From: a virus
Virus record (IMG/VR): IMGVR_UViG_3300005827_000187
Coordinates: 1 to 43,621 of that record
DNA: 43,621 nt
Strand: one strand, 5' to 3'
Below, in pieces: positions 1 through 43,621 of the stretch. Each line of letters opens with the position of its first letter. Position 1 is the first letter of the stretch. Under the pieces are notes generated by a model. That model was given only the letters and a program-made list of their open reading frames with translations. It was not told the DNA's origin and searched no databases. Position numbers and translations under genes: made by a program.

Positions 1-987
1 GAAATCCTGGAAAGTTTCAGAATAAAGCGGGCGGCGCTGGCTTACTGCAACAAACTTGCGGCGGCGGCTACGAACGGAAAAACAGGGCAGGAAGTGATCG
101 ACCTGGCGCAAAGCGAACTGACAGAAATGATGGGTGGAGGCAGAAAACAAGATAACACGCTGCGCAAATCTATTGTAGAGATTTACGACGCGGTATCGGA
201 TGGGAAATCGTCTACAAAGTATATCCCGACCGGCCTGCCGTATCTAGACGACCTGCTTGGTGGATGGGCGCAAGATAAACTCTATTATATTTCTGGACGC
301 CCTGGGCAAGGGAAAAGCGCGGCGCTGATACAATCTGCCCTTAGCGCCGCGCTAGATAGCGGGCAAAAGGTTGGCTTCTTTTCGTGCGAGATGAATGTAA
401 ACGAAATTACGACGCGGTTACTTTCGCAAGTTGCAAGAATCGACAGCAAGAAAATAGAGCGGGCAAAATTAGAACAGGAAGATTGGCCAGCGTTTACAAG
501 CGCAATTGAAAGGCTTCAGTCAATTCAGGATTTATTAAATCTCTACCACGCTCCCGGATTGACTATTGCGACATTGCGCCGGGCGATGGAGCGTGAACGA
601 TTCGACATTGTATTTGTTGACTATATCGGGCTGATGTGGGGCCAGGGACATTCCGAAAATAAGATAGCGGAATTGACGTACCTTTCAAATAATCTAAAAA
701 TCCTGTCAGGTGTTTATCACTGCCCGGTTATTGCGGCCTCCCAGATGAGCAGGGATTTCGAGAAGCGGGGCGGGCGGCCCCGCTTGTCTGACCTGAGAGA
801 CAGCGGAAGCCTTGAACAGGACGGCGACGTCGTGATGTTTGTTTACGCAAAGGACAATGACGCCGACAAGGATAAAAAAGAATTGCAACCAGTCACCGTG
901 TTCGATGTGGCAAAACAGCGCGGCGGCCACGTCGAGGACAGGCTGGTTGTGTTTGATAAACAACTCGTATCGTTCCGCGCAAAATAA
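1..987 (+). CDS. dnaB: Replicative DNA helicase DnaB, C-terminal part (5' end cut by window)
   Basis: This is the RecA-like motor of the hexameric replicative helicase, which unwinds DNA at the phage fork. The frame is open from base 1. Seen: Walker A GRPGQGKSA near fragment residue 100, the FFSCEM strand, Walker B FVDYIGLM near 205, and the sensor/DNA-binding stretch ASQMSRDFEKR followed by DLRDSGSLEQD near 245-265. The first residues (EILESFRIKRAALAYC) match the linker helix after the DnaB N-terminal domain. That N-terminal domain is the last gene of the window (from 43330), so the gene spans the ends. Total length would be about 435 residues, normal for DnaB. An ATG at 94 lies inside the linker and is not the true start. 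Confidence 0.95.
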   Translation, partial: EILESFRIKRAALAYCNKLAAAATNGKTGQEVIDLAQSELTEMMGGGRKQDNTLRKSIVEIYDAVSDGKSSTKYIPTGLPYLDDLLGGWAQDKLYYISGRPGQGKSAALIQSALSAALDSGQKVGFFSCEMNVNEITTRLLSQVARIDSKKIERAKLEQEDWPAFTSAIERLQSIQDLLNLYHAPGLTIATLRRAMERERFDIVFVDYIGLMWGQGHSENKIAELTYLSNNLKILSGVYHCPVIAASQMSRDFEKRGGRPRLSDLRDSGSLEQDGDVVMFVYAKDNDADKDKKELQPVTVFDVAKQRGGHVEDRLVVFDKQLVSFRAK

Positions 988-1039
988 CCACATCCGGCGG
1001 AGCCACTGGCACGCCGGGAAAGAATAGGAGAATGCGAAG

Positions 1040-1387
1040 ATGTATACAGTAAAATGGCAATTCGAGAATGAGCCCTGTGAGCGCGAATACGAAACTATTG
1101 CGCAAGCAGAGGCGGGCGTAATCAACAACGGAATGGCGTATTATCTCTACGCTATTTACGACGCCGAAGAGAATGTGGTGGAGATTATTCACAACGGGAT
1201 TATTTTCGCGCAAAAAGATTCCGAACTACAGGCCGACAACGCCGCAATGCGGGCGGCGCTAGAGAAGTACGCAAATACAGATAACTGGTCAATCACGGAC
1301 GACGAGCGCCGCGATTGGTGGATGGAAACCGAACACGGCTACGCCATCGCAGCCGAAGTCCTGGCGCGGCTGGGCGGTGCGAAATGA
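1040..1387 (+). CDS. Hypothetical protein, 115 aa
   Basis: I do not recognise a family. The protein is acidic, with a Tyr-rich first half (AYYLYAIYDAEENVVEI) that looks like beta strands and a helical second half (SELQADNAAMRAALEKYA). Its start has the ribosome site AGGAGAAT seen before many genes here. The stop overlaps the ATG of the radical SAM gene (ATGA), so the two are probably translated together. Confidence 0.75.
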   Translation: MYTVKWQFENEPCEREYETIAQAEAGVINNGMAYYLYAIYDAEENVVEIIHNGIIFAQKDSELQADNAAMRAALEKYANTDNWSITDDERRDWWMETEHGYAIAAEVLARLGGAK

Positions 1388-2223
1388 CAACGCAAATAAC
1401 ACTAAATGACGATGGATATTCAATCAAGGGATGCTCGTATATCTACGCCCCGAAAGGGCAGGCGGGTGAGTACGCCAGATTAGCTGCAAATCCTTACCGG
1501 GGATGTGGGCATAAATGCGCTTATTGCTACGTTCCGCAAGTTCTGAAAATGCCGCGCTCTGAGTTTGACGCCGGGGCGGTATTACGCCCGGACTTCCTGA
1601 AACATCTCGAAAAAGACGCCGCGAAATATCAGGCGGCTGGTATCCACGAAAATGTACTTTTGAGTTTCACGACTGACCCGTATCACCCCGGCGACACATC
1701 CGCCACGCGGGAGACAATCAAGATTTTGCAGGCCGCTGGCTTGCGTGTCGCGACCCTAACGAAGGGCGGCTGGCGGGCTACGCGGGATTTGGATTTATTT
1801 CGCCCTGGCCTTGACCACTTCGCCAGCACCCTGACCAGCACCAGCCCGGCTTTTAGCGCAAAGTGGGAACGCGGAGCGGCTGACCCGGTAGACAGAATGG
1901 GGACGTTGTATCATTTTCATCGGGCCGGAATATTTACATGGGTGAGCCTGGAACCTGTTTTGTCGGTTTCCGAAACCTTGCGCGTCATCGAAGCCACGCA
2001 GGATTATGTAAATTTCTATAAAGTCGGAAAGGCGAACTATATCACCCTGCCGGAGCCGATAGACTGGCGGGCGTTTACTTTTCGCGTGACAAACATGCTT
2101 AACGACCTGGGAAAGGCGCATTACGTCAAAAAGGATTTACAGCCATACCTGCCAGATGGGTACAAAAATACGCGGCTAGAAAACTACACGCTTGACTCCG
2201 CGCCCGCGCCTGTGCTAAAATAG
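1384..2223 (+). CDS. Radical SAM protein, SPL/Rv2578c-like
   Basis: A radical SAM enzyme of about 279 residues. The iron-sulfur motif CxxxCxxC is CGHKCAYCY (C41, C45, C48), preceded by NPYRGCG as in the spore photoproduct lyase-like / Rv2578c group. SFTTDPYHPGD near residue 100 and a later WVSLEPVLS are typical of this group. The reaction is not predictable from sequence; nucleic-acid modification or repair is possible because spore photoproduct lyase repairs thymine dimers, but this is inference. I chose the ATG at 1384, overlapping the upstream stop, over an in-frame upstream extension that would run through the previous gene. A terminator follows. Confidence 0.85.
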   Translation: MTTQITLNDDGYSIKGCSYIYAPKGQAGEYARLAANPYRGCGHKCAYCYVPQVLKMPRSEFDAGAVLRPDFLKHLEKDAAKYQAAGIHENVLLSFTTDPYHPGDTSATRETIKILQAAGLRVATLTKGGWRATRDLDLFRPGLDHFASTLTSTSPAFSAKWERGAADPVDRMGTLYHFHRAGIFTWVSLEPVLSVSETLRVIEATQDYVNFYKVGKANYITLPEPIDWRAFTFRVTNMLNDLGKAHYVKKDLQPYLPDGYKNTRLENYTLDSAPAPVLK

Positions 2224-2226
2224 TGG

Positions 2227-2242
2227 CACATTCTCCAATGTG
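2227..2242 (+). terminator. Small hairpin after radical SAM gene
   Basis: CACATT, CTCC loop, AATGTG: a 6-bp stem right after the stop. It has no T tract of its own and may be an accessory 3' stem before the main terminator at 2268. Confidence 0.35.
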
Positions 2243-2267
2243 ATGTGGTTTACTGGTACGCGCCGCG

Positions 2268-2302
2268 AATCCCCCCGCCCCCTGACGGGGGGATTTCGTT
2301 TT
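2268..2302 (+). terminator. Rho-independent terminator
   Basis: AATCCCCCCG (2268-2277) pairs perfectly with CGGGGGGATT (2286-2295), followed by TCGTTTTAAT. It ends the transcript that includes dnaB and the radical SAM gene. Confidence 0.8.
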
Positions 2303-2312
2303 AATCTAACCC

Positions 2313-2341
2313 TTGACGAGTATACACATGGGTGATATTAT
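2313..2341 (+). promoter_or_regulatory. Sigma70-type promoter for the 2372 operon
   Basis: TTGACG (2313-2318), a 17-base spacer, TATTAT (2336-2341) and an extended TGA just before the -10. It sits directly after the terminator and 30 bases before the next gene. Confidence 0.7.
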
Positions 2342-2371
2342 TGGGCTATCAAGCAAACAGGAGAATATAAA

Positions 2372-2566
2372 ATGAAAATTAGCCAGGAAGTACGCGAGAT
2401 CGAAAAGCATATAAATGCATTGTCAGGCGACAAGAACGAGCAAATCGCAATCATCAGCAAAGCGCAAGGGATGGTATCCGGGCACTTCAACGCAGACCAA
2501 CACGTCCTCGCGGCGATGATTATCGCAAAAAACCGTATTATCCGCCAGATGAAGGCGACGAAATGA
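2372..2566 (+). CDS. Hypothetical helical protein, 64 aa
   Basis: Small charged, mostly helical protein with no recognised family. The start follows AACAGGAGAAT, the strong ribosome site used repeatedly in this genome, and it is the first gene after the promoter at 2313. Its stop overlaps the ATG of the next gene by four bases. Confidence 0.7.
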   Translation: MKISQEVREIEKHINALSGDKNEQIAIISKAQGMVSGHFNADQHVLAAMIIAKNRIIRQMKATK

Positions 2567-2931
2567 CCACCGACAAATCCCCCGCCCCGAACAGCCGCGC
2601 CCGCGCCGAAGAAATCGCGGCGGCTACACAGGATGTAATCGCGGAATTAAAAATCTCCCGGCGTCAAGTTCCGTTTCGCAGTCAGGAAATCCGCCGTGCT
2701 GTTATCGCCCGCACCGGATGCGCCAGGGACACCGCCCGCAACGCCTTGCACCGCTGGATGGCCGGGCAGAAAGTCGGCGCGGGATGGGGCGGACTGCGTA
2801 TCAATATTGCGTCAGTTTGCCCGCATTGTGGGAGGGATTATCTTATCAACGAAACCATTGTTGACGGCGAGTTGCGCTGTTCGTGCAGACTGCCAGGACA
2901 GCCTAAACCGCCACAAAACGGCACATTCTAG
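2563..2931 (+). CDS. Putative DNA-binding protein with C-terminal zinc ribbon, 122 aa
   Basis: The middle (QEIRRAVIARTGCARDTARN, then ALHRWMAGQ) looks like a helix-turn-helix. The C-terminus has CPHCGRDYL and later CSC, a four-cysteine zinc ribbon. A regulatory or replication-accessory role is inference. Translation is coupled to the gene before (ATGA overlap). An alternative frame over the same bases starting at 2696 has no support. Confidence 0.7.
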   Translation: MTTDKSPAPNSRARAEEIAAATQDVIAELKISRRQVPFRSQEIRRAVIARTGCARDTARNALHRWMAGQKVGAGWGGLRINIASVCPHCGRDYLINETIVDGELRCSCRLPGQPKPPQNGTF

Positions 2932-3002
2932 GCGATTTGATGAGCGGGTGCGCAGTGTATGACCCGTGAAGTGAAAACAGGCTAAAACAGGAGAATGAAA
3001 AA

Positions 3003-3257
3003 ATGGAAACGATCGAAAGTAAGATTACTAAAATTCTGGTAAGCAAAGGATTATTTCCCGAACAGGCCGCGCAGGTGATGGAACTCGTAAAGGCCGCGCC
3101 TGAAAACGAATCTATGCAAGGGAGATGGAGCGACGCGCCGGAAGGGTATCCTGATTTTATGATGGGCGCGCTTGTGGTTTCTGTAAATTCCTACGCACTC
3201 GAATGGATTGACGCGAACAAGCCGCGAGCGTGGTTCAGGCCAATGTTTGCGCAATAA
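3003..3257 (+). CDS. Hypothetical small phage protein, 84 aa
   Basis: The pattern IESKITKILVSKGLFPEQA, then GRW, GYP and ALEWIDANKPRAWFRPMF resembles a small uncharacterised family I have met in many phage and plasmid genomes (from memory). Function unknown. Ribosome site AACAGGAGAATG precedes the start. It lies immediately upstream of the attI-like site of array A, on the same strand. Confidence 0.75.
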   Translation: METIESKITKILVSKGLFPEQAAQVMELVKAAPENESMQGRWSDAPEGYPDFMMGALVVSVNSYALEWIDANKPRAWFRPMFAQ

Positions 3258-3275
3258 TCCCCCGCGACGTATAAC
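3247..3275 (+). promoter_or_regulatory. Candidate promoter of cassette array A
   Basis: TTGCGC (3247-3252), 17-base spacer, TATAAC (3270-3275). The -35 is poor and lies in the end of the upstream gene. Its position just outside the attI-like site mirrors the cassette promoter of a classical integron. Confidence 0.4.
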
Positions 3276-3297
3276 ACACCGCGCTGGCGTCTTATAC

Positions 3298-3327
3298 GGC
3301 AAGTCGTTGTATAAAACATAGTTGGGC
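3298..3327 (+). other. attI-like site A (start of cassette array A)
   Basis: Contains GGCAAGTCG, then TATAAAACATAGTTGGGC, ending in the R box GTTGGGC (3321-3327). From memory, the class 1 attI1 core reads GGCAGTCG, CCC, TAAAACAAAGTTAGGC, so order and sequence agree well. The same core occurs on the minus strand at 31832-31854. Just upstream, CGTATAA (3268-3274) and TTATACG (3292-3298) form an inverted repeat, and a third GTATAA is at 3309-3314; these could be integrase-binding half sites. An unusual attC is the alternative. Confidence 0.6.
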
Positions 3328-3347
3328 GCTTCGTAAAGGAGTAACTT

Positions 3348-3647
3348 ATGCCAAATCTTGTTGAATTTGCTAGAAAAGATGGTTTTCCGAACAGGATATA
3401 TCGCGCATACTTGCATACCAAGCTGTTTATTCTTGGGTGGCTCGGTTTCAAAACCGCTACGTGGTTCTCCAAAGATAAAAATATTTTGAGCTGCGATATT
3501 GTGAGCAGAGAAACTTTTGATTTCTTTTCCGCGCCCAACATCGCGTCCACGCCGACTGGTGGGTCGGCTCCAGTTTCCGGGCAGTTATCTACGCCCGAAG
3601 ATATCCCGTCGAATCAGCCGGTCAGCGTCCCGCCCACCAGCGGGTAA
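3348..3647 (+). CDS. Cassette A1 protein, 99 aa, hypothetical
   Basis: Not a recognised family. The N-terminal half (YLHTKLFILGWLGFKTATWF) is hydrophobic and could be one membrane or membrane-associated helix. The Pro/Ser/Thr-rich C-terminus (from about residue 62) is encoded inside the attC site and may be mostly a by-product of it. Start has AAAGGAG at the right distance. The stop TAA lies in the L' region of the attC, exactly as in the array B cassettes. The whole gene sits between two GTTGGGC boxes (3321 and 3656), so it is one complete integron-like cassette. Confidence 0.65.
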   Translation: MPNLVEFARKDGFPNRIYRAYLHTKLFILGWLGFKTATWFSKDKNILSCDIVSRETFDFFSAPNIASTPTGGSAPVSGQLSTPEDIPSNQPVSVPPTSG

Positions 3648-3662
3648 CGCCAGCCGTTGGGC
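3533..3662 (+). other. attC-like recombination site A1
   Basis: R'' GCCCAAC (3533-3539) and R' GTTGGGC (3656-3662), both fitting RYYYAAC/GTTRRRY. Inner arms CTGGTGGG (3556-3563) and CCCACCAG (3633-3640) pair perfectly. CCG (3552-3554) pairs CGG (3641-3643), with an unpaired A at 3555 on the gene strand, as in known attC sites. The 3' half CGGGTAACGCCAGCCGTT is nearly identical to the 3' halves of attC sites in array B. About 130 bp. Confidence 0.8.
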
Positions 3663-3698
3663 GGCTCTCGCTCAACGCAATATCTAAAGGAGTTAGTC

Positions 3699-3899
3699 AT
3701 GGAAGGTCGTCAGTTGTTGCAATATCTTATTGATACGTCGGATGCGTTGCTTGCTAAAAAGCAAGAGGCAACAGAATATCTCGCCAAAATTGAAGCCGCC
3801 GCCCAACACCACGCGCACCTGACGTGGCTAGAGTCTCACCCTTGCAATTGTACTGATGATGATAACTTCTGCCGCTTGCCGAGTTGTCCCCGCTGCTAA
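3699..3899 (+). CDS. Cassette A2 protein, 66 aa, Cys-rich C-terminus
   Basis: Helical N-terminus (LLQYLIDTSDALLAKKQEAT), then a short tail with five cysteines (CNCTDDDNFCRLPSCPRC) that may bind zinc. Family unknown. I chose the ATG at 3699 because AAAGGAG precedes it; an in-frame TTG upstream lies in the recombination box. The gene follows the GTTGGGC box at 3656 and ends in a degraded attC, so it is the second cassette of array A. Confidence 0.65.
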   Translation: MEGRQLLQYLIDTSDALLAKKQEATEYLAKIEAAAQHHAHLTWLESHPCNCTDDDNFCRLPSCPRC

Positions 3900-3908
3900 C
3901 CGCTAGCC
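3801..3908 (+). other. Degraded attC-like site A2
   Basis: R'' GCCCAAC (3801-3807) is the reverse complement of the cassette's own first bases (GTTGGGC, 3656). GCACCTGACGTGG follows, aligning with GCACCCGACAAGG of site B1. The TAA stop is in an L'-like CTGCTAACCGC, but no GTTRRRY box follows and the inner arms do not pair. It looks like a terminal attC whose 3' half has decayed or been replaced. Confidence 0.45.
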
Positions 3909-3925
3909 CGCAACATCCCCGCAAT

Positions 3926-3954
3926 AAATCCCGCTTGTATCCTGAGCGGGATTT
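3926..3954 (+). terminator. Terminator-like hairpin at end of array A
   Basis: AAATCCCGC (3926-3934) and GCGGGATTT (3946-3954) pair perfectly. The T tract is short on plus. It overlaps the -35 region of the next promoter. Confidence 0.55.
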
Positions 3955-3964
3955 GGCGTATAAT
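3935..3964 (+). promoter_or_regulatory. Promoter for structured RNA and tRNA
   Basis: TTGTAT (3935-3940), 18-base spacer, perfect TATAAT (3959-3964). The start would fall near 3971, at the first base of the long closing helix described next. Confidence 0.65.
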
Positions 3965-3970
3965 GTAGAC

Positions 3971-4122
3971 ACGTCACCGCAGCGAGGGCGTCCCGCTAAA
4001 CAAGGCGTATTGCGCGGCGCGGACAGCGCGAGAACGTGACAGTAGCGCCCGGCGACTGGTTCTCCATAAATTAGACTGAGGGCGCACGGCAGCGCACAGA
4101 TGAGCGACCTGGCCGGTGACGT
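3971..4122 (+). ncRNA. Candidate structured RNA upstream of the tRNA
   Basis: ACGTCACCG (3971-3979) pairs perfectly with CGGTGACGT (4114-4122), closing a domain of about 150 nt that starts at the predicted +1 and stops 11 bases before the tRNA. Inside are AGCGAGGG/CCCGCT, CGCG-gacag-CGCG, and GCGCCC (4045-4050)/GGGCGC (4080-4085). A competing GTGAC at about 4035 could also pair with the 5' strand. No open frame with a ribosome site is present. No known RNA class recognised. Confidence 0.5.
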
Positions 4123-4133
4123 ACAGAAATTAT

Positions 4134-4204
4134 TGCGCGGTAGAGTAATGGCAACTCGCAGGCCCCATAAGCCTGTTTTCCGGGTTCGACTCCCGGCTGC
4201 GCAA
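4134..4204 (+). tRNA. tRNA with CAT anticodon (Met, or Ile if lysidine-modified)
   Basis: Full cloverleaf by hand: acceptor TGCGCGG/CTGCGCA (one G-T pair), D arm GAGT/ACTC with loop AATGGCA, anticodon arm CAGGC/GCCTG with loop CCCATAA, variable TTTT, T arm CCGGG/CCCGG with loop TTCGACT, discriminator A. Anticodon CAT (4166-4168). The U1-A72 pair argues against an initiator tRNA. Odd: position 33 is C, where U is nearly universal in bacterial tRNAs. CCA is not encoded. Confidence 0.85.
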
Positions 4205-4314
4205 TTTGGCGGCGCGATATGGCCGGAACTAGCCAACCCGGAAGCACATTGTAAATACCAGTTTGACCGGTCGGTGTGCGTTAAAAATTTACCCTATGCG
4301 CCACACAAAAAAAA

Positions 4315-4367
4315 GACGGGCGGCGGCGACCCCTACGACAGTAAAAGTCTGCAACAGCCCGCCCGTC
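4315..4367 (-). terminator. Rho-independent terminator reading on the minus strand
   Basis: GACGGGCGG (4315-4323) and CCGCCCGTC (4359-4367) form a perfect 9-bp stem with a 35-base loop. On minus the stem is followed by eight T (AAAAAAAA on plus at 4307-4314). On plus it is followed only by a loose AATTATTTT. No minus-strand gene is visible to the right for several kb. Confidence 0.5.
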
Positions 4368-4396
4368 AGAAATTATTTTCGATAGGAGTTTATCGC

Positions 4397-4570
4397 ATGG
4401 ACAAATGGATTATTGACCTCGCTGCAAAGTTAATCACCGCCGCCCTTCGCCGGGCAATCCTTGACCCGGACAAACGCGCCGCCGTTTTGAGCGCGGCGCG
4501 CCAGATGGTGTCAGATGTATCGATGCTAATCGCGCAAGTGGAAACCTTACGCGCCTCTGATTTGAAATAA
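4397..4570 (+). CDS. Hypothetical small protein, 57 aa
   Basis: Mostly amphipathic helix (WIIDLAAKLITAALRRAIL). Start chosen for the ribosome site TAGGAG eight bases before the ATG. A longer frame from 4100 would run through the tRNA and is rejected. No family recognised. Placed before a membrane/coiled-coil pair. Confidence 0.6.
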   Translation: MDKWIIDLAAKLITAALRRAILDPDKRAAVLSAARQMVSDVSMLIAQVETLRASDLK

Positions 4571-4587
4571 TACTCTCCTCCCTGGGT

Positions 4588-4616
4588 TGCCCCGCCTGTC
4601 CTCCGCAGGCGGGGCA
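4588..4616 (+). terminator. Strong intercistronic hairpin
   Basis: TGCCCCGCCTG (4588-4598) pairs perfectly with CAGGCGGGGCA (4606-4616). No T tract follows, so it may slow or protect the transcript rather than end it. Confidence 0.45.
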
Positions 4617-4624
4617 TAAACTTT

Positions 4625-5308
4625 ATGACAATTGAAACTGCTCTTGCAATTGGTGAAAAAATAATCAGCGGCCTGTTCGTTGTGTTCGTTTCATACCGCC
4701 TGTGGGATATTGGATACCAAAAGTCCGTAACCAGAAAGGCGGCGGGAGACGCGAGCAATATAGAAGTCGACACCCAGAAAAAAGGCGCTGAGGTGATGCA
4801 CATTCTGACCGAGACAGTGGCGGAGGGGGCGGATAATCTTATAAAAGCGTATCAAGAAAAAGAACAAATCAGGGAATTATCGAAAAAGAAAGATGCGCAA
4901 ATTGCGCAAAATCAAGCAGACATCTCGACGTTAAATAGCCGATTCGCAAAATACGAAGGCGAAGTCGCTACGAAGTTCTCCGCTATGGACAAAGTTATAG
5001 AGGGTTTGCATAAAGACAAGGATTTTCTAGAGCGGGAACGCAAGGCCGAGGCAGATGAGCGCAAGAAATTGCGCAAAGAGTTTGACGATTACAAGATAGC
5101 GGCGGAAGAAAAAGCGCGTGAGGCGGCGGAAAAGTTCGGAGAGTATAAATTAGCCGCAGAGACCGAGATTAAAAAAATCAAATACGAGTTCGACCAATAC
5201 GTAATAAAGACAGAAGAAAAGATGAAACAACTTTACGCAGAAAACAGGGAACTAAAAACGCGGCTCGGAATGCCTCCGACCGTGCTTTGGACGGCGCACG
5301 ATGCTTGA
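4625..5308 (+). CDS. Membrane-anchored coiled-coil protein, 227 aa
   Basis: One N-terminal hydrophobic segment (IISGLFVVFVSYRLW, residues about 13-28) is followed by a long charged coiled coil (residues 60-215, rich in K/E/A heptads such as KKDAQIAQNQAD and YKIAAEEKAREAAEKF). It overlaps the next gene, a small membrane protein, by eight bases. The arrangement recalls i-spanin or holin-accessory proteins, but the coiled coil is longer than usual and I cannot assign it. Confidence 0.75.
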   Translation: MTIETALAIGEKIISGLFVVFVSYRLWDIGYQKSVTRKAAGDASNIEVDTQKKGAEVMHILTETVAEGADNLIKAYQEKEQIRELSKKKDAQIAQNQADISTLNSRFAKYEGEVATKFSAMDKVIEGLHKDKDFLERERKAEADERKKLRKEFDDYKIAAEEKAREAAEKFGEYKLAAETEIKKIKYEFDQYVIKTEEKMKQLYAENRELKTRLGMPPTVLWTAHDA

Positions 5309-5585
5309 CATTATCTTCCTGCCATTATTCGGCTTGCTTTTGCACCAAACAAAACGTATCAGCGATCACGCCCCGCGTGGATGGACTTACATCGTAAATT
5401 ACTGCATTGGCGTAGTTGGTATCCTGGCTGTTTTTCCGCACGCCGTAAGAAAGTTCGGCGCAAGCGTTGACGAAGCCCGCCGCGCTGTTATCGCCCTGGC
5501 AATTGTAGCGATGGGGATCGGTTCTGGCGTTTTGGGCGGCTGGATAGTCGATACCCTGTTCGCCGCTTGGAGAAAAAAGAAATGA
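5301..5585 (+). CDS. Small membrane protein, holin-like, 94 aa
   Basis: Three hydrophobic stretches: IIFLPLFGLLL (3-14), YIVNYCIGVVGILAVF (30-45) and VIALAIVAMGIGSGVLGGWIV (63-83), with a basic tail WRKKK. Size and layout fit a phage holin, which forms the membrane lesion for lysis. No endolysin is next to it, so holin is only a suggestion. Overlaps both neighbours, so it is translationally coupled. Confidence 0.65.
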   Translation: MLDIIFLPLFGLLLHQTKRISDHAPRGWTYIVNYCIGVVGILAVFPHAVRKFGASVDEARRAVIALAIVAMGIGSGVLGGWIVDTLFAAWRKKK

Positions 5586-5803
5586 AAGACGAACTCGCCG
5601 AGACAAAGCCGCTTTTCAACGTCAAGCAATACCGCCGCCCGCCCGTAAAACAGACTTATCCAAAAGTCACGCTGGTACTTTCTTGCGGCTGTAGCGCAAG
5701 GGCCATTTACGATATGTATAAAATCGGCGCGTTCGTCATCTGCCCGAACTGTCACCAATCGGCGCGGATCGACAACATTCTGCGGGGCGAGGTGATGGCG
5801 TAA
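5582..5803 (+). CDS. Zinc-ribbon protein, 73 aa
   Basis: CGC at residues 35-37 and CPNC at 54-57 form a four-cysteine metal site. N-terminus basic and Pro-rich. Start is the ATG overlapping the upstream stop; an in-frame TTG upstream is less likely. Function unknown. Confidence 0.6.
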   Translation: MKDELAETKPLFNVKQYRRPPVKQTYPKVTLVLSCGCSARAIYDMYKIGAFVICPNCHQSARIDNILRGEVMA

Positions 5804-6031
5804 ATGGAACCGCAAGCAATCTACACCGCAACCCGCCCGCCGAAGAAAGATGACCCGTTTGAAATGCGTTTATTCGGGCTGGCTATGGAAATTCACCAAT
5901 ATAGAAGCGCGATTGCGCTGCAACGCAGTAGCCTGGAACGGCTTGAAACGAAATGCGCCGGCTTGACCGCAGAATTTGACCGCCTGACCGGCGCAAAGCG
6001 AGAAAGCAATGCCGATAGCAAAAGCGGGTAA
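5804..6031 (+). CDS. Hypothetical protein with coiled coil, 75 aa
   Basis: Starts right after the previous stop. Residues 20-65 are helical (IHQYRSAIALQRSSLERLET). No family recognised. The last 23 bases overlap the next gene in another frame. Confidence 0.6.
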   Translation: MEPQAIYTATRPPKKDDPFEMRLFGLAMEIHQYRSAIALQRSSLERLETKCAGLTAEFDRLTGAKRESNADSKSG

Positions 6032-6221
6032 ACGCCAGCGCAATTTTGATAAACTCGCTCCGTTCCAATCCGTATCCGAAAACGGGTGCGCCCGCTGTGA
6101 TGCGCTGAAATACTGCAAAAGCGTCGTGATGAAGACGGCGTTCAATTCCAAGAAAATCTACCCGCTGAAATGCGAGGCGGGGCAGGTGTATGAACCGAAT
6201 AGAGAGGCAGAAACAGCATGA
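6009..6221 (+). CDS. Four-cysteine small protein, 70 aa
   Basis: CARC, then C and C (CARCDALKYCKS and LKCEAG) suggest a small zinc or iron-sulfur site. Overlaps genes on both sides. Function unknown. Confidence 0.6.
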   Translation: MPIAKAGKRQRNFDKLAPFQSVSENGCARCDALKYCKSVVMKTAFNSKKIYPLKCEAGQVYEPNREAETA

Positions 6222-6604
6222 CAGAGACAGCGAATAATCATCAGTTTTCTTACGTCACCATCCGAACCTGTAAAATCCGCAGGCCTCCCCGCCCAGACTG
6301 GAAGGCGCAAAACATCCTGCCATCCGTGAAAACGTGGCCGGAAGATGGCTCGATTTTGGAAGGCCTGACGGTGTATTCCGATAATGCGCAAATCCCCGGC
6401 GCAGATGGCTATATGTGGGTTGACACTGAGTTTGGTTGGATACGCACGGACGGCCTGAAATTGTACGCGCAGAAAGTGCCGACGCCCGCGCCCCAGCCCA
6501 TCCCGGATACTCCCGGTGAATTGGCCGCGATTGCCGCCCGGCTGCGGGATTTGAATAACGCGCTGGAATTGCTTGTCATTGCGCTGGAGCGGATGGCGAA
6601 ATGA
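6218..6604 (+). CDS. Hypothetical protein, 128 aa
   Basis: Residues 30-85 have the look of an SH3-like beta barrel (GYMWVDTEFGWIRTDGLKLY), followed by a Pro-rich linker (TPAPQPIPDTPG) and a C-terminal helix (LNNALELLVIALERMA). SH3-like domains often bind cell wall, but there is no signal peptide. Coupled by ATGA at both ends. Confidence 0.65.
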   Translation: MTETANNHQFSYVTIRTCKIRRPPRPDWKAQNILPSVKTWPEDGSILEGLTVYSDNAQIPGADGYMWVDTEFGWIRTDGLKLYAQKVPTPAPQPIPDTPGELAAIAARLRDLNNALELLVIALERMAK

Positions 6605-6816
6605 GCAAAAAAGTAATAAAAAAAGAATGCGCCTGCTGCGGGAACCTTGCTACGCACAGAATCGAGGGAGTAACCAACGACGATGACGCCGTATACGAAC
6701 TCGTTTGCCCGGTGTGTTATGAAAAAATAGGAGATATGTCGGAAAATGAAGATTACGAAGGAATTGAAAAAATGACCGGGCTGAGTTGCGTAGAGAGAAT
6801 GGGGTTGGCGAAATGA
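6601..6816 (+). CDS. Zinc-ribbon protein, 71 aa
   Basis: CACCG (10-14) and CPVC (36-39) make a clear four-cysteine ribbon in an acidic protein. Role unknown. Translationally coupled to both neighbours. Confidence 0.65.
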   Translation: MSKKVIKKECACCGNLATHRIEGVTNDDDAVYELVCPVCYEKIGDMSENEDYEGIEKMTGLSCVERMGLAK

Positions 6817-7040
6817 TAAACTACGCAGACCTGACAAACTTCGACTACACGGGCACGCAGGATTTTACCGGAACGAACCCGGATGCCAGTTTGGTTTCTC
6901 GCGCCTGTCGGCCAAGTCGTGGAAGCGAGCGGGTAACTCGCATTCATTTCGATTATGGCCCGTCATGGAAGATTATAGCCCCTAAACCAAAGGGAGAGCG
7001 GTTTTACAACCTGCGATACATAAGGCACGGAAAGAAATGA
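6813..7040 (+). CDS. Hypothetical protein, 75 aa
   Basis: No family recognised. Start is the ATG overlapping the upstream stop; the longer in-frame start at 6786 lies inside the upstream gene. Aromatic-rich N-terminus (YADLTNFDYTGTQDFTG), basic C-terminus. Confidence 0.6.
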   Translation: MINYADLTNFDYTGTQDFTGTNPDASLVSRACRPSRGSERVTRIHFDYGPSWKIIAPKPKGERFYNLRYIRHGKK

Positions 7041-7117
7041 AGCCCTTTGAAAACAACCCCCGCAAAATCAGCAAGGCGCAAGCCGCCCGGCTGAAAAATA
7101 CAAGGAAACTTTTATAA
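7037..7117 (+). pseudogene. ParB-like N-terminal remnant, 26 aa
   Basis: Reads MKPFENNPRKISKAQ, then AARLKNTRKLL, then stop. NPRKIS is the opening box of phage ParB-domain proteins, which normally continue with a helix and a GxxRxxA motif. Here the frame ends after 26 codons, one base before the terminase ATG. Either a short real peptide coupled by ATGA or the stump of a deleted parB-like gene. Confidence 0.45.
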
Positions 7118-7702
7118 ATGTCCCTGTCGAATAAGCAGAGAGTTTTTGTTGATGAATATTTGAAATGCTGGAACGCTGCCGAGGCTGCCCGGCGCGCTGG
7201 TTATTCTGAGAAAACAGCGCGGGAAATAGGTAGAGAAAACCTTGCAAAACCTTACATAAAGTCTGAAATAGATAACCGTCTATCTGAAATTCACATGAGC
7301 GCAGATGAGGCTTTGTCTGTTCTGGAATCGCACGCACGCGGGGATATGGCAGAACTGATGGATATTTCGTCAGTGGGATTTAATTTGGATTTACAAGATG
7401 CGAAAGAAAAAGGACTAACCCGTCTGATAAAAAAGGTCAAGCAAAAGACAACAACATTCTTGGCGAAAAGTGAAAGCGGGGAAGATAGAGAAGTCACGGA
7501 ATTGGAAGTCGAATTGTACGACGCACAAGCCGCCGCAAAGATGATTTTACAGATGCAAGGGAAGTTTACGGATAAGATAGAAGTTAGTGGCGCGATAGAG
7601 ACTAAGGTGATAGATGATACCCGATTTGACCGAGCAATATCTACTCTCGCTGATGCGCTCCGAAAAAGCGTACCTGGAGAGAGTGACAAATCGAACGGCT
7701 AA
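7118..7702 (+). CDS. terS: Terminase small subunit (Terminase_2 family)
   Basis: The N-terminus LSNKQRVFVDEYLKCWNAAE, then AARRAGYSEKTAR, is the classical helix-turn-helix of small terminases, which recognises the phage packaging site. The following helical part (RLSEIHMSADEALSVLESHA) forms the oligomer core. Length of 194 residues is typical. The 3' end overlaps the large subunit by 89 bases in another frame. Confidence 0.93.
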   Translation: MSLSNKQRVFVDEYLKCWNAAEAARRAGYSEKTAREIGRENLAKPYIKSEIDNRLSEIHMSADEALSVLESHARGDMAELMDISSVGFNLDLQDAKEKGLTRLIKKVKQKTTTFLAKSESGEDREVTELEVELYDAQAAAKMILQMQGKFTDKIEVSGAIETKVIDDTRFDRAISTLADALRKSVPGESDKSNG

Positions 7703-9122
7703 GTGGGTTCCGCAGTCAACGCCGCAATGGTTGGCGCTGCTTTCACGCGCCGATGAAGTATTCTACGGCGGAGCGGCGGGCGGGGGAAAAACTGACCTTG
7801 CGCTCGGAATGGCAACGGAGTTACATCAAAAATCTGCAATCTTTCGCCGCGTTTATCCAAACCTGAAAGCCGTCATCACTCGCAGCGAAGAAATTATTGG
7901 AAAGGACGCGCAAGAGAATAAATCAGAGCATACTTGGACATGGGCCGATGGGCGAATTCTTGAATTTGGTGCGGTGCAATACGAGGGCGGGAAAACAGAT
8001 TGGCAAGGCAGGCCGCACGACCTGTACGCATTCGACGAAATCACAGAATTTACGCAATCACAATATGAATTCATTTGCGGATGGAATCGCACCACCGACC
8101 CCGGCCAAAGATGCAGAATTTTAGCGACTGGCAACCCGCCAACGGATGACGCCGGAAACTGGATACTATCGCGCTGGGGGGCTTGGCTTGACGACAAACA
8201 CCCGCACCCCGCAAAGCCTGGTGAATTGCGCTGGTACGCAACCATTGATGGCGACGAAAAAGAGTTTCCAACGGGTGACGCGATTGAAAACAAAGGTGAA
8301 ACGATTTACCCGCGTTCTAGAACTTTCATCCCGGCGCGGCTGGATGATAATCCGTTTCTATCGGCTGATAATCGTTATCGCGCCATGCTGCAATCCCTCC
8401 CCGAACCGCTCCGCTCGCAACTTTTACACGGCGACTTTCACGCTTCCGCGCAGGCCGACCCCTGGCAAGTCATCCCTACCGAATGGGTGAGGGCAGCGCA
8501 GCGCAGATGGCTGGAACGCGAAAATCCAAACACGCCCATGACTTCGGCGGGGCTTGACCCGGCGCGGGGCGGGCGGGATAATATGAGTTTGGCGCGGCGG
8601 TATGACAATTATTTTGATGAAATTATATTCTGGCCTGGCGCGATTGTGCCGGACGGCCCCACCGCCGCCGAATTAGCCAGGCAGTCGCTCGGAGATATTC
8701 AGCCCGGTTATATCAATGTTGACATTGGCGGGATTGGTTCGTCGGCTTATGACAGTCTGGTAACGAAGTATAATAGTGTCAATGCAATCAACGCCGCTGG
8801 TGGTTCTGAGTACAGGGACAAAAGCAGAAAACTAAAGATGCGCAATACCCGCGCCGAATACTACTGGCGGATGCGTGACGCGCTTGACCCGAACGGCGGG
8901 GATAATATCGCCCTCCCGCCTGGCAATGAAATCGTCGCCGACTTATGCTCTGCCCGCTATAGCGTCTCTACCGCCGGGGTGCTAGTTGAAAGCAAGGACG
9001 AAATAAAGAAGCGGCTGGGACGCAGCCCGGACAAGGGAGAAAGTATTCTACTGGCGAACCACGCCGCGAAAAGCGGCGGGCGGCCCGGCTTTGGAGATGA
9101 CCCGTTTGGAGATTACCGATGA
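7614..9122 (+). CDS. terL: Terminase large subunit
   Basis: Motor and nuclease that packages DNA into the prohead. Seen: Walker A GGAAGGGKTD (residues about 52-61), Walker B LYAFDEITE (about 136-144), coupling motif ATGNPP (about 172), then the RNase H-like nuclease acidic residues in GLDPARGG (about 315) and NVDIGGIG (about 369). 502 residues, normal length. The ATG at 7614 lies inside terS; an alternative at 7653 would shorten it by 13 residues without touching motifs. Confidence 0.95.
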   Translation: MIPDLTEQYLLSLMRSEKAYLERVTNRTAKWVPQSTPQWLALLSRADEVFYGGAAGGGKTDLALGMATELHQKSAIFRRVYPNLKAVITRSEEIIGKDAQENKSEHTWTWADGRILEFGAVQYEGGKTDWQGRPHDLYAFDEITEFTQSQYEFICGWNRTTDPGQRCRILATGNPPTDDAGNWILSRWGAWLDDKHPHPAKPGELRWYATIDGDEKEFPTGDAIENKGETIYPRSRTFIPARLDDNPFLSADNRYRAMLQSLPEPLRSQLLHGDFHASAQADPWQVIPTEWVRAAQRRWLERENPNTPMTSAGLDPARGGRDNMSLARRYDNYFDEIIFWPGAIVPDGPTAAELARQSLGDIQPGYINVDIGGIGSSAYDSLVTKYNSVNAINAAGGSEYRDKSRKLKMRNTRAEYYWRMRDALDPNGGDNIALPPGNEIVADLCSARYSVSTAGVLVESKDEIKKRLGRSPDKGESILLANHAAKSGGRPGFGDDPFGDYR

Positions 9123-10636
9123 ACATATGGAGCAGGCTTATGTATGCAACTAACTATTTTATCCGAGCGTTTCAAGAAAGCGCGGTAACATCGTCTCTCC
9201 AGAACAGCGACGAGTTTGACGAGTATTCGTCCCGGCTGCTGCGCTACGCCATGTACGCGGCATCATACGAAAACACATCCTACAGAAATATACACACCTG
9301 GGCGCAAGGTGTCAGGCAGAAATACGGCCTGGGGAAATATATCGCCGATGTTTACAATCCGACTGCGCAGTTGGTTGATTTTCACACATCGACTATCTGG
9401 CGCGGCAACCTTGCGCCGGGCTTGATTGGCGGCGCGATTCCACTGGTTGTGTCTGGCAAGTCCGATGAAGAGCGCGTAAGGTACGCGGCGTCCGAACTCT
9501 TGCGCGTCTCAAATTTCGAGATTGCAAAAAACATTGCCGTGATGTGGGGGTGCAACCTGGGCGACGTTGGCCTGCGCGTGGTGGATGACAAAGAGCGCGG
9601 GCAGGTGCGGATTGAAGTTATTGACCCGTCAGAGATTGAAGACATCCGCGTCGACAACGGGATTATCAAGGGCTATGTGCTGACCCGCGTGGCAGAAGCG
9701 GATGGCAGCGAAGTCCAACGGCGTTATACCGAAACTTGCGAACGGGGCGACAATGACGATGTGATATTCCGCACCTACATCGACGGAAATCCCGCCGCGT
9801 TTCCTGGGGCTGAGTATCAGGAATGGGTGGAAACTTACGGCTTTGTTCCGTTCGCAACCATCCAACACCGCAACGTTGGCGGGCTGTGGGGCTGGGCAGA
9901 AGCGCACCCGATACGCCCAAAAATCATGACGATGGATGACCAGGCCACCCTGCTAAACGACTGGATTCGCCGGGCGACTTCCAGCGTCGGCCTTATCTCT
10001 GGCATGGATGCGCCGACATCCGGGAAGATTACGACAACGACCAGCGCGGCAACGGCGGACAATCCACAGCCTGGGCGCGAAGAAAATAAATTCTTGTGGG
10101 GCGGCAAAGATAGCACCGTGGAATACATCCCGCTTGTGGCTCCGCTGGATATTGCCGCCGTGACCGCAAATATTCAGAATATCATGGCGTCGATTGAAAG
10201 TGATATGCCCGAACTGCGTAAATCCATTTGGGACATCAGCGGAGACGCTTCCGGCGTAGCATTGGCAACCGCCCGCGAACCCGTCGAAGCCAAGATTACA
10301 AATCGCCGCACGAATTACGATAACCCGCTTGTCCATTGTATGCAGATGGGAATTGCAATCGGCGGGATGCGTGGGTATCCTGGCCATGATGGTTTCGATC
10401 TGCAATCCTACGAGCGCGGGCAATTGGACATGTCCATTGCGCCGCGTCCAGTTTTCCCGGAACAGCGATACGAGACGCGAAACGCGAAAACGTCATTCTG
10501 GCAAACCTGGGCGGCGGTTGCGAACAGCGGAGTTGCGTTCGATGTTTACGCCCGCGATTATGGATGGAGTGACGAACAAATCGCGGCGTATCTGAAAAGC
10601 CAGCAAGATAGCTACATTCCGGTGGAGGGACTATAG
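9119..10636 (+). CDS. Portal protein
   Basis: 505 residues, directly after terL with ATGA overlap, the standard portal position. Features fit: N-terminal helices and stretches such as YAASELLRVSNFEIA, VIDPSEIEDIRV and SIESDMPELRKSIWDISGD, which match portal wing/stem architecture. Forms the dodecameric ring through which DNA is packed. No catalytic motif is expected. Confidence 0.88.
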   Translation: MNIWSRLMYATNYFIRAFQESAVTSSLQNSDEFDEYSSRLLRYAMYAASYENTSYRNIHTWAQGVRQKYGLGKYIADVYNPTAQLVDFHTSTIWRGNLAPGLIGGAIPLVVSGKSDEERVRYAASELLRVSNFEIAKNIAVMWGCNLGDVGLRVVDDKERGQVRIEVIDPSEIEDIRVDNGIIKGYVLTRVAEADGSEVQRRYTETCERGDNDDVIFRTYIDGNPAAFPGAEYQEWVETYGFVPFATIQHRNVGGLWGWAEAHPIRPKIMTMDDQATLLNDWIRRATSSVGLISGMDAPTSGKITTTTSAATADNPQPGREENKFLWGGKDSTVEYIPLVAPLDIAAVTANIQNIMASIESDMPELRKSIWDISGDASGVALATAREPVEAKITNRRTNYDNPLVHCMQMGIAIGGMRGYPGHDGFDLQSYERGQLDMSIAPRPVFPEQRYETRNAKTSFWQTWAAVANSGVAFDVYARDYGWSDEQIAAYLKSQQDSYIPVEGL

Positions 10637-10930
10637 ATGGCCGCGAAACGTCGCCCGCTTGGTCGCCCGCTTCCGCCAGTCAAAGACACCGATGACCTTA
10701 CCCCGCAGGCCGCGCAGATTGACCGCGCCGTTGCGTTGTGGGATAGTATCGTCCCTGAAAAGTGGCGCGGGATGCTTGACGCGAAGCCGATGGGCTGGAT
10801 TGGCAAGCCGAAGCCGCGTTTTTATTTTGATGACGTGCGCGGCGTAATGATACGCGCCAGCAATGGGCAAGTTGTCACGGCGAAGGAAAAGCGGGCGGCA
10901 TACCTGGCTTTTCAGGCAGGGATAAAATGA
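10637..10930 (+). CDS. Hypothetical head-region protein, 97 aa
   Basis: Starts directly after the portal stop. Basic, Pro-rich N-terminus (KRRPLGRPLPPVKD); middle DSIVPEKWRGMLDAK resembles a small head-morphogenesis helix. No family recognised. Ends in AFQAGIK; its last codons and the next ATG lie in a sequence (GGCAGGGATAAAATGAA) repeated one gene later. Confidence 0.65.
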   Translation: MAAKRRPLGRPLPPVKDTDDLTPQAAQIDRAVALWDSIVPEKWRGMLDAKPMGWIGKPKPRFYFDDVRGVMIRASNGQVVTAKEKRAAYLAFQAGIK

Positions 10931-11130
10931 ACTGCGAATACTGTAATGCTCCAAGAAAATCTCACGCCGCTGGAAAGTGCCACAAGTGCGGCGCACCCTT
11001 ACGGATGGTTTACGGCCTGCTGCGCGGCGCTCCTATCTACGCCGAAACCGTAGATACCGCAAGAAACGACCCGGCGTATGTTGCATTTCAAGATAGCGCG
11101 ATACTCAAATTTATGGCAGGGATAAAATGA
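10927..11130 (+). CDS. Zinc-ribbon protein, 67 aa
   Basis: CEYC (3-6) and CHKCG (18-22) form a zinc ribbon. Its end (KFMAGIK) and following bases repeat those of the gene before (GGCAGGGATAAAATGAA at about 10916 and 11116), which duplicates the overlap with the next start. Function unknown. Confidence 0.65.
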   Translation: MNCEYCNAPRKSHAAGKCHKCGAPLRMVYGLLRGAPIYAETVDTARNDPAYVAFQDSAILKFMAGIK

Positions 11131-11312
11131 AAATAAATAAGACATTCGAGATTGTAATGCGAACAGATGAGGCGCAAAAGTGCCTGGATATGTTTCGGGA
11201 TAAGGTTATCCCGCAGCCAGCCATCGACGCCGGATTTGTTTTTTTGTCGGCAACGTGTTCGGTATCGGACGGCGACGCAAGATACACAGTAGAGGTCACG
11301 AAGGATGTCTAG
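11127..11312 (+). CDS. Hypothetical protein, 61 aa
   Basis: Short alpha/beta protein (KTFEIVMRTDEAQKCLDMF; later RYTVEVTKDV). Overlaps neighbours at both ends. No family recognised. Confidence 0.55.
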   Translation: MKINKTFEIVMRTDEAQKCLDMFRDKVIPQPAIDAGFVFLSATCSVSDGDARYTVEVTKDV

Positions 11313-11868
11313 CATGTCCGCCCTATCTGACCAACTCAAAAGCGGCGCGATTGGCCTGTCAGAATGGCAGTCGGGGATGAAGGATTTAATCCTTGACGAA
11401 CTGACAAACGCCATGATACTGGCTAAGAACGGGCGGGATAATATCACGCAGGCCGATTGGGGCTTTGTTGGAAGTCAGGCGAAAAAGCAGTATCAGTATC
11501 TGGACAAATTCGCCGCCGAAATAGCCGCCAATCCTACGGCGTGGCTGACTGGCAACCGGTTACAGGCGCGGGTGAGTTTGTATCAGCAACTTGGATACGC
11601 CGCGTTGGAGGAAGATGTCCAACGCGAAAAGGTCAAGGCCGGATTTACGGAAGAAATAAACGTGCTTGACCCCGGAGCGGAGCATTGCACCACGCACGGC
11701 GACAGACCGGGATGCAAAGAGATTACCGACAAGGGTTGGCAGCCTATCGGAACACTTCCGAAGGTTGGCGAAAGAGCGTGCTACACAAATGATCGCTGTT
11801 CCATCAGGTATCGCAAGCCTGACCCAGAAAACCCTGCCAAGTGGATTTATGGAGAGGATGACAAATGA
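11305..11868 (+). CDS. Minor head protein, MuF/SPP1 gp7-like
   Basis: 187 residues. The C-terminal signature with Cys and GTLPKVGERACYTNDRCSIRYR matches the end of phage head-morphogenesis (MuF-type) proteins, which sit inside the head near the portal. The N-terminal helical part (SEWQSGMKDLILDELTNAM) fits as well. Position after the portal agrees. The start could also be the in-frame ATG three codons later. Confidence 0.7.
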   Translation: MSSMSALSDQLKSGAIGLSEWQSGMKDLILDELTNAMILAKNGRDNITQADWGFVGSQAKKQYQYLDKFAAEIAANPTAWLTGNRLQARVSLYQQLGYAALEEDVQREKVKAGFTEEINVLDPGAEHCTTHGDRPGCKEITDKGWQPIGTLPKVGERACYTNDRCSIRYRKPDPENPAKWIYGEDDK

Positions 11869-12050
11869 AACTTAAAAAAGAAGTAGATGACATGCTTGAC
11901 GATTTGATTATGACAACCTACGTATCCGGCTTGCTAAAGAACGATACGCGAGAATATAGCGCCATGCAAAAGGCGCAGGATAGTTTTCAGAAATTGAAAT
12001 CTTTCCTCGAAAACTGCAAGGGCGATATTTACGAAAAGGCCGACAAATGA
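11865..12050 (+). CDS. Hypothetical helical protein, 61 aa
   Basis: All-helical, charged (KKEVDDMLDDLIMTTY; SFQKLKSFLENCKGD). Coupled to the minor head gene by ATGA. Unknown function. Confidence 0.55.
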   Translation: MKLKKEVDDMLDDLIMTTYVSGLLKNDTREYSAMQKAQDSFQKLKSFLENCKGDIYEKADK

Positions 12051-12253
12051 CAACAGAAACTTGGAACGGCCCAAAAGAAGAAGGCTGGTACTGGTTGGAC
12101 GATAAAACTATGCCGCAAGAACAGCCATTTATCGTCCGTGTCCAGCCACATAAGAAATATGGCTTTGTTTGTTTGGCGGCTGGATATAGTGGATTCTTGT
12201 ATCCCGCCGATGACGCAAAATGGGAGCGAATACCGGACAAGGATGACAAATGA
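12047..12253 (+). CDS. Hypothetical protein, 68 aa
   Basis: Trp/Tyr-rich beta protein (EEGWYWLDDKTMP; PFIVRVQPHKKYGF; ADDAKWERIPD). The pattern resembles small DUF551-like phage proteins, from memory only. Overlaps both neighbours by four bases. Confidence 0.6.
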   Translation: MTTETWNGPKEEGWYWLDDKTMPQEQPFIVRVQPHKKYGFVCLAAGYSGFLYPADDAKWERIPDKDDK

Positions 12254-12390
12254 CCGACCGCGAATTTTGGACGATGATTAGAACCGCGCTTCTCATGGTC
12301 GTTTCGGCCATTGAAAAGAAATACATGATTGGAAAGCACGACCCGCTCAGGCGCGTTGAAATCGGCGCGTCGGATAGTATGACGGGTTGA
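12250..12390 (+). CDS. Hypothetical small protein, 46 aa
   Basis: Begins at an ATG overlapping the upstream stop (ATGA). DREFWTMIRTALLMVVSAI is a hydrophobic or amphipathic helix, then a basic IEKKYMIGKHDPL. The motif FW..I..AL.....AIE..Y is common in tiny phage proteins. Its stop lies at the promoter described next. Confidence 0.55.
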   Translation: MTDREFWTMIRTALLMVVSAIEKKYMIGKHDPLRRVEIGASDSMTG

Positions 12391-12395
12391 CATTT

Positions 12396-12405
12396 GTGCT
12401 ATAAT
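12396..12405 (+). promoter_or_regulatory. Extended -10 promoter before scaffold
   Basis: TGC-TATAAT (TATAAT at 12400-12405), perfect -10 with the TGn extension. A perfect TTGACA is at 12387-12392, but only seven bases away, so it cannot serve as a normal -35. It drives the small RNA and probably the capsid operon by read-through. Confidence 0.6.
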
Positions 12406-12411
12406 GTATTT

Positions 12412-12503
12412 ACGTGCGGGCGAAATGTAAAACATCCGCCCCCATAAGCAAGAGTTTATCCAAAACGCTTGGTTTGCCGAAAGGCTGACCAGGCGTTTTT
12501 TTT
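12412..12503 (+). ncRNA. Small structured RNA or leader with terminator
   Basis: 5' hairpin GGGCG-aa-ATGT/ACAT-c-CGCCC (12418-12431 region), a single-stranded AGCAAGAGTTTATCC, then a strong terminator: AAAACGCTTGGT (12462-12473) with ACCAGGCGTTTT (12488-12499), an inner GCC-GAAA-GGC, and eight T. About 92 nt from promoter to T tract, with no open frame. It may be a free small RNA or an attenuator controlling the scaffold and capsid genes. Confidence 0.6.
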
Positions 12504-12540
12504 GTTATCCGGGCGAGATGCCCGAAAGGAAAAATCCGAG

Positions 12541-13086
12541 ATGGATACCCAGCAACAAGTTACCGAGACGGTAGAAACCCCCGGCGCGAAGCCGGAAATC
12601 AAGGCCGCGGAAACCCCCGAGCAATTGCTTGCCCGCATTATCGACCTAGAGCGGCACGCAAAAAACAAAGAGGATGAGGCGGAACGCAATCGAAAAAAAG
12701 TGGAGAAACTCGAAGCGGCAGAGAAGACCCGCGCCGATGAGCAGTTGACAAAAGAACAGCGGCTGGAAAAGGAACTTTTAGAAGCCCGCGCCCAAGTCGA
12801 GACGACCCGCGCCGAAGCCGCCGCCAAACTGCTGAAATCCGCTGTGCTTTTGAAAGCGTCTGAAATGGGATTTGAACATCCCGCCGACGCGTACGCATTG
12901 GCTGGGCTTGACCCCGCCACCGAATACACGGACGCGCAAATTGAAGCCGCGCTCAAAACGCTGACAGGGCGTCTCCCTGTCAAGGCGCAAGGGGCTGGGG
13001 TTGGCTCTGCCAAGTTCCCCGGCAAGTCCGGCGTCAAAATCCAAAGCACACAAAAGGCAACGAGGAAGTTTACCCCGTTCCTGTAA
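12541..13086 (+). CDS. Capsid scaffolding protein
   Basis: 181 residues, long coiled coil (LLARIIDLERHAKNKEDEAE through LLEARAQVETTRAEAAAKL), then a short domain (ASEMGFEHPADAYALAGLD) and a basic C-terminus ending KFTPFL. This is the layout of phage scaffolds, whose basic tail binds the major capsid protein during prohead assembly. Start chosen at the ATG after GAAAGGA; the in-frame upstream extension runs through the terminator of the small RNA. Confidence 0.82.
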   Translation: MDTQQQVTETVETPGAKPEIKAAETPEQLLARIIDLERHAKNKEDEAERNRKKVEKLEAAEKTRADEQLTKEQRLEKELLEARAQVETTRAEAAAKLLKSAVLLKASEMGFEHPADAYALAGLDPATEYTDAQIEAALKTLTGRLPVKAQGAGVGSAKFPGKSGVKIQSTQKATRKFTPFL

Positions 13087-13098
13087 GGACAAAATCCT

Positions 13099-14001
13099 AT
13101 GGCTCTTATTACTCGCAGCACCACCGCAAGTCTTGACGCGAATCAAGCCGAACAAGTGTCCGTCGGACTTCTGGCGGGCGAGGCTCTCGACCTGGTCGCG
13201 CCGTGCTATATCAAATCGTCTGACGGCATGGTCTATATGTCAAACGCTACTGCCGCCAACGAAGCCGCCGAGGTTGTCGGCTTCACGCCAAAAGCCGTCG
13301 CAATCGGGCAGCCCGTCACCCTGTTTGGACCCGGAACCCGCTTCTCCTACTACTCCAGCGGCCTGACCCCCGGTAACATCCTATATTTGGGCGCAACCGC
13401 CGGACGTCTTGATGACGGCGCAACCGTCGGCGATGCCTTCGGATATGCCCGCGTTGAAAGTGCGACTGATATTGTCATCATTCGCACTCTGCCCGTTCTG
13501 GTATCCGCCACCATTGGCGCTGGTACGATTACCGTCACTGAATTGGCGAATGATGCCGTCGAAACCGCCAAAATCAAAAACGTCAACGTCACCGAGGCGA
13601 AACTTGCGGTCGGCGCGGCTGGCGCTGGCCTGACCGGGCTGGTTACGAAGTTCATCGCCGCTGGTAATGTTGTCGGCGGTATCCCGGTGATGCACTGGAT
13701 TCACGTCACCGCCGGGGCAAATGGCAATACCGATATCACCCTGACTCACAAAACAAAAGTTGTGTACGCGGTGTTCCTGCCCTCGACCACCGTTGCGGCA
13801 GCCACTTACCAACTCAAGAATGTGGCCGACGCCATCACCGACGCGGTCGCCGTTCCCACCGCCGGTACGCTCGGTGTCCCGCTGACCTGGGATGCCACGA
13901 AAACAGACATTGCCGCCGGTACTGTGCTGCGCGTGACCGGCGCGGGCGGCGTGACGATGCCCGCCGGTGATGTTTACGTTCTCGGCTTCCGCGTGGCATA
14001 A
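13099..14001 (+). CDS. Capsid decoration or head-fibre protein, 300 aa
   Basis: Gly/Ala/Thr-rich beta protein. The N-terminal 120 residues (LLAGEALDLVAPCYIKSSDG; GVVGFTPKAV-like turn; FGPGTRFSYYSSGLTPG) look like DUF2190-type decoration domains; residues 145-190 contain a helical connector (VTELANDAVETAKIKN) seen in fibre proteins; the C-terminus (THKTKVVYAVFLPSTTVAAA) is another beta domain. Likely sits on the head surface. Lies between scaffold and capsid. Confidence 0.65.
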   Translation: MALITRSTTASLDANQAEQVSVGLLAGEALDLVAPCYIKSSDGMVYMSNATAANEAAEVVGFTPKAVAIGQPVTLFGPGTRFSYYSSGLTPGNILYLGATAGRLDDGATVGDAFGYARVESATDIVIIRTLPVLVSATIGAGTITVTELANDAVETAKIKNVNVTEAKLAVGAAGAGLTGLVTKFIAAGNVVGGIPVMHWIHVTAGANGNTDITLTHKTKVVYAVFLPSTTVAAATYQLKNVADAITDAVAVPTAGTLGVPLTWDATKTDIAAGTVLRVTGAGGVTMPAGDVYVLGFRVA

Positions 14002-14013
14002 GGATAAAACGAC

Positions 14014-15072
14014 ATGACCACAAATACTGGCACTCTCGATATTACCGATCTCCAGGCCGCCCGGCTTATCTCCGCCGCTGACTATGGCCTGGATACCATC
14101 CAGCAAGTTTTACAAGCCGACCTCGCCGGGCATAATGAGCGCGTCAACATGATGCTCTCGGAAATGTGCGAATTGACCGCTGACCGCCAACGCATCTACG
14201 GCACGTCCGTATCTGGCGCGATGGTCGAGGTTGACGAGTACGGCAAAGCCCCCACGCAGAAAAACGTGGCCGGTTCCGCTGTTGGCTTCCCGCTCCGCAA
14301 GTTCCAGTTCAATCTGGGTTGGACTGCGGAATGGTTCAAACGCCACACGCCCGCCGACATGGCCGCCGCTGTTATCGCGGCTGAGACCGCGCACCAGATG
14401 GAGATTGTCCGCCAAATCAAAAAGGCTGCTTTCTCCAATGTCAACTACACCTTCCCTGACTTCCTGGTTGACAACGTTCCGCTGTACGTGAAACGCTTCG
14501 TCAATGCCGATAGCGCGAGCATCCCGAACGGCCCGAACGGCGAAACGTATGACGGCGCAACCCATGACCATTACAACGCCAACGCCACCTTGACGGCGGC
14601 GGCCATGCTCGCCAACATTAACGATGTGATTGAGCATGGTTTTGGCGGAGCGGTCAAAGTCGCCATCAGCACCACCAATGAGGCGGCTGTCCGTGCTTTG
14701 TCAGGCTTCAATGCCTATGTTGACCCCCGCATTATTTACCGCGTGACTGATACCCCAGGCGAAACTCTGGACATTTCCCGCCTGGATAATCGCGCCATTG
14801 GCATTTTCGGCGGCGCGGAAGTCTGGGTAAAATCCTGGGCTATCGCCGGGTATCAGTTCGCCTGGGACGCGGCTAGCCCGCAGAAGCCCTTCGTGTTCCG
14901 ACAGGACGGCGCGGGCGGATTGCAAGGCTTGCGCATTGCGGCCACGCTGGACGATTACCCCCTGTACTCTCAATTCATGGAAAGCGAGTTTGGCGTGGGT
15001 GTTTGGACGCGCACGAACGGCGCAATTCTTGATCACGGCAACGGTGCTTATACCGTGCCGACTATCGCCTAA
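14014..15072 (+). CDS. Major capsid protein
   Basis: 352 residues following scaffold and decoration genes. Contains E-loop-like and P-domain-like stretches: MMLSEMCELTADRQRIYGTS, GSAVGFPLRKFQFNLGWTAE, VKVAISTTNEAAVRALSGF, and a C-terminal ILDHGNGAYTVPTIA. Builds the icosahedral shell. Preceded by AAGGATAAAA, and followed at once by a strong hairpin. Confidence 0.85.
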   Translation: MTTNTGTLDITDLQAARLISAADYGLDTIQQVLQADLAGHNERVNMMLSEMCELTADRQRIYGTSVSGAMVEVDEYGKAPTQKNVAGSAVGFPLRKFQFNLGWTAEWFKRHTPADMAAAVIAAETAHQMEIVRQIKKAAFSNVNYTFPDFLVDNVPLYVKRFVNADSASIPNGPNGETYDGATHDHYNANATLTAAAMLANINDVIEHGFGGAVKVAISTTNEAAVRALSGFNAYVDPRIIYRVTDTPGETLDISRLDNRAIGIFGGAEVWVKSWAIAGYQFAWDAASPQKPFVFRQDGAGGLQGLRIAATLDDYPLYSQFMESEFGVGVWTRTNGAILDHGNGAYTVPTIA

Positions 15073-15082
15073 GTTTCAAGAT

Positions 15083-15110
15083 AATCCCCCCGGTTTTCGC
15101 CGGGGGGATT
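15083..15110 (+). terminator. Hairpin after major capsid gene
   Basis: AATCCCCCCGG (15083-15093) pairs perfectly over 11 bp with CCGGGGGGATT (15100-15110). No T tract follows. Its 3' arm holds the only G-rich ribosome-site candidate (GGGGGGATTGGA) for the next gene, so it may partly terminate, stabilise the capsid mRNA, or restrain translation of the next gene. Confidence 0.6.
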
Positions 15111-15120
15111 GGAATATCTC

Positions 15121-15591
15121 ATGACAGTAGCGGCGAACTCATACGGCACGGCAGCGGGCGTAGCGGCATACACCCGCGTTTACACGGACGCGGGCGAATA
15201 TAAAACGACCACCAATCCAACGCTGGCGAATGTCGAGGCCTGGGTCAACCAAGTGTCGGCTATCGCCAATTCTGCGCTTTCCGCTGCTGGATTTATCGTT
15301 CCCGTTTCGCAGTCCGATTGTGTTTTGATGCTCGTCGGACTGGTCGAGCAATCATGCGCCGACCTGTGCCACGCCGCCCGCTCATCTGGCAGGTTCTTTT
15401 CCGAGCGTGCGCTAAACTCAAACTTATCTGCGATGGGGCAACTACGAAAAGAGATTTTCGATTGGGTGCAAGCCAACGCCAAAGGCATGGAAGATTTAGG
15501 CGCGGGGCGCGATACGACGGGCGGAGTATCGAACTGGCAGGCAGGCGTTATCGCGCTGGACTTCGCCGACCACAATGAAACGGTGTATTAA
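15121..15591 (+). CDS. Head-tail connector (adaptor) protein, 156 aa
   Basis: Position directly after the capsid gene and a helical fold (TLANVEAWVNQVSAIANSAL; DCVLMLVGLVEQSCADLCHA) fit the HK97 gp6 / SPP1 gp15 type adaptor that docks on the portal. Start chosen at ATG 15121; an in-frame TTG at 15109 lies in the hairpin. Stop overlaps next start (TAATG). Confidence 0.7.
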   Translation: MTVAANSYGTAAGVAAYTRVYTDAGEYKTTTNPTLANVEAWVNQVSAIANSALSAAGFIVPVSQSDCVLMLVGLVEQSCADLCHAARSSGRFFSERALNSNLSAMGQLRKEIFDWVQANAKGMEDLGAGRDTTGGVSNWQAGVIALDFADHNETVY

Positions 15592-16034
15592 TGGCCTATC
15601 TCGATTGCCAGACCGCGCTAAAAAGCAAACTGATAACCGTCACCGGCTTATCATCCACCACTGTCACCCTGGCCGATTACAGCGTGTTGGATGCTGGCGT
15701 TTCTCATTGCGCCGTTATCCTGCCCGCTTCTTTTTCGGCAACGGAAAAGCGGGCGGGAACATATCAGCGCATTTGGGACATCCTGATAGACCTGTACCAC
15801 GTTTACACAACCGAAGTGGATTCATTCTCAGGCTTTGAAGCCCTACGCGCCGCCGTTATTCTCGCCATTGACAACGACCCAAATCTTGGTGGTGTGGCCG
15901 GGGTAGATGACACCATCCTGCAATCGGACGGCGATATTTCTACCGTGATGCATGTCGGAAGTCCGAACAGCGGCCCGGTTTTCTTGACGCAGCGTTTACG
16001 CGCTTCTGTTTACCAGGACTTGCTCGCCCAATGA
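15591..16034 (+). CDS. Tail terminator / tail completion-like protein, 147 aa
   Basis: AAYLDCQT-like start, RIWDILIDLYHVYTTEVDSF, and a final beta strand (GPVFLTQRLRASVYQDLLA) fit the tail-terminator fold, which caps the tail tube and joins it to the head. Assignment rests mainly on fold impression and gene order. Confidence 0.6.
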   Translation: MAYLDCQTALKSKLITVTGLSSTTVTLADYSVLDAGVSHCAVILPASFSATEKRAGTYQRIWDILIDLYHVYTTEVDSFSGFEALRAAVILAIDNDPNLGGVAGVDDTILQSDGDISTVMHVGSPNSGPVFLTQRLRASVYQDLLAQ

Positions 16035-16459
16035 AACTATCGGTCACGACCAACGCGGAATTAGTCAGGCAGGGATTGGAAAATCTCTCGCTAGAGATTC
16101 CGAAGATTGGGCGTAATCAAATTTGGAAGGCGATGCAATCTGTCCTGAAAAAGCGCAAAGTCTACCCGCCGAAACGCAGAAATCAAAAGTATGTCAGGAC
16201 GGGCAGGTTAGGCAAGGGCTGGTCGATTGGAAAAGCGGACGGCGCAAAAGACGGTTACAGAATATCCAACGAAGTCCCTTATACGAAATATGTTGCGGGT
16301 GATGCTTACGGCGGTTCGCAGGCGTGGATGCACATCAGCACCGACCAGGGGAAGCGTTGGGACTTGACCCGCGATTTAGTCGAAGATGAAATGCTGACAC
16401 TGCCACAGGCAATCCAAGATGAAATCGATATTGTCGCCCGAAGAGAGAGGTTAGTCTAA
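16031..16459 (+). CDS. Head-tail joining protein, HK97 gp10-like
   Basis: 142 residues: LVRQGLENLSLEIPKIGRNQ, then YVRTGRLGKGW and ISNEVPYTKYVAGDAYGG. The sequence TGRLGKGW followed by NxVPYxxYVxG is the signature of gp10-type head-tail joining / minor tail proteins. Coupled by ATGA to the gene before and by shared base to the next. Confidence 0.75.
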   Translation: MKLSVTTNAELVRQGLENLSLEIPKIGRNQIWKAMQSVLKKRKVYPPKRRNQKYVRTGRLGKGWSIGKADGAKDGYRISNEVPYTKYVAGDAYGGSQAWMHISTDQGKRWDLTRDLVEDEMLTLPQAIQDEIDIVARRERLV

Positions 16460-17229
16460 TGGCACGAACACATCCAAAGTTTACCCGTCTGTACATTGAC
16501 GGCTACGACTTGAGTACATACACCGCGCAGATTGGAGAAAGCGGCGCAGAGTTTGATGCGGCGGAATGTATCGCCCTATCAGATGAGTGCAAAAACTACC
16601 TGCTCGGCCAGCCGCAAATCAGTTTCGGCCCGGTCAATGGTTTTCTTGCGCCCGCCGTTGCTACTGGATTACATGAATTAATGTCGCCCATTACCACCGG
16701 GGCGCATAACGTCATGATGGCAATCGGCGTCGGCGCGATCCCCGCGGCGGGCAATCCCGTCTTTGCCTGGCCCATGTCGCAGGCGTCGTATAAAGGCGCG
16801 CCGGGCGACGGGGTTGTGGCAGCCAATATCGAATTTGGCGGCGCGGATTACAGCCTATTACCCGCGGGGTACAACAACCCCTGGGGCGTATTGCTCCACG
16901 CAAACAGCGCAGAGACCGCCGTCAATACCGCGATTGGCATTGACGACAACGGCGCAGCCTCTGCCCTGGGCGGGGTATTCTCGTATCAAATCCTTTCCAG
17001 CAACGGAACGGTAACGGTCAAAGCGCAAGACGCGGCGGTGAATAATGACGGCGGATTTGCTGACTTGTCCGGCGCTACTTCTGGCAGCGTCAACGCTTCC
17101 GTTACGCCAAAATCCGGCTGCGTTGCAATCGGCGTAGCCGCCACCGTCCGGCGTTATCTGCGCTGGCAGATTGTTTTCGGCACGGCTACCACCGTTACTT
17201 TCCTCTGTTCATTCTCTCGCAAAATCTAG
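16459..17229 (+). CDS. Tail tube paralogue 1, 256 aa
   Basis: N-terminus RTHPKFTRLYIDGYDLSTYT, then GAEFDAAECIALSDECKNYL, aligns by eye with the N-terminus of the following gene (RTHSKFVIVKIG, GAAFDEVDVSAWSDGAKNFV). Both look like tube-forming beta-sandwich proteins; this one is about 100 residues longer at the C-terminus. One is likely the main tube protein, the other a minor or decorating version. Confidence 0.65.
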   Translation: MARTHPKFTRLYIDGYDLSTYTAQIGESGAEFDAAECIALSDECKNYLLGQPQISFGPVNGFLAPAVATGLHELMSPITTGAHNVMMAIGVGAIPAAGNPVFAWPMSQASYKGAPGDGVVAANIEFGGADYSLLPAGYNNPWGVLLHANSAETAVNTAIGIDDNGAASALGGVFSYQILSSNGTVTVKAQDAAVNNDGGFADLSGATSGSVNASVTPKSGCVAIGVAATVRRYLRWQIVFGTATTVTFLCSFSRKI

Positions 17230-17241
17230 GAGTAAAAAATT

Positions 17242-17700
17242 ATGCCCGCTCAAACTGGCAGGACTCACAGTAAGTTCGTCATTGTCAAAATCGGCAACTC
17301 GTCCGACGTCGTGACTGACATCACCCCTTATATCAACAACGTGGCCGAGGTCGGCGCGGCCTTCGATGAAGTGGATGTATCCGCCTGGTCTGACGGCGCA
17401 AAGAACTTTGTTATCGGCTGGCCTGAATTTCCGCTTGAATGCGGCGGCCCGTTCGATACCACCGTTCACACGCTGCTGGCGGCGATGAATGGCTCGTATA
17501 CCCCGCGCATGTACGATGTGCAAATCGGCGTCCGGCAGGCGTATGTCGCAGGCGAGCCACAAATCGGTATCACCAAATCCGCCACGTCCGGTATCCTTTG
17601 CTCATCTTACAAAGTCAACCCGTCCGATATGACATGGAAGGCGACTTTCAAGGTGTTCGGCTCCACCGCTCCCGCCTGGGGAACTGCTGCGGAATCGTAA
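17242..17700 (+). CDS. Major tail tube protein (paralogue 2), 152 aa
   Basis: Compact beta protein (DITPYINNVAEVGAAFDEVD; TWKATFKVFGSTAPAWG) directly before the tail chaperones, the usual place of the tube protein. Good ribosome site AGGAG before the start. Homologous N-terminus with the gene before. Confidence 0.72.
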   Translation: MPAQTGRTHSKFVIVKIGNSSDVVTDITPYINNVAEVGAAFDEVDVSAWSDGAKNFVIGWPEFPLECGGPFDTTVHTLLAAMNGSYTPRMYDVQIGVRQAYVAGEPQIGITKSATSGILCSSYKVNPSDMTWKATFKVFGSTAPAWGTAAES

Positions 17701-17703
17701 CCT

Positions 17704-18072
17704 ATGCCCAGAATTATTGAATGTCCGATTGCCAGATATAGGGGGAGCATCACGCTCCCCGATTATCTCAATTACGAGCAGTTCGTGATGTGGGAAGTTT
17801 CGCAGCGCGAGGCGGGCGAGATGTTCACCTACGCAAGTGGCAAGGCCACCGGTTTTGTTAAAGGCCGCGTGCTATCCGATTTACGCGCCGTGAAAATCCC
17901 GGCCATTTTGCGCATTGTCGAAAAGTGGGAACTAGAAAACTTCCCCGCCAATCCCACTCTGGAAAACTTCCCGGCCACGCCCGCGGTATCAGCCGCCCGG
18001 CTTTACGAATGGCTGCTTGAAGAAATCAGCAAGATATTTGCTGAGGATGATACCGAAATCCCAAACGCCTAA
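17704..18072 (+). CDS. Tail assembly chaperone G-like, 122 aa
   Basis: Lies between tube and tape measure, the lambda gpG position. Sequence ITLPDYLNYEQFVMWEVSQR, then helical AARLYEWLLEEISKIFAE, fits tail chaperones that coat the tape measure during tail assembly. Near its 3' end is a perfect slippery heptamer that leads into the GT extension. Confidence 0.8.
   Translation: MPRIIECPIARYRGSITLPDYLNYEQFVMWEVSQREAGEMFTYASGKATGFVKGRVLSDLRAVKIPAILRIVEKWELENFPANPTLENFPATPAVSAARLYEWLLEEISKIFAEDDTEIPNA
18060..18066 (+). promoter_or_regulatory. Programmed -1 frameshift site CCCAAAC
   Basis: C CCA AAC in the G frame is a perfect X XXY YYZ slippery sequence. Slippage moves into the frame open from 18051 to 18338. 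A hairpin GGCCG (18074-18078)/CGGCC (18104-18108) follows about seven bases downstream and could promote it. The G stop TAA is at 18070-18072. Confidence 0.85.
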
Positions 18073-18338
18073 AGGCCGCCGCTTTCCTTTTCGCCGAAGG
18101 TGACGGCCCCAAACCGGGAGAGTTGATTGTACTGGATGCAATCGAGCAGTTTGGCGTAGAGGCGGTAACGGGCAAAAAAGTATTGCGCCCGTCATTTATT
18201 CATCGGGCGCGATATGCCACATGGATTATGAACGGATATAAAGTCCGCAAAAAATCTACCAGTTGGGTTGTGTTCGCGGGAGATAATCCCGCGCTGGCGG
18301 ATGCGCTTTTAGAGGCTGAAAGGTTGGCACATGGGTAG
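18066..18338 (+). CDS. Tail assembly chaperone T extension (made only by -1 frameshift)
   Basis: After the slip, translation continues RLKAAAFLFAEGDGPKPGEL and runs 90 residues, giving a GT fusion of about 211 residues. The T part has helices (IVLDAIEQFGVEAVTGKK; RARYATWIMNGYKVRKK) and would recruit the tail tube protein to the tape measure. It has no ribosome site of its own: the in-frame TTG at 18123 is not needed. Overlaps the tape measure start by eight bases. Confidence 0.8.
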   Translation, partial: RLKAAAFLFAEGDGPKPGELIVLDAIEQFGVEAVTGKKVLRPSFIHRARYATWIMNGYKVRKKSTSWVVFAGDNPALADALLEAERLAHG

Positions 18339-20271
18339 CGAAATAGATATTACTATCAAGGCAACGGACGAAGCCAGCGCCGAAATGAAGAAAGCCGCGC
18401 AAGAGACAGAAAAACTTGACGCGGCTCTCTTGAAACTTGCGCAATCCGAAGCCCGCCAGCAGGAAGCCGCCAAAGCCGCCGAAGCATTTAGCAAGTTATC
18501 GGACGAAGAAAAGAAAGCGATGCTGGCGGCGGATGCGCTGCAAAAGGAACAAGAGCAACTAGCGCAATCCACGAAGGCAGCGGGGGACGCGGCGGGCAAG
18601 GGCGGATTATCCATTACCAATCTATCGCAAGCCTCGCAACTCGCCGGTAATATCATGCGCGATTTGGGGCAAGCGCAGCAAATGTACAACCAGGTGGTAG
18701 ATGCGACGATTGGCAAGACCGCAGCCTACGCCGCCGAAGTATCCAGCCTGTCACGCATCACCGGGCAAAGCACCGAGGAGACCAGCCGGGTTATTCAAGT
18801 ATTTGACGACATGGGGGTATCAACGCAACAACTCGAAGCGGCAACAAAGAAATTATCAGCCGATGGGCTATCGCTGAATATCAGCACCCTGGCGCAATTA
18901 TCCGATGAATACAACAAACTCGCTCCCGGCTCCGAGCGCGCCGCCTTCCTGACTGATAAGTTCGGGAAGTCTGGCCTTGACATGGCGCGGGCGATGGAGC
19001 AAGGCGGCTCGGCTCTGCGGGCAATGGCGGCGGAGCAATCCGGGGCGCTTATCCTGACCGAAAAGCAGGCGCAAGCCTATCAAGACTGGACGATGAGCGT
19101 GGATAGCGCCGAAGATGCAACCGCGTCATTCGCCGCCGCGATGGGTAATGCGCTTGCGCCCGCCGTCACGGAGTTTAATAACGCCTGGGCAGAGGGAATG
19201 AGCGGCTGGGCAGCCTTCATTACCGGCGTAGACAACATGGCGCAAGCGGCAAAGCGCAATTCCGACATTATGACCGCCGCTGATAAAATCATGGAGCAAT
19301 ACGGCTCGCATGTCGAGATGGTCGGGCGCGTGGGGCATAACGTTTCCAACGCTACCGAGGAGCAACGACAGGCCGCGATTGCCCTGGCAACGGAGCAGTG
19401 GAATTTAGCCCATGCAACAGACGGCGTATCGAAGGCCAATGACGCCGCCGCCATGAGCGCAGAGCAAAGCAAGGCCAAAGAAGAAGAAGCGGCAAAAGCC
19501 TATCAAGAGGCCATGAATATCATGACCGCCGCGAACCAAGAATTTTTATCCCTTTTGGGGCAGGTATCATCCGCCGAGCAAGCCAACGCCGAACAGATGG
19601 CCGCGCTTGACGAACAGCGGGCAGCGGCGCAAGAGAAAATAAACACCCTGACGGCGCAAGGCTACCAGAATGTCGAAGGATCGCCACTCTCAAAAGCGGT
19701 TGAAGACTTGGCCGCCATTGACGAAAAGATAACCAGCACCGCCGCAAATTACGAAGCGGGTATCAACCAAATGATAGCCGCTGACTTACTGAAACGTCTA
19801 TCGGTTGACGGACTGACAGATGGCGAGACGGCATATTTCGAGCAAGTCCAATTGCAGATGGGCCTGATTACTCAGGCGCAAATTGACCAGGCGCAAAAAA
19901 TACGGGACGCCGCCGCCGAACTTGCCGCCGCCGCGCCTGGGGCAGTAGCCGGGGGCGCTCCCGCTCCCGTTACTCCGCCCGTGCCTGTTGACGTGGCTCC
20001 GCTGGAGAATTATAAGAAAGCCAGCGACGAAGTTATCCTACAGCAAACCGCCGTACAGACTGCTTTTTCCGCCAATCAAAAGGCGTATGCTGATGCTGGC
20101 CTGGCTGAGAAAGACTTCCTAACTGGCGGGATGAATAATTGGGAACTATACACGGCGCAAGTGACGGGTAATCTGCAAACGCTGATAGACAAGATTGCTG
20201 AGTACGTCAACGGCCTGCTGCAAATCCCGCCCACAATCAATACTGTCGTAAGCGTCGAGGGCTTGACATGA
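18331..20271 (+). CDS. Tail tape measure protein, 646 aa
   Basis: Longest helical tail protein, directly after the chaperones. Long Ala/Gln/Glu-rich coiled coils (IKATDEASAEMKKAAQETEK; later SAEQSKAKEEEAAKAYQEAM) and a central hydrophobic stretch (ASFAAAMGNALAPAV). Sets tail length and helps DNA passage. By the usual rule of about 1.5 angstrom per residue the tail would be near 100 nm. Confidence 0.88.
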   Translation: MGSEIDITIKATDEASAEMKKAAQETEKLDAALLKLAQSEARQQEAAKAAEAFSKLSDEEKKAMLAADALQKEQEQLAQSTKAAGDAAGKGGLSITNLSQASQLAGNIMRDLGQAQQMYNQVVDATIGKTAAYAAEVSSLSRITGQSTEETSRVIQVFDDMGVSTQQLEAATKKLSADGLSLNISTLAQLSDEYNKLAPGSERAAFLTDKFGKSGLDMARAMEQGGSALRAMAAEQSGALILTEKQAQAYQDWTMSVDSAEDATASFAAAMGNALAPAVTEFNNAWAEGMSGWAAFITGVDNMAQAAKRNSDIMTAADKIMEQYGSHVEMVGRVGHNVSNATEEQRQAAIALATEQWNLAHATDGVSKANDAAAMSAEQSKAKEEEAAKAYQEAMNIMTAANQEFLSLLGQVSSAEQANAEQMAALDEQRAAAQEKINTLTAQGYQNVEGSPLSKAVEDLAAIDEKITSTAANYEAGINQMIAADLLKRLSVDGLTDGETAYFEQVQLQMGLITQAQIDQAQKIRDAAAELAAAAPGAVAGGAPAPVTPPVPVDVAPLENYKKASDEVILQQTAVQTAFSANQKAYADAGLAEKDFLTGGMNNWELYTAQVTGNLQTLIDKIAEYVNGLLQIPPTINTVVSVEGLT

Positions 20272-21602
20272 CATACCAACTCTATAACGCCGATTGTCTG
20301 GATGCCATAAAGACCCTGCCCGCCGATAGTATTGACGCGCTTGTAACCGACCCGCCCGCCGGTATCTCTTTCATGGGCAAAGCCTGGGACACCGACAAGG
20401 GCGGGCGTAAGCAGTGGATTTCCTGGCTGACTTCGGTCATGGAAGAAGCCTACCGCGCGATGAAGCCCGGCGCTCATGGGCTGGTTTGGGCGTTACCGCG
20501 TACAAGCCACTGGACGGCTACTGCGTTGGAAGATGCTGGCTTTGAGATTAGAGACGTAATCAATCACATTTTCGGAAGCGGATTTCCCAAGTCGCTGGAT
20601 ATTGGCAAGGCAATAGACAAGGCGGCGGGGGTGGAAAGGGAAGTGGTGGGGCGTCAGGTTGCACAAGGAAACGCACGCGGAAAAGGCGCGGCTGGACATT
20701 ACGCAAACGGAATAGCGTCTTTGACTGGCGATGGATACGAAGTAGTAAAAGATGGATGGGACTTGACCGCCCCTGCCACTCCCGCCGCTATTCAGTGGGA
20801 CGGCTGGGGAACCGCGCTCAAGCCCGCCGCTGAGCACTGGATACTTATCCGCAAGCCGCTATCCGAAAAAACCGTCGCGGCCAATGTGCTGAAATGGGGA
20901 ACGGGCGGGATAAATGTGGATGGGTGTAGGGTGGAGCATAGCGAACCAATACGCGAGATGAAGGCGCAGGCACGCGGAGACTTGGTGTATGGTCAGGCCG
21001 GAAGGCACGAAGCGACTACGGAACTAAAGCCCGCTGGCCGCTTCCCTGCCAACGTTATCCATGACGGCTCGCAGGAAGTGCTGGCGGGGTTTCCGCAAAG
21101 CAAAAGCACAGGCGGAACTAAGGGTGGTGCTAATGGTTCTGTTTACGGAAACGGAAAAGGAATACCGCACCCTGAGTATTTCAACTTTGCTGACTCCGGC
21201 TCCGCCGCCCGCTTTTTTTATTGCGCAAAAGCCAGCAAAGCAGACAGGGACGAAGGGTGCGAAGGGCTGGATGAAATCAACGCGGGGATTGGAGATGAGC
21301 GTCCGAGCGGCCAATCTATGCAGAGATTAGACGGGCGTGATGCGCGTATCGTTCGTAACCACCACCCAACCGTGAAATCCACCGCCCTTATGCGCTACCT
21401 GTGCAAACTCATCACCCCGCCCGGCGGAGTTATCCTGGATTGCTTTATGGGCAGCGGGTCAACTGGCAAGGCCGCCGCGCTGGAGGGCTTTGACTTCATC
21501 GGCATTGAACAGAGCGCGGAATATTGCGAGATTGCAAAGCGCAGAATTGACGCGGTAACGTTGCCGATATTTGCGAGTGTATCGCAGGAAGTGAACGCAT
21601 GA
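20268..21602 (+). CDS. DNA methyltransferase, beta-class N6-adenine/N4-cytosine type
   Basis: 444 residues. Catalytic motif IV is TDPPAGISFMGKAWD (about 27-41) near the N-terminus and the SAM-binding motif I DCFMGSGSTGKAA is near 390, the order of beta-class enzymes. Odd: the catalytic box is DPPA rather than DPPY. From memory many phage relatives share DPPAG, so it may be an accepted variant. Sits inside the tail operon between tape measure and tail tip, with ATGA overlap on both sides; it probably protects phage DNA from host restriction. Confidence 0.85.
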   Translation: MTYQLYNADCLDAIKTLPADSIDALVTDPPAGISFMGKAWDTDKGGRKQWISWLTSVMEEAYRAMKPGAHGLVWALPRTSHWTATALEDAGFEIRDVINHIFGSGFPKSLDIGKAIDKAAGVEREVVGRQVAQGNARGKGAAGHYANGIASLTGDGYEVVKDGWDLTAPATPAAIQWDGWGTALKPAAEHWILIRKPLSEKTVAANVLKWGTGGINVDGCRVEHSEPIREMKAQARGDLVYGQAGRHEATTELKPAGRFPANVIHDGSQEVLAGFPQSKSTGGTKGGANGSVYGNGKGIPHPEYFNFADSGSAARFFYCAKASKADRDEGCEGLDEINAGIGDERPSGQSMQRLDGRDARIVRNHHPTVKSTALMRYLCKLITPPGGVILDCFMGSGSTGKAAALEGFDFIGIEQSAEYCEIAKRRIDAVTLPIFASVSQEVNA

Positions 21603-23941
21603 GACTGACCCCGTTTTCCTATACCAACTCTTTGACCGCGCCGACCTGGACATACTACCTCGACGGCACGACTTCATCCACGCCATATCGGGCAGTCATC
21701 CCCGCCGCTGACAACGAGTTTATTAATCCCGCCACACCATCGTATACCAAACGGACGAGCGGGTATTACCCTGATTTGAGCGGCAAGGAAATGAGCGGCG
21801 CTACGCTATCGATGGTCGTTTACACTTCCACCGCCACTGTCGGCGATGGGCACGACGCGCTGAAAGCAGCCTTCGACACGCAAGACCAAACTCCGCGCTA
21901 TTTGATTTGCAAAGATGCAGACAATAGCGACGTGCAAATGTACGTGACTGGATTTCCAAAATCCATCGACTTTATCGCGCCGAAGGTGACGAAAGTCACC
22001 CTGGCGCTTGTTTCCCCAATCTGGCAAACTGTCGCACTTTATGATGTGGATGGAACTTCTGGCGGGTCGGCTGTTTGGGCGGTCACTTCCACCGGGGCGA
22101 CGAAAACCGTCACCGTCAATCAGGGCAACCTGTACGCCGTGCCCATTATTTCGGTTGCGATCGGGACATCCCCCGCCACTGGATTCAGCGACTCGGCTTT
22201 CGTCAAAACGTGGAATCGCACCGACAAGGCAGCGACCGGATACCATACCCTGCTGCAAACCATCGACACGCAGCAAACCGAACAGGCGGGCGGATGGGTA
22301 GCGGATAGCAGCCGGTCAAACCTGATAAATAACGGCGCGGGAATTTCTGCGGTTGCAACGACCATTCCGATTGATAACGCGGTCGGCGGAGGCCTGCCCG
22401 GCGTCGGAATGGGATTCATGGTTGACGCGGGCAAACTGGAACAAATCTCATGGACTGCGAACAGCGGCACAAGCCTGACGGGTGTCACCCGCGCAATCGG
22501 CGGAACTGGCACGCCGCCCGGTACGGGCTATACTCACGCCGATAACGTCAAAATCTGCATGTCTCACGTTAAGGCCGACCTGTCAGATATGCGCGTGAAA
22601 TACAATCCAAACGGCGTAGGAAACGCGGCGGACATCCCTTACTGGACAGGGACAGTCCCTTCGGCGACAACGAAGATATGGGCGAACTTGGCTTACAAAA
22701 AGAACAGCGATTTTGTGGTAGCCACTGGCGGGATAACCGATGTGGCAACGACCCTAAACGCCGAGCGATTGACCTACGCCGAATCGCTGAATATTGCAAA
22801 AACAGATGGCCTACTACTCTGTGAAAGCGAATTGATTAGTTACGAGACTTTCACGAAAACAGCGGGCGCGGAAAAAGGCGTTTTCTCCGGCCTAAACCGG
22901 GGCGTATTTGGCACAACCGCCGCCGCTCATGCTGCATTCGTTGACGTTCATCCCACCGCCGAACTGCGGATATTTTCAGGCAATAAAGACTTGACCGCGC
23001 CGACAACGCAGGATAACAGCGGGCGGCCAATCTTCAATCTGGACAATTCCACGAATGCAACGTGGATTTACGAAACCATGCGGGATACAAACTACTCAAA
23101 GGCGTACCAGTGGCAGCCCTTTAGGAATGTGGCAAAGGCAATCCCGTATGGCTATCAATCATCCCACAGTAACGGCCCGCCAATCGTGCAGCCCGTTACC
23201 ATTTACCCGCCGATTGCAAATCCATCATTGCAGATGGGGATAACATTTTTATCCGGTTGCCTGGGTACGGCATATTGGGAAGCGACATTCCCCTTTGGCC
23301 TTTTACATGATGGCGCGAATCCGACGCTGACAGCGACCACCGTTTATCGTTTCGGGACGGCGCTCAATAAAATCTATCTGCAAACTTACGCGGACGCAAC
23401 GACACTTTCTGACCAGGTAGCGGTAGCGGAAAACACGGTATCGAATTGGGCAAGCACGGCCACGCTTACACTGACCGGCAGCAGCACCGCTCCCGCTTTT
23501 AGAGCGCGCTTTTATGGCAACGTCGCAAGGACGGCGATCCCCCGCACCTTTGCCGCCGACATCGAAACGATTACGTGCTACCTATCTGCCCTCACAAATA
23601 GTACAACCGAAGGCGTCCCTTACGTTGTCGCCCTGGCGCGTACCGCGAATACGTACAATCTGTCCGCCGTGATAACAAACACAACCCCGGTCTTTGATAT
23701 TGCAATCAATATGGAATTATCCGGGATGAAAGCGGGCGACGTGCTGGAGATTGACACCGCTGCCAAAACGGTGACGGTTGTCAACGGCGGAAAGCGTACA
23801 CCGCGCTTTGAGGCGATTTCCTGGAATGGGGTAAGGGCGGAGTGGTTCCCACTCTTTCAAGGCGCAAATGCTTTGCAATATGACGAAGTAGGCGTCACGA
23901 ATAACAATATCTCCGTATCGTGGCGCGGGAGAAATAACTAA
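21599..23941 (+). CDS. Distal tail / tail tip protein, 780 aa
   Basis: The N-terminal 150 residues (PTWTYYLDGTTSSTPYRAVI; LSMVVYTST; VTGFPKSIDFIAPKVTKVTL) look like a distal tail protein ring domain. A large middle region of Thr/Gly-rich beta sequence and a carbohydrate-binding-like C-terminus follow (VYRFGTALNKIYLQTYADAT). Probably connects tube and fibres. The size is well above a basic Dit, so insertions are likely. Confidence 0.65.
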   Translation: MRLTPFSYTNSLTAPTWTYYLDGTTSSTPYRAVIPAADNEFINPATPSYTKRTSGYYPDLSGKEMSGATLSMVVYTSTATVGDGHDALKAAFDTQDQTPRYLICKDADNSDVQMYVTGFPKSIDFIAPKVTKVTLALVSPIWQTVALYDVDGTSGGSAVWAVTSTGATKTVTVNQGNLYAVPIISVAIGTSPATGFSDSAFVKTWNRTDKAATGYHTLLQTIDTQQTEQAGGWVADSSRSNLINNGAGISAVATTIPIDNAVGGGLPGVGMGFMVDAGKLEQISWTANSGTSLTGVTRAIGGTGTPPGTGYTHADNVKICMSHVKADLSDMRVKYNPNGVGNAADIPYWTGTVPSATTKIWANLAYKKNSDFVVATGGITDVATTLNAERLTYAESLNIAKTDGLLLCESELISYETFTKTAGAEKGVFSGLNRGVFGTTAAAHAAFVDVHPTAELRIFSGNKDLTAPTTQDNSGRPIFNLDNSTNATWIYETMRDTNYSKAYQWQPFRNVAKAIPYGYQSSHSNGPPIVQPVTIYPPIANPSLQMGITFLSGCLGTAYWEATFPFGLLHDGANPTLTATTVYRFGTALNKIYLQTYADATTLSDQVAVAENTVSNWASTATLTLTGSSTAPAFRARFYGNVARTAIPRTFAADIETITCYLSALTNSTTEGVPYVVALARTANTYNLSAVITNTTPVFDIAINMELSGMKAGDVLEIDTAAKTVTVVNGGKRTPRFEAISWNGVRAEWFPLFQGANALQYDEVGVTNNNISVSWRGRNN

Positions 23942-24999
23942 TGACAGACCAGGCGCTCGTATTTTCCCGCTCTGGCCGACAACTCGCAGAACTCCCGGTA
24001 GCCATTACGCGGGCGTGGAAGTCACAGCGTACCATCGAGGCGGCTAGGGGCAGCTACACCCTATCGGCCAACGACCCTAAAGCCCTGCTGTACATTCTGC
24101 AATATGGCAACATCGTATTCGTGCAGTCCGATAGCGGCGTCCAGAATTGGGCCGGGATTATCTGGCCTCCGATGAAGATAAAAAACGGCGTGATTGAAGT
24201 CCAGATAAAATCTATCGAGTTCGCAATGGGTACGCGCCTGACCCCGGCGACATTGGAACTTGACGACTCGCCCGCGCTGGGCTTCAAAAGGTTGCTGCAA
24301 TCATTCGCGGCCAAGCCGCTGGATTATCCCGTTGACGTAGATAACCCGGTCATATCGTCAACCGCGTTTGGATGGAAAAAAGTAGGGGTAACGCTTCACT
24401 ATGCCAATATTTACGAGGAGTTGAATAAACTCGCAAATAACAGTCTCAATTACTGGTGGTTGGAGCCGGTCTACGAATCCGGCTACATCAAATTTATCCC
24501 CCACCTTGAAGGCAAAATCGGCAGGAAGTTCCCCGCCAGACTTGTCGAAAATCTAAACTTTAATGATGTTGAAATAAAAGAAATCAACGACAAATTTGCA
24601 AATGTCCTAACCGGCGTCTGCGACACCGGGGAAACAAATTACGGAATTGTCACGGCCTCCGCCGAAAATCAGGCGTCGATTGGGCGCTATGGCCGGATTG
24701 AAGGTTATGTAGCATTGTCAGACATGACCGAGGTCGAAGCGGTGCAGGCCGCCGTAGATGCGCTTTTGCCTGAGCGGGCGTTCCCGCTTTTGCAACTGAC
24801 CGGTTCTGTAACGGCGCGTCCCTTCCCGCGTGCTGGCGATACCGTCACCGTCGAATTGTCTACAGCCGGTTCGTTCCTGTCAACTCAGCGGGGCGGGCTG
24901 CTGGATTGCCTGGTGGTATCCGCGTCATACTCGCCTGAGTCAGATGAGATGTTCATTATTGCGCAGGAAATCCCAGAAGGAATGGAACCGAATGCCTAA
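23941..24999 (+). CDS. Tail hub / Tal-like protein, 352 aa
   Basis: Opening ARGSYTLSANDPKALLYILQ and IVFVQSDSGVQNWAGIIWPP fit the gp37-like / hub proteins of siphophages, which make the baseplate under the distal tail protein. KSIEFAMGTRL and SPESDEMFIIAQEI resemble the domain boundaries of that group. Assignment by order and pattern. Confidence 0.65.
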   Translation: MTDQALVFSRSGRQLAELPVAITRAWKSQRTIEAARGSYTLSANDPKALLYILQYGNIVFVQSDSGVQNWAGIIWPPMKIKNGVIEVQIKSIEFAMGTRLTPATLELDDSPALGFKRLLQSFAAKPLDYPVDVDNPVISSTAFGWKKVGVTLHYANIYEELNKLANNSLNYWWLEPVYESGYIKFIPHLEGKIGRKFPARLVENLNFNDVEIKEINDKFANVLTGVCDTGETNYGIVTASAENQASIGRYGRIEGYVALSDMTEVEAVQAAVDALLPERAFPLLQLTGSVTARPFPRAGDTVTVELSTAGSFLSTQRGGLLDCLVVSASYSPESDEMFIIAQEIPEGMEPNA

Positions 25000-25288
25000 G
25001 GGCGACGATATTTATTTTCCCTTTACGACTTCGGAAACAAGGCGCGCCGCCTCGTCTGTCGATTGTCCCTTCGTGATGTCTTTTTCTTCTCCGCTTCCGA
25101 AAACACTAATCATGGCAGTATCCCACCCTTTGATTAGTTTCCTGACGTCGAAGTTTATGTCTGATTCTATCGTAAGATTTACAATAACACTTCCGTTTCT
25201 TTCGTATTTTGCCACAAAGTCAATTATTTTTGGGTTCATAGTATCTCCTTTTCGTAATTATATACCCGATAGGATACCAAATGCCTAG
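24991..25288 (+). repeat. 8-bp direct repeats flanking an inserted gene
   Basis: AATGCCTA occurs at 24991-24998 (last codons of the hub gene) and again at 25280-25287 (start of the fibre gene). Between them lies one minus-strand gene. Without the insert the hub stop and fibre start would overlap, as genes here usually do. Confidence 0.6.
25012..25239 (-). CDS. Moron gene, hypothetical 75 aa
   Basis: The only minus-strand gene within the long plus-strand late operon. Start has AAGGAGAT at proper spacing and a TATAAT just upstream (reading minus, about 25258-25263), so it can be expressed by itself. Sequence FVAKYERNGSVIVNLTIESD, then VRKLIKGWDTAMISVFGSG; an alpha/beta fold is likely. Such independently transcribed genes in phage tail operons often serve in lysogeny or superinfection exclusion; here that is inference. 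Confidence 0.7.
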   Translation of the reverse strand: MNPKIIDFVAKYERNGSVIVNLTIESDINFDVRKLIKGWDTAMISVFGSGEEKDITKGQSTDEAARLVSEVVKGK

Positions 25289-27836
25289 AGACTTAGCAAA
25301 GCAATATCTCCAATTGGGCGATAAAAACCTCCAGGTTTTGCGCGAGTCAATCGCGGATGTTCGCACGCTCACGCGCCAGATTGTCTATCCGCCGTCAGAA
25401 AATGGCGGGGGAAGCACAGCCGCGCCGAGCCGAAACTACGTTGCAACGGGTGACTTGACCATCGTCGGCACTACCCTATATTACACGCCTCGCAGCGGTT
25501 CGGAGATTTGGATTTATTCGGGCGACGACCAGACTTGGAATGTGTTCCCGATCACCGTTATGTCGCTGGATATTACCGCGTACACAACCAATAAGCGGTA
25601 TGATGTATTTTACGATTACGACAGCGCCACCGATTCGCCCGCGCTTTCTACGCTTGTCTGGACTTCGCAGACTGTCCGGGCAACGGCGCTCACGACGATT
25701 GACGGCGTGGATGTGCTGAGTACGAATACCGCCCTGCGCTACCTGGGCGATTTCTGGTATCCGGCGACTGGCATTCCGATTATAAATAATCCGACCGGGA
25801 ACGTATCTTGGGGCGGCACAATTAATGGGGCGGTGGCTGGAAACTTTGCAAATCTTGCCGATGTATCTGGTAAGGTTATTCTGGACAGCGGTATCAACGT
25901 CGCCCTTTACACTGACACCAAAGACCCTACCGGATGGGTTGATCCATCCGCCGTGACTGTCACCTACGACAAAACCGCGCGGACGATTACCCTGACTGGC
26001 ACGCTGGATTATTACTGGTACGGCGTCAAAAAGACGCTGACCAGCCCCTGGACATCCTCCGCCCATAGCGCATCCAATGGGGATTACTACCTGTATAGCA
26101 CGGACGGCATTACATTCGCCTGGTCATCATCTGTTTGGCTTTTCAACTACGCAATGGTCGCCAAAGCAGTCTATGGCGCGTCTGATAAATTTGCGCTACG
26201 CGAGCCGCACGGAATGATGCCCTGGCAAGTCCACAAAGCGTTACACTCCAAATTGGGCGCGTGGCTGGATTCTGGCGGGCTGATTACGGCGGGAACTTAC
26301 GCCGAAAACACGGCCACCGACGCAGCCACTACTCCGGGCTGGGATGCGGCTGTAATTTTTGACGAAGATAATCCGACAACCATCCCGGCCTGGGCGCAAG
26401 GGACGTACACCACTCTGCGTATCGGCGCATCATCTGCGCCGACCTACGACACGGCGGCGACGTTTCCCTTTCGCTCTTCTGGCTCCTACGTCCTCATCAA
26501 TGACCCGCTGACCGGCGCAGAAGCGGCTGGGACAAATAATCAATACGTCAATGTCTACACCCTGCTTGTGCCTGTCACGGCGGATGCCGCTGATAGCCAG
26601 AAATACCGCACGCTGTTTCTGCAACCACAAGCCACCTTTGGCACCCTGGCTGCGGCGCAGTCTGAAAATCCCTACGGGCTGAGTTTAGGAACGCTAAGAA
26701 GCACCCTGCCAGAACTGGTATTCAATTGCCGCGTTACCTACGTTTTGGCGGCTGGGGATTTGAACACCGGAAAATGCCGTATTGCAACGGGCGGTATCAC
26801 CTACGTTGTAGCCAATGGGGTGTCTATTATGGGCGGCGGAGGCGTGCCCGCTCATGCGACAAGCCATATCAGCACGGGCAGCGACCCGATAGCTGCTGTT
26901 GTCGCTGGCGGGGCGTCCGGGCTGATGCTGGGAACGGACAAGACAAAACTAGATTACCTGACCCTGGCGAGTGCCACCAGCATTACCGGCGGCGGCACTA
27001 TCGCGCTCGGCGGGTATACGCTCACAGTACCCGCGTCCGGCAGCGTTGCTCTGCTCGGCACGGCCAATATTTTCACGCAAGACCAGACAGTACAAAAAGC
27101 AAACACCCGAATAAACCTGATAAATACCAGCGCAACGCAGTACACCGTCGCCGGATTTGACTTGCACCACTCAACGGCGTCACTCGGAAACAACGCGGGC
27201 GTGCTTTACAACTGTATCATTACAGATGTGGCGGCGACAAAAGCCGCATTTTCTATGCTGAAGATAGATTACACTGGGGCTTATGTCTCTACGCTCCAAA
27301 CAATCGACCTGAATAATTCGCGCTTTGGCTGGATGGCTACACCCGAAAGCAATTTTGACATCTATGGAGCGGCTAGTAATCCAAGCGCGTCTTTATACAA
27401 TGGGTTGTTTACCGTCCGAAGCGGAACAGGAATAGCGACATCCTTTGGAACATTCAACGGCGGAGATTATTCAAGTTGGATGCAAGTTTCCCTAAACTAT
27501 GCCGGTATTTATTATCCGATGCACATTCAGCCAGCGGGCGGCGGGGTCATCTTCAACGAGGACGGCGCGGCGGATGGGGATTTCCGGGCGGAAACGGACG
27601 CTTATGACGGGATATTCCTTGACGCTTCCAACAACAGCATTGTGATTATGTCAAACGCCGCCGGGAAAATCGGCTTATGGGGCGCGGCGGCGGTTGCGCA
27701 GTCTACCGGCTGGGCAGTCTCGAATGTCACCACGGACAAAGTATTTGACGCCGATTCAACAACCATCAACGAAATAGCCGACGTTCTCGGCACGCTGATA
27801 AACACTCTAAAAACTTACGGTATCTTAGGAGCATAA
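25281..27836 (+). CDS. Tail fibre / receptor-binding protein, 851 aa
   Basis: N-terminal helical anchor (AKQYLQLGDKNLQVLRESIA), then long Gly/Thr/Ser-rich beta sequence typical of fibres (AHATSHISTGSDPIAAVVAG; GASGLMLGTDKTKLDYL) and a C-terminal region with repeated beta turns ending in a helix (NEIADVLGTLINTLKTYG). The AHATSHxxGGSDPI pattern is a known fibre element. Likely host recognition. Confidence 0.78.
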   Translation: MPRDLAKQYLQLGDKNLQVLRESIADVRTLTRQIVYPPSENGGGSTAAPSRNYVATGDLTIVGTTLYYTPRSGSEIWIYSGDDQTWNVFPITVMSLDITAYTTNKRYDVFYDYDSATDSPALSTLVWTSQTVRATALTTIDGVDVLSTNTALRYLGDFWYPATGIPIINNPTGNVSWGGTINGAVAGNFANLADVSGKVILDSGINVALYTDTKDPTGWVDPSAVTVTYDKTARTITLTGTLDYYWYGVKKTLTSPWTSSAHSASNGDYYLYSTDGITFAWSSSVWLFNYAMVAKAVYGASDKFALREPHGMMPWQVHKALHSKLGAWLDSGGLITAGTYAENTATDAATTPGWDAAVIFDEDNPTTIPAWAQGTYTTLRIGASSAPTYDTAATFPFRSSGSYVLINDPLTGAEAAGTNNQYVNVYTLLVPVTADAADSQKYRTLFLQPQATFGTLAAAQSENPYGLSLGTLRSTLPELVFNCRVTYVLAAGDLNTGKCRIATGGITYVVANGVSIMGGGGVPAHATSHISTGSDPIAAVVAGGASGLMLGTDKTKLDYLTLASATSITGGGTIALGGYTLTVPASGSVALLGTANIFTQDQTVQKANTRINLINTSATQYTVAGFDLHHSTASLGNNAGVLYNCIITDVAATKAAFSMLKIDYTGAYVSTLQTIDLNNSRFGWMATPESNFDIYGAASNPSASLYNGLFTVRSGTGIATSFGTFNGGDYSSWMQVSLNYAGIYYPMHIQPAGGGVIFNEDGAADGDFRAETDAYDGIFLDASNNSIVIMSNAAGKIGLWGAAAVAQSTGWAVSNVTTDKVFDADSTTINEIADVLGTLINTLKTYGILGA

Positions 27837-27838
27837 AA

Positions 27839-28156
27839 ATGGCAATCACACCTGCACAAAAAAACATAGTAATTGAACTGGCGAGACTGGCAAAGATTAT
27901 CATTGCCTACAAATCCCGCGCCCAAACTGTTGTCCAGATGTACGCGAATGAAAACGTGGCGGGGCTGGCGGATGCCGATATTGAAGCCGTTCCGGGATTA
28001 GAGGGCGTCACCGCCGCCGAACTGCAAAGCGCAAAAGCGGCGCACGATACCATCGTCACGGCTATCGGGGAGTTTGTCCCACTCACGCCCGCAACGAAAT
28101 TGCTAAAAGTGATAGACAGCGCGCAAAACAACATTATCATTATGCCGCAAGGATAA
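27839..28156 (+). CDS. Hypothetical tail-region protein, 105 aa
   Basis: All-helical protein (NIVIELARLAKIIIAYKSRA; VTAAELQSAKAAHDTIVTAI). Three bases after the fibre gene, with AGGAG. May be a fibre chaperone or structural accessory; family unknown. Confidence 0.6.
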   Translation: MAITPAQKNIVIELARLAKIIIAYKSRAQTVVQMYANENVAGLADADIEAVPGLEGVTAAELQSAKAAHDTIVTAIGEFVPLTPATKLLKVIDSAQNNIIIMPQG

Positions 28157-28161
28157 ACAGC

Positions 28162-28368
28162 ATGGCAGATAAGCAAATCAATCTCAAAGAATTATCCGAC
28201 CTTGACCTGGGCGCGGTGCTTGCCCAGCAAATCGAGCAGTTGGTTTTAGCGCAGCAGAATGTCGTCCTGCTCAAAGAAGAAATGCGCCTGAGACAGGAAG
28301 CGGCGCAAAAGCCGAAGGATGATATTGCCGCGCTCAAAGAAAAACTCATGGCGGCAAAGGCGGAATAA
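28162..28368 (+). CDS. Small coiled-coil protein, 68 aa
   Basis: Gln/Glu/Ala-rich coiled coil (VLAQQIEQLVLAQQNVVLLK). Located between fibre genes, so a trimerising or chaperone role is plausible. Its stop shares a base with the next start (TAATG). Confidence 0.6.
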   Translation: MADKQINLKELSDLDLGAVLAQQIEQLVLAQQNVVLLKEEMRLRQEAAQKPKDDIAALKEKLMAAKAE

Positions 28369-29582
28369 TGGCAAATGTACTAGGGACGATTGTCACAACT
28401 ACAGACCTCGACTCTCTCTACCCGCTGAAATCGCTTTACGATGCCCAGACCATCCTTGCGGCTACGCTGGACAACACCCCGGTTGCGTTGACCGTCTCCG
28501 AACAAACACTTGTCGGGCGCAAGACTGGCGGCAATATCGCGGCCCTGTCGGGCGCGGATGTTCGCAGTATCGCGGGCGTCACGGTCTACGATACCGAGAC
28601 CGCGCAGGACGCAATCGGCGCGATGGTTGGCGCGTCCCTGATTTATACGGACGCCACGCCCTTGCTATCGCGGGCGGCCTTGACCGGCGACGTAACAGCG
28701 GCGGAAAACTCCAATGCGACCACCGCCGTGTCAGCGTCAACGACCTGGGCTTTTACCGGCGACATCACTCCGGCGCAATTGACGGCGGACGTAAATGATT
28801 ACAACCCGGCTGGGCTGAGTACGGCGAGCGTGCTGAGACTGAGCAGCGATGCGACGGAGAGGAAGATAACCGGAATAGCGGGCGGGGCGGATGGTAGGGT
28901 TTTGACGCTTATCAATGTCGGAGCGAATACAATTTATTTATCAAGTGAAAGCGCATCGTCTACGGCGGCAAACAGGATAAGCGTAGCCGGGGGGGGAAGT
29001 GGGTATTATTACATTCCCGCTATCGCATCTATTCAAATTATTTACGACAGTACCGCCTCCAGGTGGAGGATTTTGTCTTCCGTTACATACCCGTCCGCGA
29101 ACGGAGCGCCCATAGCCGCCCCGGCTGGCGGGGCTATTGGAAACGGTATGCAGTTCGCATTCGTTGATCACATCCACGCCTTCGCTCGCTGGATATCCAT
29201 CGGCGCGACCCTGCTCAATAATACCGTCGCGGCGGGGGCTACGGTCTACGCGCCGCCGTTCTATTCCGGCGCGCCGTCATCTACGCAGTTTACTTTCACG
29301 GTAGTTGACCAAACCACGTTTGGGCGTCTGTATTGTCGCATCAGCAACGCCCAGCCAGCGGGCGGTACGCTGGTCGTCTCTTTGCGCAATACCAGCGCGG
29401 GCACGGACATTATCACCCTGACTATCCCGGCGGGCAGCGCGGCAGGAACTTACTCGGAAGTTTCCACCTTCCCGGCGGCGGTTGCGGCGGGCGTACAAAT
29501 TACATTCAAAATCGTCAACAATGCGGGCGCGGCGGCAAGCGCGCAGATTATGAACACTAGCGTGGGCATGGTTCCGGTGTAG
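28368..29582 (+). CDS. Second tail fibre / tip protein, 404 aa
   Basis: N-terminus (LDSLYPLKSLYDAQTILAAT; LTVSEQTLVGRKTGGNIAAL) followed by beta-rich repeats (ALTGDVTAAENSNATTAVS; RVLTLINVGANTIYLSSES) as in trimeric fibre shafts, and a beta-sandwich C-terminus. SEQTLVGR..GGNIAAL is a recurring phage fibre motif. Probable receptor-binding or shaft subunit. Confidence 0.75.
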   Translation: MANVLGTIVTTTDLDSLYPLKSLYDAQTILAATLDNTPVALTVSEQTLVGRKTGGNIAALSGADVRSIAGVTVYDTETAQDAIGAMVGASLIYTDATPLLSRAALTGDVTAAENSNATTAVSASTTWAFTGDITPAQLTADVNDYNPAGLSTASVLRLSSDATERKITGIAGGADGRVLTLINVGANTIYLSSESASSTAANRISVAGGGSGYYYIPAIASIQIIYDSTASRWRILSSVTYPSANGAPIAAPAGGAIGNGMQFAFVDHIHAFARWISIGATLLNNTVAAGATVYAPPFYSGAPSSTQFTFTVVDQTTFGRLYCRISNAQPAGGTLVVSLRNTSAGTDIITLTIPAGSAAGTYSEVSTFPAAVAAGVQITFKIVNNAGAAASAQIMNTSVGMVPV

Positions 29583-29585
29583 GGA

Positions 29586-29594
29586 TATAATCCA
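29586..29594 (+). promoter_or_regulatory. TATAATCCA box before the esterase
   Basis: TATAATCCA five bases before the ATG. The same nine bases occur in the boxes at 36079 (minus) and 36944 (plus). So close to the start, it would give an almost leaderless message; it may also be chance. Confidence 0.3.
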
Positions 29595-29598
29595 GATT

Positions 29599-30183
29599 AT
29601 GAAAAACATAATTCTATCCCTGCTCTCCCTGTCCCTGCTGGCCTTCGCTCCTCCGCCAACCCCGCTTTACATCGTCGCCGGGCAGTCCAACGCCTGGCTG
29701 GTTGCGCCGTATATCGAAAGTTACCTACCCGGCGCGGCGGTGCTGAATTGCGCGAAAGGCGGATCATCTATCGCCGAATGGAATCCGCTGAAGCCGTTGT
29801 ACCAGAATTGCATTGCGCAGGCGCGGGCGATGCTGGACGGTGGCGGGTACGTGCTGAGCGGGATATTTTGGATGCAAGGGGAAACGAACGCCGGGCTGTG
29901 CGTGGATGTGGACACCTGGGCAACCCGCTTTGAGTACATCGTCAGGAAGGCCCGGATTGACCTTGACGCTCCAGCATTGCCGGTGGTGTATGCGCAATTG
30001 GGCAAGCCTTTCCCGCCGTCACACTGTTGGCAGGACATCCGCGAGCAGCAGGCCTCCGTTATTCTGGGACACGCGGCGATGCTGTACACCTGGGACATCT
30101 ACCGGCCTGGCTTGCACTATGGCCCCTGGGGGTTGGATGTGCTTGGAAAGAGATTTGTCGATAAAATGAAAACTACCCCATGA
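29599..30183 (+). CDS. Secreted SGNH / sialate O-acetylesterase-like protein
   Basis: 194 residues with a signal peptide (MKNIILSLLSLSLLAFA). Catalytic Ser in GQSNAW (about 28-33), second block WMQGETNA (about 91), and the His block GLHYGPWG (about 171). This is the DUF303/SASA type of SGNH hydrolase that removes acetyl groups from surface sugars. As the last gene of the tail operon it may trim host surface polysaccharide, aid exit, or alter receptors. Signal peptide argues for export from the infected cell rather than virion attachment. Confidence 0.8.
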   Translation: MKNIILSLLSLSLLAFAPPPTPLYIVAGQSNAWLVAPYIESYLPGAAVLNCAKGGSSIAEWNPLKPLYQNCIAQARAMLDGGGYVLSGIFWMQGETNAGLCVDVDTWATRFEYIVRKARIDLDAPALPVVYAQLGKPFPPSHCWQDIREQQASVILGHAAMLYTWDIYRPGLHYGPWGLDVLGKRFVDKMKTTP

Positions 30184-30198
30184 GCGGGGTAGTTTTTT
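30171..30198 (+). terminator. Bidirectional terminator between convergent operons
   Basis: AACTACCCC (30171-30179) pairs with GGGGTAGTT (30186-30194) and is followed by TTTTTT. On minus the same stem is followed by TTTCATTTT. It ends the late plus-strand operon and the minus-strand operon. Confidence 0.85.
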
Positions 30199-30228
30199 GA
30201 TGGGGATAACGGTATTGTGTTGCCCGCC

Positions 30229-30462
30229 CTATGCGGGCGAGTTACTTTCTGATTTCACGACATCAGGCGGGAAAGAATCGCCAGCCTTCAAAGAGTCGGA
30301 TTCGCGCATTTGCTTGAAGGCTTTCATGCAATCATCATGCCAATCGGCGGGAGGATTACCAGCCTTTACCCAACACTGACAGCAAAAATAACTCGTTACG
30401 TCCATTCTCCAACTTTCGTGCGTCGCCTGTTTACCGCATGAGCATGTTTTCATTTTAGCCAC
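30229..30462 (-). CDS. Zinc-binding small protein, 77 aa
   Basis: CSCGKQATHES (7-17) and FCCQCWVKAG (25-34) give a four- or five-cysteine site with a nearby His. The rest is helical (WHDDCMKAFKQMRESD). Function unknown. Last gene of the minus-strand operon. Confidence 0.65.
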   Translation of the reverse strand: MAKMKTCSCGKQATHESWRMDVTSYFCCQCWVKAGNPPADWHDDCMKAFKQMRESDSLKAGDSFPPDVVKSESNSPA

Positions 30463-30470
30463 ACAACGGA

Positions 30471-30665
30471 TTACATTACCGGCGCGGCCTGAGAACCAGC
30501 CGGTTTAGCGGGATTAGATTCGGGCGCGGTATCATCCTGTTTGGCGGCTTCTTCGACTGCCGCGAACGCACCCTGCAACGCTTCGATTGCAGATTTGAAA
30601 CCTTCTTTATAGGATTCAAACATTTTACGGTGATACTCTTGTTTTGTAAGTGTAATTGTTTCCAT
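30471..30665 (-). CDS. Hypothetical protein, 64 aa (after the last attC)
   Basis: Helical N-terminus (KQEYHRKMFESYKEGFKSAI), low-complexity Pro/Ala tail (AKPAGSQAAPVM). Ribosome site AAAAGGAAG. It follows the R' box of attC B1 (GTTCGGC) as a fifth cassette would, but no GCCGAAC box or attC is found behind it, so it is either a truncated last cassette or the native flank. Confidence 0.6.
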   Translation of the reverse strand: METITLTKQEYHRKMFESYKEGFKSAIEALQGAFAAVEEAAKQDDTAPESNPAKPAGSQAAPVM

Positions 30666-30686
30666 AACTTCCTTTTTGAAAGTGCC

Positions 30687-30778
30687 GCCGAACGGCTGGC
30701 TTTACCCGCAAGGGGCAATAGCCTGATTATCTTTCACGACCTCCGCCTGCCCCTTGTCGGGTGCAAGCATTGTTGGGC
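30687..30778 (-). other. attC-like site B1
   Basis: On minus: R'' GCCCAAC (30778-30772), CCCG (30761-30758), extrahelical A (30757), CAAGGGGCA (30756-30748), loop, TGCCCCTTG (30717-30709), CGGG (30708-30705), TAAAGCCAGCC, R' GTTCGGC (30693-30687). Arms pair perfectly except for the A, the signature of integron attC sites. R' has one mismatch to GTTRRRY. Length 92 bp. Confidence 0.85.
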
Positions 30779-30962
30779 GTTGTGATAGCCTGAGAAAAAA
30801 CCTGTTACCAGACCACACACTTCCGTCATCGCATAAAACTTTTGAATACCAAATATGCGGATGGTCAATTACTACGCCATGTTTGCCGTAATGAGAATAT
30901 TCATTTTGCTTATCGGTTATCTCAACACGAGTACCGATTTGGAAACCTTCATGTAAATTCAT
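30702..30962 (-). CDS. Cassette B1 protein, 86 aa
   Basis: Beta-rich (GFQIGTRVEITDKQNEYSHY, then GKHGVVIDHP), resembling a small SH3/Tudor-like barrel. Start has AGAGGTGAAG. The last 20 or so residues are encoded within attC B1 and the TAA stop is in its L' part. Function unknown. Fourth and most distal complete cassette of array B. Confidence 0.65.
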   Translation of the reverse strand: MNLHEGFQIGTRVEITDKQNEYSHYGKHGVVIDHPHIWYSKVLCDDGSVWSGNRFFLRLSQRPTMLAPDKGQAEVVKDNQAIAPCG

Positions 30963-30984
30963 GCTTCACCTCTTGCAAGGAAAC

Positions 30985-31075
30985 GCCCAACGGTTTTGCG
31001 TTAGCGGTTGGCGATTGCGCCGAACCACTTTTTGATGCGTGCCCATAAGCCAATCCGCTGCACGCTTCGTTGGGC
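30985..31075 (-). other. attC-like site B2
   Basis: On minus: R'' GCCCAAC (31075-31069), AGCGG (31059-31055), extrahelical A (31054), TTGGC (31053-31049), loop, GCCAA (31012-31008), CCGCT (31007-31003), AACGCAAAACC, R' GTTGGGC (30991-30985). Both boxes fit the consensus. 91 bp. Confidence 0.85.
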
Positions 31076-31189
31076 GGCTTGTTTGTTTTGCGACAAACTA
31101 ATTTCAAGTGTTTTACCGCTGACTACAAACTTATTAACAAAAATCGTTCGCCCTGATTCATTGATTATTTTTATTGCTTCGATTTCCAT
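31001..31189 (-). CDS. Cassette B2 protein, 62 aa
   Basis: N-terminal beta strands (IKIINESGRTIFVNKFVVSG) then a basic helix (IGLWARIKKWFGAIANR) that is encoded inside the attC. The amphipathic C-terminal helix could bind membranes. Ribosome site AAAGGAC. Complete cassette between GTTGGGC boxes at 31219 and 30991. Unknown function. Confidence 0.6.
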   Translation of the reverse strand: MEIEAIKIINESGRTIFVNKFVVSGKTLEISLSQNKQAAQRSVQRIGLWARIKKWFGAIANR

Positions 31190-31212
31190 AACTTGTCCTT
31201 TCTACGAGTGAC

Positions 31213-31309
31213 GCCCAACGGTTTGCGTTAGTAGCAAAAGCGGGAGGGCGTAGAAAAAGCCCGTAGCGTGGAGCCTGCCCGCTTTTGTCCACTGCACGCA
31301 TTGTTAGCC
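31213..31309 (-). other. attC-like site B3
   Basis: On minus: R'' GGCTAAC (31309-31303), GTGCAGTGG, extrahelical A (31288), CAAAAGCGGG (31287-31278), loop, CCCGCTTTTG (31244-31235), CTACTAACGCAAACC, R' GTTGGGC (31219-31213). Ten-base perfect inner arm. The R'' and R' of this site do not match each other, but R'' matches the start of its own cassette. 97 bp. Confidence 0.87.
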
Positions 31310-31537
31310 ACCGCCCCATACCGCGAAGCCCTTTGAGACTTCAAAAACTTGTGGCTCTGACGAAATATCATTCCACAAAGCGCCGTGATATTTTGCGTCT
31401 TTGTATGACGGCTCGCCATCACTTTGCATAATGACATCGCGGGCTTCATCAACACTGGCGGCTAAGGCGAAAGCCACACCGCTGGTATAGTCGGTCAAAA
31501 CACCTTCCCAAACGTACAATTTCATTTTCTTTGCCAT
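31304..31537 (-). CDS. Cassette B3 protein, 77 aa
   Basis: KLYVWEGVLTDYTSGVAFAL is close to a widespread small uncharacterised protein of phages and mobile elements (from memory, KLYVWEDVLTDYTSG). Ends AVWGGG; its stop TAA is the centre of the R'' box GGCTAAC. Ribosome site GAAAGGA. Function unknown, but its spread makes it a good lead. Confidence 0.7.
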   Translation of the reverse strand: MAKKMKLYVWEGVLTDYTSGVAFALAASVDEARDVIMQSDGEPSYKDAKYHGALWNDISSEPQVFEVSKGFAVWGGG

Positions 31538-31559
31538 GACTTCTATCCTTTCGATAGGT

Positions 31560-31690
31560 GGCTAACGGCTGGCTTTAGCGGCAAAAGCGGGATTTAGCAG
31601 ATGTCGCCAAAGCCAGATAGATTATTTTGACGGTTGATTTTCGGGTGTAGAACACAGCCCGCTTTTGTCCGCCTGCAAGCTGTGTTAGGT
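31560..31690 (-). other. attC-like site B4
   Basis: On minus: R'' ACCTAAC (31690-31684), GCGG (31672-31669), extrahelical A (31668), CAAAAGCGGG (31667-31658), 66-base loop, CCCGCTTTTG (31591-31582), CCGC (31581-31578), TAAAGCCAGCC, R' GTTAGCC (31566-31560). R'' and R' mismatch each other at two positions, as expected when neighbouring cassettes differ. 131 bp. Confidence 0.87.
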
Positions 31691-31829
31691 GCGGCCCTAT
31701 CTCAAAGCGAGTATTGCAGGCCATGCACCGAACAACTGATTTCGCAGTGTCGCCAACGAGCATACGCCACTGGCTTTGACATAATGGGCAGGTATAGTTT
31801 TTTTGTGGGTATATAGCGCGTTTTAGCAT
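31575..31829 (-). CDS. Cassette B4 protein, zinc ribbon, 84 aa
   Basis: CPLC (about 14-17) and CMAC (about 36-39) form a classical zinc ribbon (YTCPLCQSQWRML; VVRCMACNTRFEIG). The C-terminal 30 residues (RKSTVKIIYLALATSAKSR) are attC-encoded. ATG 31829 chosen; an in-frame GTG at 31835 is in the attI-like site. First cassette, nearest the promoter, so it should be the best expressed. Confidence 0.65.
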   Translation of the reverse strand: MLKRAIYPQKNYTCPLCQSQWRMLVGDTAKSVVRCMACNTRFEIGPHLTQLAGGQKRAVFYTRKSTVKIIYLALATSAKSRFCR

Positions 31830-31831
31830 AA

Positions 31832-31854
31832 GCACCTAACTGGTTTTATACGAC
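31832..31854 (-). other. attI-like site B (start of cassette array B)
   Basis: On minus: GTCG, TATAAAACCAGTTAGGTGC, with the R box GTTAGGT at 31840-31834. It matches site A (GTCG, TTG, TATAAAACATAGTTGGGCGC) and, from memory, the class 1 attI core (TAAAACAAAGTTAGGC). Lies between a promoter and the first cassette. Confidence 0.65.
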
Positions 31855-31868
31855 GTTGTTACAACGTC
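31852..31868 (-). promoter_or_regulatory. Palindromic operator candidate
   Basis: GACGTTG-TTA-CAACGTC, a perfect 7-bp inverted repeat with a 3-base centre, directly after the -10 and over the predicted start. A repressor, or the integrase itself, bound here would block the cassette promoter. Confidence 0.6.
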
Positions 31869-31895
31869 ATTATATCACAACATTGTACTTGTAAA
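31869..31895 (-). promoter_or_regulatory. Cassette promoter of array B
   Basis: On minus: TTTACA (31895-31890), 15-base spacer, perfect TATAAT (31874-31869) with the extended TGA before it. It reads straight into the attI-like site and the four cassettes, as an integron Pc promoter does. The spacer is short, which the extended -10 may offset. Confidence 0.7.
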
Positions 31896-32145
31896 GGATG
31901 AACTTTCTAAACTCTGCGGTGTCGAATATCTCCGCAAAATCTACCGACATCCGCCGCACCACTGACCGGCGTGAGTTGGCGGGCAGACTATATATCGGTT
32001 CGCCGTCAGCTTTATTCGGAAACGCCGCACGGCAGTTTGTCCCACAATGCGGGCAGCGCGTCCAGACATTGCGCCCGCGCCGGGCTGGGGCGGGCATAGT
32101 CGGCGCGTGGCAGGATGGACAAGGGGTATTGATGATGGCGGTCAT
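31870..32145 (-). CDS. Zinc-ribbon protein, 91 aa
   Basis: CPSC (about 9-12) and CPHCG (about 31-35), a clear zinc ribbon; then SRRSVVRRMSVDFAEIFDTA. Start at 32145 overlaps the upstream stop (TAATG); a longer in-frame start at 32259 lies within the nuclease gene. Its last codons form the -10 of the cassette promoter, so the native gene ends exactly where the array begins. Confidence 0.65.
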   Translation of the reverse strand: MTAIINTPCPSCHAPTMPAPARRGRNVWTRCPHCGTNCRAAFPNKADGEPIYSLPANSRRSVVRRMSVDFAEIFDTAEFRKFILYKYNVVI

Positions 32146-32549
32146 TATGCCACCGCCTTTAGCACAACCCTTACGCACTCTTTTGGATATTTTTTGACCA
32201 TAGAAACTGAAAATCGAAACACCCGCCAGCCAAAACGGGCGGCGTGGTTCAACTTCCAATAATCGTCATCCTGAGTATGCGCTCCAACCGCCACATGACG
32301 TCCAGAAGCGGTGCGGCGCACCATGCGATTACCGCCGTCAATTTCTATGGCGATTTTAGTTCCTGGGACGATAAAATCAAAGCGCCAATCTTTCAGGAAG
32401 GCGATGGCCAATCTCGCACGCACTCCCGGCCCCGTTCCCCCGCACGTCATAGCGGCAAAGTGATATTCGCCTTGCAGCGCAATATCGGCGGGCGCGTATT
32501 GGCTCCATGCGTCTGCGAATAATTGTTTTTTATCCTTGTTCTTTGTCAT
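32145..32549 (-). CDS. Endonuclease-like protein (DUF559/Vsr-type fold), 134 aa
   Basis: WRFDFIVPGTKIAIEIDGGN is the PD-(D/E)xK-type core: an acidic residue in RFDF, then E-x-D, followed by H and DDDYWKLNHAARFGWRVFRF. This matches small phage nucleases and Holliday-junction or nicking enzymes. Likely acts in recombination or host DNA cleavage. Catalytic residues look intact. Confidence 0.7.
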   Translation of the reverse strand: MTKNKDKKQLFADAWSQYAPADIALQGEYHFAAMTCGGTGPGVRARLAIAFLKDWRFDFIVPGTKIAIEIDGGNRMVRRTASGRHVAVGAHTQDDDYWKLNHAARFGWRVFRFSVSMVKKYPKECVRVVLKAVA

Positions 32550-32709
32550 CGGATAAAATCCCTTCCACGTCTACCCCGCGCAGGCGCAAAATCTTTGCAA
32601 TCTGCTGGGCTATTAGTTCCATTTGTTCGTCCGGGATGTTGACCTCAACCGGCCTATCTAGGCGATAATATTCATTTACCGAAACGGGGATAGTTATAGT
32701 GAGTTTCAT
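32530..32709 (-). CDS. Hypothetical protein, 59 aa
   Basis: Starts KLTITIPVSVNEYYRLDRPV and has a helical middle (QMELIAQQIAKILRLRG). Good ribosome site AAAGGAAAG. Overlaps the nuclease gene by 20 bases and the next upstream gene by four. Unknown function. Confidence 0.6.
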   Translation of the reverse strand: MKLTITIPVSVNEYYRLDRPVEVNIPDEQMELIAQQIAKILRLRGVDVEGILSDDKEQG

Positions 32710-32930
32710 CTTTTCTCTTTCCTTTCTTGCAATACCTCATACCTGCTGCGGGCGTGATTACCGCCCATGCGGGTCGGGATAACTTCGTGCGTTCGGCGGA
32801 TCACCGCAATTGCCCACTTGAATTGACTCGGCGTGATGCCGAATTTCTCGCACGCCTGTTCGGCGCTATGCGGGCTGCGCAGGTACAGGATAATATCCGG
32901 GATGGAATATGGAGGGGGCGGAGTGGGCAC
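32706..32930 (-). CDS. Helix-turn-helix-like protein, 74 aa
   Basis: IILYLRSPHSAEQACEKFGI, then TPSQFKWAIAVIRRTHEVIP, reads as a helix-turn-helix. GTG start overlapping the upstream TAG, with GGAGGG before it. A longer frame reaching 33125 is rejected because the first half overlaps a better supported membrane gene in another frame. Confidence 0.55.
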   Translation of the reverse strand: MPTPPPPYSIPDIILYLRSPHSAEQACEKFGITPSQFKWAIAVIRRTHEVIPTRMGGNHARSRYEVLQERKEKR

Positions 32931-33109
32931 TACCACCCTCCGCCGTAAAACCACAGCCAGACCGGGCGCGTGGTGTATCGGGTTGTCTCTACGCAACCCA
33001 AAAAGTTGCAATCCTGACCATGAAACGGAATCGTAACCGGGATTAGCGCGGCGATAAGCACGATGCCGACAATGATAGTCAAGAAAATCATCTTTTGTTT
33101 GGTGGTCAT
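32930..33109 (-). CDS. Small single-span membrane protein, 59 aa
   Basis: KMIFLTIIVGIVLIAALIPV (residues 6-25) is one clear membrane helix, then an external part with two Cys (CNFLGC) and a Trp/Tyr-rich end (PVWLWFYGGGW). Starts at an ATG overlapping the upstream stop (ATGA). Too short for most gene callers. Confidence 0.65.
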   Translation of the reverse strand: MTTKQKMIFLTIIVGIVLIAALIPVTIPFHGQDCNFLGCVETTRYTTRPVWLWFYGGGW

Positions 33110-33357
33110 TTTGTCGCCTCTTCATTCATTTTTCTGACAATATCGGATGCACGATTGTATACTTCCTCCGGCTGCGCAGTTTTGCCATCGATTCGCATTA
33201 TCGCCTTCCCGCGCTTTACGCCGCCTTTTTGGGCAGGTATCCACTGGAAGATACCAACGGAAAAGGTATCAAACTTCCAACGGGTAGCGCCTGGTTTACA
33301 GGCCCCGTCAAAATCCCATGTATAAGCGGCCTTCGGCTGTCCGTCTCCGTATTTCAT
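33106..33357 (-). CDS. Hypothetical protein, 83 aa
   Basis: AAYTWDFDGACKPGATRWKF and later KRGKAIMRIDGKTAQPEEVY; no family recognised. Start chosen at the ATG overlapping the upstream stop, preceded by GGAGGTGA. Possibly an antirestriction or modification accessory; no evidence. Confidence 0.6.
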   Translation of the reverse strand: MKYGDGQPKAAYTWDFDGACKPGATRWKFDTFSVGIFQWIPAQKGGVKRGKAIMRIDGKTAQPEEVYNRASDIVRKMNEEATK

Positions 33358-34040
33358 TTTGTCACCTCCGAGCGATATTTGCGGGCAGTCTCGCGGGATG
33401 AAAACGGACATCCGGGTGCGGCTACCATAGTCTCGAGAGAATGTCCCTTGTGGAGCGGGTCATCACAGTATGCTTTTACCCATGCCAGTTTCGCAGGGTC
33501 AAGCTGTCCACTTTGTCCACTGGACAGACTGGACACAGACTGGACAACGCTGGACGTTTTGGCCAGCCTGATTTGAGAGTTTGTCAGTTTGCGCTGAGCC
33601 TCCAGACGTTCGGTTTCGCTCTGCGTTGTGGCGATGACGGCCTGCACCTTCTCGCCTTCGGCCTGCATCCCCTCGAATAATGCCATTACCCCGTAGCCGA
33701 GCAGGGTCATGGCGACTGTCATCAAAAGCGGCACGCTATCGTTTCCGGTATAAATCCCGATAGCAACGAAGGCGGCGTAACCGAACACGGCAACAATCGC
33801 CATGCCCATAATGTCCCACTTTTTGATGACATAGGCGCGGGAAACAAGGATACTGGACATCCCGCCGACGCCTTCCATGCCGAGAATACCGGCAATAACG
33901 ATAGGCAGCACCAGCCACGCAAAGTCTTTGCTGAGCGCGTTGGCCATGTAATTGTACAGACTGATACCCATCACGAATGCAGACGGCGCGGGCGTTCCAA
34001 ATGGGACAAGGTATTTATAGACGTCAGTGATTTTCCACAT
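33354..34040 (-). CDS. Membrane protein with cytoplasmic DNA-binding-like domain, 228 aa
   Basis: Four hydrophobic segments between residues 12 and 125 (FAWLVLPIVIAGILGMEGVG; IMGMAIVAVFGYAAFVAIGI; LLMTVAMTLLGYGVMAL), then a helical linker (TQSETERLEAQRKLTNSQIR) and a C-terminal domain LETMVAAPGCPFSSRETARK that resembles a helix-turn-helix. Ribosome site GGAGAAT. The same membrane plus winged-helix logic is in the next gene. Role unknown: signalling or exclusion are options. Confidence 0.65.
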   Translation of the reverse strand: MWKITDVYKYLVPFGTPAPSAFVMGISLYNYMANALSKDFAWLVLPIVIAGILGMEGVGGMSSILVSRAYVIKKWDIMGMAIVAVFGYAAFVAIGIYTGNDSVPLLMTVAMTLLGYGVMALFEGMQAEGEKVQAVIATTQSETERLEAQRKLTNSQIRLAKTSSVVQSVSSLSSGQSGQLDPAKLAWVKAYCDDPLHKGHSLETMVAAPGCPFSSRETARKYRSEVTK

Positions 34041-34078
34041 TGCTTTACATTCTCCAATTATGTGATTTGCAACCCACT

Positions 34079-34180
34079 CCCCCGCCCGCTTTGCCCATGC
34101 GTTCCCGTGCGCGTGCGTGCTGTGCGTGCGTTTTGCCGGGATTTGCGCGATACATGGGGTAAAGCGCGGGCGGTGGGGGG
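34079..34180 (-). terminator. Large GC-rich imperfect inverted repeat
   Basis: CCCCCGCCCGCTTTGCCCATG (left arm, ends at 34099) faces CATGGGG, T, AAAGC, GC, GGGCGG, T, GGGGGG (34153-34180). The loop carries repeated GTGCGTGC. It lies between two minus-strand genes, with no T tract; probably a transcription pause or processing element. No gene seen here. Confidence 0.5.
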
Positions 34181-34186
34181 TTGGGG

Positions 34187-35275
34187 TTAGGCTATTCCGA
34201 AATACCGCTTTCCTTCATCGGTCAATTCCGCGCTCCCATCGTTGCGCTTTGTGACGTAGCCAACGGCGAGTAAGCGGGCGATAACGCTTTCCAGTTCGTC
34301 TCGGCTGAATCCGTTCACCTTCGGAATCATCCCGGTATCGGGCTGGAAACCAATCTTGCGACCCGCCGATAACTGGCGTTTGATGGTGTGCTTTTCCGCC
34401 ATAGTCAAGCCGTCGCTCTGCATTGCGCCGCCGTATCCGCCGCCGTTGTCGATGTTCGTTTGGATGACCTCGCGCTCGTTCCTGACGTTATCCTTTACAA
34501 ATTCATCCACTACGGCGGCCTGATTTTCGCTTTGCGCCTTCACCGTCCAGACCGACAACAGGCGAACAGCAGCCCAGCCGACCAGCGCAACTACCAGCGC
34601 TACCACGAAAAACAGGAAAATAAACCCGTAAGTTTTCACATCTGCCATAGTCCGGGCGGTTTGCAAATCGACCACCTGCTGAGTAGCAGTCCCGGCAGCG
34701 CGGGCGGCAACGGCGGTGTTCGCAAAAGCCAGATTGATAATTCCCTGATTTGCAATGGCGGTAGACGTGACAAGCGCGGCGGCCTGGGTTGCAGTGGCTT
34801 CGGCGGCGCGGTTGATGGCGTCGGCCTGTTCCTGGGCTTGCGTGGCTGCGATCGCAACTTCGGTGTAGCGCCATTCTGTCAGGGCTACGGCGGCTTTGGC
34901 TTCTCCCAAATAATCCCGCGTCGGCTCTGGTACTTTTGTCGGCTTCGGCGTCCGGCTTGGCTCGGCTGCGTTCTGGCGCGTAACTTCGGGCAGGATACCG
35001 GCTGGGGCGGATGTGGGGGCGCTAGTAGGCATATCTCCGGTCTTCGGCTGAATTGCAAACATTCCCCACGAACCGACAACGCAAGCAACGACCAGCCCCA
35101 AAAGCACCAGCGGAAAAGCGGACGCGCCTGGGACTTCGGTTAAGCGCGACTCAACACTATCTCCCGTCACTTTGTTAGCGGGATTGGTAAGCATGTCATT
35201 TAGCGCGCCTTTTGGCAGTTCGGTTACTTTTTCGGGCGGAGACCAGACGCCCCGGTGAGTGTTTGCGATTGGCAT
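34187..35275 (-). CDS. Two-span membrane protein with PT-rich linker and winged-helix end, 362 aa
   Basis: Membrane helix 1 FPLVLLGLVVACVVGSWGMF (about 54-73), then an extracellular Pro/Thr-rich linker (TSAPTSAPAG; TPKPTKVPEPTRD), an Ala/Thr-rich helical part, membrane helix 2 FIFLFFVVALVVALVGWAAV (about 224-243), and a cytoplasmic C-terminus with winged-helix-like SRDELESVIARLLAVGYVTK and RNDGSAELTDEGKRYF. The PT/AT linker style is typical of Anaerolineae surface proteins. It could link an outside signal to DNA binding. Confidence 0.7.
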   Translation of the reverse strand: MPIANTHRGVWSPPEKVTELPKGALNDMLTNPANKVTGDSVESRLTEVPGASAFPLVLLGLVVACVVGSWGMFAIQPKTGDMPTSAPTSAPAGILPEVTRQNAAEPSRTPKPTKVPEPTRDYLGEAKAAVALTEWRYTEVAIAATQAQEQADAINRAAEATATQAAALVTSTAIANQGIINLAFANTAVAARAAGTATQQVVDLQTARTMADVKTYGFIFLFFVVALVVALVGWAAVRLLSVWTVKAQSENQAAVVDEFVKDNVRNEREVIQTNIDNGGGYGGAMQSDGLTMAEKHTIKRQLSAGRKIGFQPDTGMIPKVNGFSRDELESVIARLLAVGYVTKRNDGSAELTDEGKRYFGIA

Positions 35276-35279
35276 AATG

Positions 35280-35486
35280 TTATTCCTTATTGAATATTCC
35301 GGATTTTTCGATGGCTTCCTTTGCGCGTTCTTTTAGATAAGCAATCTCGCCCAAATAAACACCGGGGTATTCTTTATATCCGCCCTTATACCAGCCAGTG
35401 CCGCCGGTAGAATGCACACCCATCTTGTCGCGCAAATAGGCGGCGATTAGCAGGGACAGGCAAAGTGCGGACGCGATGGTAATCAT
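35280..35486 (-). CDS. Small membrane protein, 68 aa
   Basis: One N-terminal helix (ITIASALCLSLLIAAYLRDK), then a Gly/Tyr-rich part (GWYKGGYKEYPGVYLGEIA) and an amphipathic helix. Start chosen at the ATG overlapping the upstream stop; a longer frame to 35618 is read through other genes. Family unknown. Confidence 0.6.
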   Translation of the reverse strand: MITIASALCLSLLIAAYLRDKMGVHSTGGTGWYKGGYKEYPGVYLGEIAYLKERAKEAIEKSGIFNKE

Positions 35487-35644
35487 CCCTTCACCTGGGA
35501 CGCCAGCACAGCGCCAGATACGCCAGCGGCAACGCCAACCCATAAAAGGGACGGATTCCACAGGCTCGCCATAATCAATCCAGCGCCGCCGAAGCCGAGC
35601 GCCATGACGATAACGCAAAGGATAATCAGGGCGGCGTTAGACAT
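35483..35644 (-). CDS. Two-span small membrane protein, 53 aa
   Basis: Hydrophobic throughout: AALIILCVIVMALGFGGAGL and LLWVGVAAGVSGAVLASQV. Overlaps both neighbours. Small enough to be a holin, antiholin or proteolipid; not assignable. Confidence 0.6.
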   Translation of the reverse strand: MSNAALIILCVIVMALGFGGAGLIMASLWNPSLLWVGVAAGVSGAVLASQVKG

Positions 35645-35807
35645 TTTTGCTCATCTTCCCCAGCGCGCCGCCGCACACCGCGCCGGTAACCGCTCCGGCA
35701 AACTCTAGCAGCGTCACCCAATCGAAGGGATTTGACATGGCGTAAAGGATAAGCAGCAGGGAGAGAATAAAACAGGCCAGCGAACCGAGAGAAAGTATGA
35801 GTTTCAT
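35637..35807 (-). CDS. Two-span small membrane protein, 56 aa
   Basis: KLILSLGSLACFILSLLLIL (2-21), then WVTLLEFAGAVTGAVCGGAL. Overlaps the next gene by eight bases and the DNA-binding-like gene before it by four (ATGA). Part of the run of membrane genes. Confidence 0.6.
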   Translation of the reverse strand: MKLILSLGSLACFILSLLLILYAMSNPFDWVTLLEFAGAVTGAVCGGALGKMSKNV

Positions 35808-36031
35808 GGCGTCACCTGTTCGAGCCTACGGCGCGCCGCCGCTTCATCTTCGGCCTTATTCAAATCTGCCTTGAGCAATGCTTGAAAATGCGCAGACTGG
35901 CTGATACCCAAACTCAGACAACGCTCCACCCATTTGGCGCGGATATGGGGCGGAACCTTGAAGCCAACAGCGACGACCTCCATCCCGGCATTGGTGTTCC
36001 TGATACCTTTCTTGCGACCTCTATTTTGCAT
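35804..36031 (-). CDS. Putative small DNA-binding protein, 75 aa
   Basis: Basic N-terminus (QNRGRKKGIRNTN), a strand (EVVAVGFKVPP) and two helices (IRAKWVERCLSLGISQSAHF, QALLKADLNKAE) give a ribbon-helix-helix-like pattern. First gene of the minus operon, next to the divergent promoters, a typical place for an autoregulator. Start at ATG after CAGGAGAA. Confidence 0.6.
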   Translation of the reverse strand: MQNRGRKKGIRNTNAGMEVVAVGFKVPPHIRAKWVERCLSLGISQSAHFQALLKADLNKAEDEAAARRRLEQVTP

Positions 36032-36061
36032 GGTTATTTTCTCCTGCCTATATCGTAGCAC

Positions 36062-36162
36062 GTAAAGATAAGATAAACAATGGATTATAAAATATTGGTC
36101 GTAAATTCTAATGTCATTTTAATCTTTTCAAGATATAATAAATTATAGCAATCAATCAGGGG
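36062..36162. promoter_or_regulatory. Divergent promoter region
   Basis: AT-rich. Minus: TATAAT at 36089-36084 within the 14-base box TTTTATAATCCATT (36092-36079), which recurs at 36944-36957 on plus. Plus: TATAAT at 36134-36139. No convincing -35 on either strand, so an activator or phage factor may be needed. Confidence 0.6.
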
Positions 36163-36258
36163 ATGAAACACAGAACGAATACGAACTTTTACATCCGAAC
36201 GAAACCGCAATTCCAGGGCCAGCCCGAACTAGAACGGGCAGCGGATAATCCGGGATAG
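36163..36258 (+). CDS. Possible leader peptide, 31 aa
   Basis: ATG with CAGGGG five bases upstream, a basic peptide (KHRTNTNFYIRTKPQFQGQP), stop at 36256. It lies in the 300-base leader before 36358 and could be a real small protein or leader peptide. The rest of the leader (36259-36357) shows no gene. Confidence 0.35.
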   Translation: MKHRTNTNFYIRTKPQFQGQPELERAADNPG

Positions 36259-36357
36259 CGTGAGAGCCGGAACTAAAATCACCCGAATAAGAATTTACCG
36301 CACATCGGCTGGCGGCGGGTGACTGAGTAAACATTCAAAAAACAGGAGAATGTAACC

Positions 36358-36594
36358 ATGACCAACGAACAGTTTGAGAAAGCGCAAGCCGCAAAAGCAG
36401 AACGCGAAACGCCGGAATATAAAATCAAGTTAGCGATTGCAGTGTCCGAGAATGTAAAAATTCAGGACATCAAAATCGAAGACATTGCAAACGGTGACAT
36501 TTTCTTCAGCATGTTTGAAAATCGATACACCGCCTCCGCCAACAAGCGCGGGGACGGCATCAAAAAGAACTCAGTCAGAATCAATCGCTGCTAG
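36358..36594 (+). CDS. Hypothetical protein, 78 aa
   Basis: Alpha/beta: helix EQFEKAQAAKAERETPEYKI, then strands (IQDIKIEDIANGDIFFSMF). Strong site AACAGGAGAAT. First gene of the early plus operon. Unknown function. Confidence 0.65.
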   Translation: MTNEQFEKAQAAKAERETPEYKIKLAIAVSENVKIQDIKIEDIANGDIFFSMFENRYTASANKRGDGIKKNSVRINRC

Positions 36595-36606
36595 GAGAAT
36601 TGAGCC

Positions 36607-36882
36607 ATGACCATCAACTATAGCACGGGATGGACGCCAGCCACTACCGACCTGCAACGCGCCAATAACATCACTGACCGCCTGAAAGCGATTGTTTGCG
36701 AAAACGCGGTAATCGAATGTATCCGCTACCTGTCTGAAAAATACGGAGAAATAAACGCCGACTTCATCCGCGAGTATGATTACATCACCCGCGCCGCCGA
36801 AGATATGCAGAGCAAGGCGCTCGAAATTGACAGCAACCGAAACGACGCGGAACTATGCTCGAAATTCGGCGACCCGCTTTAG
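36607..36882 (+). CDS. Hypothetical protein, 91 aa
   Basis: Helical (LQRANNITDRLKAIVCENAV; YITRAAEDMQSKALEIDSN). Ribosome site CTAGGAGAAT. Ends just before a terminator. No family recognised. Confidence 0.65.
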   Translation: MTINYSTGWTPATTDLQRANNITDRLKAIVCENAVIECIRYLSEKYGEINADFIREYDYITRAAEDMQSKALEIDSNRNDAELCSKFGDPL

Positions 36883-36887
36883 GAGAC

Positions 36888-36947
36888 ACGGGGCGGGCGA
36901 AATAAATCTGCGGGTGGAAGATGCTCAGCAACCCGCGCCCCGTTTTT
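36888..36947 (+). terminator. Terminator before recT
   Basis: ACGGGGC (36888-36894)+GGG pairs with CCC+GCCCCGT (36937-36943) followed by five T. The long loop may fold too (CTGCGGGTG). It separates the two early genes from recT and leads directly into the box below. Confidence 0.7.
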
Positions 36948-36957
36948 ATAATCCATT
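36944..36957 (+). promoter_or_regulatory. recT promoter candidate (TTTTATAATCCATT)
   Basis: Same 14 bases as the minus-strand box at 36092-36079. TATAAT is perfect. Overlap with the terminator T tract means the terminator and promoter share sequence. Confidence 0.5.
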
Positions 36958-37002
36958 ACTGGCGGGCGTACCGTCAGACACTCAAACAGCAGGAGATATA
37001 AG

Positions 37003-38115
37003 ATGGCAGAACAAAGGCAAGAAATCGTAAAAGCAGAACCGCAAGAGGCATTTTCTGTTTACATCCGACGACCCGAAGTTATGGAGAAATTCGCGCTGGT
37101 CTTAGGCGGGAATGCTCAGGCGGTTCGGTATGTACAGAATGTTATCGTGGTTGTGGAGACCGCAGAACCAGGCGACTATAGCCTGCAAAACTGTTCATAT
37201 CGCAGTATCGTTCGGGCGGCCTTGCGAGCCGTTACAAATCAGGTGTCGGTTGATCCCATTGACCGCGAGGCCTACCTCGTTCCGCGCCGCGTAAAGCGGA
37301 TGGTGGATGGGCGGGAAACGAAAGTCCTGGAAGCATGTTTTCAGTTTCACTACCAGGAAATCGAGAATCGCGCCTGGCGGACAAATCGCTACTCTGTCAT
37401 CAACGTCAGCCCGATTTACGAGGGTACGGTAGTTATGGAAAATGTCTACACCGGACTGCATACTCTCGTTCTTGAAAACGGCCTACCGGTTGCCACTGAA
37501 AGCGCGGGCGCTCTGCGAAAGTGGAATGATAAGGACGGGAAAAAGCGTATCGGCTGGCTGGGATATTACCGAACGGTACGCGGGCGTGAAGCAACGGTCT
37601 ACATGACCATCGAAGACATTGAAGCGCAAGTCCCGAATCGTGGAAGTTTCGGCTGGAAAGATTGGCGTGAAAAGATGGAACGCAAAACCGTTTTGCTGGC
37701 CTTGCTGCGTAAGGCCGATTTGAAATCCATCGAAATGACGGCGGTCAGGGAAGCATTGCAAAACATTGACAACGCCGAGACAGATGACGCTGATGGCGGC
37801 CCCGACCTGGGCGCGCTGGAAACGCTCGAAGGACACGCCGAAGAAATCCCCAGCACGAAGCCCGCCGCGCAAAGCGCAGCAGATGAAGCCAAGGCGCAGC
37901 AAGATTTTAACGAGCGCGTGGCGTATGACGAAGCGGGGGACATTGTTACTCCGGCGGGTAAACGCTTGAGCGAAAAATCAGACGAAGATTTGCGCATCAT
38001 TGCTAAGCGCAAAGACGCCAGCGAGGAAATCAGGAAAGCCGCTCAAATCCGCCTGGATTACAAGGCCAAACTCGCAAAGCAAGATGAAGAAAATCTCAAA
38101 GGAATAGGGTTCTAA
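37003..38115 (+). CDS. recT: RecT-family single-strand annealing recombinase
   Basis: 370 residues. NQVSVDPIDREAYLVPRRVK, FHYQEIENRAWRTNRYSVIN and the later YTMIEDIEAQ-type region match the RecT/Redbeta-like family, which anneals complementary single strands for phage recombination and replication restart. The C-terminal third is acidic and Ala-rich (ADEAKAQQDFNERVAYDEAG), likely an interaction tail with SSB or a partner nuclease. No exonuclease gene is adjacent. Ribosome site AGGAGATATAAG. Confidence 0.85.
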   Translation: MAEQRQEIVKAEPQEAFSVYIRRPEVMEKFALVLGGNAQAVRYVQNVIVVVETAEPGDYSLQNCSYRSIVRAALRAVTNQVSVDPIDREAYLVPRRVKRMVDGRETKVLEACFQFHYQEIENRAWRTNRYSVINVSPIYEGTVVMENVYTGLHTLVLENGLPVATESAGALRKWNDKDGKKRIGWLGYYRTVRGREATVYMTIEDIEAQVPNRGSFGWKDWREKMERKTVLLALLRKADLKSIEMTAVREALQNIDNAETDDADGGPDLGALETLEGHAEEIPSTKPAAQSAADEAKAQQDFNERVAYDEAGDIVTPAGKRLSEKSDEDLRIIAKRKDASEEIRKAAQIRLDYKAKLAKQDEENLKGIGF

Positions 38116-38505
38116 ATGTACCAGACAATTATTATCGCAGGTAACGTCGGCAAAGACCCGGTGATGAAATATACCCCCACCGGGCAGCCCGTGACAACTT
38201 TCAGCGTTGCGGTCAATCGCCAGTACACGAAGGGCGACCAGAAGGTAAAAGAGACGTCCTGGTTCCGCGTGGAAACGTGGGGAAAACTCGCGGAAGTCTG
38301 CAATACCTACGTCCACAAGGGTGACAAGGTACTCGTTGAAGGCCGTCTGATTTGCGACCCTGCGACGGGAGGCCCTCGGGCGTACGCGAAAAAAGACGGC
38401 ACGCCCGCTGCTGGTTTTGAAGTCAACGCCAGCACCGTTACTTTCCTGGGCAGCAAGTCGGACAATACGCAATCCGACGCGCAGGCCGAAGGCGACCCCT
38501 TCTAA
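38116..38505 (+). CDS. ssb: Single-stranded DNA-binding protein
   Basis: 129 residues, OB fold: MYQTIIIAGNVGKDPVMKYT, VTTFSVAVNRQYTKG, ETSWFRVETWGKLAEVCNTY, VLVEGRLICDP. C-terminus acidic and ends GDPF, close to the DDIPF tip that recruits partners. Starts directly after recT, and binds the same substrate. Confidence 0.95.
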   Translation: MYQTIIIAGNVGKDPVMKYTPTGQPVTTFSVAVNRQYTKGDQKVKETSWFRVETWGKLAEVCNTYVHKGDKVLVEGRLICDPATGGPRAYAKKDGTPAAGFEVNASTVTFLGSKSDNTQSDAQAEGDPF

Positions 38506-38558
38506 TCCACAACCAACCGAGCCGGCGCGGTCATACCCCGGCAATGGAGATAACGAAG

Positions 38559-39215
38559 ATGGACGAAATTATTAAAAAACTCGACACCCTTGCCGAATAT
38601 CACAGCCAGAAAGACAGTATCGAAGCAAAAAAGCGGGCGCTTCTGGAAGAAGTGAAAGTGCCTGATGAAGTTCTGGAAGTCCAACGCAAGGCGCAAGAAA
38701 AGCAATTGCAGGCCGAGAAGCACGCAAAATACATGGCAGAAACTTTACGTATGGAGTGCGACGATAAACTGCGGGCTATTGTGGTTCCCGACGAGGTCAA
38801 GGCGCTCTTGATGGAAATCGACCATCAGCGCGGCCTGGTACTGACGTACCAGCGCGAAAAGGAATCTGACTATCAAAAGAGACTCGCTGAAATACGCGCC
38901 GAAATATATGACGAAACGCAAGCCAAGACAGCGCAGGTCTACTCCGAATTGGCCGCCCGCAAGCGCGAGATTGAAGCGGAGTTCGTCGGCCAACAAAACG
39001 CCGTTGACGAAAATATTAAGGCGCTGGAAGCCGAAATCAAGGCGGCGACCAAAGCCGAAGGGAAAACCGTCAAGGGCAAGTTTTTCACCGCCGTCTATGT
39101 CAAAGGCCGCGTCACCTGGAATACCGACATGCTAGACGGGATGATTACCGTCATCCCGCAACTTGGTAAGGCTCGCAAAGAAGGCGAGCCGAGCATTACT
39201 TTACGCCGCGCATAA
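38559..39215 (+). CDS. Gam-like coiled-coil protein, 218 aa
   Basis: Long coiled coil (residues 1-170), then a conserved small domain: GKTVKGKFFTAVYVKGRVTW, NTDMLDGMITVIPQLGK, EGEPSITLRRA. This C-terminal signature occurs in phage proteins annotated as host-nuclease inhibitor Gam-like or RecT-associated. Position after recT-ssb agrees. Start moved to the ATG after GGAGATAACGAAG. Confidence 0.65.
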   Translation: MDEIIKKLDTLAEYHSQKDSIEAKKRALLEEVKVPDEVLEVQRKAQEKQLQAEKHAKYMAETLRMECDDKLRAIVVPDEVKALLMEIDHQRGLVLTYQREKESDYQKRLAEIRAEIYDETQAKTAQVYSELAARKREIEAEFVGQQNAVDENIKALEAEIKAATKAEGKTVKGKFFTAVYVKGRVTWNTDMLDGMITVIPQLGKARKEGEPSITLRRA

Positions 39216-39224
39216 ACATCACGT

Positions 39225-39240
39225 CGGGGCGTTTACCCCG
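39225..39240 (+). other. Intercistronic hairpin
   Basis: CGGGG-cgttta-CCCCG, just before the ribosome site of the next gene. Two similar hairpins occur at 39535 and 40714. Confidence 0.45.
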
Positions 39241-39264
39241 GCGAAAATCAAAAGGAGAATACCG

Positions 39265-39522
39265 ATGGGAGAAAAAGTAATTACGCACTATTGGGACGTG
39301 GTTAACCTAACGAATCCTTACGGGGTTACTTGGCTTTGCGCCGATGGGTCTATCGTCTACGGAAGCGCATGGCACGGCGAAATCCCAGCGCAAGAAGACT
39401 TGCACCCATGCTCACATCAACCCGAGGTAATTCACGGCGTAGACCCAGAGAATCCAAAAGAACCGATGGATTTTGGTTCATGGCGTCCGGTTTCCGAGTG
39501 GTTAGCGTGGGTTCAGAAGTAA
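39265..39522 (+). CDS. Hypothetical protein, 85 aa
   Basis: Trp/His-rich (VITHYWDVVNLTNPYGVTWL, YGSAWHGEIPAQEDLHPC). No family recognised. Start chosen after AAAAGGAGAAT; the upstream in-frame start lies inside the previous gene. Confidence 0.6.
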   Translation: MGEKVITHYWDVVNLTNPYGVTWLCADGSIVYGSAWHGEIPAQEDLHPCSHQPEVIHGVDPENPKEPMDFGSWRPVSEWLAWVQK

Positions 39523-39534
39523 CCCAACATCACG

Positions 39535-39560
39535 CCGGGGCGGCTGTGACACCGCCCCGG
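39535..39560 (+). other. Intercistronic hairpin
   Basis: CCGGGGCGG (39535-39543) pairs perfectly with CCGCCCCGG (39552-39560), just before ATGGAGAATG. Confidence 0.55.
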
Positions 39561-39579
39561 TAAAATGGAGAATGCAGAT

Positions 39580-39765
39580 ATGAAAAACCTTGTAATAATC
39601 GAAGAGGTAACGCAGTACACCGTAATTCAGAACAATGGCCTTCTGGCCAGTAAAGAAATGTTCCCTGGCGCAAAAAAAGGCCAGACGTGGGAAGTAGAAA
39701 CCGAGAGCGAAGAGACGTTTAACGGCAGGCTGATTGTCAGCGCGAAACTCGTAAAGGATGTATAG
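39580..39765 (+). CDS. Hypothetical protein, 61 aa
   Basis: Beta-rich (KNLVIIEEVTQYTVIQNNGL; GQTWEVETESEETFNGRLIV), a small barrel. Start moved from 39565 to the ATG placed correctly after GGAG. Unknown function. Confidence 0.6.
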   Translation: MKNLVIIEEVTQYTVIQNNGLLASKEMFPGAKKGQTWEVETESEETFNGRLIVSAKLVKDV

Positions 39766-39767
39766 CC

Positions 39768-40082
39768 ATGCAACCAAACGCACTCGATGACCCCCGCAAG
39801 CCCGGCGAAACGACCGAATCGGAGCGCAATGAATTTCTCGAAAATCAACTGCGCATTGCCCGGATTGACCGCATCGCAGATTATGCCAATACGCGAAATC
39901 TCAATGAGCGCCTGGAAAAGGCGCTTGACGAACTGACGACAGCCCGCGCCGCCCTGGCGGATGCACTCAATGAAAATAAAGCCCAAGCCGACCGCATCGA
40001 AGAATTAACCGCCGACAGAGACAGTGAGGCGCGCTGGGCTGATATGTACGCAAGGCAGGCGAGCGGAGCGGATGCGCCATGA
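39768..40082 (+). CDS. Coiled-coil protein, 104 aa
   Basis: RNEFLENQLRIARIDRIADY and later ALDELTTARAALADALNENK form a coiled coil. Coupled to the next gene by ATGA. No family recognised. Confidence 0.6.
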   Translation: MQPNALDDPRKPGETTESERNEFLENQLRIARIDRIADYANTRNLNERLEKALDELTTARAALADALNENKAQADRIEELTADRDSEARWADMYARQASGADAP

Positions 40083-40357
40083 CCCGATATTACCTTGATT
40101 TTACCCCCGGTGAAATGACGAAAATCGAAAGCGTCGTCAAAGCCGTGTGCGGCGGGTTGCCGGTCAGGCCGGGAAGTGTCATTGAAACGTATGTAAAAAT
40201 CATGCTTGACCGCCGCCCAAATCTACATAAAGAAGTGGCAGACGCCGCGCAGTTGAGTTACTATGAAATGTTTCTTGGCGGTAAGATTTTGCCCCCCCTG
40301 TGCAATTGCAGTCGATGCGCCTCTGCAAGGATTTATTATGGCCCCGCCCAGGATTGA
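40079..40357 (+). CDS. Hypothetical protein, 92 aa
   Basis: TPGEMTKIESVVKAVCGGLP and a C-terminal CNCSRC, possibly metal-binding. The 3' end overlaps the next gene by 20 bases. Confidence 0.6.
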   Translation: MTRYYLDFTPGEMTKIESVVKAVCGGLPVRPGSVIETYVKIMLDRRPNLHKEVADAAQLSYYEMFLGGKILPPLCNCSRCASARIYYGPAQD

Positions 40358-40535
40358 CCTCACCCCGCTCGTCAACGAACTGCGCAAGCGCGAAATGACA
40401 CGCAAAGATATTGCCGCCTTTCTCGGCGTCAAGCCCAGGCAGGCGGATACCAGAATCGCCATGCTAAAAAATGACCCGCGCTTCGCCCACGCGAACGAAA
40501 GCGACAGGACGCGGTGGTATTGGATGGAGTATTGA
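40338..40535 (+). CDS. Helix-turn-helix protein, 65 aa
   Basis: LRKREMTRKDIAAFLGVKPR, then QADTRIAMLKND, is a clear helix-turn-helix. AAGGATTT precedes the ATG at 40338; the frame upstream overlaps the previous gene. Probably a small regulator. Confidence 0.65.
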   Translation: MAPPRIDLTPLVNELRKREMTRKDIAAFLGVKPRQADTRIAMLKNDPRFAHANESDRTRWYWMEY

Positions 40536-40536
40536 C

Positions 40537-40698
40537 ATGACAAAACAAGAAGCCGATGCCTTGCAAGGTCGCCACGTCGTGAACAAAAAGAGTGGCATAG
40601 ATTACACCGTAACAGATGTTCTCGATACTCAGTTCATGCTTGACAGGTGGATGTTTGTGGACATAAACTTATTCTGGATTTATTGGGAACTCGCCTGA
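40537..40698 (+). CDS. Hypothetical protein, 53 aa
   Basis: QEADALQGRHVVNKKSGIDY then YTVTDVLDTQFMLDRWMFVD, a small alpha/beta protein. Start at the ATG right after the previous stop; the ribosome site GGATGGAG lies in the upstream gene. Confidence 0.55.
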   Translation: MTKQEADALQGRHVVNKKSGIDYTVTDVLDTQFMLDRWMFVDINLFWIYWELA

Positions 40699-40713
40699 TA
40701 CAATCCCCCCTAT

Positions 40714-40746
40714 CCCGCGCCGTGAAGCCCAGCCGAGCGGCGCGGG
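40714..40746 (+). other. Intercistronic hairpin overlapping repeat copy 1
   Basis: CCCGCGCCG (40714-40722) pairs perfectly with CGGCGCGGG (40738-40746), ahead of ATGGAGATGAG. Confidence 0.5.
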
Positions 40747-40770
40747 GTGAAATGGAGATGAGACAATGAG
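40728..40770 (+). repeat. 43-bp direct repeat, copy 1
   Basis: Begins CCCAGCCGAGCGGCGCGGG and ends GAGACAATGAG. The second copy is at 41316-41358. The copies share the first 19 bases and the last 14 exactly and differ in the centre. They bracket the methyltransferase-like gene. Confidence 0.8.
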
Positions 40771-41338
40771 AGTGCTAATCGCGTGTGAGTATAGTGGTAT
40801 CGTTCGGTCAGCGTTCGTGGCTCTCGGTCACAATGCCTGGTCGTGCGATTTACTGCCCACAGAAATACCAGGTCAGCATTATCAAGGCGATGTGCGCGAC
40901 CTGCTCAAGGAGCAATGGGATTTGATGATTGCCCACCCGCCCTGTACGCATCTGGCAGTCAGCGGAGCGCGTTATTTTTACCGCAAGCAAGCCGAGCAAG
41001 CCGAAGCATTGGAGTTCGTTCGCTTGCTCATGGGTGCGCCGATTGAACATATCGCAATTGAAAATCCAATCAGCGTTATTTCATCCCGCATCCGCAAGCC
41101 AGACCAAATCATTCAGCCCTGGCAGTTCGGGCATGGTGAAACGAAAGCGACTTGCTTGTGGTTGAAAAACTTGCCAAAGTTGCAACCATCAAATATTGTT
41201 GAAGGCAGGGAACAGCGTATCCATAAAATGCCTCCGTCGCCCGAAAGATGGAAAGAGCGTTCACGCACATTCCAGGGTATTGCAAACGCAATGGCGGAGC
41301 AATGGGGTGGTTTTTCCCAGCCGAGCGGCGCGGGATAA
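40766..41338 (+). CDS. C5-cytosine methyltransferase-like protein, 190 aa
   Basis: MRVLIACEYSGIVRSAFVAL is the SAM-binding motif of C5-methyltransferases, followed by WSCDLLP, then IAHPPCTHLAVSG, which carries the catalytic PC motif (about 57-60), and IENPISVISS (ENP motif). 190 residues is far shorter than a full enzyme: the target-recognition domain is absent. Phages carry such mini versions whose activity is unknown. Its last codons (FSQPSGAG) are encoded in the second direct repeat. Confidence 0.75.
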   Translation: MRVLIACEYSGIVRSAFVALGHNAWSCDLLPTEIPGQHYQGDVRDLLKEQWDLMIAHPPCTHLAVSGARYFYRKQAEQAEALEFVRLLMGAPIEHIAIENPISVISSRIRKPDQIIQPWQFGHGETKATCLWLKNLPKLQPSNIVEGREQRIHKMPPSPERWKERSRTFQGIANAMAEQWGGFSQPSGAG

Positions 41339-41358
41339 TTGGAGAATGAGACAATGAG
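41316..41358 (+). repeat. 43-bp direct repeat, copy 2
   Basis: See copy 1 (40728-40770). This copy spans the end of the methyltransferase-like gene and the ribosome site and start of the next gene. Confidence 0.8.
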
Positions 41359-41542
41359 TAAAGCAGAATGTTATCGCTGTGGGCAGGTCGTGAATCTTGT
41401 GCCTGTTCCGGGCGCTCCTGGCATGACGCGGTTCGGAAAACATCTTCACAATGGGAAACTTTGCGAAGGGTACAAAATCTCTTTGAGAGTTTCAAAAGCA
41501 CAGCAACGGCAGGCGAAAACAGGAAGCGCGGCGAAACCATGA
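41354..41542 (+). CDS. Zinc-binding small protein, 62 aa
   Basis: CYRCGQVV (5-12), then HLHNGKLCEG, a likely Cys/His metal site. Start in repeat copy 2 after GGAGAATGAGACA. Basic tail. Function unknown. Confidence 0.6.
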   Translation: MSKAECYRCGQVVNLVPVPGAPGMTRFGKHLHNGKLCEGYKISLRVSKAQQRQAKTGSAAKP

Positions 41543-41787
41543 GCAAAGCCAGCAAGAAAATAAAGCAGTCAGGCGCGAGGCGTGGCATTCGTTGGCGCGC
41601 AGAACTGGCGAAGTATTTCAGACTCCTTGACGAAATCGGCGCGGAACAAGCCTATGCCCTCCGCCGCTTTTGCCCGGTTCATAAAGTCGAAGTCGAGAAT
41701 CGCGGCGGCTGGTATCATTGCCATATCTGCGGATGCGCGGTGGATGCTGTGGACGCGGACGGCGTTTACCGGGAGGAGGAAGGGTGA
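41539..41787 (+). CDS. Zinc-ribbon protein, 82 aa
   Basis: Basic N-terminus (SKKIKQSGARRGIRWRAEL-like) and a ribbon: CPVHK (about 44), then CHICGC (about 60). ATGA overlap with the gene before. Possibly nucleic-acid binding. Confidence 0.6.
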   Translation: MSKASKKIKQSGARRGIRWRAELAKYFRLLDEIGAEQAYALRRFCPVHKVEVENRGGWYHCHICGCAVDAVDADGVYREEEG

Positions 41788-41819
41788 AAATCACCCCGCC
41801 GCAAAAGGCAGAATAGCTG

Positions 41820-41825
41820 TATAAT
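41820..41825 (+). promoter_or_regulatory. Promoter (-10) of the pseudoknotted RNA
   Basis: TATAAT, perfect, with TG directly before it and no good -35. The start would be near 41832. Confidence 0.55.
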
Positions 41826-41831
41826 AGAGAC

Positions 41832-41985
41832 GTGGAAGTGATGAGCCACGCGCAGAAAATCTTAGCAAAGCAAAATGTACCCGTTTGTCGTTTTATCAGT
41901 GGTTTTTGGTAAAGGCGGATTCATCACCCGCAGAGTCTTTGCTAAGAGCCAGAAACCACTGATAAGCCTGCAAGCGGGTTTTTTG
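41832..41985 (+). ncRNA. Candidate structured RNA with nested and interleaved helices
   Basis: No reading frame. H1 CGTGG (41831-41835)/CCACG (41846-41850). Its loop GTGATGA (41838-41844) pairs with TCATCAC (41921-41927). S1 CTTAGCAAAG (41861-41870)/CTTTGCTAAG (41937-41946). S4 ACCCGTTTG (41879-41887)/CAAGCGGGT (41971-41979). S2, 18 pairs with two G-U, 41892-41909/41949-41966. S2 nests inside S4, whereas S1 and the H1 loop pair with the apical loop of S2, making two pseudoknots. A T tract follows S4. Not a class I recognise. Confidence 0.75.
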
Positions 41986-42006
41986 TTTTAACGAGGAGCG
42001 CAAGCC

Positions 42007-42228
42007 ATGAAATATACATATCGCAGTATGATGGATAAGAAAATTCATTACACCACCCGCATCTTTTCTGGATGGCAACGCGGCGGAATACTTAACGCCT
42101 GGGGAGCCATTTTCGCGAGCAAGGGCGGTGGGCACTGGATACCTGAATACCTGCTCACGAAAGAGACGCTGGCCGCCATTACGCCAAAACCTTACGACCC
42201 GGCAGCGCGGGAGGAGGCGGAATCATGA
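42007..42228 (+). CDS. Hypothetical protein, 73 aa
   Basis: YRSMMDKKIHYTTRIFSGWQ, then GGHWIPEYLLTKETLAAITP. No family recognised. Ribosome site ACGAGGAGCG. First gene after the structured RNA. Confidence 0.6.
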   Translation: MKYTYRSMMDKKIHYTTRIFSGWQRGGILNAWGAIFASKGGGHWIPEYLLTKETLAAITPKPYDPAAREEAES

Positions 42229-42422
42229 GCGCAATCCCCGGACGCATTGACTATGATACAGCCTGCGCAAGATGCGGGCAGCCCGTCGCAAAGAATAAGA
42301 GCGGCTACACCTGTTTCCAGTGTGGACATACGGTAACGGCGGTTATTCCGATGGAGCAAGCCAAGCACGTCGAAGAGAAGGCGGTACAAATGCCGCTGAT
42401 AAAACCAGGAAGGGCAGAATGA
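42225..42422 (+). CDS. Zinc-ribbon protein, 65 aa
   Basis: CARCGQPV (14-21) and CFQCGHTV (30-37), a perfect two-knuckle ribbon. Overlaps both neighbours by four bases. It precedes the replication initiator and may assist it. Confidence 0.7.
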   Translation: MSAIPGRIDYDTACARCGQPVAKNKSGYTCFQCGHTVTAVIPMEQAKHVEEKAVQMPLIKPGRAE

Positions 42423-43333
42423 GGACGCTATCCCCTGATATTTGGGACGATGAATGGTTTGGGCAACTTGACCCGATTGGAATGATAATCTGGGTTGGCC
42501 TGCTCACGCGGGTGGCAGATGACCAGGGCAGGCTTTTGGATAATCCGAACCTGATAAAGTCCCGCATCTTTCCTCTCGCCGAAAATCCCAGCGCCTACGA
42601 TGTAAGCAATACCCTGGCCTTTTTCATGGCGGATGGTAAACTGATTTCGTATCAGGCGGACGGGAAACACTACTTGCAATTTGCGAATTGGTGGAAGTAT
42701 CAGGCGTCGTCGCAGTGGATGGGCGCAAGCAAATATCCCGCTCCAGAAGGCTGGCAAGATTGCTACAACTATCACGGCAAGGGTAACGCGCTGGTTACGT
42801 CTCCGAACTGGAAAGATAGGGCGGGGGGATATTCCAAGATAGAAGACAAGATAGCACCCAAGATAGCCAGCGAGATTGTATACGATGTTAAAGATGATGT
42901 TAATGATAATGATAATAAAAAGAAGGGCGCTGCTGCTTTTCAATTCTCCCAGAACGCAAGCCACGCCGAAGCCGAGCGCGCCTTGCTTTCTGCGTCCGGG
43001 CTTCCTGCCCTGCCCGCCGGGGCTTTGTCTTTCCTGGATACGGTTTCTGGGTTGCTTACTCAGTATCCGCCAGACGCCGTAAAGGGTGCGCTATCAAAGG
43101 CCAAGATAAAATGGTGTCAGACAAAGCGCAAAGACGGCGGCGGTACTTACAGCGTTCTTAATTTCGCCTGGGTTGATTGGGCGATTGCGGACTTATCCGG
43201 GCAGGAAGTTGCCGCCCCGCAAAAGTCGGCTGTGATTTCCGAAAATCCCCCGCCCGCCCCCGATAAGAGCGTACCTATTCCGCCCGAACTCAAGGCAAAG
43301 ATGGCTAATCTATTTCAAGGCAAACCGCTATGA
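42419..43333 (+). CDS. Replication initiator protein, 304 aa
   Basis: N-terminus (LSPDIWDDEWFGQLDPIGMI, IWVGLLTRVADDQGRLLDNP) matches phage replication / winged-helix initiators of the DnaD-O-like kind. The middle is a short acidic and Lys-rich linker (DVNDNDNKKKGA), and the C-terminus (NFAWVDWAIADLSG) is a helical domain that would contact DnaB. dnaB follows with ATGA overlap. Start chosen at that overlap with the previous gene. The gene itself carries the iterons described next. Confidence 0.75.
   Translation: MRTLSPDIWDDEWFGQLDPIGMIIWVGLLTRVADDQGRLLDNPNLIKSRIFPLAENPSAYDVSNTLAFFMADGKLISYQADGKHYLQFANWWKYQASSQWMGASKYPAPEGWQDCYNYHGKGNALVTSPNWKDRAGGYSKIEDKIAPKIASEIVYDVKDDVNDNDNKKKGAAAFQFSQNASHAEAERALLSASGLPALPAGALSFLDTVSGLLTQYPPDAVKGALSKAKIKWCQTKRKDGGGTYSVLNFAWVDWAIADLSGQEVAAPQKSAVISENPPPAPDKSVPIPPELKAKMANLFQGKPL
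42835..42922 (+). other. Candidate replication origin (iterons and AT-rich element)
   Basis: CAAGATAG occurs at 42835, 42847 and 42859, exactly 12 bases apart, with a degenerate AAAGATAG at 42812. Straight after is an AT-rich tract (about 42873-42922) rich in GATGTTAA and AATGATAAT. Iterons plus an unwinding tract inside the initiator gene is the lambda O/ori design. Confidence 0.6.
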
Positions 43334-43621
43334 TGCCAGACGAACCGATTGCCTTTATTACGCCTCACAGCGCCGAAATCGAAGAAGCGCTTATTGGTAC
43401 ATTGCTTTATGCGCCGGAATGTTACCGGGAAGTTTCGCACCTTTCGGCCCCGTCATTTTATATCCATCGGAATCGCTTTGTCTGGCAGGCCATGACGCGC
43501 CTCGCAGAAAGACAGTCACCGGTTGACATACTGATACTCACTCAGGAACTAGCCGACATGGGCCGCCTGGAAGAAATCGGCGGGGCGGGGCGGTTAACTG
43601 AACTTATGAATAGCGGTTTGC
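43330..43621 (+). CDS. dnaB: DnaB helicase, N-terminal part (3' end cut by window)
   Basis: ITPHSAEIEEALIGTLLYAP, FYIHRNRFVWQAMTRLAERQ, PVDILILTQELADMGRLEEI and GGAGRLTELMNSG give the complete DnaB N-terminal domain. Ends at base 43621, one base into a codon. Continues at position 1 after about 29 missing bases. Start overlaps the initiator stop by ATGA; an ATG at 43333 is also in frame. Confidence 0.93.
   Translation, partial: MMPDEPIAFITPHSAEIEEALIGTLLYAPECYREVSHLSAPSFYIHRNRFVWQAMTRLAERQSPVDILILTQELADMGRLEEIGGAGRLTELMNSGL

Follow-up and report, generated by a model that had tools for sequence, protein, structure and literature searches.

The analysis confirms the knotted RNA at 41832-41985 of the window (the whole stretch of 43,621 nucleotides analysed here, the record of an uncultivated phage) and assigns it to an RNA family that had not been catalogued before. 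A structure-based scan, mainly of terminase relatives, found 11 further elements, giving 12 in 9 phage lineages. In all 12 the order is a sigma-70 -10 box, the 5' strand of a first helix (S1), a loop that is usually U-rich, the 5' strand of a second helix (S2), the 3' strands S1' and S2', a Shine-Dalgarno sequence and an ATG, and in most copies a T tract lies between S2' and the Shine-Dalgarno sequence. Because the element starts at a promoter and ends before an ATG, it is the 5' leader of the next gene and not a free-standing RNA gene. The original prediction had regarded it as a free-standing RNA with packaging or interference with host RNA among its possible functions; however, in every relative the element runs from a promoter to a point shortly ahead of the next gene's ATG, and these options are unsupported for an element that is a 5' leader throughout. 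Our results add an RNA family that is invisible to sequence search and to Rfam, in which mainly topology and promoter spacing are conserved, and they show one leader reused by phages before unrelated nuclease families and before their own replication genes.

The four helices of the window copy were located within 41820-41989, together with its TATAAT and T tract. These features and the genes that follow them are:

41820-41825, plus strand: -10 box, a perfect TATAAT
41831-41850, plus strand: 5'-terminal hairpin at the predicted transcription start, CGTGG/CCACG, 5 pairs (41831-41835 with 41846-41850)
41838-41844 with 41921-41927 (3' arm TCATCAC), plus strand: loop-loop helix, 7 pairs
41860-41870 (TCTTAGCAAAG) with 41937-41947 (CTTTGCTAAGA), plus strand: crossing helix S1, 11 Watson-Crick pairs
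41879-41887 with 41971-41979, plus strand: outer helix prolonging S2, 9 pairs (8 Watson-Crick, 1 G-U)
41892-41910 with 41948-41966, plus strand: S2, 19 pairs (16 Watson-Crick, 3 G-U)
41979-41989, plus strand: T tract TTTTTTGTTTT, directly 3' of the helix and intrinsic-terminator-like
41993-41998, plus strand: Shine-Dalgarno sequence GAGGAG of the ORF behind the leader
42007-42228, plus strand: 73-aa ORF directly behind the leader, without a Pfam match
42419-43333, plus strand: replication initiation protein (phrog_1408), a member of the operon that the leader heads

The perfect TATAAT in front and the terminator-like T tract behind had both been predicted and are present, as are the helices, although two of these, counted before as 18 and 10 pairs, have 19 and 11 (the counts of 9 and 7 pairs stand). 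S1' lies inside the apical loop of S2 and directly adjoins S2' with zero linker, so that full pairing of both S1 and S2 at once is a possibility and no more. The minimum free energy (MFE) of the element is -58.6 kcal/mol (z = -5.9; 0/200 shuffles), and the S1 x S2 crossing scores 33.6 against a best of 28.0 among 3,000 dinucleotide shuffles, none of which comes close. The ATG at 42007, which with its Shine-Dalgarno sequence is at most 18 nt from the T tract, had not been taken into account; the location in front of replication genes had been noticed, and the leader indeed heads the RepO operon. The window copy is atypical in three respects. A recognisable -35 was not found in it (best match 2/6), its spacing to the ATG is longer, and it has an extra 5' hairpin, present in this copy only, whose loop contains GTGATGA, the 5' arm of the loop-loop helix. 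S1 starts 34 nt past the -10 box because this hairpin is inserted between, and it is the hairpin, not S1, that stands at the predicted start. The order S1, S2, S1', S2' between the -10 box and the Shine-Dalgarno sequence and ATG is that of the family; the assignment of this copy rests on the topology, the alignment of its S1 to that of L102 and the position at a replication operon.

Sequence comparison detected none of the relatives. BLASTN against phages, the phage's own genome and terminase relatives gave zero relatives of the window element, Rfam 15 gave no family at gathering score for it or for ten loci holding relatives (MIR6288 and MtlS are long-hairpin look-alikes far under threshold), exact-arm pattern scans with S1 or S2 returned chance palindromes only, and RepO and the 73-aa ORF, used as probes, had no relatives among viral contigs. 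The RNA had thus rightly been called unrecognised; BLAST and Rfam are blind to the relatives because the sequence drifts while the pairing stays. The structure scan was based on 80 viral loci related to the window phage by its terminase. A first scan looked for long stems with a loop complementary to sequence further upstream; it revealed this architecture, in unlike sequences, in L100, L110 and L102. Later scans, made after further sequence of those phage genomes had been fetched, were anchored on the -10 box. The inventory, with the genes behind the leaders (Pfam families unless stated), is:

Window: one copy, before a small unknown ORF; RepO in the replication context
G004: three copies, L090 943 (plus strand), before LAGLIDADG_1, and L199 9577 (plus strand) and L199 15239 (minus strand), before small unknown ORFs; DnaD/O-like replication context
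G005: L201 (minus strand), before HNH_3 and then RepO
G010: L100 (plus strand), before OrfB_IS605/TnpB
G012: two copies, L102 (minus strand), before an ORF that reads as a zinc-finger HNH protein and has no Pfam hit, and L101 (plus strand; contig matching G012), before HNH_3
G019: L110 (minus strand), before HNH_3
G024: L181 (plus strand), also in G025, before a glycosyltransferase gene
G044: L227 (plus strand), also in G034, before HNH and then DNA primase
G298: L285 (plus strand), on a phage contig inside an Anaerolineae MAG, before HNH_3

In the final rescan of 3.6 Mb, ten elements that obey the spacing rule scored at least 34 and all else at most 28.6; the rule leaves out L227 (spacing 8) and the window (34), both of which were caught by wider scans. 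A crossing pair with a score of at least 28 occurred at 9 of 818 perfect TATAAT sites, a count that includes one case later rejected on inspection (L069), against 1 of 4,908 shuffles. The rejected case, high-scoring in a scan of methyltransferase relatives, consists of two plain hairpins, and these relatives (80 loci) held no element. An S2-like sequence match between L175 and the window was attributed to chance. The search covered terminase relatives and some side samples, and twelve elements are few.

The core common to the family is one S1 x S2 crossing, to which a small helix is often added, in a leader of about 95-150 nt with an S1 of 8-17 pairs. Homologues with compensatory changes, proposed as a check of the original prediction, were found for S1; the second pseudoknot (kissing loop), however, is not shared. 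The window S1 is alignable with those of relatives, for example TTACTTAGGCAAAGCA of L102 (AATCTTAG-CAAAG in the window against TTACTTAGGCAA in L102), and is counted in an alignment of eight alignable members in which 100 of 104 base-pair cells are standard, although this alignment, being hand-made and helix-guided from few sequences, is biased toward the helix. Two to four pair types occur in 12 of its 14 columns with repeated double compensatory changes, and a G-C to A-T change inside an alignable motif (TTGTCTAGG / TTACTTAGG) is a true double substitution. S2 is present in every member, but is not alignable in sequence. These comparisons indicate that the pairings of the leader are under selection and that its sequence largely is not. 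Recognition by one specific protein is disfavoured because the sequence is free to vary.

S1 begins 4-8 nt past the -10 box in 11 of the 12 copies, at the predicted transcription start. When placement was left free from 0 to 60 nt past the box, all seven relatives found start S1 at 4-6 nt, and the perfect TATAAT is also present in 7 of 11 relatives. One possible explanation is that the leader acts only as a stabiliser, its first bases being held in a strong helix that would block 5'-end-dependent nucleases and pyrophosphohydrolase. This would fit the observation that S1, or the 5' hairpin in the case of the window, stands where transcription is predicted to begin, and a structure with little sequence conservation suits a mechanical role. 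Stabilisation by 5' stem-loops is well documented (Emory 1992 and Bricker 1999, as cited in PMC3997798); in ompA and papA, cited there too, a helix likewise forms the first element of the mRNA, whereas the leader is a phage-borne pseudoknot of two long helices with a T tract past the second. However, a plain hairpin would suffice for stabilisation, and the constant crossing S2 and the T tract past it would be unexplained; thus, we consider stabilisation as the only function rather unlikely.

At the other end of the leader, a T-rich 8-mer past S2 was detected by an automatic rule in 7 of 12 copies, against 7.6% of 463 background starts. In L201 and L101, outside these seven, T runs directly past the Watson-Crick part of S2 were seen by eye, and L110, the minus-strand copy of L199 and L285 are without a convincing T tract. 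The ATG is 12-29 nt past S2 in the relatives (read directly in L285) and 41 nt in the window. It could be supposed that the leader is a free-standing small RNA acting in trans and terminated at the T tract, with host RNA systems or sister leaders among its possible targets. In favour of this, the window copy combines the best T tract with the widest spacing to the ATG, and in L090 and the minus-strand copy of L199, which belong to the same phage, the S1 strands have TTGTCTGG in common and could cross-pair. Nevertheless, all 11 relatives stand directly before an ATG, and neither a conserved exposed seed nor an Rfam match was found for the leaders, which makes this reading most improbable.

The proximity of S2 to the start codon and the frequent U-rich spacers might also mean that the leader controls translation only, S2 and the spacer near the Shine-Dalgarno sequence setting ribosome loading as a standby site or a block. 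Leaders that sequester the ribosome-binding site (RBS) precede T4-group homing endonucleases, namely I-TevI, Aeh1 mobE and T4 segB (PMC3014915). Like these, the leader is structured, has its own promoter and stands before phage homing endonucleases, presumably limiting or timing their expression. However, it is a pseudoknot and not a hairpin, its promoter lies ahead of the structure, and it also precedes replication operons and a glycosyltransferase. The Shine-Dalgarno sequence is 3' of S2, outside both core helices, in all 12 leaders, so that neither it nor the AUG is inside a core helix as in the T4 type, and pairing with sequence upstream of the leader, the alternative pairing expected if read-through RNA misfolds as in T4, was not enriched (mean z -0.1 and -0.2). 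Translation control as the sole function is accordingly improbable. In L201 (minus strand), GAGACGCCAA beside the HNH_3 start codon repeats the 5' strand of S1; in this copy only, S1' might pair with either the 5' end or the Shine-Dalgarno region as a possible switch.

The best explanation, which we propose tentatively as quite possible though short of probable, is that the leader is a cis-acting, promoter-coupled element that would gate expression of the next gene or operon as a pseudoknotted attenuator. Known attenuators, like the expression platforms of riboswitches, have an antiterminator-terminator pair upstream of the regulated ORF. The leader similarly has an early helix competing with a later GC-rich hairpin and a T tract upstream of an ORF; unlike in attenuators, the early helix crosses the terminator strand, as in an H-type pseudoknot, instead of overlapping with it, and a recognisable aptamer or sensor is absent. 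In pseudoknot-free MFE folds of the growing chain, S1 is present before S2 can form in 12 of 12 copies, and S2 replaces S1 once its 3' strand is made in 9 of 12; in the window a stable hairpin is immediately followed by the T tract. The growing transcript contains all of S1 by the time the 3' strand of S2 is made, S2 with the T tract resembles an intrinsic terminator, and S1 may serve as a built-in antiterminator that either slows S2 or is displaced by it, with low or timed expression of costly genes as the outcome. The finished knot, its 5' end paired, may also shield the mRNA from 5'-end-dependent decay. Attenuation fits the early S1 and the T-rich stretch, and partly S1 at the start site, which stabilisation also fits; the leader may do both. 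S1 and S2 do not strictly exclude each other, however, and if they coexist as a knot there would be no switch. Furthermore, termination cannot be the whole story because three leaders are without a convincing T tract, no signal or ligand is indicated in the sequences examined, and the lack of the leader from some HNH_3 genes of the same phages counts against attenuation. If the leader is an attenuator, it would be a compact, testable case of transcription control by pseudoknot topology and possibly a general answer to how phages restrain resident homing endonucleases and TnpB.

By Pfam, seven leaders are followed by mobile nucleases, which belong to unrelated families, and an eighth is so by eye; in four lineages (the window, G004, G005 and G044) the leader is ahead of replication genes. 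The possibility that it is a guide RNA of TnpB was set aside, as the same leader precedes nucleases using no guide. We consider it unlikely, although worth stating, that the leader is a portable promoter-plus-pseudoknot module acquired separately by the unrelated nucleases (LAGLIDADG, HNH_3, HNH, TnpB) and replication operons, as a protein-free, ligand-free kinetic antiterminator that would set read-through. In such a module the topology itself would do the regulating, since closed S1 would hinder the winding of the 3' strand of S2 while this is still tethered to RNA polymerase. A different role would be factor-free antitermination as in HK022 put, where the nascent leader binds RNA polymerase and later terminators are ignored; the leader would then mark phage transcripts for elongation over a long range. 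Both are phage RNAs at the start of early transcripts in which structure counts over sequence, putL likewise lying just downstream of an early promoter (PMC9378689); the leader is phage-specific, is right at its promoter and heads the replication region in the four lineages. Nevertheless, put is about 70 nt with two stem-loops, critical unpaired residues and no pseudoknot (PMC9378689), whereas the leader is longer and has crossing helices, a comparable unpaired consensus was not found among the leaders, and long-range antitermination would be of little use to nuclease cassettes of a single gene. We therefore strongly doubt a put-like function. The leader also resembles that of T4 gene 32 in being a phage 5' leader pseudoknot upstream of a replication gene, but in gene 32 the knot is bound by a protein for autoregulation and the RBS is A+U-rich (PMC3014915), and autoregulation by one protein is unlikely for our leaders because the genes behind them are unrelated to each other. 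Functionally, the leader would come closest to attenuator leaders or to 5' stabilisers, in the role of the T4 homing-endonuclease leaders, although it lacks the features that define these T4 leaders and put. The literature searched, which included few subscription journals, gave no description of the family.

The leader was absent from HNH_3 genes of other viral contigs (L235-L260), which belong to unrelated phages. Because these genes and some HNH_3 genes of the leader-bearing phages are without it, the leader characterises this group of phages rather than homing endonucleases at large. Among thirty Anaerolineae HNH_3 loci the leader occurred once, in L285 on a phage contig, and among thirty chromosomal TnpB loci of Anaerolineae it was absent; one exact-motif pattern run on 396 genomes of class Anaerolineae gave L285 again and nothing else. 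The best terminase match in bacterial genomes (65%) is L266, in an Anaerolineales MAG. From this match and the L285 phage contig, the hosts of the leader-bearing phages are probably Anaerolineae bacteria.

Several minor observations were made in these genomes. The leader-nuclease genes of L110, L102 and L285 (contig L310) are antisense among neighbouring late phage genes; long late transcripts would therefore be antisense to the nuclease mRNA. Phage G010 has two IS200/IS605-like units, L100 309-380 (minus strand) and 11740-13059, with almost identical left ends (CACCGGGCTTTAGCCCGGTG hairpin); one is followed by a TnpA-like ORF and the other by tnpB, which the pseudoknot leader separates from the left end. 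The start of the L285 leader (989-1030) is 87% alike over 38 nt to L100 345-309, where the TnpA-like gene of G010 has its promoter and start, a resemblance that may hint at where the leader came from. A DnaB-like helicase is split over both ends of the window (43330-43620 and 1-987), and the record is therefore probably a circularly permuted complete genome. A tRNA-Met gene of the window (4133-4205) lies on the same strand within the reading frame 4100-4570. Unrelated to the leader, L141 8935-9170 is an array of alternating inverted copies of GTTGGGTATGAGCTCAAC, and L175 11550-11670 contains three tandem hairpins, AAACCACTGATGT...ACATCAGTGGTTT.
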